Virus record (IMG/VR): IMGVR_UViG_3300020451_000280
Location: 1-47,402 of that record
Direction: 5' to 3' (one strand)
Origin: a virus
Length of the DNA stretch: 47,402 nucleotides
Position numbers and translations under genes: made by a program. A model generated the notes under the pieces. The model saw only the letters and a program-made list of their open reading frames with translations, had not been told where the DNA came from and made no database searches. Shown here piece by piece: positions 1-47,402 of this stretch; positions within the stretch are counted from its first letter, which is position 1, and each line of letters opens with the position of its first letter.

Positions 1-303
1 AATTTGATTGTGATTTATCAACAAAAAGCGCAAGATTTCTTCAATCAAACGGTTGCTGCTGAAACCAGAGAGATGAAGTATAAGCAGCAAGCAGAAGTCT
101 ATGCTAATAGAATTACTGAACTTCAGAAGCAGTTAGGTTCTGCAAGTGAGGCAGTAAATTCTAGTAACGAATCTGCTCGTTCTTTGAAAGAGCAACTTTC
201 GCAAGTAACAAGAGAACTTGAAGAAGAAAGAAATAAACCAGCACCTACTCCCACAAGGTCACGAAAGGCAAAATCAAAGGATTTAGTCGCCGAAGAGTTC
301 TAA
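1..303 (+). CDS. C-terminal part of an unidentified protein with coiled coil (5' end outside window)
   Basis: The frame is open from base 1, so only the last 100 or so residues are visible. The middle is rich in Glu, Gln, Lys and Ala with heptad-like spacing (residues about 20-75), which suggests a coiled coil. It is followed by a Pro/Thr/Arg/Lys linker and an acidic end. No family is recognised. It lies directly before the late promoter of the giant fibre gene. A small-terminase-like or assembly-chaperone role is conceivable from the coiled coil and the position upstream of gp17, but nothing visible decides this. Confidence 0.6.
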   Translation, partial: NLIVIYQQKAQDFFNQTVAAETREMKYKQQAEVYANRITELQKQLGSASEAVNSSNESARSLKEQLSQVTRELEEERNKPAPTPTRSRKAKSKDLVAEEF

Positions 304-309
304 TAAATA
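303..309 (+). promoter_or_regulatory. T4-type late promoter motif before the fibre gene
   Basis: ATAAATA begins at the stop codon of the upstream gene, 53 bases before the fibre start. It matches the T4 late -10 box (TATAAATA) recognised by gp55 with the gp45 clamp. The same motif recurs before many structural genes in this window. Confidence 0.6.
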
Positions 310-317
310 TCTAAAGC

Positions 318-333
318 ACCAGTATATACTGGT
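318..333 (+). promoter_or_regulatory. Perfect 16-bp palindrome in the fibre-gene leader
   Basis: ACCAGTATATACTGGT equals its own reverse complement. It begins 8 bases after the late motif, so it would lie at the very 5' end of the fibre mRNA. It could be a protein-binding operator or contribute to a 5' structure. There is no T-run after it, so it is not a terminator. Confidence 0.45.
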
Positions 334-362
334 CATAGAATGACTACATAGACGCATAAAAA

Positions 363-3300
363 ATGGCAGATCCAAAGATTAAGTTTAAGAGGTCGGCTGT
401 AGCCGGTAAAATTCCTACCGCCGCACAAGTTCCATTAGGAGAACTTGCTTTAAACACTAACGATGGTCTTCTATATACGTCAAAAGATGTTGGTGCTGGA
501 GCAACAGTCATCGCCGTTAACCCATTTAGGGTAGGCACAGGGACAGATAGTTATAACGCATTTTTTACTGCTGGTAATGTTGGTATAGGTTCTACATTAC
601 CAACGGCAAAACTTGATGTATCCGGTCAAGTAAATATAACAAATTCAGAATCACAAGGTTCTGCTACTACTGGCGCAGTTGAGTTTGATGGGAATGATTC
701 TCTCAGGGTGGTGCATGACTCAGGGTTCAACTTAGGATCAAATAATTTCACTGTAGAAGCATGGTTTAAATATACTGGAACAATAAGTAATTATCATAGT
801 ATCTTCGCATTTTCAGGTGGCAACATCAATATTAGGCTTAGATTATTAAGTGGTAATGTAAGACTTGATTATAGAATTGCTGCTCTTGGTGCTACTTTAT
901 CAGGATCTGATGCTACTGTTGCGCTTTCATCTGGAACATGGTATCACGTTGCCCTTGTAAGGAATGGTAATAATTTAAATCTTTACTTGGATGGCGTTTC
1001 TAAACTTAGTTCAACAACATTTACTCAATCCTTTTCTGATCAAAATGGCGAAGGATTTAGTATAGGATCCCATGCAAACGCAACGCCAGGACATTTCTTC
1101 CCAGGTGATATTTCTAACGTTCGTCTTGTAAATGGAACTGCTGTATATACTTCGGCATTTACAGTGCCCACAACACAACTTTCAAATATAACAAATACGA
1201 AAGTTCTCTGCTGCCAATCAACAAGTTCAGTCACAGCAGAAGCAACTGGCAAAACAATTAATACTACTGGAGACCCATCAGTTGCATCCAGTAATCCAGG
1301 ATTAACATATACAGCGACTATTAGTGCTCCAAGTCATTTAAATGTATCTGGAATAACAACTACATCTGTATTAAAAGTAGGAACTGGTATAACTGCTTCT
1401 GGTGGTATTGTAACTGCTACAACTTTCAGTGGTTCTGGTGCATCTCTTACCAATCTTCCTGCTGCAAACATAACAGGAACTTTACCAGCAATAAGTGGTG
1501 CTAACTTAACGAACTTAAATGCGTCGAATCTTGCTTCAGGCACTGTTCCTGATGGTAGATTCCCTGCCACACTTCCTGCTGCTAGTGGCGCTAATTTAAC
1601 AAACTTACCAGCAGCAAATGTAACTGGTACACTTCCTGCAATTAGTGGTGCTAACTTAACGAACTTAAATGCTTCTAATCTTGCTTCAGGCACCGTTCCC
1701 ACAGCAAGAATTCCTACACTCAATCAGGATACAACAGGAACTGCTGCTGGATTAACTGGTACTCCAAATATAACAGTTGGAACTGTCACAGGAGCATCTT
1801 TAGATATTTCCGGTAACGTTGATATTGATGGAACCTTAGAAGCAGATGCCATTACTGTTGATGGTACAACATTAGCAGAAACTATTTCAGATACTGTAGG
1901 TGCAATGGTTTCTAGTAATACCGAATCTGGTATTACTGTTACATATCAAGATAGTGATAATACTCTTGATTTTAGTGTAGCATCACAAACTGATGAAAAC
2001 TTTACGACTGCTGATCATTCCAAATTAGATGGTATTGAAGCAAGTGCTGATGTAACTGACGCAACTAATGTGGCAGCAGCTGGTGCTGTTATGGAGTCAG
2101 ATTCTACTACTGCAAGTATGAGTTTTGTTGTAGATGAAGATAATATGTCTTCTAATTCTGCTACAAAAGTACCAACTCAACAGTCTGTTAAAGCATACGT
2201 TGATTCTCAGGTAACGGCACAAGATTTAGATCTTACAACTGATAGTGGGACTATCGCTATTGATCTCGATAGTGAAACTCTTACCATTCAAGGTACAACA
2301 AACGAAATTGAGACAAGTGCAACTGGTAATACTGTCACTGTCGGTCTTCCCAATAATGTAACCGTAGGAAATAATCTTACAGTTGGAAATGACTTGGTTG
2401 TAACCGGATCATTAACATATGAAGATGTAACTAATATTGATTCCGTAGGATTATCAACATTTAGAGCAGGAGTTAATATCACTGGAACAGCGACCGCAAC
2501 ATTATTTTCCGGTTCTGGTGCATCACTCACCAATCTTCCTGCTGCTAATCTTACAGGAACTCTACCTGCTATTAGTGGTGCAAACTTAACGAACTTAGAT
2601 GCTACCGATCTTGCCTCTGGAACTATCCCAGATGCACGATTCCCAGCAGCACTTCCTGCGATTGATGGATCTGCACTTACAGGTATCACAGCATCAGGAA
2701 CTGGTGCTATTGGTGGTCTAACCATTAAGAATCAAAGTGGTGCTGTTGTTGGTACTGCAGGTAGTGTTTCTACGATTGACTTTGATGGATCTGCAGGAGT
2801 TACTGTTTCTGCTACAACTGGTGCTGCCGGTATTGCTACCGTGCTCATCTCTGCAGATCTTGTAACAGATACATCTCCACAACTTGGTGGCAATTTAGAT
2901 CTCAACGGCAATAATATCACTGGATCTGGTAATATTCCTGCTGCTAATGTAACTGGCACACTTCCTGCGATTAGTATTGGTGGTGACTTATCTATCGTCG
3001 ATAAGATAGTTCACACTGGAGATACCAATACATCTATTGGATTCCCTTCTGATGATAAAATACAACTTGCCACAAATGGATCTCCAAAAATGACACTCGA
3101 CAACGTAGGTCGCGTGTTGATTGGAACTACAGGTGCTCCATCTGGCACTGATGCTCAATATAGTAAATTAGTAATTAGAGGAAATACTTCATCGGCCACA
3201 GCAGTTGCTTATTTGTCATTAGGAAACGGGAAAACAACATCAGATACAGGAACAAACGAAAACTTAGGAATACTTACTTTTAATGATAATGATAACGACG

Positions 3301-6300
3301 CAGGTGAATACGCACGTATTATAGGTGCATCAGATGGTTCGAATGGAACTGACGATTATCCAGGAAAACTGATATTTTCTACAACTGCTGATGGTGGTTC
3401 AAGTCCAACAGAAAGACTTCGTATCAACAGCTCGGGTCAGGTGCTGATTGGTGCCACAAGCGGCGGCGGTTTATTTTCGGTTCATCAGGCTACTAGTTCG
3501 ACCTCTAATTACATAAACATTACCAATGACGCCACTGGTTCTTCTTCGTGGGCGAATGGAATGCTCTTGGGTAACAATGCGTCTGGCGATGCATTGGTCT
3601 GGCAAAATGAAAACCTAAATTTAATTTTTGGAACCAACAATAACGAGCGGATGCGTATAACCGCTACTGGAAGAATGGGATTGGGAACCCAAAATCCAAC
3701 ATCAACATTACATGTTAGTGGTACTGTAACTGCTACAACTTTCAGTGGTTCCGGTGCATCACTCACCAATATTCCTGCTGCTAATCTTACAGGAACACTC
3801 CCAGCGATTAGTGGTGCTAATCTCACTAATCTTGATGCTTCAGACCTCGCTTCAGGCACAGTTCCTGATGGTAGATTCCCTGCCACACTTCCTGCAGCTA
3901 GTGGCGCTAATTTAACAAATTTACCAGCTGCAAACATAACAGGAACTTTACCGGCAATCAGCGGTGCAAACTTAACGAACTTAAATGGTTCGAATATTTC
4001 TTCGGGAACAGTTGCTGCCGCGAGGGTTGGTGCTCTTCCCGCAAGTAAAATCACTACAGGCACATTTGATGCTGCTAGAATTCCTACTCTTAATCAGGAT
4101 ACAACAGGAACTGCTGCTGGGTTAACGGGAACTCCAAATATAACTGTTGGAACTGTAACAGCAGCATCTTTAGATATTTCTGGAAACGTTGATGTTGATG
4201 GGACACTAGAAGCAGATGCTATCACTATTGATGGAGCAACTCTCGCAGAAACTATTTCCGACACTGTAGGAGCAATGGTTTCCAGTAATACCGAAACTGG
4301 CATTACTGTTGCATATCAAGATAGTGATAATACTCTTGATTTTTCCATTGGAACATTAAATCAAGATACAACAGGAACTGCTGCACTTGCAGAGGGTCTG
4401 ACTGGTTCACCTACTATTGGCGTCAGCACAATTACAACTACTGGTAGTGTAGGAATAGGTTCCACACTACCAACAGGTAAACTTGACGTTTTAGGTCAAG
4501 TAAACATCAAATCTACATCGACCACAACAACATCCGGAATAGCAACATCATATACTGGATCTGTTTATCTTGATGGCAATAGTGATTATCTAACAGTTCC
4601 TGGTCCTGGAACATTAGCAGCAAGTTCTAACTGGACTTTAGAATGCTATTTCTATTGCACTGGTACTTCTAGTGGAACTTATAGAATTGTTGGTGCCAAT
4701 GAAAGTGTAAATGGATCTCAATATTCTTTTATTAGGATCAGGAATGGTCAGTATCAGTTTTTTACTGATAATGCATATAGTAGTACAGTTGGAACTGCTA
4801 CTTTTAATGCATGGCACCATATTGCATTTACAAAAACTGGAACAACTCTGCGTGGTTTTGTTGATGGGGTCAAAATTTATGAGGCAACAGACAATAATTC
4901 AGATAGTATTACAACATTTGTTGTTGGATGGGGTTATGGAAGTGAATATTTCCCAGGATATATTTCAAATGTAAGATTTGTAAATGGCACTTCTCTTTAC
5001 AAAGAGAACTTCACTCCCCAGACAGCAGAACTTACCAAAATTTATAATACTACTCACCTTTTAGCACAGTCTTCAAGTTCAGCAACTGCAGAAGCGACTG
5101 GCAAAACTGTGACTGCTGTTGGCACTGCTGCAGCATCAACAACAAATCCAAGTCTTGTAAAAGGATTTGATTTGTCTGGTTCTGTTGAACTTGATGGAAC
5201 TGGTGATTATCTTAGTGTAACTCATTCTGATTTAGCATTAGGTACGGGAGACTTTACACTTGAATTTTGGACGTACATACACACTCAAAACGCTGGATAT
5301 GATGCAGTATTTGAAAGTCGATCATCTACTAGCGCAACTGATGGATTTACTATTGGAAGATTTGGAACTTCTGGTCATGTTAATAAGTTTTCAATGTTTT
5401 TCGGTGGAAATTATAGATCAGAAGCAGATACAACAGTTGCAAACAATACATGGTCTCATGTAGCACTTGTTAGATTTAATGGTACAACTACATTATACTT
5501 AAATGGTATAGCAGGGTCCACAACTTATAGTGACTCAAATAATTATAGCAACACTTCTGTAAAGATTGGTGTTAATGCAAGTAACTCTAACGATTTTGAT
5601 GGAAATATCTCCAACTTACGTTTAGTTAAAGGAACCGCACTTTATACATCTAACTTCTCCCCAACATTTACTGAACTTACAAATTTACCAAATACAAAAC
5701 TTCTTGCGTTTCAATCATCAAGTTCTGCAACAGCTGAAGCAACTGGTAAAACTATTACTGCTGTTGGTAATGCTGCTGCATCAACAACAAGTCCCGGATT
5801 AATCTCACCAAATAGTCTCACTGGTTCTGTTGATTTTGATGGAACAGGTGATTACTTAACAGTCGCCGATAGTTCTTTAAATCCAGGAACAGGTGATTTT
5901 GCTGTAGAGGCATTTGTTAAATTTGCAAGCAATTCTGGAACTAGAAGAGCAGTGGTTATGGACACCACTGCATATGGTTCCAATAGTTTAAGTATTCAAC
6001 AATATAATAATGGATTTGAATTTTATTGTGGTGGTCAAAATCACTATACAAGTGGTTTTGACATGACAATATGGCATCACGCGCTGATCACAAGAAAGAG
6101 TAATACAATAAGATATATTGTCGATGGTAAAATAATAGGAACAGATACTAGTTCTAACAACATTTATGGTGAACCTACAAATACATTAACTATTGGTGGA
6201 TATAATAGTGTTTCCAATAGTGAGTATATGGGGGGTTATATTAGTAATGTAAGATTAGTTGTAGGTTCTGTTCCATCTGAGTATGAAACGACATCTACAT

Positions 6301-7598
6301 CTGTTGGAACACAAGTATTTACTCCTACAAGAGAAGAATTAACTAATGTTACTGATACCAAGTTTCTTGGATTGCAGTCAGCAAGTTCTGCAACAGCATA
6401 TGCTGTTTCTCCTGCATCAATCTCTGCTTATGGAGATGCATCAGCATCATCGACATCTCCTGGTTTGGTCAAAGCATATACTAATGCTAGTGGACAAACA
6501 ACGACCACAACAACAACCTCAGGTAATTTATTAGTAAGTGGCATTACAACTGCTACGAATAGAATTGATATTAAGAGTGATGATTCTACACCAGGACGTA
6601 TTGATTTCTATTGCGAATCCAGTAATGCTCATTATACCCAACTTAGATCTGCTGCTCATGCAAGTTATTCTGGTATAGCAACAGTAACTTTACCAACCTC
6701 AACGGGAACTTTACTTCTTACTGATGGTTCCGGTGCATCACTTACCAATCTTCCCGCTGCTAATTTAACAGGAACTTTACCAGCAATTAGTGGTGCTAAT
6801 CTGACTAATCTGGATGCGTCAGACCTTGCCTCAGGTACAGTTCCAGATGCACGATTCCCTGCTACATTACCTGCTGCTAGTGGTGCTAATTTAACAAACT
6901 TACCAGCAGCAAATATAACTGGGACTTTACCCGCAATTAGTGGTGCCAATCTTACAGGAATAGATATTGGCATTGCTGGTGACAGTGGAACTGGTACGGT
7001 TAATACCTCACAATCATTAACTATCGCTGGAACATCAAGTGAGATTGTAACTTCAGCATCTGGACAGACTATTACTCTTAGCCTTCCAACCACAGTTACC
7101 AATGATAATTTTGAAACCACTGCTGCTGGTAGAGTTACCACCGGTCTTATTGCATCTCAAAATAATACGGATGGATTAACATTAGCAACTGGAGGTGGCA
7201 AAAAGTGGTTGGTTGGACGTGCTAATGCAGAAGTAGAACTTTATTATAATAACAATTTAAAATTTGAAACCACTAACGATGGTGCAGTTGTAACTGGTAT
7301 TGTAACTGCCACATCTTTTTCTGGTTCTGGCGCTAATCTTACAAATGTAAACGCTACTGTTGCTGGTATTAGTACAACAGGAACAAGCACATTTAATCAT
7401 GTATCTGTCACTGGTGTTGCGACAGTATCAACTGCATTCTATCTTCCACAGTATACAACTACTGCAAGAGACGCAGGTACATTTAATGAAGGTGCAATGA
7501 TTTACAATACAACATTGAAGAAAATGGAATTCTATGATGGTACTAACTGGGTCACTCTACCTGGCGTTACTCTTGGACTTGGTATGGGGGTATTTTAA
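363..7598 (+). CDS. Giant tail fibre / adhesin with four LamG-like domains
   Basis: A 2411-residue protein, probably a tail or capsid fibre that binds the host surface. The N-terminus (about 1-90) has the form common at the start of phage fibres (an FKR...G...A...LGELALNT pattern, then 'VGIGSTLPTAKLDVSG'). Four concanavalin/LamG-like domains are seen at about 105-313, 1398-1598, 1606-1815 and 1820-2036. Each starts with (F/L)DG(N/T)D, has WxHxAL(V/I)R and DG strands, and ends with SNVRLVxGTxxY and a 'TAEATGK' segment. Between them lie low-complexity beta-rich repeats (SGxGASLTNLPAAN, TGTLPAISGANLTNL) at about 356-450, 717-775, 1130-1240 and 2122-2200. The C-terminus has the 'MIYNTTLKKMEFYDG-NWV' ending typical of phage fibres. 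The start ATG follows a late promoter. No chaperone-protease domain is evident. Role is inferred from architecture; the bound receptor is unknown. Confidence 0.85.
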   Translation: MADPKIKFKRSAVAGKIPTAAQVPLGELALNTNDGLLYTSKDVGAGATVIAVNPFRVGTGTDSYNAFFTAGNVGIGSTLPTAKLDVSGQVNITNSESQGSATTGAVEFDGNDSLRVVHDSGFNLGSNNFTVEAWFKYTGTISNYHSIFAFSGGNINIRLRLLSGNVRLDYRIAALGATLSGSDATVALSSGTWYHVALVRNGNNLNLYLDGVSKLSSTTFTQSFSDQNGEGFSIGSHANATPGHFFPGDISNVRLVNGTAVYTSAFTVPTTQLSNITNTKVLCCQSTSSVTAEATGKTINTTGDPSVASSNPGLTYTATISAPSHLNVSGITTTSVLKVGTGITASGGIVTATTFSGSGASLTNLPAANITGTLPAISGANLTNLNASNLASGTVPDGRFPATLPAASGANLTNLPAANVTGTLPAISGANLTNLNASNLASGTVPTARIPTLNQDTTGTAAGLTGTPNITVGTVTGASLDISGNVDIDGTLEADAITVDGTTLAETISDTVGAMVSSNTESGITVTYQDSDNTLDFSVASQTDENFTTADHSKLDGIEASADVTDATNVAAAGAVMESDSTTASMSFVVDEDNMSSNSATKVPTQQSVKAYVDSQVTAQDLDLTTDSGTIAIDLDSETLTIQGTTNEIETSATGNTVTVGLPNNVTVGNNLTVGNDLVVTGSLTYEDVTNIDSVGLSTFRAGVNITGTATATLFSGSGASLTNLPAANLTGTLPAISGANLTNLDATDLASGTIPDARFPAALPAIDGSALTGITASGTGAIGGLTIKNQSGAVVGTAGSVSTIDFDGSAGVTVSATTGAAGIATVLISADLVTDTSPQLGGNLDLNGNNITGSGNIPAANVTGTLPAISIGGDLSIVDKIVHTGDTNTSIGFPSDDKIQLATNGSPKMTLDNVGRVLIGTTGAPSGTDAQYSKLVIRGNTSSATAVAYLSLGNGKTTSDTGTNENLGILTFNDNDNDAGEYARIIGASDGSNGTDDYPGKLIFSTTADGGSSPTERLRINSSGQVLIGATSGGGLFSVHQATSSTSNYINITNDATGSSSWANGMLLGNNASGDALVWQNENLNLIFGTNNNERMRITATGRMGLGTQNPTSTLHVSGTVTATTFSGSGASLTNIPAANLTGTLPAISGANLTNLDASDLASGTVPDGRFPATLPAASGANLTNLPAANITGTLPAISGANLTNLNGSNISSGTVAAARVGALPASKITTGTFDAARIPTLNQDTTGTAAGLTGTPNITVGTVTAASLDISGNVDVDGTLEADAITIDGATLAETISDTVGAMVSSNTETGITVAYQDSDNTLDFSIGTLNQDTTGTAALAEGLTGSPTIGVSTITTTGSVGIGSTLPTGKLDVLGQVNIKSTSTTTTSGIATSYTGSVYLDGNSDYLTVPGPGTLAASSNWTLECYFYCTGTSSGTYRIVGANESVNGSQYSFIRIRNGQYQFFTDNAYSSTVGTATFNAWHHIAFTKTGTTLRGFVDGVKIYEATDNNSDSITTFVVGWGYGSEYFPGYISNVRFVNGTSLYKENFTPQTAELTKIYNTTHLLAQSSSSATAEATGKTVTAVGTAAASTTNPSLVKGFDLSGSVELDGTGDYLSVTHSDLALGTGDFTLEFWTYIHTQNAGYDAVFESRSSTSATDGFTIGRFGTSGHVNKFSMFFGGNYRSEADTTVANNTWSHVALVRFNGTTTLYLNGIAGSTTYSDSNNYSNTSVKIGVNASNSNDFDGNISNLRLVKGTALYTSNFSPTFTELTNLPNTKLLAFQSSSSATAEATGKTITAVGNAAASTTSPGLISPNSLTGSVDFDGTGDYLTVADSSLNPGTGDFAVEAFVKFASNSGTRRAVVMDTTAYGSNSLSIQQYNNGFEFYCGGQNHYTSGFDMTIWHHALITRKSNTIRYIVDGKIIGTDTSSNNIYGEPTNTLTIGGYNSVSNSEYMGGYISNVRLVVGSVPSEYETTSTSVGTQVFTPTREELTNVTDTKFLGLQSASSATAYAVSPASISAYGDASASSTSPGLVKAYTNASGQTTTTTTTSGNLLVSGITTATNRIDIKSDDSTPGRIDFYCESSNAHYTQLRSAAHASYSGIATVTLPTSTGTLLLTDGSGASLTNLPAANLTGTLPAISGANLTNLDASDLASGTVPDARFPATLPAASGANLTNLPAANITGTLPAISGANLTGIDIGIAGDSGTGTVNTSQSLTIAGTSSEIVTSASGQTITLSLPTTVTNDNFETTAAGRVTTGLIASQNNTDGLTLATGGGKKWLVGRANAEVELYYNNNLKFETTNDGAVVTGIVTATSFSGSGANLTNVNATVAGISTTGTSTFNHVSVTGVATVSTAFYLPQYTTTARDAGTFNEGAMIYNTTLKKMEFYDGTNWVTLPGVTLGLGMGVF
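1428..1722 (+). repeat. Fibre repeat block 1 (ASLTNLPAAN / TGTLPAISGANLTNL)
   Basis: Two tandem versions of a roughly 100-base unit encoding TGTLPAISGANLTNL followed by ASGTVP. Closely related blocks lie near 2508-2690, 3741-4090 and 6727-6960. The near-identical DNA makes it a substrate for homologous recombination within the gene. Confidence 0.8.
1709..1973 (+). repeat. 265-bp direct repeat, copy 1 (fibre gene)
   Basis: Colinear with 4079-4343 at a constant offset of 2370 bases with no indel, differing only by scattered substitutions. It encodes the LNQDTTGTAAGLTGTP to YQDSDNTLDF segment. An intragenic duplication. Confidence 0.85.
2508..2690 (+). repeat. Fibre repeat block 2
   Basis: A single, more diverged version of the repeat block, encoding SGASLTNLPAANLTGTLPAISGANLTNL and ending in a degenerate copy of the second unit. 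Confidence 0.75.
3741..4090 (+). repeat. Fibre repeat block 3
   Basis: Two tandem units as in block 1, followed by an insertion encoding SSGTVAAARVGALPASKITTG before the 265-bp duplicated segment begins. Confidence 0.75.
4079..4343 (+). repeat. 265-bp direct repeat, copy 2 (fibre gene)
   Basis: Second copy of 1709-1973, same length and frame, with synonymous and a few non-synonymous differences. Retention of frame shows the duplicated segment is a functional protein module. Confidence 0.85.
6727..6960 (+). repeat. Fibre repeat block 4
   Basis: Fourth block of the same repeat, downstream of the last LamG domain. It has two tandem units and ends in SGANLTGID. Confidence 0.75.
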
Positions 7599-7601
7599 AT
7601 C

Positions 7602-7608
7602 ATAAATA
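7602..7608 (+). promoter_or_regulatory. T4-type late promoter motif before the DUF192 protein
   Basis: ATAAATA lies 4 bases after the fibre stop codon and 22 bases before the next ATG, giving a very short leader. Confidence 0.5.
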
Positions 7609-7629
7609 ATTGATATTAACTGTGTTTTG

Positions 7630-9318
7630 ATGGCTAAGAACGGTCGTTGTCCAGCAGGGCAGTATTACTGTTACACTGATGAAAAGTGTAAACCAATTCC
7701 AGCAGGATTCAAGGTAGTTGGTCGTGCTGGAATGCTCCGTAAGGAGAATGGTCATTCTGTAGATGATGAAGGCGAAACAAAGAATGGTAATGGAAACGGT
7801 AATGGTAATGGCGGTGGTAACGGTGGAGGATCCGTAAGTGAAGCTAACAAAAGTGGCGATAATTCTTTGCGTGACTGGTTTGGCAAGAGTCGCTCTAGTG
7901 ATGGCAAGCCTGGCTGGGTTCAGTTGGGTGGCAAGTACGCAGGAAAACCCTGTGCCAGACAACCAGGACAAACCACAAAACCAAAGTGTGGTTCAAGCAA
8001 AATGAAGCGTAACCTCAGTAAAAGCGAGGAAGATGCTGCATTTAGACGTAAGAATGCGAAAGATCCAAATCCAGATAGAAAAGGGAAGGCAATCAACGTG
8101 AAAACAGAAGAATTTACAACTCTACCATTACAGATTGAAATCCCAACAGAGATAAGAGATTTTAATCTTGGACTCATGTTCAGAGAAAGTCTGGATACAA
8201 ATAGTGGAATGTTATTCATCTTTGATGAAGTAGCACAACAATCATTCCACATGAGAGAGACAAAGATTCCTCTGGATATCGCATTTATCAGAGAAGATGG
8301 AATCATCGAAAGTATCAAGCAGTTAGAACCAAATGATGAAACTGCTGTAGAATCTGATGGAGATATTCTTTGTGCATTAGAAGTAAATCGTGGATGGTTT
8401 GCGGAGAATAATGTAGAAGTTGGCGACGAAATTGATATTACAGAGGGTGAGAAGGATGCTTGTTATCATAAGGTCAAGTCTCGTTATTCGGTATGGCCCT
8501 CTGCATACGCTTCAGGAGCATTAGTTAAGTGTCGCAAAGTTGGTGCGAAGAACTGGGGCAATAAAACTAAGAAGGAGGGATATGATTATTCAAACTGGAG
8601 ATCTGAGTTTAAACCAACAGAGTATGAAACAATTGATCTGATTACTCCCGATCCATTAGAACCAACTGAGGGTATTGGAAGTAAGATGCTTGGTGAGAAG
8701 TGCTGGCCTGGTTATAAGAAAAAGGGTATGAAGACGATGTTTGGAAAGAGATATCCAAACTGTGTCAAAGCAAATGAGGAGACAGACTGTTCTCATACTA
8801 AAAAAGGAAAGGATTGCCCAGTTCATGGTGCAGATGCTTGTCCTGATGATGTGGAAGAAGCAGTTCAGATCCCAAGAAAGACAGGCAACATTGTCGAAGT
8901 ATTCTTGACCTGGCGGGGCAAGATGTTGATGATTAAGATGTTCTTCCCATCTGTGAAGAAACCAAGTCGTTCTGAAGTTCAGGATCAACTTGATAAGGTA
9001 TATCCAGGTTCTAAGGTAAGTTCTTACAGGGTTTCTGACATCAAACCAGGAGAACAGTTTCTACAGACAGAAGGTGCTGCTTGGACAAAAAAAGAAGGTA
9101 AGAATAAAAGTGGAGGTCTGAATGAAAAGGGTAGAAAGTCGTATGAACGCGAAAACCCAGGAAGCGATCTTAAAGCACCTTCAAAAAAAGTTGGGAACCC
9201 TCGTAGAAAAAGTTTTTGTGCGAGAATGAGAGGTATGAAGAAAAAATTAACCTCTGCTAAAACTGCTAGAGATCCAGATAGCAGAATCAATAAGTCATTA
9301 AGAGCTTGGAATTGCTGA
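7630..9318 (+). CDS. Multidomain putative structural protein with DUF192 domain
   Basis: 562 residues from ATG 7630 (a TTG lies just upstream). Order seen: Cys-containing N-terminus (about 1-40); Gly/Asn linker (about 56-75); an 'SLRDWFGKS...GWVQLGGKYAGKPC' segment (about 80-125); a DUF192 domain (about 158-271) with GLMFRESL, GMLFIFD, HMRETKIPLDIAFI and LEVNRGWF; a 'VWPSAYASGALVKCRK' motif (about 286-302); a 'CWPGYKKKGMKTMFGKR-PNC' motif (about 358-377); an alpha/beta segment (about 411-479); and a basic C-terminal domain (about 484-562) with GGLNEKGRKSYERE, NPRRKSFCARM and RINKSLRAWNC, resembling DUF6321. The VWPSAYAS and GLNEKGR-type motifs recur in marine phage proteins annotated as structural. 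It sits between fibre and terminase under a late motif. Its function is unknown; a virion component is inferred. Confidence 0.75.
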   Translation: MAKNGRCPAGQYYCYTDEKCKPIPAGFKVVGRAGMLRKENGHSVDDEGETKNGNGNGNGNGGGNGGGSVSEANKSGDNSLRDWFGKSRSSDGKPGWVQLGGKYAGKPCARQPGQTTKPKCGSSKMKRNLSKSEEDAAFRRKNAKDPNPDRKGKAINVKTEEFTTLPLQIEIPTEIRDFNLGLMFRESLDTNSGMLFIFDEVAQQSFHMRETKIPLDIAFIREDGIIESIKQLEPNDETAVESDGDILCALEVNRGWFAENNVEVGDEIDITEGEKDACYHKVKSRYSVWPSAYASGALVKCRKVGAKNWGNKTKKEGYDYSNWRSEFKPTEYETIDLITPDPLEPTEGIGSKMLGEKCWPGYKKKGMKTMFGKRYPNCVKANEETDCSHTKKGKDCPVHGADACPDDVEEAVQIPRKTGNIVEVFLTWRGKMLMIKMFFPSVKKPSRSEVQDQLDKVYPGSKVSSYRVSDIKPGEQFLQTEGAAWTKKEGKNKSGGLNEKGRKSYERENPGSDLKAPSKKVGNPRRKSFCARMRGMKKKLTSAKTARDPDSRINKSLRAWNC

Positions 9319-9325
9319 TCGGTTT

Positions 9326-10972
9326 ATGTCTGATAATGTATATCTTGGTAATCCTAATCTAAAAAAAGCAAATACTCCTATTGAGTTTACTCAAGAACAA
9401 ATTCTTGAGTTTATGAAATGTAAGGAGGATCCCGTTTACTTTGCAAATAATTATATCAAGATTGTTTCTCTTGATGAAGGATTAACTCAGTTTCATCCAT
9501 ATGATTTTCAAGAAAAACTAATTAATAACTTTCATAATAATAGATTTAATATCTGCAAGATGCCACGACAGACTGGTAAATCAACCACTGTGGTATCTTA
9601 TCTTCTTCATTATGCTATCTTTAATGATAGTGTCAATATTGGTATTCTAGCAAACAAGGCAGCAACAGCAAGAGAACTACTTAATAGACTACAGACTGCT
9701 TACGAGAACCTCCCTAAGTGGATGCAGCAGGGTGTTCTTGTGTGGAATAGAGGATCTCTAGAACTTGATAACGGTTCTAAAATCTTAGCAGCATCGACCT
9801 CTGCTAGTGCTGTTCGAGGTATGTCTTTTAATATTCTATTCTTGGACGAATTTGCGTTCGTTCCAAATCATGTGGCAGATTCATTCTTTGCGTCTGTTTA
9901 TCCTACGATTACTTCTGGTAAAAAAACAAAAGTAATTATTGTATCTACTCCACACGGTATGAATCACTTCTATCGAATGTGGCATGATGCAGAAAGGAGC
10001 AAAAACGAATATGTTCCAACAGATGTTCACTGGTCCGAAGTTCCAGGTAGAGATTCTATATGGAAAGATCAGACAATTTCTAACACATCAGAACAACAAT
10101 TCAAAGTTGAGTTTGAATGCGAGTTTCTAGGATCCGTTGATACTCTGATTGCTCCAAGCAAGTTGAAGTCTATGGTATATGACAACCCACAGACTCGAAA
10201 TGCTGGACTTGATGTATATGCTTCAGTTGAAAAGGGGCATGATTATGTAATGACTGTTGACGTAGCAAGAGGAGTTGGTGAAGATTACTCTGCATTCATA
10301 GTTGTTGATATCACACAGTTCCCTCACAGATTAGTTGCCAAATATAGAAACAACGAAATCAAACCAATGTTGTTTCCCAATATCATCTATGAAGTAGCAA
10401 AGAACTATAATAGTGCATTCATTTTATGTGAAGTAAATGATATTGGTGATCAGGTAGCAAGTATCATACAGTATGACTTGGAATATCAGAATCTATTGAT
10501 GTGTTCTATGAGAGGTAGAGCTGGTCAGATTGTTGGACAGGGATTCTCTGGTAAGAAAACACAACTTGGCGTTAAGATGTCTAAGACTGTTAAAAAAGTT
10601 GGGGCACTTAATCTTAAAACTCTGATTGAAGAAAATAAACTTATATTCTGTGATTATGAAATTATTTCCGAGTTGACTACATTCATATCAAAGAAAAACT
10701 CATTTGAAGCAGAGGAAGGTTGTAATGATGACCTTGCTATGTGTTTGGTTATCTATGCTTGGTTGGTCCAGATGGATTACTTTAAGGAACTCACAGATCA
10801 AGATGTAAGAAAGAGACTTTATGAAGATCAAAAAGATCAGATAGAACAAGACATGGCACCTTTTGGATTTATGAATGATGGACTAGATGATACTAGTTTT
10901 GTTGATAATGAGGGTGATAGATGGTTTACTGATGAGTATGGTGATATGGGTCATATGTGGGAGTATAGGTAA
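9326..10972 (+). CDS. gp17: Terminase large subunit (DNA packaging ATPase/nuclease)
   Basis: The motor that pumps DNA through the portal into the prohead and cuts concatemers. The N-terminal ATPase carries Walker A RQTGKST (81-87) and Walker B LFLDEF with D174/E175. The C-terminal RNase-H-like nuclease shows DVARGVGEDYSAF (catalytic D312) and the late DLAMCL motif. It has 548 residues against about 610 in T4. It is followed at once by a small zinc-ribbon gene whose ATG overlaps its stop, then by gp18. A separate gp16 is not recognised nearby. Confidence 0.96.
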   Translation: MSDNVYLGNPNLKKANTPIEFTQEQILEFMKCKEDPVYFANNYIKIVSLDEGLTQFHPYDFQEKLINNFHNNRFNICKMPRQTGKSTTVVSYLLHYAIFNDSVNIGILANKAATARELLNRLQTAYENLPKWMQQGVLVWNRGSLELDNGSKILAASTSASAVRGMSFNILFLDEFAFVPNHVADSFFASVYPTITSGKKTKVIIVSTPHGMNHFYRMWHDAERSKNEYVPTDVHWSEVPGRDSIWKDQTISNTSEQQFKVEFECEFLGSVDTLIAPSKLKSMVYDNPQTRNAGLDVYASVEKGHDYVMTVDVARGVGEDYSAFIVVDITQFPHRLVAKYRNNEIKPMLFPNIIYEVAKNYNSAFILCEVNDIGDQVASIIQYDLEYQNLLMCSMRGRAGQIVGQGFSGKKTQLGVKMSKTVKKVGALNLKTLIEENKLIFCDYEIISELTTFISKKNSFEAEEGCNDDLAMCLVIYAWLVQMDYFKELTDQDVRKRLYEDQKDQIEQDMAPFGFMNDGLDDTSFVDNEGDRWFTDEYGDMGHMWEYR

Positions 10973-11193
10973 TGGATTTAGATGGGCAGATTAAGTTAGG
11001 ACATCTACTACTTCAAGATAGAACTTGTAAAAAATGCGGTGAAACAAAAAACTTAGTTGATTGTTTTTACAGGACAAGAAAGGATAGAGGAGCAGTAGCA
11101 TCATCATATTCTTATGAGTGTAAAGAATGCACTATCAAAAGAATTATGAATAGTAAAAAATCAAGCAATACTTGGGAATACCCGGATTGGTAG
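10972..11193 (+). CDS. Small zinc-ribbon protein
   Basis: 73 residues; ATG overlaps the gp17 stop (TAATG), indicating translational coupling. CKKC at about 19-22 and CKEC at about 50-53 form a Cys4 zinc ribbon like those at the N-terminus of phage endonuclease-VII/HNH-type proteins, but no HNH or other catalytic motif follows. It could bind DNA near the packaging motor, or be a remnant of a homing endonuclease. Function unknown. Confidence 0.7.
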   Translation: MDLDGQIKLGHLLLQDRTCKKCGETKNLVDCFYRTRKDRGAVASSYSYECKECTIKRIMNSKKSSNTWEYPDW

Positions 11194-11230
11194 TTCGCGT
11201 CGTGTTTCCCCTGCGAAAAGTGTCCTTTTG

Positions 11231-11237
11231 ATAAATA
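11231..11237 (+). promoter_or_regulatory. T4-type late promoter motif before gp18
   Basis: GATAAATA, 35 bases before the gp18 ATG. An SD-like CGGAG follows at about 11259. Confidence 0.65.
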
Positions 11238-11271
11238 TTTTCAGATAAACTGAGATCACGGAGAAACAAAC

Positions 11272-13500
11272 ATGGCGACTCCTCAATTATCTCCTGGAGT
11301 ACTGGTAAGGGAGGTTGACCTAACAGTAGGAAGAGCTGATAATGTTTTAGATAACATTGGTGGCATTGCGGCACCATTTGAAATTGGACCTGTAGAAGAG
11401 GTAACTAATATCCCTACAGAGCAAAGACTTCTGTCTGTATTCGGAGAACCAAAGGAAGCAGATAGTCACTATGAGTATTGGATGAGTGCATCGTCCTACC
11501 TCTCATATGGTGGTGTTCTTAAGGTAGTAAGAGCAGACGATGACGATCTGAAGAACTCGAATGCAGGTGTAGGAATTGCAAATACAACTACACTGAAAAT
11601 CAAGAACTACGACGACTACGGTAACAACTACGAGTCAGCAACTGACTTCTACTATGCTGCTAAGAATCCAGGTTCTTGGGCAGATGGACTGAAGGTTTGC
11701 TACATCGACGACCTTGCAGACCAGACACTTGGAGTTTCGACAAACAGCGCAGGTGCAAACCTTGGACTTGCTGGTTTAGGTGCTACAGTTGGAATGGGTG
11801 TTACTGCAGCAATTTCTGGAGTTCTTCCAAATGCATCGACTGGTGGCACATCCTCTTTCACTGGATATCTGAAAGCAATTGTCACCGGAGTAAGCACAGC
11901 AACATCTGGAACCGCAAGTTCTATTGATGTAAAGATTGTTTCGAGAGTAGACTCCGCAGGAACAGAAACAAGAATTGATTATGCAGAGGGAGATGGATTC
12001 TCATCCTTCGATACTGCTGATACATTATTCTTCACATCTAATGCAGGAAATGTAACTACAGGACAAGCAGTAGCAACCGCAGTTGACTGGTATGATCAGC
12101 AGACTTTAGGTCTTACAAATTCCACAGTATACTGGAAGACTCTTGCTCCAAAACCAGGAACAAGTGTTTATGCTGATGAAAGACAAGGACATGGCGATGA
12201 ACTTCACATCGCTGTTGTTGATGACAATGGAGATTTAACCGGAGTCAAAGGTAATATCCTTGAGAAGCACACTGGTCTTTCCAAAGCAACAGATGCTGTA
12301 TCTGCTGTTAATGCTCCACAAAAGATTTACTATAAAGATTATATTAGAGATTTATCTACCAACCTTTACGCTGGTAAAAATCCTCTCGCTGCTATTGATG
12401 CTCATCATGGAACTGCCCCAACGGCAACTGGATTTACTGCCTATACTGGAGTAAAATCAGCATCCTTTACCGCAGAAGGTGGCGCTGCAAACCAAGGTGG
12501 AGTTGCACAAGATAAGCAATTCCTTTCTATCGGTAATAAGACTTATACCTTCGCAGGTGGTAATGATTACCAGAGCACTGGTGGAGATGGTTACAAGGCA
12601 GACCTTGGAAAACTTATTTCCGCATACGGACTCTTTAGTAATAAGGATGAAACCGAAGTTGACTTCTTAATCATGGGACCTGGTTGTGATACTGAAGCAC
12701 AATCTCAAGCAAAAGCAAATTATCTTATCTCTCTCGCAGGAGCAAGAAAAGATTGTATGGCAGTTGTTGGTCCTCATAGAGCAAACGTTGTCAACATCAC
12801 AAACACTGAGACTCAGACAACCAATCTGATTAACTATTTCAGCCCATTACAATCCTCTTCCTACGCGGTATTTGATTCCGGTTATAAGTATACCTTTGAT
12901 CGTTTCAATAACAAGTTCCGTTATATTCCATGCAACCCAGATGTTGCTGGAATGATGGCAAGAACTGCTCTCAACTCCTATCCATGGTTCTCACCAGCAG
13001 GTCAGCAGAGAGGTGTTATTAATAACGCTGTTAAACTTGCTTACAACCCATCTAAGACTCAAAGAGATCGTCTCTATCCTAAGAGAATCAACTCCTTCAT
13101 CACTTCGCCTGGTGCTGGAACATTCCTCTTCGGTGATAAGACTGCACTTGCTTATCAGTCTGCTTTCGACAGAATCAACGTTCGCCGCTTGTTCCTCACA
13201 ATTGAGCAATCACTTGAGAGAGCAGCACAAGCACAACTCTTCGAACTCAACGACGAGTTAACGAGAGCAAACTTTAGAAACATTGTTGAACCATACCTCC
13301 GTGATGTTCAAGCAAAGAGAGGACTGATTGACTTCCTCGTTATCTGTGATGAGTCGAATAACACACCAGATGTTATTGATAATAATGAATTTAGAGCAGA
13401 CATCTTCCTGAAGCCTGCCAAGTCGATTAACTTCATTACACTTACTTTCGTCGCCACACGTACTGGAGCAAGTTTCCAGGAAGTCGCTGGTAGAGTTTGA
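11272..13500 (+). CDS. gp18: Contractile tail sheath protein
   Basis: 742 residues (about 659 in T4). The N-terminus (SPGVLVREVDLT, then IGGIAAPFEIGPVEEV) and the C-terminal region (RRLFLTIEQSLERAAQAQLFELND, then FVATRTGASFQEV) are those of T4-type sheath proteins. The C-terminal domain forms the inner sheath around the gp19 tube; the middle is a variable beta-rich surface insertion. It lies 33 bases before gp19, with no separate late motif between, so the two are probably co-transcribed. Confidence 0.96.
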   Translation: MATPQLSPGVLVREVDLTVGRADNVLDNIGGIAAPFEIGPVEEVTNIPTEQRLLSVFGEPKEADSHYEYWMSASSYLSYGGVLKVVRADDDDLKNSNAGVGIANTTTLKIKNYDDYGNNYESATDFYYAAKNPGSWADGLKVCYIDDLADQTLGVSTNSAGANLGLAGLGATVGMGVTAAISGVLPNASTGGTSSFTGYLKAIVTGVSTATSGTASSIDVKIVSRVDSAGTETRIDYAEGDGFSSFDTADTLFFTSNAGNVTTGQAVATAVDWYDQQTLGLTNSTVYWKTLAPKPGTSVYADERQGHGDELHIAVVDDNGDLTGVKGNILEKHTGLSKATDAVSAVNAPQKIYYKDYIRDLSTNLYAGKNPLAAIDAHHGTAPTATGFTAYTGVKSASFTAEGGAANQGGVAQDKQFLSIGNKTYTFAGGNDYQSTGGDGYKADLGKLISAYGLFSNKDETEVDFLIMGPGCDTEAQSQAKANYLISLAGARKDCMAVVGPHRANVVNITNTETQTTNLINYFSPLQSSSYAVFDSGYKYTFDRFNNKFRYIPCNPDVAGMMARTALNSYPWFSPAGQQRGVINNAVKLAYNPSKTQRDRLYPKRINSFITSPGAGTFLFGDKTALAYQSAFDRINVRRLFLTIEQSLERAAQAQLFELNDELTRANFRNIVEPYLRDVQAKRGLIDFLVICDESNNTPDVIDNNEFRADIFLKPAKSINFITLTFVATRTGASFQEVAGRV

Positions 13501-13533
13501 TCATAATCATAAAATAACGGAGGATTTCTAAAA

Positions 13534-14205
13534 ATGTCAAACTTACGCACGCTCACCTCTTTTAAATCCGCACTTTTGGGTGGGGGAGCAAGACCAAATT
13601 TATTCGAAGTTTCAATTCCAACATTCCCAGCAGCAGCATTACAATCTATTCCAAATCAAGAGTGGAATGCTGCTGCTCAAACGGATCTAAACTTCATGTG
13701 TAAGGCTGCCCAGTTGCCTGCATCTAATATTGCTTCTATCGATATTCCTTTTAGAGGTCGTACTCTGAAGGTTGCTGGTGATAGAACCATCGAAAACTGG
13801 ACAATCACAATCCTTAATGATGAAGGATTCACTTTGAGAACTAAATTTGAAATTTGGATGAATGGTATTGCTAAATTGGATGACAATACTGGTGCTACAA
13901 GTCCAGCTGCTTATATGGCAGAAGCATACGTCTATCAGTTAGGTAGAGGATATGCTAAGAACAAGCATAGTACATCCAATGGAGGAGCAGGTGATGCTGC
14001 TGCTGAACCACCAGTAAAAGTTAAGCCTCTTAGATCTTATACTTTCCATTCCATCTTCCCAGTAAACGTATCTGCGATTGATCTCTCTTACGATTCGAGT
14101 GATACAATTGAAGAGTTTACAGTTGAGTTTGCTGTTCAGAGTATTTCTGCTAACGGAGCAACCGGTGAGACAGATCAGAACGGAGTAACAATCAACGGAT
14201 TCTGA
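13534..14205 (+). CDS. gp19: Tail tube protein
   Basis: 223 residues; forms the inner tube under the sheath. The family pattern is visible: N-terminal GGGARPNLFEVSIP, CKAAQLPASNI, the DIPFRGRTLKVAGDRT loop, W-TITILNDEGFTLR and the C-terminal YTFHSIFPVNVSAIDLSYDSSD segment. The leader has SD-like CGGAGGA just upstream. It is longer than T4 gp19 (163) mostly because of an internal insertion at about 150-170 and a longer C-terminus, as in other marine relatives. Confidence 0.95.
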   Translation: MSNLRTLTSFKSALLGGGARPNLFEVSIPTFPAAALQSIPNQEWNAAAQTDLNFMCKAAQLPASNIASIDIPFRGRTLKVAGDRTIENWTITILNDEGFTLRTKFEIWMNGIAKLDDNTGATSPAAYMAEAYVYQLGRGYAKNKHSTSNGGAGDAAAEPPVKVKPLRSYTFHSIFPVNVSAIDLSYDSSDTIEEFTVEFAVQSISANGATGETDQNGVTINGF

Positions 14206-14226
14206 TTGACTCTATTTTCTCTCCTA

Positions 14227-14233
14227 ATAAATA
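14227..14233 (+). promoter_or_regulatory. T4-type late promoter motif before gp20
   Basis: AATAAATA, 27 bases before the gp20 ATG and 22 bases after the gp19 stop. Confidence 0.6.
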
Positions 14234-14259
14234 GTAGAGATACAGTTTAGAGTTTAATA

Positions 14260-15924
14260 ATGTCCAAATTATTTGGGTTCTCTATTGAGGATACTGAACC
14301 ACTCTCACCATCAGTAGTCTCCCCCGTCCCTCAGTCAAATGAGGACGGGGTTGACCACTATATGAGTAGTGGTTTTTTTGGTTCCTACGTAGATATTGAA
14401 GGCGTATATAAAACTGAATTTGATCTCATCAAGAGATATCGTGAGATGGCGCTTCATCCAGAGTGTGATAGTGCGATTGAAGATATTGTAAACGAGGCAA
14501 TCGTTTCTGATAGTAACGATACTCCTGTTGAGATTGAACTCTCAAACCTTAATGCTAGCGATGGTATTAAGAAATCTATTAGACAAGAATTTAAGCACAT
14601 CATAGATTTACTGGATTTTAATAAGAAAGCACATGAAATCTATAGGAATTGGTACATTGATGGTAGACTTTATTATCATAAAATAATCGATCTAAAGAAA
14701 CCTGAAGATGGTATTCAGGAACTTCGTTATATTGACGCAATGAAAATGCGTTATGTAAGGAAGCAAAAGAAGAATGAAAAGAAAGAACTAAATCGTCTCA
14801 ATCCATTGAAGCAAGATCCAATGGATTATGATTTCCCAGAATTGGAAGAGTTTTTTATCTATAATCCAAAAGCGGGAATGGGTGGCAACCCAATGCAATC
14901 AAGTGCGAGTCAAGGTATTAAAATGACTAAAGACTCAGTAGCTTATTGTACATCTGGTTTAGTAGATAGAAATAAAGGATCAACGCTTTCATATCTTCAT
15001 AAAGCAATCAAGTCTCTCAATCAACTGAGAATGATTGAGGATAGTCTCGTCATTTATAGACTTTCAAGAGCACCAGAACGTCGTATTTTCTATATTGATG
15101 TTGGCAATCTTCCAAAAATTAAAGCAGAACAGTATCTGCGTGACGTTATGATGAGATATCGTAACAAGTTAGTATACGATGCGTCCACAGGAGAGATTCG
15201 TGATGACAAAAAGTACATGGCTATGCTTGAGGACTTCTGGTTGCCCAGACGTGAAGGAGGCAGAGGAACTGAAATTTCTACTCTTCCTGGCGGTCAAAAC
15301 CTGGGAGAAATCACTGACATTGAGTATTTTAAGAAGAAACTTTACAGGTCCCTTAATGTTCCGCCGTCACGTATGGACGGAGAAGGTGGATTTAATCTGG
15401 GTAGATCATCTGAAATACTTAGGGATGAACTGAAATTCACAAAGTTCGTGGGTCGTTTAAGAAAGAGATTCTCTGCAATGTTTAATGACATGCTTAGAAC
15501 TCAATTACTTCTTAAGAATGTTATCACTCCTGAAGATTGGGAATTAATGAGTGAGCATATTCAATATGATTTCCTATATGATAATCATTTCTCCGAATTA
15601 AAAGAAGCAGAATTAATGAATGAGAGATTATCTCTTGTTGAAACTGCTCAACCATATGTGGGTAAATACTACTCACAGGACTATGTAAGGCGCAAGATAT
15701 TGCGTCAAACTGATATGGAAATTCTTGAGCAAGATAAACTTATCGAAGCAGAAATAAAGTCAGGTATTATTCCCGATCCAGCAACAATTGACCCTGCAAC
15801 TGGTCAACCACTAGATGCAGGGCAAAATCCTGCTTCAATGGACCTTGGAGCACCGGTTATGGAACCTGAGATTGATGCTTCTTCTGCTGAACCAATTGAG
15901 ATGCCCAAGGGTGGCGAGATATAA
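14260..15924 (+). CDS. gp20: Portal vertex protein
   Basis: 554 residues (524 in T4). It forms the dodecameric ring at the packaging vertex, initiates prohead assembly and docks gp17. Diagnostic segments: EFDLIKRYREMALHPECDSAIEDIVNEA near the N-terminus, APERRIFYIDVGNLPKIKAEQYL, and the SLNVPPSRMDGEGGFNLGRSSEI region before the tunnel helix. The C-terminal 60 residues are Pro/Asp/Glu-rich. It starts the head-assembly series that continues through gp23. Confidence 0.97.
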   Translation: MSKLFGFSIEDTEPLSPSVVSPVPQSNEDGVDHYMSSGFFGSYVDIEGVYKTEFDLIKRYREMALHPECDSAIEDIVNEAIVSDSNDTPVEIELSNLNASDGIKKSIRQEFKHIIDLLDFNKKAHEIYRNWYIDGRLYYHKIIDLKKPEDGIQELRYIDAMKMRYVRKQKKNEKKELNRLNPLKQDPMDYDFPELEEFFIYNPKAGMGGNPMQSSASQGIKMTKDSVAYCTSGLVDRNKGSTLSYLHKAIKSLNQLRMIEDSLVIYRLSRAPERRIFYIDVGNLPKIKAEQYLRDVMMRYRNKLVYDASTGEIRDDKKYMAMLEDFWLPRREGGRGTEISTLPGGQNLGEITDIEYFKKKLYRSLNVPPSRMDGEGGFNLGRSSEILRDELKFTKFVGRLRKRFSAMFNDMLRTQLLLKNVITPEDWELMSEHIQYDFLYDNHFSELKEAELMNERLSLVETAQPYVGKYYSQDYVRRKILRQTDMEILEQDKLIEAEIKSGIIPDPATIDPATGQPLDAGQNPASMDLGAPVMEPEIDASSAEPIEMPKGGEI

Positions 15925-15927
15925 ATA
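15920..15927 (+). promoter_or_regulatory. Full-consensus late promoter (TATAAATA)
   Basis: TATAAATA overlaps the gp20 stop codon and lies 17 bases before the next small head gene: an exact match to the T4 late -10 consensus. Confidence 0.65.
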
Positions 15928-15943
15928 TAAGTAAATTTGTAAC

Positions 15944-16150
15944 ATGGGAAACATGGATGAACTTTTAGACATGATGATTACTGATGGATCACCTTCGAAA
16001 ATATCTGATACAATCAAAGACTTACTTTTTAGTAAAACTAGTGAGAGAGTCTCCTCCCATAGAGAAACGGCTGCTGCTTCTCTCTTTGGTGGCAATCAGG
16101 AACAGCCTGATACTGAGGCAGAAGTAGAAGTAGAAGCAGAAGAAGAATAA
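15944..16150 (+). CDS. Putative prohead core protein, gp67-like
   Basis: 68 residues, with an alternative ATG at 15953. The N-terminal two-thirds is helical (DELLDMM, ISDTIKDLLFSKTSERV) and the last 18 residues are almost all Glu and Ala. T4 gp67, a small prohead core protein encoded at the same position between gp20 and gp21, has the same plan (helix plus very acidic tail). Identity rests on position and composition only. Confidence 0.6.
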   Translation: MGNMDELLDMMITDGSPSKISDTIKDLLFSKTSERVSSHRETAAASLFGGNQEQPDTEAEVEVEAEEE

Positions 16151-16153
16151 ATA
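16147..16153 (+). promoter_or_regulatory. T4-type late promoter motif
   Basis: AATAAATA overlaps the stop of the gp67-like gene, 24 bases before the next ATG. Confidence 0.5.
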
Positions 16154-16176
16154 AAATATACAAGTAGATTATAAAA

Positions 16177-16440
16177 ATGTCACGCATTTTACCATTAGGA
16201 GAAAAAGCAGCACTAGCAGCAGGTAGCAGTAATGCAACCACTGTTGGTAATGCAACCGTTGTGAGAATTGTTGCAACTGCGGGTGTAGTCGTTGTATTCA
16301 GAACAGACTCTAGTGATACAGTTATTGGGTCTTTCACTCAACTTAACAACAGTGTTGAGATAGTTGAGAAGAGTCCAAGCGACAAAATTTATGTCACCGG
16401 AGCTGCAGTTGAGGTAGCAAAAGTAGGATTCACCAATTAA
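16177..16440 (+). CDS. Small unidentified head-region protein
   Basis: 87 residues, beta-rich and Val/Thr/Ala-rich (NATVVRIVATAGVVVVFRT, then SVEIVEKSPSDKIYV). It lies between the gp67-like gene and protease gp21, where T4 has gp68, but it is shorter than gp68 (141) and shows no obvious similarity. A virion or core component under late control is likely from position. Function unknown. Confidence 0.65.
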   Translation: MSRILPLGEKAALAAGSSNATTVGNATVVRIVATAGVVVVFRTDSSDTVIGSFTQLNNSVEIVEKSPSDKIYVTGAAVEVAKVGFTN

Positions 16441-16445
16441 AAACA

Positions 16446-17099
16446 ATGAAACTTATCAGAGAAGAGATCGAATCTGTCAAATTTCTTGTAGAGAAAACAA
16501 AGTCTGGCAAGAAATCCCTGTATATTGAGGGAGTATTCCTTCAGGGAAACATCAAGAACCGCAATGGTCGTATGTATCCTATGGATACTCTTCGTCGTGA
16601 AGTTTCTCGTTATAACGAATCCAATGTTCAGGCAGGTAGAGCACTTGGTGAACTTGGACATCCTGATGGTCCTACCGTGAATCTCGATAGAGTATCACAT
16701 AAGATTGTCTCATTAAGAGAGAGTGGAGATAACTTTATTGGTAAGGCAAAAATCCTTGGAACACCGATGGGTAAGATTGCCGCAAATCTCGTAGAAGAAG
16801 GTGTCAAACTTGGCGTTTCTTCTCGTGGTATTGGATCGCTTAAAACAACAAAAGAGGGATGCAATATTGTTGGCGACGACTTCATGTTAGCAACTGCTGC
16901 TGATATTGTTGCTGATCCTTCTGCACCTGATGCATTTGTTGAGGGTATTATGGAAGGTAAAGAATGGGTCTGGGAAGGTGGTTTACTTCGCGAAAAGTAT
17001 GCCCAGCAGACCAAAAATAAGATTAACACACTCGTCGGTCAGAGAGCGTTAGAGGAGCACAAACTCCAGTTATGGAGTGATTTCCTATCTAATCTTTAA
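16446..17099 (+). CDS. gp21: Prohead maturation protease
   Basis: 217 residues. It is the serine protease that degrades the scaffold and trims capsid proteins at (I/L)xE sites. The herpesvirus-assemblin-like fold is marked by catalytic His in GELGHPD (H72) and Ser in LGVSSRGIGSL (S125 or S126). The N-terminus (KSLYIEGVFLQGNIKNRNGRMYP) is typical of the family. It starts only 5 bases after the preceding gene and is followed by a late promoter for its substrate gp22. Confidence 0.95.
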   Translation: MKLIREEIESVKFLVEKTKSGKKSLYIEGVFLQGNIKNRNGRMYPMDTLRREVSRYNESNVQAGRALGELGHPDGPTVNLDRVSHKIVSLRESGDNFIGKAKILGTPMGKIAANLVEEGVKLGVSSRGIGSLKTTKEGCNIVGDDFMLATAADIVADPSAPDAFVEGIMEGKEWVWEGGLLREKYAQQTKNKINTLVGQRALEEHKLQLWSDFLSNL

Positions 17100-17102
17100 T
17101 TT

Positions 17103-17110
17103 TATAAATA
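17103..17110 (+). promoter_or_regulatory. Full-consensus late promoter (TATAAATA) before gp22
   Basis: TATAAATA, 38 bases before the gp22 ATG, directly repeated as AAATA. SD-like CGGAGA lies upstream of the ATG. Confidence 0.65.
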
Positions 17111-17147
17111 AATATAGTTTTAATACCGGCAATAACGGAGAGTTCAA

Positions 17148-18293
17148 ATGTCTCGTGGAGATTTACAAGAAATGGAAGTAAAGACACAGCAATCCAAAAC
17201 TGCTGTTAATTCTGGGGCTGCTGCTGCAGATCCTATGCCTAAAATGGCAGATCCTGGCACTCAACTGGCTAACGTTGAGGATCTCGGTGGTCCTACTCCC
17301 GAGAACTACAAATCCGATGATGATTCGGCAAAACTGAAAGAGCCAGGTGCTACCCTCAAGCAAGTCAAGGATATTATCACCAAAGGTGCTAAACCTGCTG
17401 ACCCAATGCCTAAGGGTATGAAGGAAGAGGAAGAAGTAGCAGACGAAGAAGTAGTAGCAGAAGCAGAGGAAACCACTGATGAGGTAGTCGCTGAAGAAGA
17501 GACTACTGAAGACGAAGTTGTTTCTGAAGAAGAAGTAACTGAAGAAGAAGTCGTTGCTGAGTATGACATCGAAGAAGATGTCAATGCTCTCCTCGCAGGC
17601 GAAGAACTCTCCGAGGAATTCCAAGCAAAAGCACGCACCATCTTCGAAGCAGCAATCAATTCTAAGGTTGCTCAAGTCAAAGAAGAACTGGAAACTAAGT
17701 TTGCAGAAAAGTTTGCAGAAGAAATTGTTTCTGCAAAAGAATCACTCGCTGAGCGTGTTGATTCTTACCTTGAGTATGTCGCTGACGAGTGGATGACTGA
17801 AAATCAACTCGCAGTCGAGCATGGACTCAAGACTGAAATGACCGAATCGTTCCTCTCCGGAATGAAGAGTCTTTTTGAAGAACATTATGTAACTATCCCT
17901 GAAGAGAAGTATGATGTAACTACCGCAATGGTAGCAAAATTAGATGAGATGGAAACAAAACTCAACGAGCAAATCGAAAAGAATATCTCCCTCAATTCCA
18001 GACTCAATGAGTCGGTTGCTGAAGGAATCTTAGATCAAGTCTCTGATGGTCTTGCACAGACACAGAAAGAGAAGCTCGCCTCACTTTCCGAAAGTGTAGA
18101 GTTTGAAAGTGAAGCACAATATCGTGAAAAGTTAGAAACACTGAAGGAGTCATACTTCTCTCAGAAGACCGTTTCTACTCCAGCTAAGACCGAGACCCTC
18201 TCTGAAGGTGTAGAGAGCAACCATCAATCCTATACTGGTTCGATGGAATCCTACATGAGAGCATTGGGTTCTACACTTAGCAAAAACTCCTGA
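17148..18293 (+). CDS. gp22: Prohead scaffolding core protein
   Basis: 381 residues (269 in T4). It forms the assembly core around which gp23 polymerises and is later degraded by gp21. The N-terminal part (about 1-85) is Pro/Lys/Asp-rich; about 90-145 is an extremely acidic stretch of Glu/Val/Thr repeats; the rest is a long helical, coiled-coil-like region. The acidic repeat and its extra length are features of marine relatives. It lies between gp21 and gp23 as in T4. Codon use is richer in C-ending codons, like gp23. Confidence 0.9.
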   Translation: MSRGDLQEMEVKTQQSKTAVNSGAAAADPMPKMADPGTQLANVEDLGGPTPENYKSDDDSAKLKEPGATLKQVKDIITKGAKPADPMPKGMKEEEEVADEEVVAEAEETTDEVVAEEETTEDEVVSEEEVTEEEVVAEYDIEEDVNALLAGEELSEEFQAKARTIFEAAINSKVAQVKEELETKFAEKFAEEIVSAKESLAERVDSYLEYVADEWMTENQLAVEHGLKTEMTESFLSGMKSLFEEHYVTIPEEKYDVTTAMVAKLDEMETKLNEQIEKNISLNSRLNESVAEGILDQVSDGLAQTQKEKLASLSESVEFESEAQYREKLETLKESYFSQKTVSTPAKTETLSEGVESNHQSYTGSMESYMRALGSTLSKNS

Positions 18294-18341
18294 ATTTAAA
18301 ATTAAATCAAACATAAACTAACCACACATAGGTAAACGCAA

Positions 18342-19751
18342 ATGTTCCATTCCGAACAGTTGCAGGAAAAGTGGGCACCTCTCCTCAACCATGAGGGTCT
18401 TGATAAAATCGAGAACTCCCATAAGAGAGCAGTAACCGCAGTCCTGCTGGAAAACCAAGAAAAATTCCTCCGTGAGCAAAGTGCCTTCGAAAGCGGCACC
18501 ACAATGCTTACTGAGCAACCTAACATGAACACCCAAACCGGCTCTGCTGCTGGTTTCTCTGGTGGTGCAACCGCATCAGGTCCTGTTGCCGGTTTCGATC
18601 CAGTTCTGATTTCCCTGATCAGACGCTCTATGCCTAACTTGGTCGCATATGACCTCGCAGGTGTTCAGCCAATGTCTGGTCCTACTGGACTCATCTTTGC
18701 GATGCGTTCACGTCGTGACAGTCAGTCTGGCACTGAAACCTTCTTCGATGAAGTAGATACCGCATTCTCCGGTCAGGACAAAGGTCTTGACCTCACCAAC
18801 GGCATGACCAATGCTGCAGTTGGTATGGGTACTACCGGACACAACCCTGGCACTAACCCTGGTGCTCTGAATCCTTCCTCCAACGCCACACAGAAAGCAT
18901 ATTCTGTTGGTCAGGGTATGCGTACAGACGACGCAGAAGCACTTGACGGTACTGGAAGCAATGCTTTCAACCAGATGGCATTCTCGATCGAGAAAGTCAC
19001 CGTTACTGCGAAGTCTAGAGCACTGAAGGCTGAGTACTCCTTAGAACTCGCACAAGACCTTAAGGCAATCCACGGTCTGAACGCTGAAGCGGAACTCGCA
19101 AACATTCTCTCTACTGAGATTCTTGCTGAGATCAACCGCGAAGTCATCAGAACCATCTACAAGACTGCTGAGTCTGGTGCTCAAGTCAACACCGCAACCG
19201 CTGGTGAGTTCGACCTCGATGTCGATTCCAACGGACGCTGGAGTGTTGAGAAGTTCAAGGGTCTTCTGTTCCAAATCGAGCGTGATGCTAACGCAATCGC
19301 ACAAAGAACTCGTAGAGGAAAGGGCAACATCATCATGTGTTCCGCAGACGTTGCTTCTGCACTGACCATGGCTGGTGTTCTCGATTACACCCCTGCACTC
19401 AACGCTAACCTTAACGTTGATGACACCGGTAACACCTTCGCTGGTGTTCTCCAAGGTAAGTATCGTGTATACATCGATCCTTATGCTGCAAACAGTGCTG
19501 CTAACCAGTACTACGTTGTTGGTTATAAGGGAACTTCTCCTTATGACGCTGGTCTGTTCTACTGCCCATATGTACCCCTCCAGATGGTACGTGCTGTCGG
19601 CGAGAACTCCTTCCAGCCCAAAATCGGATTTAAGACCCGCTACGGCATGGTTGCTAATCCATTCGCTGAGGGTCTTACCCAAGGCAGCGGCGCTCTCACA
19701 GTTAACGGAAACCGTTACTACAGAAGAGTCACTGTTAAGAACCTTATGTGA
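18342..19751 (+). CDS. gp23: Major capsid protein precursor
   Basis: 469 residues (521 in T4); HK97-fold shell protein. A helical propeptide (1-58) ends in MLTE, matching the gp21 site (I/L)xE, so the mature chain probably starts at Q59. Core signatures: FDPVLISLIRRSMPNLVAYDLAGVQPMSGPTGLIFAMRS, then VTVTAKSRALKAEYSLELAQDLKAIHGLNAEAEL, and the C-terminal YYRRVTVKN. No late motif is seen in its leader, so it is probably read through from gp22. C-ending codons dominate, fitting high expression. A strong terminator follows. Confidence 0.97.
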   Translation: MFHSEQLQEKWAPLLNHEGLDKIENSHKRAVTAVLLENQEKFLREQSAFESGTTMLTEQPNMNTQTGSAAGFSGGATASGPVAGFDPVLISLIRRSMPNLVAYDLAGVQPMSGPTGLIFAMRSRRDSQSGTETFFDEVDTAFSGQDKGLDLTNGMTNAAVGMGTTGHNPGTNPGALNPSSNATQKAYSVGQGMRTDDAEALDGTGSNAFNQMAFSIEKVTVTAKSRALKAEYSLELAQDLKAIHGLNAEAELANILSTEILAEINREVIRTIYKTAESGAQVNTATAGEFDLDVDSNGRWSVEKFKGLLFQIERDANAIAQRTRRGKGNIIMCSADVASALTMAGVLDYTPALNANLNVDDTGNTFAGVLQGKYRVYIDPYAANSAANQYYVVGYKGTSPYDAGLFYCPYVPLQMVRAVGENSFQPKIGFKTRYGMVANPFAEGLTQGSGALTVNGNRYYRRVTVKNLM

Positions 19752-19774
19752 TCCATCGGATACACAAAGTTACA

Positions 19775-19800
19775 AGACCTCCTTCGGGGGGTCTTTTTTT
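19775..19800 (+). terminator. Rho-independent terminator after gp23
   Basis: An 8-bp stem AGACCTCC / GGGGGTCT (one G-U) closed by a TTCG tetraloop and followed by seven T. It ends the high-level capsid transcript. Confidence 0.92.
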
Positions 19801-19807
19801 ATGCCTG

Positions 19808-19814
19808 ATAAATA
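19808..19814 (+). promoter_or_regulatory. T4-type late promoter motif after the gp23 terminator
   Basis: GATAAATA 8 bases after the terminator T-run restarts late transcription for the next genes; 23 bases before the ATG at 19837. Confidence 0.6.
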
Positions 19815-19836
19815 GTCAATATTGTCCTTTAAAAAA

Positions 19837-20025
19837 ATGGCGTATCACATTAAAAAACCCTCTGCACTAATTACAGAAATTACAGTTTATTATAAAGGAG
19901 ATAGTCGTTGGACTGATAAGTTCGATGATAGAAAAACTTATGATGCTGATCCCTCTGCACTCCTCGTTAATGATGATGGAACTAATGGTGGATGGACTGG
20001 AGCAATTATTGTTGATGAAGGTTGA
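19837..20025 (+). CDS. Small unidentified protein between gp23 and gp3
   Basis: 62 residues from ATG 19837; upstream in-frame TTG is less likely. It begins AYHIKKPS, contains TEITVYYKGDSRWTDKFDDRKTYDADPSALL, and ends with NDDGTNGGWTGAIIVDEG. It may be a compact beta protein. It sits alone between the capsid terminator and gp3 with its own late motif, so a minor virion protein is plausible. Not recognised. Confidence 0.7.
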   Translation: MAYHIKKPSALITEITVYYKGDSRWTDKFDDRKTYDADPSALLVNDDGTNGGWTGAIIVDEG

Positions 20026-20030
20026 TAACA

Positions 20031-20606
20031 GTGGCTATTAGAAGAGAACCTGTAAAAAGAACAACAAGTCAAATTGAAAATAGAAATTATTTAAATCCTA
20101 CTGGATTTAGATTTACTCTTCGCAGGTCTCCTCAAGCTGCATTCTTTTGTAATCAGGTTAATATCCCAAATATGACTTTGGGTGTGACTGTTCAACCAAA
20201 CTATTTGAGACCTATTCCTGTTCCAGGAGATACAATAGAATTTGGTGATCTTCAACTCAGATTCATGATTGATGAAGATCTTGGAAATTATATGGAGATC
20301 CAAAAGTGGATTCGTGGATTAGGATATCCAGAGAGTTTAGATCAATTTGAAAATTTAGAAAGCGAGGCAGAAGTTTTCGGAAGATATATTAATGATGGTG
20401 ACAATATCTACTCTGACGGAACTTTAAATATTCTTTCAAGTAATCTTGTTCCCACACATCAAATCTTCTTCAAGGATTTATTTCCATATGATTTATCGAC
20501 TTTGACCTTTGATGCTACCCAGACTGATCAAGAGTACTTTACAGCAGACGTGTCCTTCAAGTATACTATATACACGATATGTGATATGCAAGGAACTCCT
20601 TTATGA
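20031..20606 (+). CDS. gp3: Putative tail completion / sheath stabiliser protein
   Basis: 191 residues from GTG 20031 (AAGG nine bases upstream); an earlier in-frame TTG exists at 20022. The sequence has the tail-terminator look: NPTGFRFTLRRSP, CNQVNIPNMTLG, VPGDTIEFGDLQLRFMIDEDLGNYMEIQKWI, and FPYDLSTLTFD near the end, reminiscent of tube-fold proteins. In cyanomyoviruses gp3 lies between gp23 and uvsY, as here. T4 gp3 (176 residues) caps the tail tube and sheath at the head-proximal end. The assignment rests on position and fold-like pattern. Confidence 0.65.
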   Translation: MAIRREPVKRTTSQIENRNYLNPTGFRFTLRRSPQAAFFCNQVNIPNMTLGVTVQPNYLRPIPVPGDTIEFGDLQLRFMIDEDLGNYMEIQKWIRGLGYPESLDQFENLESEAEVFGRYINDGDNIYSDGTLNILSSNLVPTHQIFFKDLFPYDLSTLTFDATQTDQEYFTADVSFKYTIYTICDMQGTPL

Positions 20607-21037
20607 TCGATCTTGATAAACTTCAAGAAATGTGGGAAAAAGATTCCAAGATTGATATGGACAATCTACATACAGAATCTACAAATATTCCTACTCTTCA
20701 TGCGAAGTACTTTGAGTTATATAATACCATATTTCTAATGAGAAAGAAAGCGGAGCAGCAAAGAAAAAATATCCGTCATGAAAGATATGAATATTTTAGT
20801 GGTAAGGCAGACCCAGAGGTTTATATAGAAAAACCTTTTCCAAAAAAGATTCGTGATAAAGATACAATGCAAAAGTATCTTGATGCAGATGAGAAACTTT
20901 CTTCTGTCTGTTTAAAAATTGATTACTATGATACAATGCTCACATACATTGAGAGTATACTTAAGCAAGTAACCAACAGAACGTATCAAATCAAAAATGC
21001 GATTGAGTTCATGAGATTCAATGCGGGGTTAGGGTGA
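20603..21037 (+). CDS. uvsY: UvsY recombination mediator
   Basis: 144 residues (137 in T4). It helps UvsX displace gp32 from single-stranded DNA. It is highly charged and mainly helical, with MIDLDKLQEMWEKDSKID at the N-terminus, RHERYEYFSGKADPEVY in the middle and an RTYQIKNAIEFMRFNAG ending, all typical of cyanophage UvsY. ATG overlaps the gp3 stop (ATGA). It precedes uvsW as in T4. Confidence 0.9.
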   Translation: MIDLDKLQEMWEKDSKIDMDNLHTESTNIPTLHAKYFELYNTIFLMRKKAEQQRKNIRHERYEYFSGKADPEVYIEKPFPKKIRDKDTMQKYLDADEKLSSVCLKIDYYDTMLTYIESILKQVTNRTYQIKNAIEFMRFNAGLG

Positions 21038-21231
21038 TGTATGACACAGATGACGATGGTGAGTATTGGTCAATAGAATTAAACATTCAAGCAGTTCGTT
21101 TAATTCATAAAGGATTATCACAGGCTGTAGATAAGTGGTCTGGTGGTGCTCCTCAAGAGCAAGAAGATTTAATTTCTATGAGAGATAATTTTTATAAAAT
21201 GATTTTAGAATATCAGTTCAATAATATGTGA
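21037..21231 (+). CDS. Small unidentified acidic protein after uvsY
   Basis: 64 residues from ATG 21037, sharing its first base with the uvsY stop; a GTG one codon earlier is possible. Helical and acidic (EYWSIELNIQAVRLIHKGLSQAVDKWSGG, then DLISMRDNFYKMILEYQF). Small genes at this position are usual in the group. Function unknown. Confidence 0.7.
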   Translation: MYDTDDDGEYWSIELNIQAVRLIHKGLSQAVDKWSGGAPQEQEDLISMRDNFYKMILEYQFNNM

Positions 21232-21237
21232 TAAATA
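21231..21237 (+). promoter_or_regulatory. Late-type motif before uvsW
   Basis: GATAAATA overlaps the preceding stop codon, 22 bases before the uvsW GTG start. T4 uvsW is a late gene, so a late motif here makes sense. Confidence 0.6.
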
Positions 21238-21258
21238 TTCATAGATGAATGGATCTAT

Positions 21259-22734
21259 GTGATTGATACAACAGCAAATCTTGTTATATCAAAATCAAAC
21301 GAAGTATTTTTAAAAATCAATACTGAACCACATATTGAATATGAACTTAGAGATCACTTTAAGTTCGAAGTTCCTAATGCAAAGTTTATGCCACAGTATC
21401 GTGGTAGAAACTGGAACGGAGAGATCCATCTATATGATATGAGGTCAAAACAGATCTATGTTGGTCTGTTAGATAAGATTGTATCATTTTGTGAGAACTA
21501 CGGTTACACTTACAAGTTCGAAGATAATAAGTTCTATGGTGCTCCATATGAGGAGAATCAACACATCTCTATGGAGGGTGTTAAAGATTACATGAACTCT
21601 ATTTGTTCTCACTCTCCACGGAAATATCAAATTGAGGGAGTATACGGAGCTTTAAAGCACAATAGAAAGCTATTGATAAGCCCCACTGCTTCTGGCAAAT
21701 CATTGATGATTTATTCTCTCGTAAGATATTACGTTGACCAAGGAGAAAAAATTCTTTTAGTTGTTCCCACGACATCTCTTGTAGAGCAGATGTACAAGGA
21801 TTTTCTGGATTATGGTTGGAATGCTGACTCATATTGCCATCGTATCTATTCAGGAAAAGAAAAAAGTAATGATGCCCCAGTTACTATTACGACCTGGCAA
21901 TCTGTATACAAACTTGATAGATCTTTCTTCGAAGACTATGGTTGTATTATAGGCGATGAAGCACATTTATTCAAGTCTAAGTCTTTGATACAAATCATGA
22001 CTAAACTTCATCATGCAAAGTATAGATTTGGTTTCACGGGTACATTAGACGGCACACAGACCCATAAGTGGGTATTAGAGGGGTTGTTTGGTCCATCATA
22101 TAAAGTTACTCGAACTGATGAATTGATGAGGCAGGGACATTTATCTCAGTTAGATATTCAGTGTCTGATACTCAAACACCATCCAAAAACATTTGAAACA
22201 TATAATGATGAGATTGAGTATTTGATATCACATGAGCAAAGAAACAACTTTATAAAAAATCTAGCACTTGATCTTAAAGGGAATACACTTGTGCTTTTCC
22301 AAAGAGTCGAGAGCCATGGCGCTATACTCTATGAAAAGATAAATAAGAACAAGAGTGAAGACCACAAAGTATTTTTTGTACATGGTGGGGTGAATGCTGA
22401 AGAACGAGAATTGGTAAGGGAAATAACTGAGCGAGAAAACAATGCAGTTATCGTCGCATCTTATGGAACTTTTTCTACAGGTATCAATATTAAAAACCTC
22501 CATAATGTTATCTTTGCCTCTCCAAGTAAATCCAGAATCCGCAATCTTCAGAGTATTGGACGAGTTCTTAGAAAAGGAAAAGGAAAGGTGAAGGCAACAT
22601 TATATGATATCTCAGATGATTGTTCCACCAAGTCAAGACGAAACTACACATTAAACCATTTTATAGAAAGAATCAAAATCTATAACGAAGAAAAGTTTAA
22701 TTATGACATAATCACTATTCAATTAAAGGTATGA
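21259..22734 (+). CDS. uvsW: UvsW helicase
   Basis: 491 residues (about 503 in T4). Superfamily 2 helicase that unwinds R-loops and branched DNA and switches replication from origin- to recombination-dependent initiation. Motif I is SPTASGKS (about 141-148), motif II DEAH (233-236), motif III FTGT, and motif VI QSIGRVLRKG. The N-terminal double-stranded-DNA-binding domain (about 1-110) is present with FEVPNAKFMPQYRGRNWNGE. The only in-frame start that fits is GTG 21259; a late motif lies just upstream. Confidence 0.95.
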   Translation: MIDTTANLVISKSNEVFLKINTEPHIEYELRDHFKFEVPNAKFMPQYRGRNWNGEIHLYDMRSKQIYVGLLDKIVSFCENYGYTYKFEDNKFYGAPYEENQHISMEGVKDYMNSICSHSPRKYQIEGVYGALKHNRKLLISPTASGKSLMIYSLVRYYVDQGEKILLVVPTTSLVEQMYKDFLDYGWNADSYCHRIYSGKEKSNDAPVTITTWQSVYKLDRSFFEDYGCIIGDEAHLFKSKSLIQIMTKLHHAKYRFGFTGTLDGTQTHKWVLEGLFGPSYKVTRTDELMRQGHLSQLDIQCLILKHHPKTFETYNDEIEYLISHEQRNNFIKNLALDLKGNTLVLFQRVESHGAILYEKINKNKSEDHKVFFVHGGVNAEERELVREITERENNAVIVASYGTFSTGINIKNLHNVIFASPSKSRIRNLQSIGRVLRKGKGKVKATLYDISDDCSTKSRRNYTLNHFIERIKIYNEEKFNYDIITIQLKV

Positions 22735-23135
22735 TGGAAGACGACTTTTATGCAACAATTAAGTTAAGATCAGGTGAGGAAATATTTTCAAAGGTTGCTG
22801 CCTCTGAAGAAGAAGATAGGACAATGTTAATATTATCCAATCCAATCACTATTAATGAAATTAAATCCAGAGGTGGCACGGTAGGGTATAAATTAGAACC
22901 ATGGTTAAAAACAACTAGTGATGATATGTTTATTATCAGACTAGAAGATGTTCTAACAATGTCCGAATCAGATGATATAGAAATGATTATGATGTATCAA
23001 GATTATATCCGTAGAGCAGATAAAAATAAAAATAATGAAGCTGACTTAAGTCGCGATATGGGATATCTAGGGACAGTTAATGATACTAAAGAACTTTTAG
23101 AGAAGATATTTAAGAAAAGCTCTGAAGAGCTATAG
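22731..23135 (+). CDS. Sm-like protein, paralogue A
   Basis: 134 residues; ATG overlaps the uvsW stop. The first 90 residues share a pattern with three other proteins here (34615, 37832, 38151): a strand ending in SGEE(I/L), a strand with NP, a PW or SW turn, then a strand ending D(V/I)LT, and a helix. This copy has LRSGEEIFSKV, LSNPITI, LEPWLK, IRLEDVLTM and an extra acidic C-terminus of about 40 residues. A cyanophage-related protein of this type has, to my recollection, been shown to have an Sm-like fold. RNA binding is inferred. Confidence 0.75.
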   Translation: MMEDDFYATIKLRSGEEIFSKVAASEEEDRTMLILSNPITINEIKSRGGTVGYKLEPWLKTTSDDMFIIRLEDVLTMSESDDIEMIMMYQDYIRRADKNKNNEADLSRDMGYLGTVNDTKELLEKIFKKSSEEL

Positions 23136-23183
23136 TTTATCTAATCAACCCTGACAGAGTTAGTCTATATGACTTTTGATACC

Positions 23184-23212
23184 TTGTCAAGCATTTAAGT
23201 TAATGGTATAAT
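23184..23212 (+). promoter_or_regulatory. Host sigma-70-type promoter before gp55
   Basis: TTGTCA (23184-23189), 17-base spacer, TATAAT (23207-23212). The -10 is perfect and the -35 matches 5 of 6. It lies in the 101-base gap before gp55, the largest clean gap in this region. It would let host RNA polymerase make the late sigma factor early or mid-infection. Confidence 0.8.
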
Positions 23213-23236
23213 CTATACATATTATGAGATAAACTT

Positions 23237-23731
23237 ATGATACAACCAGGCATGACAAGAAGAAAAAGATCGGAACATTATGTAAATAATAAAGAGTTCC
23301 TTGCAGCATTAATTAAGTATCGTGAAGATAAAGAGATTGCACTAGCTAAGGGTCTTCCAAAACCAGTTATCCCTCGCTACATTGGTGATTGTTTTTTAAA
23401 GATCGCAAATCATTTATCATTCAAACCAAACTTTGTGAACTATATGTTCAAAGAGGATATGATCTCTGATGGCATTGAGAACTGCGTTCAGTACATACAT
23501 AATTTTAACCCAGAGAAATCCCAGAATCCCTTTGCGTATTTCACTCAGATTATTCATTATGCTTTTCTGCGCCGTATTCAGCGAGAGAAAAGACAGTTAG
23601 ATATTAAGAATAAAATTATTGAGAAGTCAGGGTATAGTGAAGTCTTCGACGACAACAATACACTTGACGGATCGAACTACAGCGACTATAATCAGATCAA
23701 GGATAATGTCCACTCTAAACTCCGTGGTTGA
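23237..23731 (+). CDS. gp55: Late-transcription sigma factor
   Basis: 164 residues (185 in T4). A minimal sigma that recognises only the TATAAATA -10 box and works with gp45. A sigma region-2-like helical segment is visible at about 78-128: EDMISDGIENCVQYIHNFNPEKSQNPFAYFTQIIHYAFLRRI, where the aromatic-rich helix is the -10 reading helix. No region 4 is present, as expected. It has its own host-type promoter and overlaps gp47 at TGATG. Confidence 0.92.
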   Translation: MIQPGMTRRKRSEHYVNNKEFLAALIKYREDKEIALAKGLPKPVIPRYIGDCFLKIANHLSFKPNFVNYMFKEDMISDGIENCVQYIHNFNPEKSQNPFAYFTQIIHYAFLRRIQREKRQLDIKNKIIEKSGYSEVFDDNNTLDGSNYSDYNQIKDNVHSKLRG

Positions 23732-24771
23732 TGAAGGTTGCAATCATTACAGACCAACACTTTGGTGCTCGTAAGAACTCTAAGTTGTTTCATGATTATT
23801 TTCTAAAATTTTATAATGACATCTTCTTTCCATATCTGAAGGAGAATGGCATTACTACAATCGTAGATATGGGAGATACTTTTGACAGTCGTAAAGGTAT
23901 TGACTTTTCTTCGCTTGCCTGGGCAAAGAACAACTATTATGACCGTCTAAAGGATATGGGGATACATATCCATACGATTGTAGGTAATCATACAGCATAC
24001 TATAAAAATACAAATGAAGTGAATGCTGTAGATCTTCTTCTTCGAGAGTATGAGAATGTAACTGTATATTCGGAAGCAACAGAGGTTAAGTTGGGAAAAC
24101 TTAAGACTTTGTTTATTCCTTGGATTAATCAAGAAAATGAAGAAAAGACTCTTAAATTTATTAAAAGTTCAACTTGCAAGTGTGCGATGGGGCACCTTGA
24201 GCTCAATGGATTTAGAGCTCATCGAGGCTGCGTCATGGACCATGGTCATGAGAGCGAATTATATAACAAGTACAAGCGGGTATTTTCGGGTCATTACCAT
24301 ACAAGATCTGATAATGGGAAAATCTTTTATCTAGGAAATCCTTATGAATTATTCTGGAATGATGTAGAGGATTCAAGAGGATTTACGATTTTTGACACAG
24401 AAACTTTAGAACACTTTCATGTGGACAATCCATATAGAATGTTCTACAATATTTACTATAATGATACTCCACATCAACTCTTTGATGCGAGTGAGTATGG
24501 TAATAAAATTGTTAAAGTGATTGTTCGTGAGAAAACAAGCACTAAAGACTTTGAGAAGTTTATTGATAAACTTTATGAGGTTGGAGTTGCTGATCTCAAG
24601 ATTGTAGAAAACTTTGCACTTCAAGAGGCAGAAGATTTTGAAGTCTCTGAATCAGAAGATACGATGTCCATACTAGATAGATATATTCAGGATGCTGATA
24701 TTAATCTGGATAAATCAAAGATTCAGAACATTATGAGAAGCACTTACCAAGAAGCGTGTGAGATGATATAA
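23731..24771 (+). CDS. gp47: Recombination nuclease subunit (SbcD/Mre11-like)
   Basis: 346 residues from ATG 23731. Metallophosphoesterase half of the gp46/47 complex that resects double-strand ends and degrades host DNA. Metal-binding motifs: ITDQHFG (D8, H10), DMGDTFD, VGNHTAYY (GNHD variant with T) and SGHYHTRSD. Length matches T4 gp47 (339). Overlaps gp55 upstream and the DUF3110 gene downstream (ATGT at the stop). Confidence 0.95.
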   Translation: MKVAIITDQHFGARKNSKLFHDYFLKFYNDIFFPYLKENGITTIVDMGDTFDSRKGIDFSSLAWAKNNYYDRLKDMGIHIHTIVGNHTAYYKNTNEVNAVDLLLREYENVTVYSEATEVKLGKLKTLFIPWINQENEEKTLKFIKSSTCKCAMGHLELNGFRAHRGCVMDHGHESELYNKYKRVFSGHYHTRSDNGKIFYLGNPYELFWNDVEDSRGFTIFDTETLEHFHVDNPYRMFYNIYYNDTPHQLFDASEYGNKIVKVIVREKTSTKDFEKFIDKLYEVGVADLKIVENFALQEAEDFEVSESEDTMSILDRYIQDADINLDKSKIQNIMRSTYQEACEMI

Positions 24772-25043
24772 TGTATATACTAACAATCTACGGTAAAGAA
24801 AAGGAGGGTGCTTATTCAGTAGAAGCAGATGATGGAGAACAGATTCTCTACCTATTTGAAGCAGAAGACGATGCATCTAGATTTGCTATGATGCTTGAAG
24901 AAGATGGTAGTCCAGATATGCATGTAATTGAAGTTGAAGATGAAGTGATGATAAAGACCTGTGAGATGCATGATTACAGGTATACAGTTATCACACCCAA
25001 TGATGTTGTAATTCCTCCTACCCACAAGCATGATTTTATTTGA
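24771..25043 (+). CDS. DUF3110-like protein
   Basis: 90 residues inserted between the two nuclease subunits, overlapping both. The pattern (MYILTIYGKEKEGAYSV, then ILYLFEAEDDASRFAMMLEEDG, HVIEVEDEVMIKTCEMHDYRY) fits DUF3110, a short family known mainly from cyanobacteria and their phages. The FE-x-EDDA-R-A helix is the best marker. Function unknown. It supports a cyanobacterial host and may have been acquired from one. Confidence 0.75.
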   Translation: MYILTIYGKEKEGAYSVEADDGEQILYLFEAEDDASRFAMMLEEDGSPDMHVIEVEDEVMIKTCEMHDYRYTVITPNDVVIPPTHKHDFI

Positions 25044-26742
25044 AAATATTCGATGGAAGAATTTTCTGAGCACGGGAAATCATTTCAGTGAGATTGACTT
25101 TTTAGCATACTCTACCAATTTGATTATTGGATCTAACGGTTCTGGTAAATCAACTGTTCTTGATGCTCTGACGTTTTCGTTATTTGGAAAAGCATTTCGT
25201 AAGATCAACAAACCACAACTCATTAACTCTATCAATGAAAAGGATTGTGTTGTAGAGGTTGAGTTTAGTATTAGTGGAACTAAGTGGAAAATACAACGTG
25301 GTATTAAGCCAAACATCTTTAAGATTTGGAGAGATGATGACCTTCTAGATCAGTCTGCTGCTGTGTCCGACCAACAGAAATGGTTGGAGCAGAATGTTTT
25401 AAAGATGAACTATAAGTCATTCACACAGATTGTTGTTCTTGGCAGCAGCACATTTGTTCCCTTTATGCAGTTGACTAACTCTGCCCGTAGAGAAGTGATT
25501 GAAGACCTTCTTGATATTCGTATCTTCTCTAGTATGAATACTGTTATTAAGGAAAAGATTCGTTTACTGCGAGAGGATATTAAAGTTCTTGACTTGAAGA
25601 AAGAGTCGCTGAATGATAAAGTTCGTATGCAGCAAAACTTTATTGAAGAGTTGGATGCAAGAGGAAAGCAGAATATTACGGATAAAGAAACAAAGATCAG
25701 TCAACTTCTTGTAGAAGAAAATGACTGGATGGGAGTTAATGAAGAGAAGAATGGAGAACTTCTAAGTCTTCAAAAGAAGATAGAACGGTATGATGGTGCA
25801 ACTGCAAAACTGCGTCAATATGGTAACCTAAAAGGCAAAATCTCTCAGAAAGTATCAAGCATTACTAAGGAACATAAATTTTTTAGCGATCATACGGTCT
25901 GCCCTACATGCAATCAAGACATAGAAGAGACCTTCAGAATAAATAGGATTAGTGACGCTCAAAATAAAGCAAAGGAGTTGCAATCCGGGTATAAAGAACT
26001 GGAGGAGGCAATTAAAAAGGAGGAAGAGCGAGAGCGTCAATTCACTGCCCTATCGAAGGAGATTACAACACTAACGCATGGCATTTCTCAAAACAATGTT
26101 AAGATCGCTGGATGTCAGAGACAAATCAGGGATCTGGAATCGGAAATTCAAAGAATTACCGACCAACTTGCAAACCGAAATACTGAGCATGAAAAGCTAG
26201 AAACCTTCAAGGACAACTTAAAAACTACATACGACGAACTCGCACAACGTAAGGACACGATTAACTATTACGATTTTTCGTATAGTCTTCTTAAAGACGG
26301 TGGAGTCAAAGCAAAAATCATCAAGAAGTATCTACCACTGATAAATCAGCAAGTCAATAAGTATCTTCAACTTATGGACTTCTATATTAATTTCTCTCTA
26401 GATGAAGAGTTTAATGAAACCGTCCAGTCCCCTATTCACGAAGATTTTTCTTACTCTTCTTTCAGCGAGGGAGAGAAGATGAGAATCGATCTGGCACTCT
26501 TGTTTACCTGGAGAGAGGTAGCAAGGATGAAGAACTCTGTTAACACAAATCTATTGATTATGGATGAAGTGTTTGATAGTTCTTTGGATGGAGTCGGCAC
26601 AGAAGATTTCCTTAAGATTATTAGATTTATCATTAAAGATGCTAATATCTTTGTAATATCGCATAAGGAATCATTACATGACAAATTTGAAAATGTCACA
26701 AGGTTTGATAAAGTAAAAGGATTTTCGCGTATAGTACAATGA
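25030..26742 (+). CDS. gp46: Recombination nuclease subunit (SbcC/Rad50-like)
   Basis: 570 residues (560 in T4). ABC-type SMC-like ATPase that partners gp47. Walker A GSNGSGKS (34-41), zinc hook CPTC (291-294) between two coiled-coil arms, ABC signature FSEGEKMRIDLA (from 478), and Walker B LLIMDEVFD with D512/E513. The ATG lies inside the end of the DUF3110 gene (14-base overlap). Confidence 0.96.
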   Translation: MILFENIRWKNFLSTGNHFSEIDFLAYSTNLIIGSNGSGKSTVLDALTFSLFGKAFRKINKPQLINSINEKDCVVEVEFSISGTKWKIQRGIKPNIFKIWRDDDLLDQSAAVSDQQKWLEQNVLKMNYKSFTQIVVLGSSTFVPFMQLTNSARREVIEDLLDIRIFSSMNTVIKEKIRLLREDIKVLDLKKESLNDKVRMQQNFIEELDARGKQNITDKETKISQLLVEENDWMGVNEEKNGELLSLQKKIERYDGATAKLRQYGNLKGKISQKVSSITKEHKFFSDHTVCPTCNQDIEETFRINRISDAQNKAKELQSGYKELEEAIKKEEERERQFTALSKEITTLTHGISQNNVKIAGCQRQIRDLESEIQRITDQLANRNTEHEKLETFKDNLKTTYDELAQRKDTINYYDFSYSLLKDGGVKAKIIKKYLPLINQQVNKYLQLMDFYINFSLDEEFNETVQSPIHEDFSYSSFSEGEKMRIDLALLFTWREVARMKNSVNTNLLIMDEVFDSSLDGVGTEDFLKIIRFIIKDANIFVISHKESLHDKFENVTRFDKVKGFSRIVQ

Positions 26743-26915
26743 CAAAATTCGTTCGCAGACCAGTAGATCTTAGTCAAGACTTCAAAAAATCTGGAATGAC
26801 TCTCATTACCGACCCTGCATCTGACAGGTATCTCAATGAATACTCCAAATTGGCAACATCACTCAAAGAAAGAACAAAAGCAGAAACTGAAACCTCAAGC
26901 ACTACGTCAACGTAA
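26739..26915 (+). CDS. Small unidentified protein after gp46
   Basis: 58 residues; ATG overlaps the gp46 stop (ATGA), which favours translation. It starts TKFVRRPVDLSQDFKKSGMTL and ends in a Thr/Ser/Glu-rich tail. Overlapped at its end by another small ORF in a different frame. Not recognised. Confidence 0.6.
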   Translation: MTKFVRRPVDLSQDFKKSGMTLITDPASDRYLNEYSKLATSLKERTKAETETSSTTST

Positions 26916-26973
26916 AGAAGCGTTGAGATACCTGAAGTTAAAGTTAAATGTAACAAGAACTACATTAAGTTAG
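26836..26973 (+). CDS. Small basic ORF overlapping the previous gene by 80 bases
   Basis: 45 residues beginning MNTPNWQHHSKKEQKQKLKPQ and continuing with Arg/Lys/Leu-rich sequence. Its first 80 bases overlap the preceding ORF in another frame. Very basic, possibly nucleic-acid binding. No clear SD precedes the ATG, so it may be spurious; conservation in relatives would decide. Confidence 0.35.
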   Translation: MNTPNWQHHSKKEQKQKLKPQALRQRKEALRYLKLKLNVTRTTLS

Positions 26974-26992
26974 CATACGCTGACTATATAAT
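26965..26992 (+). promoter_or_regulatory. Possible host-type promoter with strong -10
   Basis: TATAAT at 26987-26992 is perfect, but the best -35 (TTAAGT at 26965, spacer 16) matches only 3 of 6. It precedes the small gene at 27058. Confidence 0.4.
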
Positions 26993-27057
26993 ATAGAATT
27001 GGAGAACGGAATGAACTAGACCTCATTTGTTATTTGAACATTGTAATCGGAGGTATT

Positions 27058-27240
27058 ATGCACAATCTCATTTCACATAATCAATTAGCGGGTTGGAAAC
27101 AAAGCGTTGATCGTTTGACCAAGACATTAGATAGAGCGATGGATGAATCTGATCTATTAAACGACTATTATGACTGCTTAATTGAGTGTGATGATGATCA
27201 GTCCACATGCAAACGTATTTGTAGGAGCATTCTTTCATAA
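27058..27240 (+). CDS. Small Cys-containing protein
   Basis: 60 residues from ATG 27058, with GGAGG 4 bases upstream of the ATG region (27049-27053), so this start is preferred to the upstream TTG. MHNLISHNQLAGWKQSVDRL is followed by an acidic helix and three Cys (YDCLIECDDD, STCKRIC). Possibly a small metal- or disulfide-stabilised helix pair. It forms a one-gene unit between a promoter-like -10 and a terminator. Function unknown. Confidence 0.7.
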   Translation: MHNLISHNQLAGWKQSVDRLTKTLDRAMDESDLLNDYYDCLIECDDDQSTCKRICRSILS

Positions 27241-27275
27241 CCAACTATAGACACTTTAGAAACTGTCACTGAGGG

Positions 27276-27298
27276 CCCTCACCGAAAGGTGGGGGTTT
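27276..27298 (+). terminator. Hairpin terminator before the cobT-like gene
   Basis: CCCTCACC / GGTGGGGG stem (8 bp, one T-G) with a GAAA tetraloop. Only three T follow, so termination may be partial. Confidence 0.7.
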
Positions 27299-27327
27299 AG
27301 TATTATAGGTACAACCGAGAGAAACCT

Positions 27328-29472
27328 ATGGCGGTCAACCACGAAATCAAATCCCAGCTCGCCAAACTCCTTGCCACTGAGGATCTGATCGTAGAGCACA
27401 AGCAGGTTGATACTGCTTGCTTCAACGTCCACACCCGTGTGCTGACGCTTCCGATGTGGGAGAAGGCAAGCAACCATGTCTATGATATGCTGGTTGGACA
27501 CGAAGTGGGTCATGCTCTGTATACCCCCGATGAGAACTGGTTAGAGAAAGTTGCTATCCCCCCTCAGTTTGTAAACGTGGTAGAGGACGCACGTATTGAA
27601 AAATTGATGAAGCGTCGTTATGCTGGCCTCGCAAAAACATTCTTTAAAGGTTACCAAGAACTCAATGACGAAGACTTTTTCTCTATATTTGACGAGTGCG
27701 TTGCTGATTTTAATCTTGCTGATCGTGCAAATCTATACTTTAAGGTCGGCAATTTTGTAGATATTTCTTTCACCGATGATGAGCAAGTCATTATCGATAA
27801 GATCAATAATATTGAGACCTTCGACGAAGCACTGAAGGTTGCTGAGGAACTGTATCTCTTCTGTAAGAAGGAGAAAGAAGAGGAAGAGATGCCTAACCTC
27901 ACACCACCACCTGAGGTCCAGGAGGGTAACGCTCAGGGTTCTTCCATTCCTACACAGCAGCAAGGTATATCAGAGGACTCTGGTGAGGGATCTGGATCAT
28001 CCTCTGAGTCGCAAATGCCCTCTCAGAGCACAAGTGAGGCACCTGTGTCTGGTGCTGATGATCATGTTGATATTGAACCCGAAGTTAAAACTGCGGATTC
28101 TCTACAAGATAAACTTCAAGACCTGGTTGAATCTTCTGGTTGCGAGAATCTGTATGTAGAAATCCCTAAGGTTGATCTGAAGCACATCATCGCATCGAAT
28201 GTAGATATCCATCAGGAGATTGATCGTTGGTTTGATATGCAGGCCGAGAATGCTGAAGAGGGTAATAGTATCTTTGGTCCTGACATCTTCAAGGTTGCGG
28301 ATGAAGCATATGCAAAGTTCAAGAGATCTGCCCAGAAGGAAGTAGGATATCTGGTCAAGGAGTTTGAGTGTAAGAAAGCAGCAGACTCCTATGCTCGTTC
28401 AACTACTTCTCGCACAGGTGTCCTTGATACTTCAAAACTTCACACGTATAAGTATAACGAAGACCTCTTTAAGAAGGTTTCTGTGATTCCCGATGGCAAG
28501 AATCATGGACTCATCTTTATCCTTGATTGGAGTGGTTCTATGAGTCGTGTTCTATTGGATACTTGTAAGCAACTCTTTAATCTGCTGTGGTTCTGCAAGA
28601 AAGTTTCTATTCCCTTTGAAGTTTATGCTTTCTCAAATGAGTGGAAGCGTGTGATGCATGGGCAAGAGTATCCTTGTTCCTATGAGAAGAAAGAGAACCT
28701 GCTTGTAGTAAATGAGGAGTTCTCTCTAATGAATCTTCTTACCAGTAAAGTTAATGGTAAGACTCTTGAGCATCAGATGATTAACATCTGGCGTATTGCT
28801 AAAGCATATGGTGACAACTATCGCAGTCACTATTCCACACCTACTCGTCTGGGACTGTCTGGAACTCCACTGAATGAGTCTCTGGTTTGCTTACATCAGA
28901 TTCTTCCTAAGTTTCAAGCAGAGAATAAACTGCAGAAAGTTCAATGTATTGTTCTTAGTGATGGTGAAGCAAATCACCTCCCTTATCACAAGATCGTCAA
29001 GCGTCACTGGGATACCGAGCCATATATGGGAAAGAATCAACTCAAAGGTGGTATTTCATTCTTGCGTGATCGTAAGACCGGTAATACATACAAAATTCCT
29101 TACGGTTGGAATCAATTCACAGACCTTATGTTGACTAATCTTCGGGATAACTTCCCATCAGTGAACTTCATTGGCATTCGTGTCCTTGAGGGTCGTGATG
29201 CTAATCCCTTCATTCGACTTTATTGTGAGTTTGGTATGGATGAGTATGATAAGATTCAGAATGATTGGAGAAAACTTCGTAGCTTTACTATTAAGAATTC
29301 CGGTTATCATGCATACTTTGGATTGTCTTCCACATCTCTTTCTCAAGAATCTGAGTTTAATGTTGATGATGGTGCATCAAAAGCAAAGATCAAATCTGCT
29401 TTTGTCAAGTCTTTGAAGACTAAAAAACTAAATAAAAAAGTTCTGGGTGAATTTATTTCTCTGGTGGTATGA
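27328..29472 (+). CDS. cobT: CobT-like VWA protein with N-terminal HExxH metallopeptidase-like domain
   Basis: 714 residues. Such cyanophage genes are usually named for CobT, a subunit of aerobic cobaltochelatase. Visible: a zincin motif HEVGH (58-62) followed by VVEDARIE (E86 or E91 as a third ligand), an acidic Ser/Gln/Pro linker (about 190-250), and a C-terminal VWA domain with MIDAS DWSGS (400-404) and a later VLSDGEANH. No CobN is seen in the window. The plan (peptidase-like domain plus VWA, beside a MoxR-type AAA+ ATPase) also fits MoxR/VWA chaperone-protease pairs. Whether it inserts cobalt is therefore not established. It forms a unit with the small gene at 29469. Confidence 0.8.
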   Translation: MAVNHEIKSQLAKLLATEDLIVEHKQVDTACFNVHTRVLTLPMWEKASNHVYDMLVGHEVGHALYTPDENWLEKVAIPPQFVNVVEDARIEKLMKRRYAGLAKTFFKGYQELNDEDFFSIFDECVADFNLADRANLYFKVGNFVDISFTDDEQVIIDKINNIETFDEALKVAEELYLFCKKEKEEEEMPNLTPPPEVQEGNAQGSSIPTQQQGISEDSGEGSGSSSESQMPSQSTSEAPVSGADDHVDIEPEVKTADSLQDKLQDLVESSGCENLYVEIPKVDLKHIIASNVDIHQEIDRWFDMQAENAEEGNSIFGPDIFKVADEAYAKFKRSAQKEVGYLVKEFECKKAADSYARSTTSRTGVLDTSKLHTYKYNEDLFKKVSVIPDGKNHGLIFILDWSGSMSRVLLDTCKQLFNLLWFCKKVSIPFEVYAFSNEWKRVMHGQEYPCSYEKKENLLVVNEEFSLMNLLTSKVNGKTLEHQMINIWRIAKAYGDNYRSHYSTPTRLGLSGTPLNESLVCLHQILPKFQAENKLQKVQCIVLSDGEANHLPYHKIVKRHWDTEPYMGKNQLKGGISFLRDRKTGNTYKIPYGWNQFTDLMLTNLRDNFPSVNFIGIRVLEGRDANPFIRLYCEFGMDEYDKIQNDWRKLRSFTIKNSGYHAYFGLSSTSLSQESEFNVDDGASKAKIKSAFVKSLKTKKLNKKVLGEFISLVV

Positions 29473-29633
29473 GACTAAAACACATTGTTTTAGAAGACAC
29501 TAAAGAAGTTTTGGTGGTATGCACTAGTGCTATCACCGCCATGGGCATAGGTGCCATAGTAAATCAATACTATCCTGGATACACTGCAAAGATAATCTCA
29601 GAGAGTTACTACAATCGAAAGACAGTTCAGTAA
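29469..29633 (+). CDS. Small protein with possible membrane segment
   Basis: 54 residues; ATG overlaps the cobT-like stop (ATGA). Residues about 14-32 (VLVVCTSAITAMGIGAIV) are hydrophobic enough for one transmembrane helix, with Tyr-rich polar C-terminus. Too short for firm assignment; function unknown. Confidence 0.6.
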   Translation: MRLKHIVLEDTKEVLVVCTSAITAMGIGAIVNQYYPGYTAKIISESYYNRKTVQ

Positions 29634-29642
29634 CTGTCCATT

Positions 29643-29665
29643 GGGGGGTTTCAGACCCCCCTTTT
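29643..29665 (+). terminator. Rho-independent terminator between cobT-like and cobS genes
   Basis: GGGGGGT / ACCCCCC stem (7 bp), five-base loop TTCAG, followed by TTTT. Confidence 0.85.
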
Positions 29666-29674
29666 CAGTCTATA

Positions 29675-30787
29675 ATGACTACAGTTCAAACAAAGGCAAT
29701 GGCATTGTCCCCCGAGTACATCCGCACCTCACTCCAAGAATTGTATGGCACCGAGTTCACTGCTCCCGATGTCCGTGCTTGGTGTGCGATGAATGGTTGT
29801 AACTATCAGACGGTTACCAAGAAACTGGAAGACTGCAAAGTTGGTCGTGGTAAGTGGAATCTAGAAGTAACAAAGAAAACTGTAGAAAAACTGGAAGTGA
29901 CGTATAATGCTCCTGCTGCTGCACAAAACCTTATCCCTCAGAAAGATGATTCCTTCGTCCAGTTTGGTAATTTTACTGATATTAAAAAGATTATTAAGTC
30001 CGGTCTATTCTATCCGTCGTTCATTACAGGACTTTCGGGTAACGGCAAAACTTTCTCTGTCGAACAGGCGTGTGCCCAAATGGGTCGTGAACTTATTCGA
30101 GTAAACATTACGATTGAGACTGATGAAGATGATCTCATTGGTGGATTCCGCTTGCTCAATGGTGAGACCGTTTGGCACAATGGTCCGGTCATCGAAGCCT
30201 TGGAGCGCGGTGCGATTCTATTGCTTGACGAGATTGACCTGGCTTCCAACAAAATTCTTTGCCTTCAATCAATCCTTGAAGGAAAAGGTGTCTTCCTGAA
30301 GAAGATTGGTAAGTGGGTTGCACCTAAAAATGGTTTCAATGTAATTGCAACTGCTAACACCAAGGGTAAGGGTTCTGATGACGGTCGTTTTATCGGCACT
30401 AACGTTCTTAATGAAGCATTTCTTGAGCGTTTTCCTGTAACCTTTGAGCAGGAATATCCCACTGCCGCAGTGGAGCAGCGCATTCTGAATAAAATCTGTG
30501 ATGATACTGAGTTCTGTAAGCGTCTTTCTGATTGGGCAGACATCATTCGCAAGACCTTTTATGATGGTGGTATTGAAGAAGTTATTTCTACCCGTCGTCT
30601 GGTTCATATTGTCAAAGCATTCAATATCTTTGGCGACAAAGCAAAAGCGATTGAAGTTTGTGTAAATCGTTTCGATGATGAAACCAAGCAGGCATTCCTG
30701 GAATTGTATGATAAGGTTGATGTAGATTTCAAGATGCCTGGTGAAGAAACCCAACTTTATGTCGTTGACTCTACACTAAAATTTTGA
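29675..30787 (+). CDS. cobS: CobS-like MoxR-family AAA+ ATPase
   Basis: 370 residues. Annotated in cyanophages as CobS, the AAA+ subunit of cobaltochelatase. Walker A GLSGNGKT (about 119-126), Walker B ILLLDEID, sensor-1 NVIATANT, and arginine-finger region LNEAFLERF are clear. The N-terminal 75 residues form a small helical domain. Start ATG 29675 has no good SD; an in-frame ATG at 29699 (MALSPEYI) is an alternative. Partnership with the VWA protein upstream is inferred from MoxR/VWA pairing. A terminator separates the two genes, so their levels may differ. Confidence 0.88.
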   Translation: MTTVQTKAMALSPEYIRTSLQELYGTEFTAPDVRAWCAMNGCNYQTVTKKLEDCKVGRGKWNLEVTKKTVEKLEVTYNAPAAAQNLIPQKDDSFVQFGNFTDIKKIIKSGLFYPSFITGLSGNGKTFSVEQACAQMGRELIRVNITIETDEDDLIGGFRLLNGETVWHNGPVIEALERGAILLLDEIDLASNKILCLQSILEGKGVFLKKIGKWVAPKNGFNVIATANTKGKGSDDGRFIGTNVLNEAFLERFPVTFEQEYPTAAVEQRILNKICDDTEFCKRLSDWADIIRKTFYDGGIEEVISTRRLVHIVKAFNIFGDKAKAIEVCVNRFDDETKQAFLELYDKVDVDFKMPGEETQLYVVDSTLKF

Positions 30788-30793
30788 TACAAT
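30765..30793 (+). promoter_or_regulatory. Possible host-type promoter at the end of cobS
   Basis: TTGACT (30765-30770), 17-base spacer, TACAAT (30788-30793): both hexamers match 5 of 6. The -10 touches the next ATG at 30794, so this promoter would give a transcript for an internal start (30833) or for gp45 rather than the full ORF. Confidence 0.45.
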
Positions 30794-31282
30794 ATGATTA
30801 ATGCGTGGTCCCTTTTATTTGATGAACTGAACATGTTTAAACAAGATTATAGTGAAGAGGATAATATTGATCTTTCCTCTTTCGTTGTTGGAGGTTCGGG
30901 GACAGATACTCTGTCCCTTGATAGTGAATCCTTGACATTTAACGTCAGCGTTCCTAAACTGCCTGATACTCCCAAGAACGAAAATGGTTTTTGGAAGTAT
31001 CATGAGGATGTAATCCTCAAAGAGATTCGTGAGTATCTTGGTGGAACCTATCGTTCACACTATGCTTCTCCCGAATCACAAACTCAGACACTTGATCTGA
31101 TTGAAGGTATTGGTGATGCAGAACCTTTCTGTCGATCTAATGCTATCAAGTACCTTTCGCGATTTGGTAAGAAAGGTGGAAAGTCTAAACAAGACATTCT
31201 GAAGGCAATTCATTATTGCATCCTTCTCTATCATTTCGCTGGCCTCTGTAATGAAACTTCGACCCCTTATGAAACTTTCTGA
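30794..31282 (+). CDS. DUF3310-like protein
   Basis: 162 residues. The C-terminal half (YRSHYASPESQTQTLDLIEGIGDAEPFCRSNAIKYLSRFGKKGG-S-QDILKAIHYCILL) is the DUF3310 module found in many phages, sometimes linked to nucleotide metabolism but without a proven role. The N-terminal 60 residues are acidic and Ser/Leu-rich. A second possible start is ATG 30833. Its end overlaps the start region of gp45. Confidence 0.75.
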   Translation: MINAWSLLFDELNMFKQDYSEEDNIDLSSFVVGGSGTDTLSLDSESLTFNVSVPKLPDTPKNENGFWKYHEDVILKEIREYLGGTYRSHYASPESQTQTLDLIEGIGDAEPFCRSNAIKYLSRFGKKGGKSKQDILKAIHYCILLYHFAGLCNETSTPYETF

Positions 31283-31934
31283 TAAAACTATTTCTGTCCT
31301 GAAGAACTTCTCTTCTATTAATCAGTCTATTCTTTTTAAGGAAGGTAGCAAACTTCGCACTATCAGTGTGATGAAAAACATTCTTGCAGAAGCAACAGTT
31401 ACTGAAGAGTTCTCTCGTGACTTTGGAATCTATGATCTCAATCAGTTTCTAAATGGATTGAGTCTGCACTCTAGTCCAGAACTTGATTTTGCGAATGATG
31501 GATACGTTGTTATTCGTGAAGGTCGTTCTCGATCCAAGTATTTCTTTGCTGATCCTAATGTCATTGTGACTCCTCCAGAGAAAGTAATTTCTCTCCCCAC
31601 AGAGGATGTCTGCTTTGAACTTTCTACATTAGTTCTGGATAAACTCCTGAAAGCAGCAGCAGTATATCAACTGCCTGATATTTGTGCTGTTGGTGAGAAT
31701 GGTGTTGTGAAACTCGTTGTTCGAGACCGTAAGAATGATACCTCTAATGCTCACGAAGAAGTTGTAGGTGAAACTGACAAAGTGTTTTCCTTTAACTTTA
31801 AGGTTGAGAATATCAAGGTTCTTCCTGGAACTTATGATGTAGTTGTTTCACAAAAACTTCTATCACGATTCACCAGTAAAAATCATGATTTAACTTATTA
31901 CATTGCGTTGGAACCTGATTCTACATTTGGATGA
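31269..31934 (+). CDS. gp45: Sliding clamp
   Basis: 221 residues from ATG 31269 (MKLSDKTISVLKNFSSINQSILF, the usual gp45 start); the upstream in-frame ATG at 31251 is less likely. It forms the trimeric DNA ring that tethers polymerase gp43 and also activates late transcription with gp55. Length matches T4 (228). The chain ends with YDVVVSQKLLSRFTSKNHDLTYYIALEPDSTFG. Gene order gp45-gp44-gp62-regA-gp43 is as in T4, with small genes inserted. Confidence 0.94.
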   Translation: MKLSDKTISVLKNFSSINQSILFKEGSKLRTISVMKNILAEATVTEEFSRDFGIYDLNQFLNGLSLHSSPELDFANDGYVVIREGRSRSKYFFADPNVIVTPPEKVISLPTEDVCFELSTLVLDKLLKAAAVYQLPDICAVGENGVVKLVVRDRKNDTSNAHEEVVGETDKVFSFNFKVENIKVLPGTYDVVVSQKLLSRFTSKNHDLTYYIALEPDSTFG

Positions 31935-31939
31935 GATGA

Positions 31940-32182
31940 GTGAAAACACTTTATATCCATGATCTTGGAAATGGTTGCTGTATAACACATGATGGTTATA
32001 TTCAACTAGGATATATGTGCCATAGTTTGGAAAAGCATAAGGAGTTAAACCCAACAATAAACTGGGTTGTGACTTACTGGTTGCCTGACGTATTCAAGGA
32101 CAGATATCCAAGAGCCACAATGCAGTCGCATCAACGGATATCTGACGGTAAACTAGGTTGTGAGAAACTAAAAGACAAATGA
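31940..32182 (+). CDS. Small unidentified protein
   Basis: 80 residues from GTG 31940, 5 bases after gp45; no in-frame ATG upstream. KTLYIHDLGNGCCITHDGYIQLGYMCHSL is followed by WVVTYWLPDVFKDRYPRATMQSHQR. Several Cys and His but no recognised motif. Its stop overlaps the next ATG (ATGA). Confidence 0.65.
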   Translation: MKTLYIHDLGNGCCITHDGYIQLGYMCHSLEKHKELNPTINWVVTYWLPDVFKDRYPRATMQSHQRISDGKLGCEKLKDK

Positions 32183-32706
32183 ACATCTTTGTGACAGACC
32201 CCAATCCGGTGATTTGTGCTCAGGTTCTTCCTGACAAACACATCGTCAAGATGCCCTTAGAGTGCTGTCAGATGCTCTCTATCGTTGCCTCTGAGAAATG
32301 GGGGCATGGGTTCGGCAACCTCCCTAAGGCGGATGGAACGCCATACAAAACCACCAAAGGAGCATTTCGTAATCACCCCTGCACTGTGTGGGCAAGTGAC
32401 TTCGTGCTCAACTGGCGTTGGTTGATTCAACATGGACTTGCTCTGTGCGAAGAGTATTCTCACAGATACCAAAAGATTCACACTTGCTTACACACTCTTG
32501 CATACGCAAATCAAATCTTTCCTTACGGTGATCCAGCAGGACGCTCTGGTAAAGAACCCAAACCATTCGCCCGAGCAATGCCTGATGAGTTTAAATATGA
32601 CACAAGCATTGACACTTTTACTGCTTACAAAATGTACATTAGCAGCAAACCTTGGGTTGCATCTAATTATCTTCGTGACCCATCCAGAAAACCGGATTGG
32701 GTATGA
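32179..32706 (+). CDS. Conserved phage protein of unknown function (MNIFVTDPNP family)
   Basis: 175 residues. It begins MNIFVTDPNPVICAQVLPDKHIVKMPLECCQMLS, a start seen in a family widespread in T4-like and other large phages. Later it has HPCTVWASDFVLNWRWLI and FARAMPDEFK-DTFTAYKMYISSKPW. It has many Trp, His and Cys residues. It is mostly helical, probably enzymatic or nucleic-acid related, but I cannot name a reaction. Confidence 0.7.
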   Translation: MNIFVTDPNPVICAQVLPDKHIVKMPLECCQMLSIVASEKWGHGFGNLPKADGTPYKTTKGAFRNHPCTVWASDFVLNWRWLIQHGLALCEEYSHRYQKIHTCLHTLAYANQIFPYGDPAGRSGKEPKPFARAMPDEFKYDTSIDTFTAYKMYISSKPWVASNYLRDPSRKPDWV

Positions 32707-32709
32707 TTC

Positions 32710-33045
32710 ATGAAACACATACTTTTTACCTTAAAGGGATGTTGTCCTGAACTTCTTGATAATAAAGAGTTCATTCGAGTTCTGTTATTCAGAGCATCAA
32801 AAGAATGTAAGTCTACTCTTTTGAATCTTGCAGTTCATAAGTTTGATCCTCAAGGTGTTACTTGTGTTGCTATGCTTGCAGAGAGTCACATCAGTATTCA
32901 CACATGGCCGGAGAAAGGAATGGCAGTATGTGATGTATTCACATGTGGAGAAACTGCTACACCTGAAAATGGTGTAGAATATATGAAAGAACAATTGAAG
33001 GCAACTGATATTGTGTCAGAACAATTTGAAAGACCTTTAGAATGA
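32710..33045 (+). CDS. speH: S-adenosylmethionine decarboxylase proenzyme
   Basis: 111 residues, the size of bacterial class-1B SpeH. It makes decarboxylated AdoMet, the aminopropyl donor for spermidine. The self-cleavage site is E58-S59 in AESHISIHTWPE (S59 becomes the pyruvoyl group), with H64 and C79 (VFTCGE) at the same spacing as the processing and catalytic His and Cys in the Thermotoga enzyme. No spermidine synthase is visible here, so host SpeE would finish the pathway. Its last 19 bases are repeated exactly at 33368. Confidence 0.93.
   Translation: MKHILFTLKGCCPELLDNKEFIRVLLFRASKECKSTLLNLAVHKFDPQGVTCVAMLAESHISIHTWPEKGMAVCDVFTCGETATPENGVEYMKEQLKATDIVSEQFERPLE
33027..33045 (+). repeat. 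19-bp direct repeat, left copy
   Basis: TGAAAGACCTTTAGAATGA, the last codons and stop of speH. Identical to 33368-33386; together they bracket the Coq4-like gene. Confidence 0.95.
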
Positions 33046-33046
33046 T

Positions 33047-33370
33047 ATGGAACCAGATCCTTACGTTCAGTTTTTAGAAAATTGGATACCTGGAATAGGT
33101 GAAGATACTAAACTTCACGATCAACTTCATAACCATTTTAATCTTGGATTTAGTGTAAATGATGAAGCAAAACTCCTTGGATTTCAGTTAGGTCATCATC
33201 CTGCTGGAAATTTTTTTCATGTTGTGGTATTCTGTGTTATGAGCGTTACGATATATCCAAATAGTTATCGTAACAGTTTGAAAGATCTGCAAGATTTTTA
33301 TGAAGCATATTTGCTTGGAAAATACTGGCAGTCCGTTTCCTATTGGTTCATTCCCAAAACAATATTATGA
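33047..33370 (+). CDS. Coq4-like protein
   Basis: 107 residues. It contains HDQLH followed by exactly 11 residues and Glu (LHDQLHNHFNLGFSVNDE), which is the HDxxHx11E metal-ligand motif of Coq4, a scaffold/enzyme of ubiquinone biosynthesis with homologues in cyanobacteria. A helical continuation (LLGFQLGHHPAGNFFHVVVF, LKDLQDFYEAYLLGKYW) also fits. It is about half the length of cellular Coq4, keeping only the core. The gene sits between two copies of a 19-bp repeat and separates speH from the small gene at 33383. The family is inferred from the motif; a quinone role in infection is speculation. Confidence 0.6.
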   Translation: MEPDPYVQFLENWIPGIGEDTKLHDQLHNHFNLGFSVNDEAKLLGFQLGHHPAGNFFHVVVFCVMSVTIYPNSYRNSLKDLQDFYEAYLLGKYWQSVSYWFIPKTIL

Positions 33371-33386
33371 AAGACCTTTAGAATGA
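33368..33386 (+). repeat. 19-bp direct repeat, right copy
   Basis: Second copy of TGAAAGACCTTTAGAATGA, 341 bases downstream of the first. Its first three bases are the stop of the Coq4-like gene; its ATGA contains the start codon of the next gene. Confidence 0.95.
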
Positions 33387-33532
33387 AAACCACTTTAACC
33401 ATTGAGAATGATGAATTTCTAACCTTCACTCCAGAAATCCTAGAAGCAACTGGATGGAAAGAGGGAGATGTGTTAGAATGGATTGATAATAATGATGGTT
33501 CATTTACTTTGGTGAAACAAGAACATGCGTAA
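33383..33532 (+). CDS. Mini AbrB/SpoVT-like DNA-binding protein
   Basis: 49 residues: MKTTLTIENDEFLTF, then TPEILEATGWKEGDVLEW and GSFTLVK. The 'P-E-L...GW-EGD-L-W' core and final strand are those of the AbrB/MazE swapped-hairpin fold. It is a single domain, enough to form a dimer. Possibly a transcription regulator or an antitoxin-like protein; no toxin gene adjoins it. The end overlaps the gp44 start by 8 bases. Confidence 0.7.
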   Translation: MKTTLTIENDEFLTFTPEILEATGWKEGDVLEWIDNNDGSFTLVKQEHA

Positions 33533-34469
33533 TGAATTTCTTTGGGTTGAAAAATATCGACCTAAAACAATTGAAGAATGTATTTTACCTTCGGAAACAA
33601 AAAAAACTTTTAAAAGTTTCCTAGATAAGGGAGAGATACCAAACATGCTACTTGCTGGTCCTGCTGGATGTGGCAAGACTACGGTAGCAAAAGCACTATG
33701 TAATGAATTGGGAGTAGATAATTATGTCATCAACGGATCCGATGAAGGACGCTTCCTTGATACGGTCAGAAATACTGCAAAAAATTTCGCTTCGACCGTA
33801 TCACTTTCGTCAACTGCTCGACACAAAGTCATCATCATCGATGAAGCAGATAACACAACAAACGACGTACAACTCTTATTACGGGCGTTTATTGAGGAGT
33901 TTCATGGCAACTGCCGATTCATCTTCACCTGCAACTTTAAAAACAAAATTCTTGAACCGCTTCACTCCAGAACCACAGTCGTCGAGTTCGGAATCAACGG
34001 AAAGCAAAAACCCGCAATCGCCGCCGCCTTCTTTAAACGAATCCAAGAAATCTTGGATACAGAAAGTATTGAATATGATAACAAGGTCCTGGTAGAACTT
34101 ATCAATAAACACTTCCCTGATTGGAGACGTGTTCTTAATGAATGTCAGAGGTATGCTGCTAGTGGTAAGATTGACTCTGGTATTCTTGCAACCTTTAGTG
34201 ACGTAAAAGTAAATGACCTGGTTAAAAAACTTAAAGAGAAAGATTATCCCGAAGTACGTAAATGGGTTGTCAATAACTTGGACAACGATACTAGTGTACT
34301 TCTGCGTCGTATTTACGATGCTTGTTATGATTCCATGGTCCCGAGTAGTATTCCTTCTGCTGTGCTTTGTCTTGCTCGGTATCAATATCAGATGGCGTTC
34401 GTGGCGGATCAAGAAATAAATATGCTTGCTTGTCTTACTGAAATCATGGTGGAGTGTGAATTCAAATGA
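33525..34469 (+). CDS. gp44: Clamp loader large subunit
   Basis: 314 residues (319 in T4). AAA+ ATPase that, with gp62, opens and loads gp45. FLWVEKYRPKTIEECILP start; Walker A GPAGCGKT (45-52); Walker B IIIDEADN; sensor-1 FTCNF; arginine-finger segment LHSRTTVVEF where T4 has SRC. Starts inside the previous small gene and ends in an ATGA overlap with the next. Confidence 0.95.
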   Translation: MRNEFLWVEKYRPKTIEECILPSETKKTFKSFLDKGEIPNMLLAGPAGCGKTTVAKALCNELGVDNYVINGSDEGRFLDTVRNTAKNFASTVSLSSTARHKVIIIDEADNTTNDVQLLLRAFIEEFHGNCRFIFTCNFKNKILEPLHSRTTVVEFGINGKQKPAIAAAFFKRIQEILDTESIEYDNKVLVELINKHFPDWRRVLNECQRYAASGKIDSGILATFSDVKVNDLVKKLKEKDYPEVRKWVVNNLDNDTSVLLRRIYDACYDSMVPSSIPSAVLCLARYQYQMAFVADQEINMLACLTEIMVECEFK

Positions 34470-34618
34470 GAACACAAAATAAGGAAAACTATTATTACTG
34501 GTTCTGGATTGTGGCTATGGTTGCGTTCATAGTTCCTCAGGTGTTCACTGCGTGGGCATATGTTAGACTGGTAAATATCTTTGAAAATCCAATCCAAATT
34601 GAGTATCAATCAAAATGA
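34466..34618 (+). CDS. Small single-pass membrane protein
   Basis: 50 residues; ATG overlaps the gp44 stop. A short polar start (MRTQNKENYY) is followed by a hydrophobic, aromatic helix (YWFWIVAMVAFIVPQVFTAW, about 11-30) and a polar tail. The next ATG overlaps its stop, so it is locked into the operon by overlaps on both sides. Function unknown. Confidence 0.7.
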   Translation: MRTQNKENYYYWFWIVAMVAFIVPQVFTAWAYVRLVNIFENPIQIEYQSK

Positions 34619-34902
34619 ACGTCAAAGTAATTCGTATGTGGTCTGGTGAAGATGTTGTCACCGATCTTTTAGAAGTGAAAGAAGATTCTATCGTTATCAC
34701 TAATCCTCTCGTTGCTGTTCCTACACGGGATGGACAGATGGGATTTGCTCCATGGGCACCACTTCTACCTCAGAAGAATCATGAGATAGAAGTGTCTCGG
34801 AAGTATGTTGTTTATATTTCTGAAACTCAAGAACCGATTGAGAAAGAATATAATAACATGTTCTCTGCTATTCAAACTCCTAGTAAAAGTTTAATTCTGT
34901 GA
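34615..34902 (+). CDS. Sm-like protein, paralogue B
   Basis: 95 residues; ATG overlaps the previous stop. It shows the shared pattern MWSGEDVVTDLLEV, ITNPLVAVP, FAPWAPL and VVYISETQEPIEKEY. Compared with paralogue A (22731) it lacks the acidic tail. Sm-like proteins form rings that bind RNA; here they may act with RegA in post-transcriptional control. That role is inference. Confidence 0.75.
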   Translation: MNVKVIRMWSGEDVVTDLLEVKEDSIVITNPLVAVPTRDGQMGFAPWAPLLPQKNHEIEVSRKYVVYISETQEPIEKEYNNMFSAIQTPSKSLIL

Positions 34903-35732
34903 TGAAGTCTCTCAAGACACCCCTTCGTTATCCTGGTGGTAAGTCTCGTGCTTGCACTAAAATGGATGTATATATTCCAGATCTCCGTGATTTTACCGAA
35001 TACCGAGAACCATTTCTTGGTGGCGGTAGTGTAGCAATACATATCACAAAGAAATATCCACACTTGAATGTGTTGGTAAATGATCTCTATGAACCTCTTT
35101 ATAACTTCTGGGTAACTCTAAAAGAGGACGGAGACAAACTATATAAGAGACTGCAGGAACTTAAGTCTCGTTATCCAGATGAAGCATCTGCAAAAGGATT
35201 ATTCTTAGAATCAAAGGAGTGTCTGAAAGATGAATCAAATAATGACGCTTTATGGCGTGCTATCAGCTTTTATATTGTCAATAAGTGTTCTTTTAGTGGT
35301 CTCACCGAATCATCCTCCTTCAGCAGACAAGCAAGTCACTCCAACTTCTCAATGCGAGGAATTGAAAAACTCCCAGGATATAGTCAAATAATCCGGAACT
35401 GGACAATTACGAATGAGTCTTATGAATTCCTACTTACCAACAACAAGGAGTGCTTTACCTACCTTGACCCGCCCTATGAAATTGGATCTAATTTATATGG
35501 AAGGAAAGGTAGTATGCACAAATCATTCAACCACGACGATTTTGCTACCGATTGTTCTAGGTGTTCTGGTGCTCAACTCATATCTTATAATTCGTCTCAA
35601 CTCATTAAGGAAAGGTTTGAGGGATGGAAAGTAGGTGAGTTTGATCTTACATATACAATGCGTTCCGTTGGAGAGTATATGAGAGAACAGAAAGGACGTA
35701 AGGAACTTTTACTTTATAATTATGGGACCTAA
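34902..35732 (+). CDS. dam: DNA adenine methyltransferase (Dam, D12 class)
   Basis: 276 residues from ATG 34902, overlapping the previous stop by one base; GTG 34899 is possible. Methylates N6 of adenine, probably in GATC as for T4 Dam. AdoMet motif region YPGGK (10-14), FLGGGS motif I, and catalytic DPPY (189-192) are intact. TKCxxSGL-type segment NKCSFSGLTESSSFS is also typical. It may protect phage DNA from host restriction. It lies within the replication cluster, unlike in T4. Confidence 0.93.
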   Translation: MKSLKTPLRYPGGKSRACTKMDVYIPDLRDFTEYREPFLGGGSVAIHITKKYPHLNVLVNDLYEPLYNFWVTLKEDGDKLYKRLQELKSRYPDEASAKGLFLESKECLKDESNNDALWRAISFYIVNKCSFSGLTESSSFSRQASHSNFSMRGIEKLPGYSQIIRNWTITNESYEFLLTNNKECFTYLDPPYEIGSNLYGRKGSMHKSFNHDDFATDCSRCSGAQLISYNSSQLIKERFEGWKVGEFDLTYTMRSVGEYMREQKGRKELLLYNYGT

Positions 35733-35910
35733 ATTAATTCAGCATACAACAACTAAATGTCCAAACACTGGATGTAATATCACTCTTATTGGGTGGAGAA
35801 CTCCATCCGGGTGGACTAAAGAAGAATCCGAAATTTGTCAGAAGTACTATCAACTTCAAGCAAGTAAACTTGGAATGGGATTGGAAAGGTATATGAAGGA
35901 GTTTCACTGA
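35722..35910 (+). CDS. Small unidentified protein
   Basis: 62 residues overlapping the dam end by 11 bases and the gp62 start by 1. MGPKLIQHTTTKCPNTGCNITLIGWRTPSGWTKEES includes one CxxxxC pair. The tail is helical (YYQLQASKLGMGLERYMKEFH). Tight packing on both sides supports it as real; no function recognised. Confidence 0.65.
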   Translation: MGPKLIQHTTTKCPNTGCNITLIGWRTPSGWTKEESEICQKYYQLQASKLGMGLERYMKEFH

Positions 35911-36278
35911 TGGAATTGAAGGACTGGCTTAATTCAATCAACTTTACTAAGGAGGATCTATCAGAACATACCAAAGATTATCCTCCATACATTATCAATC
36001 GTTGCTTATCTGGTCATCTAGACTGCGTGATGTTTGCCAATGAGATGAATCTTCATCATCATCTTGACAAGGACATGCAATATTCATTTTATCTAAATAG
36101 TCTGAGGAAAAGAAAGAGATTCTCTCCCTGGCTCCGTAAGGATAAAGTCACGGATCTAGAATGTATCAAAAAATATTATGGGTACAGTAATGAAAAAGCA
36201 TCTCAAGCTCTAAAAATCCTGACACAAGAACAGATTAACTTTATTAAACAACGACTTGATACTGGAGGAATGAAATGA
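35910..36278 (+). CDS. gp62: Clamp loader small subunit
   Basis: 122 residues against 187 in T4; shorter forms are normal in marine relatives. It binds gp44 to complete the loader. Markers: PPYIINRCLSGHLDCVMFANEMN, MQYSFYLNSLRKRKRFSPWLRK and IKKYYGYSNEKASQALKIL. Overlaps regA by ATGA, as in T4, where the gp62-regA junction is also tight. Confidence 0.88.
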   Translation: MELKDWLNSINFTKEDLSEHTKDYPPYIINRCLSGHLDCVMFANEMNLHHHLDKDMQYSFYLNSLRKRKRFSPWLRKDKVTDLECIKKYYGYSNEKASQALKILTQEQINFIKQRLDTGGMK

Positions 36279-36712
36279 CTAATACTGTAGAACCTACGGT
36301 TGATTGGTCTCAAGATCAGATGGTTGAGGTACTTCTAAATGAACCAGATGATTTCTTGAAGGTTCGCGAGACACTTACACGGATTGGAGTTGCATCGCGT
36401 AAGGAAAAGAAACTCTATCAGTCCTGCCATATTCTGCATAAGCAGGGAAGATATTTTATTGTTCACTTTAAGGAACTGTTTGCCCTGGATGGCAAGAGAG
36501 CAAACCTCACAGTGAACGACGTACAGCGCCGTAATCGCATCACACGCCTTCTAGCGGACTGGGGACTCATTGCGGTGGTAAGTCCTGATAGCGTGGCAGA
36601 CATCGCCCCTCTGAACCAGATCAAGGTGCTTGCATACAAGGATAAGAACGACTGGATTCTGGAGCAGAAGTACAACATCGGTAAGAAAGGAAAGACCCAG
36701 GAAACCGAATAA
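36275..36712 (+). CDS. regA: RegA translational repressor
   Basis: 145 residues (122 in T4). It binds start regions of early mRNAs and blocks ribosome loading. The family core is clear: VEVLLNEPDDFLKVRETLTRIGVASRKEKKLYQSCHILHKQGRYFIVHFKELFALDGK, then DVQRRNRITRLLADWGLI. A charged C-terminal extension is present. Gene neighbours are as in T4 (gp62 before, gp43 later), but hsp20 and small genes intervene before gp43. The transcript ends in the hairpin region at 36721-36796. Confidence 0.93.
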   Translation: MTNTVEPTVDWSQDQMVEVLLNEPDDFLKVRETLTRIGVASRKEKKLYQSCHILHKQGRYFIVHFKELFALDGKRANLTVNDVQRRNRITRLLADWGLIAVVSPDSVADIAPLNQIKVLAYKDKNDWILEQKYNIGKKGKTQETE

Positions 36713-36720
36713 ATAAGACC

Positions 36721-36748
36721 GAGACCTTTCGTGCGGTCTCTACGAAAG
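36721..36748 (+). promoter_or_regulatory. Two mutually exclusive hairpins after regA
   Basis: GAGACC (36721-36726) can pair with GGTCTC (36735-36740); CTTTCGT (36726-36732) can pair with ACGAAAG (36742-36748). The arms overlap, so only one hairpin can form at once. They precede the terminator at 36766. Confidence 0.45.
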
Positions 36749-36765
36749 TCGGAACACCCTATAAA

Positions 36766-36796
36766 CTGTTACGGTTATTGCTGTAGCAGTTTTTTT
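36766..36796 (+). terminator. Rho-independent terminator after regA
   Basis: CTGTTACGG / CTGTAGCAG stem (9 bp with two G-U), six-base loop, seven T. It closes the gp45-regA cluster before hsp20. Confidence 0.85.
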
Positions 36797-36806
36797 GTAT
36801 CTATGC

Positions 36807-36814
36807 TATAAATA
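36807..36814 (+). promoter_or_regulatory. Full-consensus late promoter before hsp20
   Basis: TATAAATA just after the terminator and 57 bases before the hsp20 ATG. SD-like AAGGAG precedes the ATG. Confidence 0.65.
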
Positions 36815-36870
36815 TATCGGATGCCGAAAGGGTCCACACAATCAAATCTCGCTTATTAAGGAGAAGTACA

Positions 36871-37305
36871 ATGGGAAACCTCACAAGGTATACGACTGCG
36901 GATCTGCCTGCTTTGCTAGATCGCATAAATAGAAACAGTATAGGTATGGATGAATACTTTAATCGTCTGTTTTCGCTGCACGAAACAACGTCTAATTATC
37001 CACCATACAATCTAGTCACGGTCAGCAACGTAGAATCGAGACTGGAACTAGCACTAGCAGGATTTAAAAAGAAGCAAGTAAATGTCTACACGCAAGACGG
37101 TAAACTCTTTGTCGAAGGGCAAAGAGAAGATGGAGAAACTAACAACGATTATGTCCACAGAGGAGTGGCTCAGAGATCTTTCACCAGATCTTGGACCCTC
37201 TCAGATGAAACGGAAGTTAGATCAGTTGTATTTGAGGATGGGTTACTGAGTATTACTCTCGGTAAGGTTATCCCAGAAGCACATAAAAGAAAGGACTGGT
37301 TCTGA
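36871..37305 (+). CDS. hsp20: Small heat-shock protein Hsp20
   Basis: 144 residues. ATP-independent chaperone, a near-universal gene of T4-like cyanophages. The alpha-crystallin domain (about 40-130) shows YPPYNLVTVSN, LELALAGFKKKQVNVY, GKLFVEGQRED, YVHRGVAQRSFTRSWTL and VFEDGLLSITL. The C-terminal IxI-type tail is not obvious. It has a late promoter and may aid virion protein folding. Confidence 0.94.
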   Translation: MGNLTRYTTADLPALLDRINRNSIGMDEYFNRLFSLHETTSNYPPYNLVTVSNVESRLELALAGFKKKQVNVYTQDGKLFVEGQREDGETNNDYVHRGVAQRSFTRSWTLSDETEVRSVVFEDGLLSITLGKVIPEAHKRKDWF

Positions 37306-37338
37306 TGTCCTAACTGAGTTTTGCCGTGTTTTATACAA

Positions 37339-37361
37339 AAGTGTATCACATTGATACACTT
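37339..37361 (+). promoter_or_regulatory. Perfect 10-bp inverted repeat after hsp20
   Basis: AAGTGTATCA and TGATACACTT separated by CAT. No T-run follows. It lies 4 bases before the CTAAATA motif at 37365, where a bound protein could control the promoter; it could also protect the hsp20 mRNA 3' end. Confidence 0.6.
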
Positions 37362-37364
37362 AAT

Positions 37365-37371
37365 CTAAATA
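37365..37371 (+). promoter_or_regulatory. Late-type motif CTAAATA
   Basis: CTAAATA 10 bases before the small membrane protein ATG. The same variant occurs before the last two genes of the window. Confidence 0.45.
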
Positions 37372-37381
37372 ATTGAGTACT

Positions 37382-37513
37382 ATGCACAGTATCATTATGG
37401 CAATCTTAGCAATCTTAGCAACTCTCGCCATTATTGGTTCAGCGACATTCGGAGCATATAAACTAACACCAAAAACAGAATCAAGTATTGATAATGAATT
37501 AATTCCCTGGTAA
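37382..37513 (+). CDS. Small single-pass membrane protein
   Basis: 43 residues: a hydrophobic N-terminal helix (IIMAILAILATLAIIGSATFG, about 4-24) and a short polar tail ending in NELIPW. The start lies immediately after the CTAAATA motif with no obvious SD, so initiation may be leaderless-like or weak. A strong terminator follows. Function unknown. Confidence 0.6.
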   Translation: MHSIIMAILAILATLAIIGSATFGAYKLTPKTESSIDNELIPW

Positions 37514-37539
37514 TAAATAAAACTGAATATCGTCGCCGC

Positions 37540-37581
37540 AGAGGGGCAACTGGCAAAATCCAGTTGACGCCCCTCTTTTTT
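37540..37581 (+). terminator. Strong rho-independent terminator before the gp43 cluster
   Basis: AGAGGGGC (37540-37547) pairs with GCCCCTCT (37569-37576); an inner AACTGG / CCAGTT stem extends it, with a three-base bulge. The T-run covers 37576-37581. Its 3' arm carries the -35 of the next promoter. Confidence 0.92.
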
Positions 37582-37592
37582 CTTGATATAAT
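37564..37592 (+). promoter_or_regulatory. Host sigma-70-type promoter for the gp43 replication cluster
   Basis: TTGACG (37564-37569), 17-base spacer, TATAAT (37587-37592): 5 of 6 and 6 of 6 matches. The -35 is built into the terminator stem. Transcription would start near 37599, just before AGGAG at 37601. Confidence 0.82.
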
Positions 37593-37612
37593 GAATGAAA
37601 AGGAGATTAATC

Positions 37613-37828
37613 ATGCTTGAATTTGATGACATGGAACTGATGCAACTGAAGTTCTGCATGGATCAAACCAAAAATCAAATGTCCATGGGTGGAGAGATTC
37701 GTCGTCACGCCTCTATCACTCAAAAGGTTGAAGACGAGATGGAGAAAAGAAAAGAAAAACGTGGCGCATACACCAAGGAAGATGTGTTGCGTCAACTGGA
37801 AGAGCAAATTAAGAAACTGGGAGGTTGA
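37613..37828 (+). CDS. Small helical protein at the head of the gp43 cluster
   Basis: 71 residues from ATG 37613, chosen because AGGAG lies 7 bases upstream. Highly charged and helical (LEFDDMELMQLKFCMDQTKN, VEDEMEKRKEKR, VLRQLEEQIKKL). It is the first gene after the strong promoter, so should be expressed early. Not recognised. Confidence 0.75.
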   Translation: MLEFDDMELMQLKFCMDQTKNQMSMGGEIRRHASITQKVEDEMEKRKEKRGAYTKEDVLRQLEEQIKKLGG

Positions 37829-37831
37829 TAT

Positions 37832-38218
37832 ATGACAATCAAACTGCTTGTACTTAAGTCAGGAGAAGAACTTATCTCTGATGTTGCTGAAATGTCAGTG
37901 CCTGGTGAAAGCGATGATGATCAACGGGTTGTAGGGTACTTTCTAAATAGACCTTGTGTTGTTAAAATGAAGAACCCTGGTGTTCTTAATCAAGATAAGA
38001 AGACAACACGATCTGGATTTGAAGTTTCTCTTCTTCCATGGATGCCACTATCAGCAGATGAACGGATTCCTGTCCCTGCTGACTGGTTGGTTACAATGGT
38101 AACTCCAGTTCAAAAACTAGAAGAAATGTATGTTGAGGATGTATTGAACTATGGAAAACCCGAAGATGATTCGAGTCCTACTGCTAGTGACCAACCAGGT
38201 GTTGGTGTCACAGATTGA
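37832..38218 (+). CDS. Sm-like protein, paralogue C
   Basis: 128 residues. Shared pattern: LKSGEELISDVAEM, FLNRPCVVKM, LLPWMPLSADERIPVPADWLVTMVTPVQKLEEMY. It has an insertion around residues 45-60 and a disordered Ser/Pro/Asp tail that overlaps the start of the next paralogue. Two adjacent paralogues (C and D) suggest tandem duplication or a two-subunit ring. Confidence 0.78.
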   Translation: MTIKLLVLKSGEELISDVAEMSVPGESDDDQRVVGYFLNRPCVVKMKNPGVLNQDKKTTRSGFEVSLLPWMPLSADERIPVPADWLVTMVTPVQKLEEMYVEDVLNYGKPEDDSSPTASDQPGVGVTD

Positions 38219-38414
38219 AGAGGTTGGTGCTGATGTTGGTGAACCAGATTGCAAACTGACCAATCCCTTCGTCTTAAATAGTGATGGGATGTTAGAATCA
38301 TGGTTGAGCAACGCAACCCGTCAAGATGTTTTTATGATTAGTTCTGATAAGATTCTCACCCTGACTGAACCCACACCCACTCTACTAGAAAAATACGAGG
38401 ACCTAACAAAATAA
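38151..38414 (+). CDS. Sm-like protein, paralogue D
   Basis: 87 residues from ATG 38151, or 82 from ATG 38166 (MIRVLLLVTNQ). It overlaps paralogue C by up to 68 bases in another frame. Closest to paralogue A (22731): LTNPFVLNSDG, LESWLSNATRQDVFMISSDKILTLTEPTPTLLEKY. The SGEE turn is replaced by TNQVLVSQI. Stop overlaps the next ATG region. Confidence 0.75.
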   Translation: MENPKMIRVLLLVTNQVLVSQIEEVGADVGEPDCKLTNPFVLNSDGMLESWLSNATRQDVFMISSDKILTLTEPTPTLLEKYEDLTK

Positions 38415-38644
38415 TGGCACTTTCCAACCAAACACTTGACCATCTGCTTGAAGCAGAATCGCATATGCGAGCTGCAATCAAGTCTGCTGCTGTGAATGAA
38501 AAACCCATGGTAGTAAAACATCTTGCAGACATTCTAAATGCAATGGAACAATGCAAGAAGATGAATGAAATCATGGATATGCTAGAAGACAGAAAACCTG
38601 GTTCTAGTGGTATGTTCGGTTCTTTTTTTGATGAAGACGAATGA
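38414..38644 (+). CDS. Small conserved protein before gp43
   Basis: 76 residues. Helical: LSNQTLDHLLEAESHMRAAIKSAAVNEKPMVVKHLADILNAMEQCKKMNEIMDMLEDRK, then a Gly/Ser/Phe/Asp tail (GSSGMFGSFFDEDE). The tail resembles a disordered acidic partner-binding end. ATGA overlap with gp43. Its fixed place suggests a replication link; not recognised. Confidence 0.7.
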   Translation: MALSNQTLDHLLEAESHMRAAIKSAAVNEKPMVVKHLADILNAMEQCKKMNEIMDMLEDRKPGSSGMFGSFFDEDE

Positions 38645-41136
38645 AGTTTTACACTAATGTTCAACTTATTGGAAATCAGTTTTTGGTCCGTGGTGTTGAA
38701 AATGGAAGACGATATGAGCACAGAGATGAGTTCTTCCCTACTTTATTTGTAAAATCAAAAAAAGATTCCAAGTACAAGACATTAAGTGGAGAGTCTGTAG
38801 AAGAAGTTCATCCCGGTAGCGTCCGTGATTGCCGAGAGTTTTATAAAAGATATGATGAGGTAGATGGATTTGCAATCTATGGAAATGATCGATATATCTA
38901 TCAATACATCTCAGAAAAGTATCCCGAAGATGAGATCAAGTTCGATATTAGTCAAATTAAACTTGTCACTCTTGATATTGAAACAACTGCTGAGCATGGA
39001 TTTCCTGATGTAGAATCTGCATCAGAAGAGATTCTTGCGATTACAATTCAGGACTATACTACTAAGAATATTATTACTTGGGGTGTGAAACCTTTTGTTA
39101 ATAAGCAAAAGAATGTTACTTATCATCACTGTCATACAGAGCATGAACTACTGAACAACTTTATTAGTTACTGGATGCAGGATGTCCCCGATGTGGTGAC
39201 TGGATGGAACATTCAACTGTTTGATATTCCATATATCTGTAAGCGATTGAATCGTGTCCTTGGTGAGAAACTGATGAAGCGTTTCTCTACCTGGGGTCTT
39301 GTGACTGAAGGTGAGATCTATATTCAGGGACGTAAGCAGATTACCTTTGATGTTGGTGGATTAACTCAGCTTGACTACCTTGACTTGTATAAGAAGTTTA
39401 CATATAAGGCACAAGAGTCTTATCGTCTTGACTACATAGCTGAGGTGGAACTTGGTCAAAAGAAACTAGACCACAGCGAGTTTGATACGTTTAAAGATTT
39501 CTATACAAAGGGTTGGCAGAAGTTTATTGAGTATAATATAGTGGATGTGGAACTTGTTGACCGCTTGGAAGACAAGATGAAACTCATTGAGTTGGCACTG
39601 ACCATGGCATATGACGCTAAGGTCAACTATGCTGATGTGTTTTATCAAGTCCGAATGTGGGACAACATCATTTACAATTATCTTAAGAAACGTGACATTG
39701 TTATTCCCCCAAAGAGTAGAGCATCAAAGAACGAGAAGTATGCAGGCGCATATGTCAAGGAACCGATTCCAGGAAAGTATGATTGGGTTGTGTCTTTTGA
39801 CCTTAACTCTCTTTATCCTCATCTCATTATGCAGTACAACATCTCACCAGAGACCCTACTTGACGAACGACACCCAACGGTTAACGTTGATCGAATCCTT
39901 AATGAGGAGATGAACTTTGAGCTCTATAAGAGCAATGCTGTTTGTGCAAATGGTGCGATGTATCGTAAAGATATTCGCGGTTTCTTACCAGAACTGATGG
40001 AGAAGATGTATGGCGACAGGGTGATTTTCAAGAAACGAATGCTACAAGCAAAACAAGCATATGAAAAGACCCCGACCAAGGCACTGGAGAAGGAGATTGC
40101 CCGGTGTAACAATATCCAAATGGCTAAGAAGATCTCTCTTAACAGTGCTTATGGCGCTATCGGTAATCAGTATTTTAGGTACTACAAACTTGCCAATGCA
40201 GAAGCAATTACGCTCTCCGGTCAGGTGTCCATCCGTTGGATAGAACGGAAGATGAATGAGTATCTAAATAAACTGCTGTCTACGAATGATGAGGATTACG
40301 TCATTGCATCTGACACTGATTCAATCTATCTTAATCTCGGACCTATTGTTGATAAATTTCTTGCTAATCGCTCTGACGATAAAGCAAAGGTTGTGGAGTT
40401 ACTTGATAAGATCTGCGAAGACAAGTTTGAACCATACATCGATAAGTGCTATCAGAACTTGGCGACGTATGTTTCGGCATACGACCAAAAAATGCAAATG
40501 AAGCGTGAGAATATTGCTGATCGTGGTATTTGGACTGCGAAGAAGCGATATATTCTTAATGTGTGGGACAGTGAAGGTGTTCGCTATGAAGATCCTAAAC
40601 TGAAGATGATGGGCATTGAAGCAGTGAAGTCATCTACACCAGCACCTTGTCGTAAGATGATTAAGGATGCTCTGAAGTTGATGATGACTGGTACTGAAGA
40701 GGATGTGATTGACTTCATTGATAAATCTCGTGCAGAGTTCAAGAGTCTGCCACCAGAACAAATCTCTTTTCCACGATCAGTTTCTGATGTGGTGAAGTAC
40801 AAATCTTCCTCTGACATCTATAGCAAAGGGACACCCATACATGTTCGCGGAGCACTTCTTTTCAACCATTACATCAAGAAGAATAATCTTGATAATAAGT
40901 ATTCTCTGATTAAGAATGGAGAAAAGATTAAGTTCTGCTATCTGAAGAAACCAAACATCTTACATGAGAATGTGATATCTTTCATTCAGGACTTCCCCAA
41001 AGAACTGAATATTGACAAATACGTAGACTATGACTTACAATTTGAAAAGTCCTTTGTCGAACCACTAAAAGCAATCCTTGATGCGATTGGATGGAACGTG
41101 GAAAAAACTGTAAACCTAGAACTCTTTTTCACCTAA
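38641..41136 (+). CDS. gp43: DNA polymerase
   Basis: 831 residues (898 in T4); family B replicative polymerase with proofreading. Exo I LDIETT (D112, E114), exo II WNIQLFDIPYI, polymerase motif A SFDLNSLYP (D387), motif B KISLNSAYGAIGNQYF, motif C ASDTDSIY (D558, D560), and KKRYILNVWDSEGVRY. The C-terminal end (NLELFFT) suits the clamp-binding tail of T4 gp43. No intein or intron interrupts it. Confidence 0.98.
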   Translation: MKFYTNVQLIGNQFLVRGVENGRRYEHRDEFFPTLFVKSKKDSKYKTLSGESVEEVHPGSVRDCREFYKRYDEVDGFAIYGNDRYIYQYISEKYPEDEIKFDISQIKLVTLDIETTAEHGFPDVESASEEILAITIQDYTTKNIITWGVKPFVNKQKNVTYHHCHTEHELLNNFISYWMQDVPDVVTGWNIQLFDIPYICKRLNRVLGEKLMKRFSTWGLVTEGEIYIQGRKQITFDVGGLTQLDYLDLYKKFTYKAQESYRLDYIAEVELGQKKLDHSEFDTFKDFYTKGWQKFIEYNIVDVELVDRLEDKMKLIELALTMAYDAKVNYADVFYQVRMWDNIIYNYLKKRDIVIPPKSRASKNEKYAGAYVKEPIPGKYDWVVSFDLNSLYPHLIMQYNISPETLLDERHPTVNVDRILNEEMNFELYKSNAVCANGAMYRKDIRGFLPELMEKMYGDRVIFKKRMLQAKQAYEKTPTKALEKEIARCNNIQMAKKISLNSAYGAIGNQYFRYYKLANAEAITLSGQVSIRWIERKMNEYLNKLLSTNDEDYVIASDTDSIYLNLGPIVDKFLANRSDDKAKVVELLDKICEDKFEPYIDKCYQNLATYVSAYDQKMQMKRENIADRGIWTAKKRYILNVWDSEGVRYEDPKLKMMGIEAVKSSTPAPCRKMIKDALKLMMTGTEEDVIDFIDKSRAEFKSLPPEQISFPRSVSDVVKYKSSSDIYSKGTPIHVRGALLFNHYIKKNNLDNKYSLIKNGEKIKFCYLKKPNILHENVISFIQDFPKELNIDKYVDYDLQFEKSFVEPLKAILDAIGWNVEKTVNLELFFT

Positions 41137-41306
41137 TGGAACTACCTATCAACGATAAGGAACTTGCTACGATTGTAAGCGCATTGCGTCTTGGTGGTGA
41201 TGCTGCACTGTATCAAAAACTGAATACTATCAAAGAGATCCGTGAGGAAAATCCTGGCGGGTCATATAAAAAGATTGCTCGCGAACGATTCGGATTTGTA
41301 CTGTAA
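41136..41306 (+). CDS. Small protein between gp43 and uvsX
   Basis: 56 residues from ATG 41136 (TAATG overlap with gp43). MELPINDKELATIVSALRLGGDAALYQKLNTIKEI, then an Arg/Lys-rich end (KKIARERFGFVL). It is helical with a helix-turn-helix-like feel but too short to be sure. Overlaps uvsX by one base. Confidence 0.7.
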   Translation: MELPINDKELATIVSALRLGGDAALYQKLNTIKEIREENPGGSYKKIARERFGFVL

Positions 41307-42310
41307 TGGATTTTTTGAAAGAGATTGTAAAAGAGATTGGCGATGACTACACAAGACTCGCAAGGGATATTGACGACACTGAAAAGTTTGTTGATACGGG
41401 TTCGTACATTTTTAACGGACTTGTTTCAGGTAGTATATTTGGGGGTGTATCTGGTAATAAGATTACTGCCATTGCTGGGGAGTCTAGTACTGGAAAAACT
41501 TTTTTTAGCTTGGCAGTCGTCAAGAACTACCTTGATGCTAATCCTGATGGGTATTGTTTATATTTTGACACTGAAGCCGCTGTTAATAAGTCTCTTATCG
41601 CAAGTCGGGGTATTGACTTAAACCGTTTGGTTGTTGTAAATGTTGTAACAATTGAGGAGTTTAGATCCAAAGCACTGAAAGCAGTTGATATATACTTAAA
41701 AAAACCTGAAGACGAACGCAAACCTTGTATGTTTGTGTTAGACTCTCTGGGTATGCTTTCCACAGAGAAGGAGATCACTGACGCACTCAACGACAAACAA
41801 GTCAGAGACATGACTAAATCTCAACTTGTAAAAGGTGCGTTCAGAATGCTTACACTCAAATTGGGTCAAGCAAACATTCCTATGATCGTTACGAATCACA
41901 CCTACGATGTCATTGGCGCTTATGTCCCTACAAAAGAAATGGGTGGAGGCAGTGGACTCAAGTATGCTGCATCTACAATCATCTATCTCTCAAAGAAAAA
42001 AGAAAAGGATGGAACAGAAATCGTCGGAAATCTTATCAAGGCAAAGACTGCTAAGTCGCGTTTAAGCAAGGAGAACAAGGATGTTACCGTACGTCTTTAT
42101 TACGATGAGCGTGGTCTCGATCGGTATTTTGGTTTACTTGACCTGGGAGAGATAGGAGGTCTCTGGAAAAATGTAGCAGGTCGTTATGAGATAGATGGTA
42201 AGAAGGTATATGCCAAAGCCATCTATAAAGATCCGGAATCATACTTCACACCAGAGGTAATGGAAAAACTTGACGAAATTGCAAAAGAGGAGTTTAGTTA
42301 TGGATCATGA
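41306..42310 (+). CDS. uvsX: UvsX recombinase (RecA-like)
   Basis: 334 residues (391 in T4). Strand-exchange ATPase acting with UvsY. Walker A GESSTGKT (59-66 region), LYFDTEAAVNKS, Walker B CMFVLDSLGML, and the L2/C-terminal NHTYDVIGAYVPTKEMGGGSGLKYAAS segment are intact. Located after gp43 as in other marine T4-like phages; in T4 uvsX also adjoins gp41 and the polymerase region. Confidence 0.95.
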   Translation: MDFLKEIVKEIGDDYTRLARDIDDTEKFVDTGSYIFNGLVSGSIFGGVSGNKITAIAGESSTGKTFFSLAVVKNYLDANPDGYCLYFDTEAAVNKSLIASRGIDLNRLVVVNVVTIEEFRSKALKAVDIYLKKPEDERKPCMFVLDSLGMLSTEKEITDALNDKQVRDMTKSQLVKGAFRMLTLKLGQANIPMIVTNHTYDVIGAYVPTKEMGGGSGLKYAASTIIYLSKKKEKDGTEIVGNLIKAKTAKSRLSKENKDVTVRLYYDERGLDRYFGLLDLGEIGGLWKNVAGRYEIDGKKVYAKAIYKDPESYFTPEVMEKLDEIAKEEFSYGS

Positions 42311-42494
42311 TCTCGAATATCTCAAGGCAAAAGTACAAGCAGAATCCCCATACAATGATGGATGGACCCGACAATTTTATCAAGAGATAGTTGATAAGTA
42401 TGAGCACATCAATGATGATCCCCATGACGGATGGTGGTTACGGCCAGAACATCAAGATTCTGAAGACGAGGATAAACGTCAAGAAAGTAATTGA
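42300..42494 (+). CDS. Small acidic protein after uvsX
   Basis: 64 residues from ATG 42300, overlapping the uvsX end by 11 bases. MDHDLEYLKAKVQAESPYNDGWTRQFYQEIVDKYEHINDD, with a Trp pair and an acidic Arg/Lys tail. It overlaps the oxygenase gene downstream. Not recognised. Confidence 0.65.
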   Translation: MDHDLEYLKAKVQAESPYNDGWTRQFYQEIVDKYEHINDDPHDGWWLRPEHQDSEDEDKRQESN

Positions 42495-42984
42495 ACAACT
42501 AAAGAAATATCCTTTGGACTGGGACCATCAGAAACATCTGAAGGACACCCAGTCCTTAGTTGATAGGGGGTATGATGACTTGCCAGTTAGCGCACTTCAA
42601 CTTATAATGGGTAGTGTCAGTAACGAAAAAGATTTCGTTGGTGATTCTGAGGCGAGTGTCAAAACTCCCGCATATCCACATCATACAGAGATTAGAAAGA
42701 TCATACGCAAGCATTTTAATAATCGTGAGTTGCATCGGTGCGGATTTCTTTCTCTTCCTGTTGATGGTATGGTTGGGGCACATATTGATGAAGGGACATA
42801 TTATTTGACCAGGGATAGATATCATTTGTCTATACTTGGTAGATATCAGTATTTTTGTGGAAAGGAAAATGTAATAGTAGAACCAGGAACATTGCTCTGG
42901 TTTAATAATAAATTGCCTCATGGAACCGTCAATGTCGGTGATGAGACGCGTATAACTTTTGTATTTGATATGCCCCATGGATAA
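42400..42984 (+). CDS. 2OG-Fe(II) oxygenase-like protein (aspartyl/asparaginyl beta-hydroxylase type)
   Basis: 194 residues from ATG 42400; ATGs at 42412 and 42424 are alternatives, and no SD decides. The C-terminal half carries the double-stranded beta-helix pattern: GMVGAHIDEG (H128, D130), RDRYHLSILG, VIVEPGTLLWFNN, LPHGTVNVGDETRITFVFDM (H174, R184 for the 2OG carboxylate). Such oxygenases are common in cyanophages; substrates (protein side chain or DNA base) are unknown. It lies between uvsX and helicase gp41. Confidence 0.8.
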   Translation: MSTSMMIPMTDGGYGQNIKILKTRINVKKVIEQLKKYPLDWDHQKHLKDTQSLVDRGYDDLPVSALQLIMGSVSNEKDFVGDSEASVKTPAYPHHTEIRKIIRKHFNNRELHRCGFLSLPVDGMVGAHIDEGTYYLTRDRYHLSILGRYQYFCGKENVIVEPGTLLWFNNKLPHGTVNVGDETRITFVFDMPHG

Positions 42985-44356
42985 AGTTGAAATCCTAGTT
43001 CTAAGAAATCTTCTTTTTAATGAGAAGTATCTTCGTAAAGTCATTCCTTTCATCAAAGCAGATTACTTTGAGGATACTCAACAGAGGATTGTATTTGAAG
43101 AGATTCTGAACTTTGTTACTGAATATAATGAACTATCGACAAAGGAAGTTCTTTGTATTGAAGTGGAGAAGAGACAGGATATAAATGACACTTCCTTTCA
43201 AGAGATTACAAAACTGATTAGTTATCTTGAAGAAGTTCCTACTGACTACGACTGGTTGGTAGATACCACAGAAAAGTGGTGTCGAGATCGTGCTATCTAC
43301 CTAGCACTGATGGAATCCATCTCTCTTGCAGATGGAAAAGATAAGGAGAAAGATCGGGATGCCATTCCAGGTATCCTCTCTGATGCGTTAGCAGTATCCT
43401 TTGACTCTCATGTGGGTCACGATTACTTACTTGATTATGAGGCAAGATATGAGTCTTATCACCGCAAAGAAGACAAGATCGAGTTCGACCTTGAGTACTT
43501 CAACAAGATTACGAAAGGTGGTCTCCCTAATAAGACGCTCAATATTGCTCTCGCTGGCACTGGTGTCGGTAAGAGTTTGTTTATGTGCCATGTGGCATCT
43601 TCAGCACTCCTTAATGGAAAAAATGTGCTATACATCACGCTTGAAATGGCTGAAGAAAAGATTGCAGAGCGAATTGATGCAAACCTTCTCAATGTTCCAA
43701 TTCAGGAAATAACAGATTTACCTAAGGTGATGTTTGAGAATAAGGTGACAAATCTTGCACAAAAGACACAAGGTACACTTATAATTAAAGAGTATCCTAC
43801 AGCATCTGCACATAGTGGACATTTTAAGGCACTTCTTAATGAACTTGCACTTAAGAAGTCATTTAGACCTGACATTATTTTCATTGATTACCTTAATATA
43901 TGTGCTTCCTCTAGGTATCGCGGAAACAGCACTGTCAATTCATATTCTTATATCAAGGCGATTGCTGAAGAACTTAGAGGATTGGCTGTTGAAGCAAACG
44001 TCCCTATCGTTTCTGCCACGCAGACCACTCGTTCAGGTTATGGTAGCAGCGATGTTGAGCTCACTGATACTAGTGAGTCCTTTGGTTTGCCTGCTACTGC
44101 TGATCTTATGTTTGCCCTTATTTCTACAGATGACCTTGAGGGACTCGGACAAATTATGGTGAAGCAACTTAAGAATAGATATAATGATCCGACTATCTTT
44201 AAACGATTTGTAGTCGGTATTGATCGTGCTAAGATGCGTCTGTATGATTGTGAGCAGTCCGCACAGGAGGATATTCTTGACAGCGGACAAGAGGAGGAGT
44301 ATAATTATGAGGAACCAAAACCAAAGAAATCATTTGAGGGATTCAAGTTTTCATGA
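42977..44356 (+). CDS. gp41: Replicative DNA helicase (DnaB-like)
   Basis: 459 residues from ATG 42977 (475 in T4). Hexameric 5'-3' helicase that works with the primase. N-terminal helical domain; RecA core with Walker A AGTGVGKS (about 192-199), TLEMAEEKIAERIDANLL, Walker B IIFIDYLNIC, and SATQTTRSGYGSSDVELTDTSESFGLPATADLMF. The C-terminal acidic-then-basic tail ends FEGFKFS. Overlaps the oxygenase by 8 bases. Confidence 0.95.
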   Translation: MDKVEILVLRNLLFNEKYLRKVIPFIKADYFEDTQQRIVFEEILNFVTEYNELSTKEVLCIEVEKRQDINDTSFQEITKLISYLEEVPTDYDWLVDTTEKWCRDRAIYLALMESISLADGKDKEKDRDAIPGILSDALAVSFDSHVGHDYLLDYEARYESYHRKEDKIEFDLEYFNKITKGGLPNKTLNIALAGTGVGKSLFMCHVASSALLNGKNVLYITLEMAEEKIAERIDANLLNVPIQEITDLPKVMFENKVTNLAQKTQGTLIIKEYPTASAHSGHFKALLNELALKKSFRPDIIFIDYLNICASSRYRGNSTVNSYSYIKAIAEELRGLAVEANVPIVSATQTTRSGYGSSDVELTDTSESFGLPATADLMFALISTDDLEGLGQIMVKQLKNRYNDPTIFKRFVVGIDRAKMRLYDCEQSAQEDILDSGQEEEYNYEEPKPKKSFEGFKFS

Positions 44357-44637
44357 ACGGTTACTATTCTGTATTCAATCCCAGAGGTGAGAAGATTGCT
44401 GACTGTGGCATAGAAAGAGATGCTCTTAATCTCATCGGTATGAGAAATCGTCGATGGGAAGGACATTACTATACTTTCATTCCTCTACCCGGTGACATCG
44501 TTGATGTTTCGCCTGCTAGACAACTGCCAACTCAAGACATCGTTGTTAATATGGACGGTGGTGTTGGTGGTAGTTGGGAAGTTGAATACGTCGAACAACT
44601 CCCCAAATCTGATTCTAAACCTATTGATTTAAAATGA
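44353..44637 (+). CDS. Unidentified small protein
   Basis: 94 residues between gp41 and mazG with ATGA overlaps on both sides. MNGYYSVFNPRGEKIADCGIERDALNLIGMRNRRWEGHYYTFIPLPGDIVDV, then GGVGGSWEVEYVEQL. Beta-rich. No known motif. Confidence 0.7.
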   Translation: MNGYYSVFNPRGEKIADCGIERDALNLIGMRNRRWEGHYYTFIPLPGDIVDVSPARQLPTQDIVVNMDGGVGGSWEVEYVEQLPKSDSKPIDLK

Positions 44638-45038
44638 CTGTAGACACCGAAAAGTATCTTGAATTTGTAAAGGGAGTGACTAGTCCTCCGAGTCTTGATT
44701 GGCCTATTCTTGCTGCTCGATTGAGTGAACTTGAGGTCAATGATTGCAATGTAACTCAACTGATGACTGCGGCACTTGGTTTGACTGCAGAGTCTGGTGA
44801 GTTCACTGAAGTTGTGAAGAAGATCTTCCTGCAAGGTAAACCTTACAATGAAGATAATGTTTATCACATGAAGCGTGAACTGGGTGACATTTGCTGGTAT
44901 CTCGCACAAGCATGTATGGCACTTGACACAACCTTTGATGAGGTGATAGAAATGAATGTAGAGAAACTCCAAGCACGGTATCCCGGCGGTGAGTTCAATG
45001 TTCATAAATCCGAAAATCGTAAGGAGGGAGACTTGTGA
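44634..45038 (+). CDS. mazG: MazG-like NTP pyrophosphohydrolase
   Basis: 134 residues, the length of single-domain cyanophage MazG. All-alpha NTP-PPase pattern: ALGLTAESGEFTEVVKKIFLQGK, HMKRELGDICWYLAQACMAL and VIEMNVEKLQARYPGG. The AESGEFTE and ELGD segments supply the metal-binding acidic residues. Cyanophage MazG was proposed to affect ppGpp but prefers deoxynucleotides in published assays, so nucleotide recycling is more likely. The stop overlaps the next GTG start. Confidence 0.9.
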   Translation: MTVDTEKYLEFVKGVTSPPSLDWPILAARLSELEVNDCNVTQLMTAALGLTAESGEFTEVVKKIFLQGKPYNEDNVYHMKRELGDICWYLAQACMALDTTFDEVIEMNVEKLQARYPGGEFNVHKSENRKEGDL

Positions 45039-45214
45039 TTACTCTCAATCTGGATGTAAAATCTGCTGTTGCGATTAGGCAAGTTCTTTTCCAAGAGCAA
45101 AAGATTTATACACACGACCCAGTATGTGTGCCATCACGAATTGTTGAAATTCGTAATGTTATTGTTGATTTAGATGAACAAATTGAGGAGGAACTAAAGA
45201 ATGAAAGATTATGA
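45035..45214 (+). CDS. Small unidentified protein, GTG start
   Basis: 59 residues from GTG 45035, with AAGGAGGG 7 bases upstream, one of the best SDs in the window. ITLNLDVKSAVAIRQVLFQEQKIY, then RIVEIRNVIVDLDEQIEEELKNERL: a two-helix plan. Overlaps mazG by 4 bases and the next gene by 14. Not recognised. Confidence 0.75.
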   Translation: MITLNLDVKSAVAIRQVLFQEQKIYTHDPVCVPSRIVEIRNVIVDLDEQIEEELKNERL

Positions 45215-45449
45215 TCCACTAACTACCGAAGAGGTGAATGAAGCATCAAAAGACTTCTTCCCACTTTTTGATATTGTTCATCGGAACATGCCAGAGAATT
45301 GTACAGTCGAAGATACTCTCAAAGTAATGGAGTCTGTATGTAAGTTGGCACACAAGAAACGTGTTGCTGAAGAAATTGCCCACGCACCTTTTGGATTTAA
45401 CAAGAAAGCAGATGACGGAAACGAATCAGAGACAACCGCAACTGAGTGA
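45201..45449 (+). CDS. Small unidentified helical protein
   Basis: 82 residues; SD-like GAGGAG just upstream. LTTEEVNEASKDFFPLFDIVHRNMPENCTVEDTLKVMESVCKLAHKKRVAEEIAHAPFGF, then a disordered acidic tail. Overlaps the next gene in another frame by 38 bases. Function unknown. Confidence 0.7.
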   Translation: MKDYDPLTTEEVNEASKDFFPLFDIVHRNMPENCTVEDTLKVMESVCKLAHKKRVAEEIAHAPFGFNKKADDGNESETTATE

Positions 45450-45705
45450 TTCTTTTGGAGGCACAGTAGAAAAAAACATTCCTGAGAATGTTGAGTGGAT
45501 TGATGAATGTTTCTACATTAAGAAAACACGCTTCGGTCTATACACTAGTGTTCTTAAAGAACCTCTTGGTCAAAATTTTATTACTGGTGCAACGGAAGAA
45601 GGTGTCATCACAATGACAAGATGGCATCTCAAATGTTTGCAAGAAGGAACACTTGGAGATTACACTAAAGTTATTAACAGTGGTGTTGTTAGCGGTAAAC
45701 TTTGA
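45412..45705 (+). CDS. Small unidentified beta-rich protein
   Basis: 97 residues from ATG 45412 (MTETNQRQPQLSDSFGG). Core: PENVEWIDECFYIKKTRFGLYTSVLKEPLGQNFITGATEEGVITMTRWHLKCLQEGT. It ends 12 bases before the tRNA gene. Not recognised. Confidence 0.65.
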   Translation: MTETNQRQPQLSDSFGGTVEKNIPENVEWIDECFYIKKTRFGLYTSVLKEPLGQNFITGATEEGVITMTRWHLKCLQEGTLGDYTKVINSGVVSGKL

Positions 45706-45717
45706 TCCGCTTTTTTT

Positions 45718-45790
45718 GGGGTTATAGCTCAGTTGGTAGAGCGCCTGCTTTGCAAGCAGGATGTCAGGAGTTCGAGTCTCCTTAACTCCA
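45718..45790 (+). tRNA. tRNA-Ala (anticodon UGC)
   Basis: Complete cloverleaf: acceptor GGGGTTA / TAACTCC (one G-U), D-arm AGCTCAGTTGGTAGAGC, anticodon stem CCTGC / GCAGG with loop TTTGCAA (TGC at 45751-45753), and T-arm AGGAG TTCGAGT CTCCT. Discriminator A; CCA is not encoded. It reads GCA and GCU codons, abundant in the fibre and head genes. Confidence 0.97.
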
Positions 45791-45792
45791 TT

Positions 45793-45799
45793 CTAAATA
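45793..45799 (+). promoter_or_regulatory. Late-type motif CTAAATA after the tRNA
   Basis: CTAAATA 2 bases after the tRNA 3' end and 19 bases before the ATG at 45818. Confidence 0.5.
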
Positions 45800-45817
45800 C
45801 TTAAAAAGTATAGGTAA

Positions 45818-46990
45818 ATGGCAACGGACGCTAAAGAAACTGCCAAGCAGGAAAATGGTTCTAGAGTTTACTTTGAGCATGTAATTGAAAAGGGGAGAGA
45901 ACCTAGTGATCAAATGATGCTCGGTGTTTATGATGGATATGGTCCGGAGTGGAAAGAAACATATAGAAAACAAACTCAAGCACTTAAAAAATATCTAGGT
46001 TCTAGTAAGGGATATGAATATTCTAGAGACTCTGGTATTATGCCATTCCTTGAAAATGTTGCAAAGGTTTATTGTGGTGTAAGCGTCAAGGATCGCTGGA
46101 ATCCAATGGATATAGTTTTAGTGAAAAAAACTAAAAGACAGGTAATCGAGGGAACTGTAAAAGAAATCTTGACCATTGATGGGATGAGTAAGGAGTCTAG
46201 ACTTTCACTTCTTAATTCATATATGAGAGAACTTTTAAGAGAGAAAGTTCTTGTAGGTGTATCTCTAAAAGCTATTGCTAAGACTAAAAAAACTGCAACA
46301 TCAGAAGTTGCTAACGCTGGTGGAAAGAGTGTACCAACTGAAGTTGACGTTGTAAAGGGATCGATCAAATGCACTCTGACATTGGGTAGGAAGAAACCAT
46401 TCTTGTTTGACACTGGTGAACTTGGATTTGATATGGAAACTGCCAAGGGAGGCAAAATTCATGGACAATCTAGAAACTTTCAATACTCAAAGGAAAGGAA
46501 CTTGGTTCAAACTGATCTCACACCAAAAGGAAAGGATGCTGGTGCTAAACTTGGTAAAGTTTCAAGTGTTGCTCTCGACTCTTTCCTTAATGGCATGGGA
46601 TTAGAACGTCCAACTTCAGCAGCAAAGCATAAGCATATTCCTCCAGTAGGAAAATGGTCCGAGCAAGATAAGAAGTATTGGGTAGATTTGTATAAAAAAC
46701 TGGACTCCTCTGGTATGGTTGACTTTGGTGAAGTTGCCGTATATGAAAATAATAAAAAAGTCGGAGATGGTATTGAAGATGTTATTGATTATGCTATAAT
46801 GTATGAAATGAAAAAAGCGGATAGAAGTTCTGCTGGAAGATTCTCTTCAAAACTTATTGCAATGGAGTGGGCAAATATTTGGGTTAGTATAAGTAAGAAG
46901 GGTAAATCAAAGGAATGGTGTACTGCTTTGTATTATGGTGCAAAGAAAGAATTTGGTGATTCTAATGGTCCGTTCTTAAAAATTTACTAA
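45818..46990 (+). CDS. Unidentified protein under late-type control
   Basis: 390 residues, charged and rich in Lys and Gly. Segments include DQMMLGVYDGYGPEWKETYRKQTQALKKYLGSSKGYEYSRDSGIMPFLENVAK, a possible enzymatic or DNA-binding middle (KGSIKCTLTLGRKKPFLFDTGELGFD) and SAGRFSSKLIAMEWANIWVS near the end. No signal peptide, membrane helix or known catalytic motif is evident. The late motif upstream and the following packaged-type protein suggest a virion-associated role, which is inference. Confidence 0.75.
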   Translation: MATDAKETAKQENGSRVYFEHVIEKGREPSDQMMLGVYDGYGPEWKETYRKQTQALKKYLGSSKGYEYSRDSGIMPFLENVAKVYCGVSVKDRWNPMDIVLVKKTKRQVIEGTVKEILTIDGMSKESRLSLLNSYMRELLREKVLVGVSLKAIAKTKKTATSEVANAGGKSVPTEVDVVKGSIKCTLTLGRKKPFLFDTGELGFDMETAKGGKIHGQSRNFQYSKERNLVQTDLTPKGKDAGAKLGKVSSVALDSFLNGMGLERPTSAAKHKHIPPVGKWSEQDKKYWVDLYKKLDSSGMVDFGEVAVYENNKKVGDGIEDVIDYAIMYEMKKADRSSAGRFSSKLIAMEWANIWVSISKKGKSKEWCTALYYGAKKEFGDSNGPFLKIY

Positions 46991-46993
46991 ATA
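46987..46993 (+). promoter_or_regulatory. Late-type motif CTAAATA
   Basis: CTAAATA overlaps the preceding stop codon, 24 bases before the ATG at 47017. Confidence 0.5.
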
Positions 46994-47016
46994 TTGTATA
47001 AGGATTATCAATATAA

Positions 47017-47402
47017 ATGAGAAACTTCTTTCAATTCTTAAGTGAGGCTAAACAGTCTGCTGCTTCTTTGGAAGCTAAGCAGAAGGGACTTGTGTATGAT
47101 AGTAAGCGTAATGCATGGATTAATCCTAAGACTAGAGAATTGGTAGCAAGAACTGAGAAAGGAAAACTACACTTCATTACTAAGAGAGGTTCTGGAGAAC
47201 AGGACGAACCAACCGGCAAGAAGAAAGCAGCAAAACCAGAAATAAAAGCAAAGACTACAAAAGTAGCACCACCGAAAGCAGCGCCAAAACCAGCAGAGAA
47301 AGAACCAGATCAAGAGCAGAAAGTTAAGACTGAAACTCTGACTGTTGCTTTTGGTCGTTTCAATCCACCGACAGTTGGTCATGGTAAGTTACTTGCTGCA
47401 GC
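47017..47402 (+). CDS. Nucleotidyltransferase-fold protein with T4-like capsid-targeting start (3' end outside window)
   Basis: 128 residues are visible. The first ten (MRNFFQFLSE, then A) resemble the T4 internal-protein targeting sequence MKTYQEFIAE, which is cut by gp21 after (I/L)xE. A small domain (about 20-60) with AWINPKTRELVARTEKGKLHFITKR follows, then a Lys/Pro/Ala-rich linker (about 68-108). Next starts a cytidylyltransferase-like fold: TLTVAFGRFNPPTVGHGKLL, carrying the (H/T)xGH nucleotide-binding signature. The substrate cannot be told from the part seen. Packaging in the head is inferred. Confidence 0.75.
   Translation, partial: MRNFFQFLSEAKQSAASLEAKQKGLVYDSKRNAWINPKTRELVARTEKGKLHFITKRGSGEQDEPTGKKKAAKPEIKAKTTKVAPPKAAPKPAEKEPDQEQKVKTETLTVAFGRFNPPTVGHGKLLAA

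Follow-up and report, generated by a model that had tools for sequence, protein, structure and literature searches.

Most probably, the small gene INS (inserted gene, 107 aa) was inserted into a cyanophage genome at the ATGA junction of speH and an AbrB-like gene, through recombination with a donor phage in which INS already followed speH, and the same class of event has recurred at gp44 and at a denV-like gene. The footprint of these events is a junction signature, a 17–26 nt repeat of the end of the upstream gene, which is found with filled and empty sister genomes.

A 19-bp repeat of the speH end brackets INS

The window analyzed here is IMG/VR virus record IMGVR_UViG_3300020451_000280, a 47,402-bp stretch of marine cyanophage DNA, and all genes located below are on its plus strand. 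The interval from gp45 to gp44 (31251..34469) holds variable cargo, in which INS, the denV-like gene, speH, the AbrB-like gene, and others are reshuffled (gene orders in L001–L096). In the window, speH/speD (S-adenosylmethionine decarboxylase; 32710..33045; PF02675, E 1.5e-34), whose 3′ end is duplicated downstream, is followed by INS (33047..33370), a conserved cyanophage cargo gene with chromosomal homologues in Synechococcus, then by a small AbrB/MazE-like gene (49 aa; 33383..33532), and downstream of it by the core gene for the gp44 clamp loader (33525..34469; phrog_168, E 2.1e-132). The label “AbrB-like”, taken over from the first-pass annotation, is backed by a PF04014 match (E 1.8e-4) that stays below the cut-off, with 21.8 bits against the 24.7 of Pfam MazE_antitoxin.

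The perfect 19-bp direct repeat that had been noticed around INS, TGAAAGACCTTTAGAATGA, was found at 33027-33045 and 33368-33386, and nowhere else in the 47,402-bp window did such a pair occur when up to 3 mismatches were allowed. By chance 0.02 matches would be expected, and two copies occurred in 0/100 shuffles; when mismatches were allowed, the match extended to 26 nt at 88%. The left copy (33027..33045, plus strand) consists of the last 16 coding nt and the stop codon of speH, while the right copy (33368..33386, plus strand) consists of the INS stop codon (33368-33370, its first 3 nt), a 12-nt speH-derived tail, and the ATGA that starts the AbrB-like gene, so the earlier reading of both copies agreed with the coordinates. 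Insert-free contigs L091 and L093–L096 have a single copy of the repeat sequence at the speH end. In most relatives listed, the speH protein closes with F-x-R-P-L-E-stop. Given this conserved terminus, the right copy is duplicated speH coding sequence rather than a regulatory motif occurring at two places.

Empty sites and the direction of the change

The first-pass annotation had predicted that dropping one repeat unit (341 bp) would leave speH and the AbrB-like gene joined by ATGA. This form, with no INS between the two genes, was found in the close relatives L062, L098, L183, L184, and L185, whose speH has 94–97% amino acid identity to that of the window (for L183 over 141 nt of speH only), and also in 15 contigs with more distant speH. 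L062 has 93–97% nucleotide identity to the window over gp45, the denV-like gene, speH, the AbrB-like gene, and gp44. When L184, L098, and L062 were aligned to the window, the flank matches ended at 33045 and started at 33368, and the two flanking alignments overlapped by exactly 19 nt at the empty site, where the single copy differed from the window repeat by one base (G for A). Because of this exact 19-nt overlap, the alignments showed an insertion between coupled genes with duplication of the junction, as had been proposed. The filled, scarred form was present in four contigs (the window, L011/L092, L012, and L013), and an assembly error is unlikely because the scar is also in 3 further IMG/VR contigs besides the window. 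In the isolates Bellamy, S-SM2, and S-CAM22, annotated speH is joined to gp44 with neither INS nor the AbrB-like gene between them, and therefore the AbrB-like gene is itself variable cargo.

A check for other cargo between the same repeats gave none at speH, and the equivalent arrangement was found at gp44 and the denV-like gene. Contigs L144, L149, and L153 were tried as other-cargo scars at speH/AbrB-like and rejected, since their cargo differs but the tail copy is absent. No secondary loss of INS from a scarred site was seen among the relatives examined.

The state of the two copies bears on whether such a loss could happen. The window and L092 have 5 differences over 14,781 bp, one of which is at 33375 in the right copy, the sole site where the two copies of L092 differ. 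The right copy has C at this site in the window and L012 and T in L092 and L013, and the left copy has C in all four. Conversion of the right copy by the left copy in the window lineage fits these sequences best, with a chance mutation in L092 as the less likely alternative; more than one change is needed because L012 also has C. The two copies thus look recently homogenized in the window, so they may recombine, and recombination between them could remove INS precisely. This same property would permit the reverse polarity in principle, with the two-copy state ancestral and the ATGA-joined genomes having lost INS by precise recombination between the 19-bp direct repeats. But the joined form is spread over 5 close and 15 more distant contigs, whereas the two-copy form was found in 4 contigs with one INS clade, and L062, empty at speH/AbrB-like, carries a different, distant INS allele (80% nucleotide identity) adjoining gp45. 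We consider the reverse polarity very unlikely and read the scar as a gain of INS.

The same footprint at other genes

The same arrangement at other genes turned up in an exact-repeat scan of the loci: the last 17–26 nt of the upstream gene are repeated after the cargo, and this second copy extends to the start codon of the following gene. The last 22 nt of gp44 recurred within 1.8 kb downstream in 11/111 distinct loci at ≤4 mismatches and in 17/111 at ≤5, the loci having been chosen through relatives of INS, speH, and the AbrB-like gene, with IMG/VR contigs being fragments. Seven control probes per locus (the reverse complement, the upstream side, and five internal gp44 segments) gave 0/777 at ≤4 mismatches and 3/777 at ≤5. 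A second sample was drawn by the exact gp44 end, with 80 loci kept among at least 120 matches and 75 usable, 2 of which have a gp44 end and flank already represented in the first sample; it gave 5/75 loci against 1/516 controls at ≤4 mismatches, and 7/75 against 5/516 at ≤5, four of these five being upstream-side probes. In L406, L409, and L435 of the second sample, an exact 20-nt gp44 end closes other reading frames away from gp44, and these are probable further right-hand copies.

Counted by gene at ≤4 mismatches, tails were duplicated in 11/116 cases for gp44, 3/90 distinct tails for speH (one event, with the window flank identical to that of L011 and merged with it), and 2/100 for the denV-like gene. 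The counts were 0/140 for gp45, 0/112 for unk30794, 0/63 for unk34615, 0/59 for INS, 0/54 for the AbrB-like gene, 0/40 for dam, 0/37 for gp62, and 0/6 each for unk31940 and unk34466, and the controls gave 1 match. The gp44 3′ end is the commonest site of this kind of scar in the relatives examined, and comparison of these junctions showed recurrence of the footprint at gp44 and the denV-like gene. No scar was found at INS in its other positions, gp45 tails being duplicated in none of the 140 although INS often follows gp45, and the right-hand tail copy was absent for several genes after gp44.

A scan of nearly whole genomes (eight isolate cyanophages, G002, and T4, plus the window) found downstream recurrence at ≤4 mismatches for 16/2,828 predicted gene tails, compared with 8 and 7 for two internal control probes and 0 for the reverse-complement probe. 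Because most of the 16 recurring tails were gene-internal or promoter-like by eye, the footprint is locus-enriched, not general. A genome-wide rule was also rejected for exact repeats of ≥15 nt, which in the eight cyanophages, G002, and T4 were mostly intragenic or intergenic motifs; our guess is that the intragenic ones lie in tail-fibre genes. Further downstream-repeated tails with GGAGG were seen in L287 (S-SKS1; 236 nt) and L291 17218 (P-TIM68; 433 nt), and these may possibly be scars at other genes. Separately, mostly intergenic repeat families of 20–39 nt occur every 0.2–1.6 kb in L291 (P-TIM68), L301 (SynMITS9220M01), and L271 (S-SM2), and these are possibly promoter or regulatory cassettes.

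The control probes also bear on whether the right copy is a duplication at all, or a start-region sequence that arose by convergence under selection for translating the next gene. In favor of convergence, the copy runs up to the following start codon, and the block that is shared has roughly the length of a translation start region. But the copies match the coding end of the gene upstream at 19/19 or 18/19 positions, and this end is different at each gene, the second copy is absent at empty sites, and start regions do not resemble the upstream gene end as often in control probes (0/777 at ≤4 mismatches). In addition, the right copy of L005 keeps a variant of its own gp44 end, being nearer to its own left copy (1 mismatch) than to the general gp44 end (2 mismatches). 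Convergence is therefore hardly credible to us, and we treat the right copy as a duplication.

Filled and empty pairs and the anatomy of the insert

Pairs of filled and empty genomes were also found at gp44. The flanks of L036 (filled) and L035 (empty) align at 98.3% identity for 4,171 nt on one side and at 99.9% for 1,885 nt on the other; the two alignments overlap by 27 nt where the site is empty, and the contigs differ there by 309 bp. The overlap was 20 nt for L071 (filled) and L073 (empty), and 41 nt for L024 (filled) and L025 (empty), an alignment overlap that runs past the shared block. At denV-like/AbrB-like, L248, L249, L250, and L257 are filled with 119 bp containing a small ORF whose last residues are KPDWL*, the denV-like C-terminus, L247 is filled with 757 bp, and L245, L246, and L251–L254 are empty.

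In 26 measured copies (21 at gp44, 3 at speH, and 2 at the denV-like gene), the duplicated block of 17–26 nt, including the stop codon, corresponds to the 13–22 nt 5′ of the next start codon and reaches it. The cargo starts at gp44’s own ATGA in 14/15 gp44 loci and at TAATG in L201. Its end falls within the copy or shortly behind it, and each of the three frames is used (8, 7, and 2 of 17 copies in 15 gp44 loci), so there is no frame rule. Among the 17 loci found at ≤5 mismatches, L255 was omitted from the cargo-start analysis, and L094 and L255 from the block-length and frame analyses; L383 was filtered out of the block-length measurement, and L356 and L415 (5 mismatches, second sample) were outside further measurement. 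Retention of a Shine-Dalgarno sequence was rejected as a universal reason for the block, as by eye the gp44 tail has GGAG and the speH and denV-like tails have no clear one.

Since each repeat is different, these junctions also speak to site-specific cassette integration, in which an integrase would attach at gene 3′ ends and the repeats would be attL and attR. Integrase sites in tRNA genes have direct repeats at gene 3′ ends flanking cargo, and the cargo described here can be likened to them. But the repeat follows the speH, gp44, or denV-like end, which leaves no common core, and no integrase family match was found among the cargo proteins scanned, which makes this explanation highly improbable. 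As for transposons and IS elements, a short direct target duplication is present, namely the exact 19-nt overlap with empty sites. No transposase was found in the insert, INS having no Pfam, PHROG, or NCBIfam match, and none of the 9 inverted pairs in 33000-33420, which include one perfect 9-nt pair at 33245/33266, joins the two ends of the insert as terminal inverted repeats would.

Two stacked cassettes each were found in L013 and L166. In L013, positions 4479-6300 after gp44 hold two stacked segments (441 and 860 nt), each closing with a gp44 tail copy. The right copy of L227 has 3 mismatches to its own left copy and 0 to the general gp44 end, the right copies of L166 have 2 to their own left copy and 1 and 0 to the general end, and the cargo of L227 and L166 is 88% identical, which suggests that a cargo gene can move together with its tail. 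The element common to these scars is the tail, not the cargo.

Cargo scans covered 10 (Pfam) and 8 (PHROG) of 20 ORFs. The cargo of L003 matched phrog_16903, named methyltransferase. Tail-bearing gp44 cargo passed the Pfam cut-off for HNH_3 in L024, L054, L058, and L201 and stayed below it in L071, and L383 and L418 carry relatives of these HNH genes. In L418, two HNH-like genes of one family lie near gp44, and the one adjoining gp44 ends in a gp44-tail copy. HNH homing endonucleases might cleave core genes at their 3′ ends or close by, after which illegitimate repair would capture the endonuclease or other cargo and duplicate the gene end. One-sided illegitimate break repair with microhomology junctions is indeed described for T4 introns in the relevant passages of PMC2988022. 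But no Pfam match was found in five other scanned cargo proteins (L003, L190, L166, L013, and L077), INS likewise has no HNH match, and the HNH genes after gp44 in L404 and L380 have no right-hand tail. As the general cause of the scars we regard HNH cutting as rather unlikely, and we favor recombination between phages that share a gene end.

The INS protein and its distribution

The first-pass annotation had called INS “Coq4-like”. HDxxH-x11-E is the signature of the Coq4 metal site, and INS has it: HDxxH and the downstream E are invariant (H24, D25, H28, and E40 in 35 aligned sequences). There was no match in Pfam, PHROG, or NCBIfam, and a PF05019 (Coq4) search of the whole window record was empty while S. 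elongatus matched. What remained of the label was a remote profile match. A widened INS family profile aligned with cyanobacterial Coq4 (6 of 12 fetched loci used) with HDxxH/E in register (hhalign E 1.6e-4, probability 50%), and a narrower INS alignment gave E 0.079 and probability 0.7%. Coq4 is a reasonable lead for INS from these profiles, not a membership. No nuclease domain (HNH, GIY-YIG, LAGLIDADG, or other) was matched in INS by Pfam, and 34 INS relatives gave two chance-level Pfam matches to unrelated families. The AlphaFold2 model (pLDDT 74, pTM 0.69) predicts a probably all-helical protein; it had no PDB match with E ≤ 0.001, and VIA gave no informative match. Because there was no informative match to solved structures, we claim no function for INS.

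INS has 99 relatives in IMG/VR, of which 80 were kept. There were five matches among phage records, all in the S-TIM group, and the two of these that were inspected are both at an unrelated site. In S-TIM54, INS is interrupted (L009 3001-3141), with an annotated ORF of 46 aa and a match that spans the whole protein. Among family genomes, 11/201 matched INS at E ≤ 0.001, with four strong matches (E 1e-53 or better) and distant ones for the rest, and the chromosomal homologue in Synechococcus RCC307 has 69% identity. This homologue (L478, CT978603.1 ~464314-464628) lies ~6 kb from a PF05019 (Coq4) match at 457432-458004.

INS occupies several positions in the gp45–gp44 interval among relatives. 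A tree built from 66 distinct INS genes places all INS copies directly after speH in one 8-row clade (SH-aLRT 98), and on it neighbors changed at least 11 times on the left and at least 16 times on the right, with neighbors beyond 12 and 20 nt lumped as “other”. The speH-INS junction TGATATG is common to the window and the scar-free L016–L021, and it is TAATATG in the scar-free L014. Without a scar, the 3′ end of INS sits directly on the ATGA of gp44 (L016–L021) or of the AbrB-like gene (L014). The first codons of INS, GAACCNGATCC (window 33047-33062), resemble the gp45 3′ end GAACCTGATTC, and INS often adjoins gp45; this likeness could be microhomology or chance.

Proposed mechanism

The simplest account, whose steps we infer from the observed junction sequences, is that a donor with speH-INS recombined with a recipient with speH-AbrB-like. 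The left join would have formed by homology in the shared speH 3′ end. The right join would be illegitimate, between the INS end (ATTATGA) and the recipient speH end (TTTGAAAGACC), with TGA or TGAAA as microhomology roughly 16 nt upstream of the following start codon; the speH end would thereby be kept twice. The physical process may have been template switching or a microhomology-assisted illegitimate repair of a break, and homing endonucleases may initiate some events. Survivors would keep the native start region of the downstream gene, with longer duplications being unstable or rare, and an intact start region of the next gene is probably what selection keeps. Since events of this class, with other cargo, also occurred at gp44 and the denV-like gene, gain of cargo by this route is recurrent in the gp45–gp44 interval.

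A broader and more tentative possibility is that T4-like cyanophages gain small genes as start-to-start cassettes, each an ORF plus a copy of the upstream 3′ end that would provide both a stop codon (in the gp44 tail, in two frames) and the start region of the gene that follows. Such cassettes might be mobile by recombination at the shared gene end, stackable in tandem (L013 and L166), and precisely losable. With the footprint, recent gene gains in metagenomic phages can be polarized and counted, and one can test whether the survival of an insertion is decided by translation of the gene downstream.

Comparison with known systems

The original work on illegitimate repair in T4 intron acquisition is reportedly that of Parker et al. 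in 1999. As outlined in PMC2988022, in the sections on this point, T4 intron acquisition is an illegitimate, one-sided double-strand-break repair with microhomology. The events described here are similar in that one junction would form by homology and the other by microhomology, with DNA added at a new site, but the addition is a small ORF at a stop/start junction with the upstream 3′ end kept twice, and there is no intron. A PeSL is a promoter plus stem-loop at a gene junction. PeSLs are mobile regulatory cassettes of T4-type phages (Arbiol 2010 and Comeau 2014, as cited in PMC4503421), and their short shared junction sequences, proposed in that account to promote gene shuffling in T4-like phages, resemble ours, whereas our repeat consists of upstream-gene coding sequence. 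A scan of the locus for sigma-70-like promoters and terminators, which does not cover phage-specific promoters, found none, and a fold scan found no notable hairpin. As with the free-standing homing endonuclease genes of T4-like phages, some gp44 scar cargo encodes HNH endonucleases, but INS and the other scanned cargo are not recognizable endonucleases.

Another comparable setting is that of the hyperplastic or variable regions of cyanomyoviruses, where cargo clusters between core genes and variability is tied to recombination (PMC4503421, PMC6722890, and PMC3037559, in their passages on these regions). Our interval shares the clustering and the link to recombination; unlike the regions as described in those passages, which report no junction footprint, it has a defined duplication with empty-site pairs. 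In its part on imported DNA, a 2010 review of T4-related genomes says that junctions with the core typically lack a known mobile-element signature and give few clues to the agents (PMC2993671). No earlier description of this footprint was found in the open-access literature, a scope that most subscription papers fall outside. Illegitimate repair is thus a kind of event already known, and the tail-duplication footprint with filled and empty sisters is new among the literature searched, as far as the consulted portions of these sources go.

Follow-up and report, generated by a model that had tools for sequence, protein, structure and literature searches.

The window, a 47,402-nucleotide stretch of IMG/VR virus record IMGVR_UViG_3300020451_000280, is part of the genome of a T4-like cyanophage; it encodes homologs of gp17 to gp23, including gp21 and the gp22 core. 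At its end, an ORF on the + strand (47017-47400) starts with ATG, encodes 128 amino acids (MRNFFQFLSEAKQSAASLEAKQ...TLTVAFGRFNPPTVGHGKLLAA), and runs off the contig. The following features of the window, with the capsid-targeting sequence abbreviated as CTS, are considered in this study.

16446..17099, + strand: prohead protease gp21, which presumably does the processing (PF03420, E=6.4e-36)
17148..18293, + strand: gp22 scaffold (core), the presumed docking partner of the CTS (PF25623, E=4e-81; phrog_237)
18342..19751, + strand: gp23 major capsid protein (LTE site at residue 58, aligned with the T4 cleavage site)
47017..47402, + strand: 5' portion of a nucleotidyltransferase gene of the T4-GC190 / phrog_395 family that stops at the contig end (tblastn, phrog_395)
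47017..47046, + strand: CTS-like decamer MRNFFQFLSE (no variation at F7 or E10 among 75 homologs; the same pattern finds T4 IPII/IPIII)
47046/47047, + strand: predicted site of gp21 cleavage, after E10 of the CTS-like decamer and before A11
47056..47178, + strand: mini-domain of about 40 residues, residues 14-54 (HMM matches to S-CREM2 gp12 and gp14; phrog_3561)
47179..47328, + strand: hypervariable Lys/Ala/Pro/Glu-rich linker, residues ~55-104 (column entropy)
47335..47402, + strand: start of the nucleotidyltransferase domain, GRFNPPTVGH (conserved motif; domain 103-287 in the model of homolog L004)

The nucleotidyltransferase at the contig end

A tblastn search with the truncated ORF matched 271 phage records, nearly all of them cyanophages, and most of the matches listed were annotated as cyti(ti)dyltransferase; the label T4-GC190 was also attached to homologs. 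The ORF matched phrog_395 (E=6.6e-7, residues 99-127) and contained the first catalytic motif of this family, GRFNPPTxGH, in agreement with the first-pass annotation, which had noted a nucleotidyltransferase motif downstream of the decamer (TVGH, residues 119-122). The Pfam search of the 128-residue fragment gave no match, and the assignment therefore rests on PHROGs and the full-length homologs. The latter keep both the GRFNPPTxGH-type motif and a SASKMR-type motif, in which S, S, and R are invariant.

A structure model of one homolog (L004), for which the alignment was built from IMG/VR homologs only, had a pLDDT of 68.5, with a confident nucleotidyltransferase domain and a decamer and linker that were not confident. 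Residues 103-287 of the model matched the folds of both PPAT (Z 14.2) and NMNAT/NadM (Z 13), and the fold search did not tell the two apart. The likeness to PPAT (CoaD) and NadM (Z ~14 and 13) lies in the nucleotidyltransferase fold and the TxGH and SxSxxxR-type motifs, whereas sequence identity is 10-16% and GC190 has an extra N-terminal tag and a C-terminal domain. The NCBIfam NMNAT, TIGR00125, and Pfam PF01467 matches were all below cut-off. Additionally, the Arg of GRFNP recalls archaeal NMNAT, and MJ0541 was among the weak profile matches.

The decamer and its presumed processing machinery

The N-termini of T4 IPII and IPIII, read from NC_000866, are both MKTYQEFIAE/A (a slash marks the cleavage position here and below). 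Across these 11 positions, the window protein is identical at four (M1, F7, E10, and A11) and conservatively changed at three (K2/R, Y4/F, and I8/L). In T4 IPIII, the first ten residues are enough for packaging; positions 4 and 7 of the T4 CTS serve targeting, positions 8 and 10 serve processing, and T4 gp21 cleaves after (L/I)xE (PMC9026906). The window decamer fits the T4 CTS at all four of these mapped positions and also at A11, and the earlier observation of a T4-like decamer on this nucleotidyltransferase was thereby confirmed. As also proposed there, gp21 is encoded in the window (Peptidase_S77, E=6e-36, 16446-17099), and a check of the other genes for the decamer showed ORF 47017-47400 to be its sole strict carrier within the 47-kb window. 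An alignment of the window gp21 with T4 gp21 revealed common ALGELxHP and GVSSRGxGS blocks. The gp23 cleavage sites also align, reading FLTE/AE in T4 (E65), MLTE/Q in the window, LLTE/A in S-CREM2, and ILTE/T in S-SM1. These conserved blocks and the LTE site shared by T4 and the window indicate that the specificity of gp21 appears to have been kept.

In an alignment of 75 distinct homologs, column entropy averaged 0.50 bits for residues 1-11, 0.87 bits for residues 12-60, 2.64 bits for residues 61-104, and 0.58 bits for residues 105-128, so that the first 11 residues are conserved to about the level of the active site. F7 and E10 are invariant in these proteins and position 9 is free. The codons at positions 4, 7, 8, and 10 vary synonymously among homologs, with both synonymous codons used for F7 and E10, which indicates that selection acts on the decamer peptide. 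The same variation rules out a DNA-level cause of the conserved 5' end.

The mini-domain behind the decamer has the consensus AxxLGLxxDGHGGWxDxxGxxVAxTxxGxL. Its HMM matched two proteins of cyanophage S-CREM2, gp12 (iE 1e-11) and gp14 (iE 3e-10), the latter with one clear and one weak copy, and phrog_3561, the family of gp12, matched residues 3-59 of a GC190 homolog. The cluster-C orthologs from S-CREM2 and S-CRM01 keep the decamer and lack both the mini-domain and the linker.

Tagged proteins in phage genomes and virions

Phage genomes were scanned at the DNA level with the pattern M[KRNS]x[FY]xxF[LIVMF]xE, which gave 22 matches in 13 genomes, while the reversed pattern gave none. At least two of these matches, located in P-SSM2 and G001, resemble chance, since the frames that they open are all very short. 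In T4, the pattern finds exactly IPII, IPIII, and gp61.1. The cyanophage proteins found include GC190, a SAM lyase (PF23780, 2e-19) and a kinase of S-CREM2, and a GNAT acetyltransferase of S-CRM01. A stricter pattern, MKx[FY]xEF[I/L/F/M]xEA, matched at least 120 IMG/VR stretches, again with no match to its reverse. From 80 IMG/VR loci, 81 tagged proteins of at least 50 amino acids were grouped by sequence into 43 clusters, of which 34 had a single member, which puts the overall number of clusters at 43 or more. Most of the tagged IMG/VR proteins lack the mini-domain. Among 17 long contigs bearing tagged ORFs, gp21 was present on 12, the other five being possibly incomplete. A comparison of N-terminal with internal occurrences of the motif in all six-frame ORFs of L001-L080 gave one N-terminal match against ten others, a ratio that says little for a set that mixes spurious frames and short neighbourhoods. 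From the homolog alignment and the pattern scans, the decamer is conserved as a peptide and portable among otherwise unrelated proteins. The tagged proteins outside S-CREM2 include the following.

L192 962-1504, strand not given: small tagged ADP-ribosyltransferase-like protein, marine phage (predicted fold)
L136 1211-1858, - strand: tagged ADP-ribosyltransferase-like protein (predicted fold)
L153 1085-1591, strand not given: tagged ADP-ribosyltransferase-like protein (predicted fold)
L128 3736-4149, strand not given: tagged ADP-ribosyltransferase-like protein (predicted fold)
L187 11564-12109, - strand: second SAM lyase, start MKSYKEFLQE/A (PF23780, 1e-11)
L110 1501-1893, strand not given: S-CRM01 g185, GNAT acetyltransferase, start MKTFDEFLTE (decamer pattern)
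T4 18966-19130 (L245 467-631), - strand: T4 gene 61.1 (decamer pattern)

For one tagged group, AF2 predicted an ADP-ribosyltransferase fold immediately after the decamer (pLDDT 65). The Foldseek matches listed for this group were ADP-ribosyltransferases, with VIA-align Z up to 8.7. Further loci with such tagged proteins are L166, L184, L197, and L120. The L187 SAM lyase, located on another contig, suggests a repeated origin or spread of packaged SAM degradation. S-CRM01 g185 is a candidate injected acetyltransferase. T4 gp61.1 (54 amino acids, function not known), which starts MKTFKEFIKE/D, is a candidate T4 internal protein.

Published virion proteomes bear directly on the proposal of the first-pass annotation that the enzyme is packed into the head. 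T4-GC190, described as a putative citidylyltransferase and cyanophage core protein, was detected in S-SM1 virions (Sullivan et al. 2010, PMC3037559), and orthologs were found in virions of S-SCSM1 (ORF91, 'NMNAT'; PMC9602691) and S-CREM2 (ORF154, gp154; PMC10665884). NMNAT-like proteins were also reported in virions of S-CBWM1 and S-SZBM1 (PMC10665884). The GC190-family orthologs in the S-SM1, S-CREM2, and S-SCSM1 proteomes, together with the NMNAT-like relative in S-SZBM1, back head packing, and the reading of the decamer as a T4-like CTS is supported. In the S-CREM2 proteome, 52 of 219 proteins were detected (PMC10665884). The genes of this phage with the strict motif (aromatic residue at position 4, F7) are gp6 (SAM lyase), gp14 (kinase), gp136, and gp154 (GC190), and all four are in the virion list (p = 0.003, in a test that spans four to six genes and with motif limits set with T4 and GC190 in view). 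With a relaxed motif, five of six tagged coding sequences are virion proteins, the additions being gp13 (detected) and gp175 (undetected). The S-CREM2 genes other than gp154 that bear the decamer or a related element and are represented in the virion are as follows.

L083 (OR473000) 3837-5081, - strand: gp6, SAM lyase (decamer; virion)
L083 (OR473000) 7704-10313, - strand: gp12, annotated as Cas9 (decamer element; virion)
L083 (OR473000) 10310-10546, - strand: gp13, small ORF (relaxed decamer; virion)
L083 (OR473000) 10579-12846, - strand: gp14, APH-like kinase (decamer; virion)
L086 1301-2014, strand not given: gp136 (decamer; virion)

The protein gp12, annotated as Cas9-like and detected in virions, carries FASFMAE/A at residues 19-25; no alternative ATG, GTG, or TTG start that would put this decamer at the N-terminus was found in S-CREM2, the codon there being CTG. 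The element is kept in most orthologs from S-CRM01, S-B68, S-N03, and ACG-2014f. Since gp12 has no Pfam match and belongs to phrog_3561, a family of unknown function, its Cas9 label is doubtful.

The association is not uniform. The decamers of the kinase and SAM lyase orthologs in S-N03 are degenerate, and ORF30 of S-SCSM1 is tagged and carries no virion-protein label. The sole nucleotidyltransferase-like ORF found in S-CBWM1, a distant and different phage, lacks the decamer, though an NMNAT-like virion protein was reported. S-PM2, by contrast, speaks for the CTS: its nucleotidyltransferase domain is embedded in a larger, untagged ORF (L247 730-2040), and GC190 went undetected in virions of this phage. 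This non-detection weighs little, because several genuine head and tail proteins also escaped the same proteome.

Proposed loading and delivery of the enzyme

These results make it quite likely that a T4-type CTS loads the nucleotidyltransferase into the prohead, that gp21 trims it, and that the enzyme enters the host with the DNA. The lines of evidence for the CTS are the position-specific conservation of the decamer, its presence on unrelated proteins, its coincidence with the S-CREM2 virion list, and the retention of gp21 and of the gp23 LTE site. During assembly of the prohead core, the precursor would dock on the scaffold, presumably the gp22 core, through its aromatic residues F4 and F7. 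gp21 would then cleave after L-S-E10 and leave an enzyme that begins at A11 free among the packaged DNA. At infection, the enzyme would pass with the DNA into the cyanobacterium, where nucleotidyl transfer could precede any phage gene expression. The most likely reaction would be adenylyl transfer to a nicotinate/nicotinamide- or pantetheine-type phosphate.

The virion detections might instead reflect carry-over, in which an enzyme that acts only in the infected cell, in nucleotide or NAD metabolism, is abundant and sticks to virion preparations and the decamer is a conserved, non-targeting N-terminal helix. Authors of two proteomes raised the choice between cargo and carry-over themselves (one of them in PMC9602691), the S-CREM2 detection of GC190 comprises three peptides with 11% coverage (PMC10665884), and AF2 models residues 4-10 as a helix, at low confidence. 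We nevertheless regard carry-over as rather improbable, given that the protein was detected independently in several phages, that unrelated virion proteins bear the same decamer, that the reversed patterns yield no matches, and that T4 IPII and IPIII share the decamer, which in IPIII is a proven targeting signal (PMC9026906). If packaging is real, it could also be driven by the mini-domain (residues 14-54) or another part of the protein, with the decamer merely a gp21 site or an assembly aid. This would fit a module common to the unrelated virion proteins gp12 and gp14 of S-CREM2, together with the phrog_3561 match. However, the S-CRM01 ortholog and S-CREM2 gp154 keep the decamer without the mini-domain, and gp154 is in the virion; these cluster-C orthologs lower the weight of the mini-domain as the lone packaging signal. 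Its absence from most tagged IMG/VR proteins and the sufficiency of ten residues in T4 (PMC9026906) point the same way, so that packaging by the mini-domain is very improbable. The mini-domain may help docking or unfolding.

Packaging by the decamer would also be compatible with a head-assembly factor or a structural filler like IPIII rather than an effector acting in the host, as T4 IPIII affects head assembly (PMC9026906) and GC190 belonged to the core genes shared by every cyanophage in the 2010 comparison (PMC3037559). Such a role is unlikely, since both catalytic motifs are strongly conserved, as expected of an enzyme. We therefore favor the loading of an active, CTS-tagged nucleotidyltransferase for delivery to the host.

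The closest known system is that of the T4 internal proteins IPI-IPIII, which share a decamer with aromatic residues at positions 4 and 7, I or L at position 8, E10, and A11. As here, gp21 and core genes occur in the same genome and the decamer precedes diverse proteins. In contrast to the small and poorly conserved T-even internal proteins, the cargo in the window is a core enzyme that is conserved and includes a mini-domain and a long linker, and cleavage and ejection are proven only in T4. The window ORF belongs to the same family as S-SCSM1 ORF91 and S-CREM2 gp154 (T4-GC190 / phrog_395), whose members occur in virions, the window copy being truncated. A further parallel is T4 Alt, an enzyme that is packaged in the head, processed by gp21, and delivered to the host. 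Marine phages carry small tagged proteins of the ADP-ribosyltransferase fold (L192, L136, and L153) that resemble a minimal T4 Alt. Alt loses a 7-residue propeptide, and its enzyme class differs from that of GC190.

The virion presence of the GC190 family is already known, and the mechanism itself is that of T4. In the open literature searched, the CTS was described in T4 reviews only and not in cyanophages. Within this literature, the CTS explanation and the spread of the tag over enzymes of cyanophages and marine T4-like phages appear to be new. It seems somewhat probable that in marine T4-like phages the portable CTS, sometimes with the mini-domain, is a general loading code for pre-made enzymes delivered with the DNA, and that sequence can therefore disclose which proteins uncultured marine phages inject. 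The arsenal under such a code would include nucleotidyltransferases, SAM lyases, kinases, acetyltransferases, and ADP-ribosyltransferases. It would offer a mechanism for the recurring virion enzymes (cytidylyltransferase/NMNAT, SAM lyase, and kinase), set against the contaminant question in cyanophage papers. If true, a ten-residue rule would predict, among the many unknown genes in marine T4-like phages, those whose products are delivered in the first minute of infection, and the decamer would offer a native tag with which to load proteins into cyanophage heads.

Elsewhere in the window, the large ORF 7627-9318 carries DUF192 and DUF6321. A DUF6321-like stretch lies behind the CTS decamer in a short tagged protein (L162), and the middle of the ORF resembles a tagged 106-aa protein of S-SCSM1 (L102). 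On the basis of these two likenesses, the product of 7627-9318 may likewise belong to the head core.
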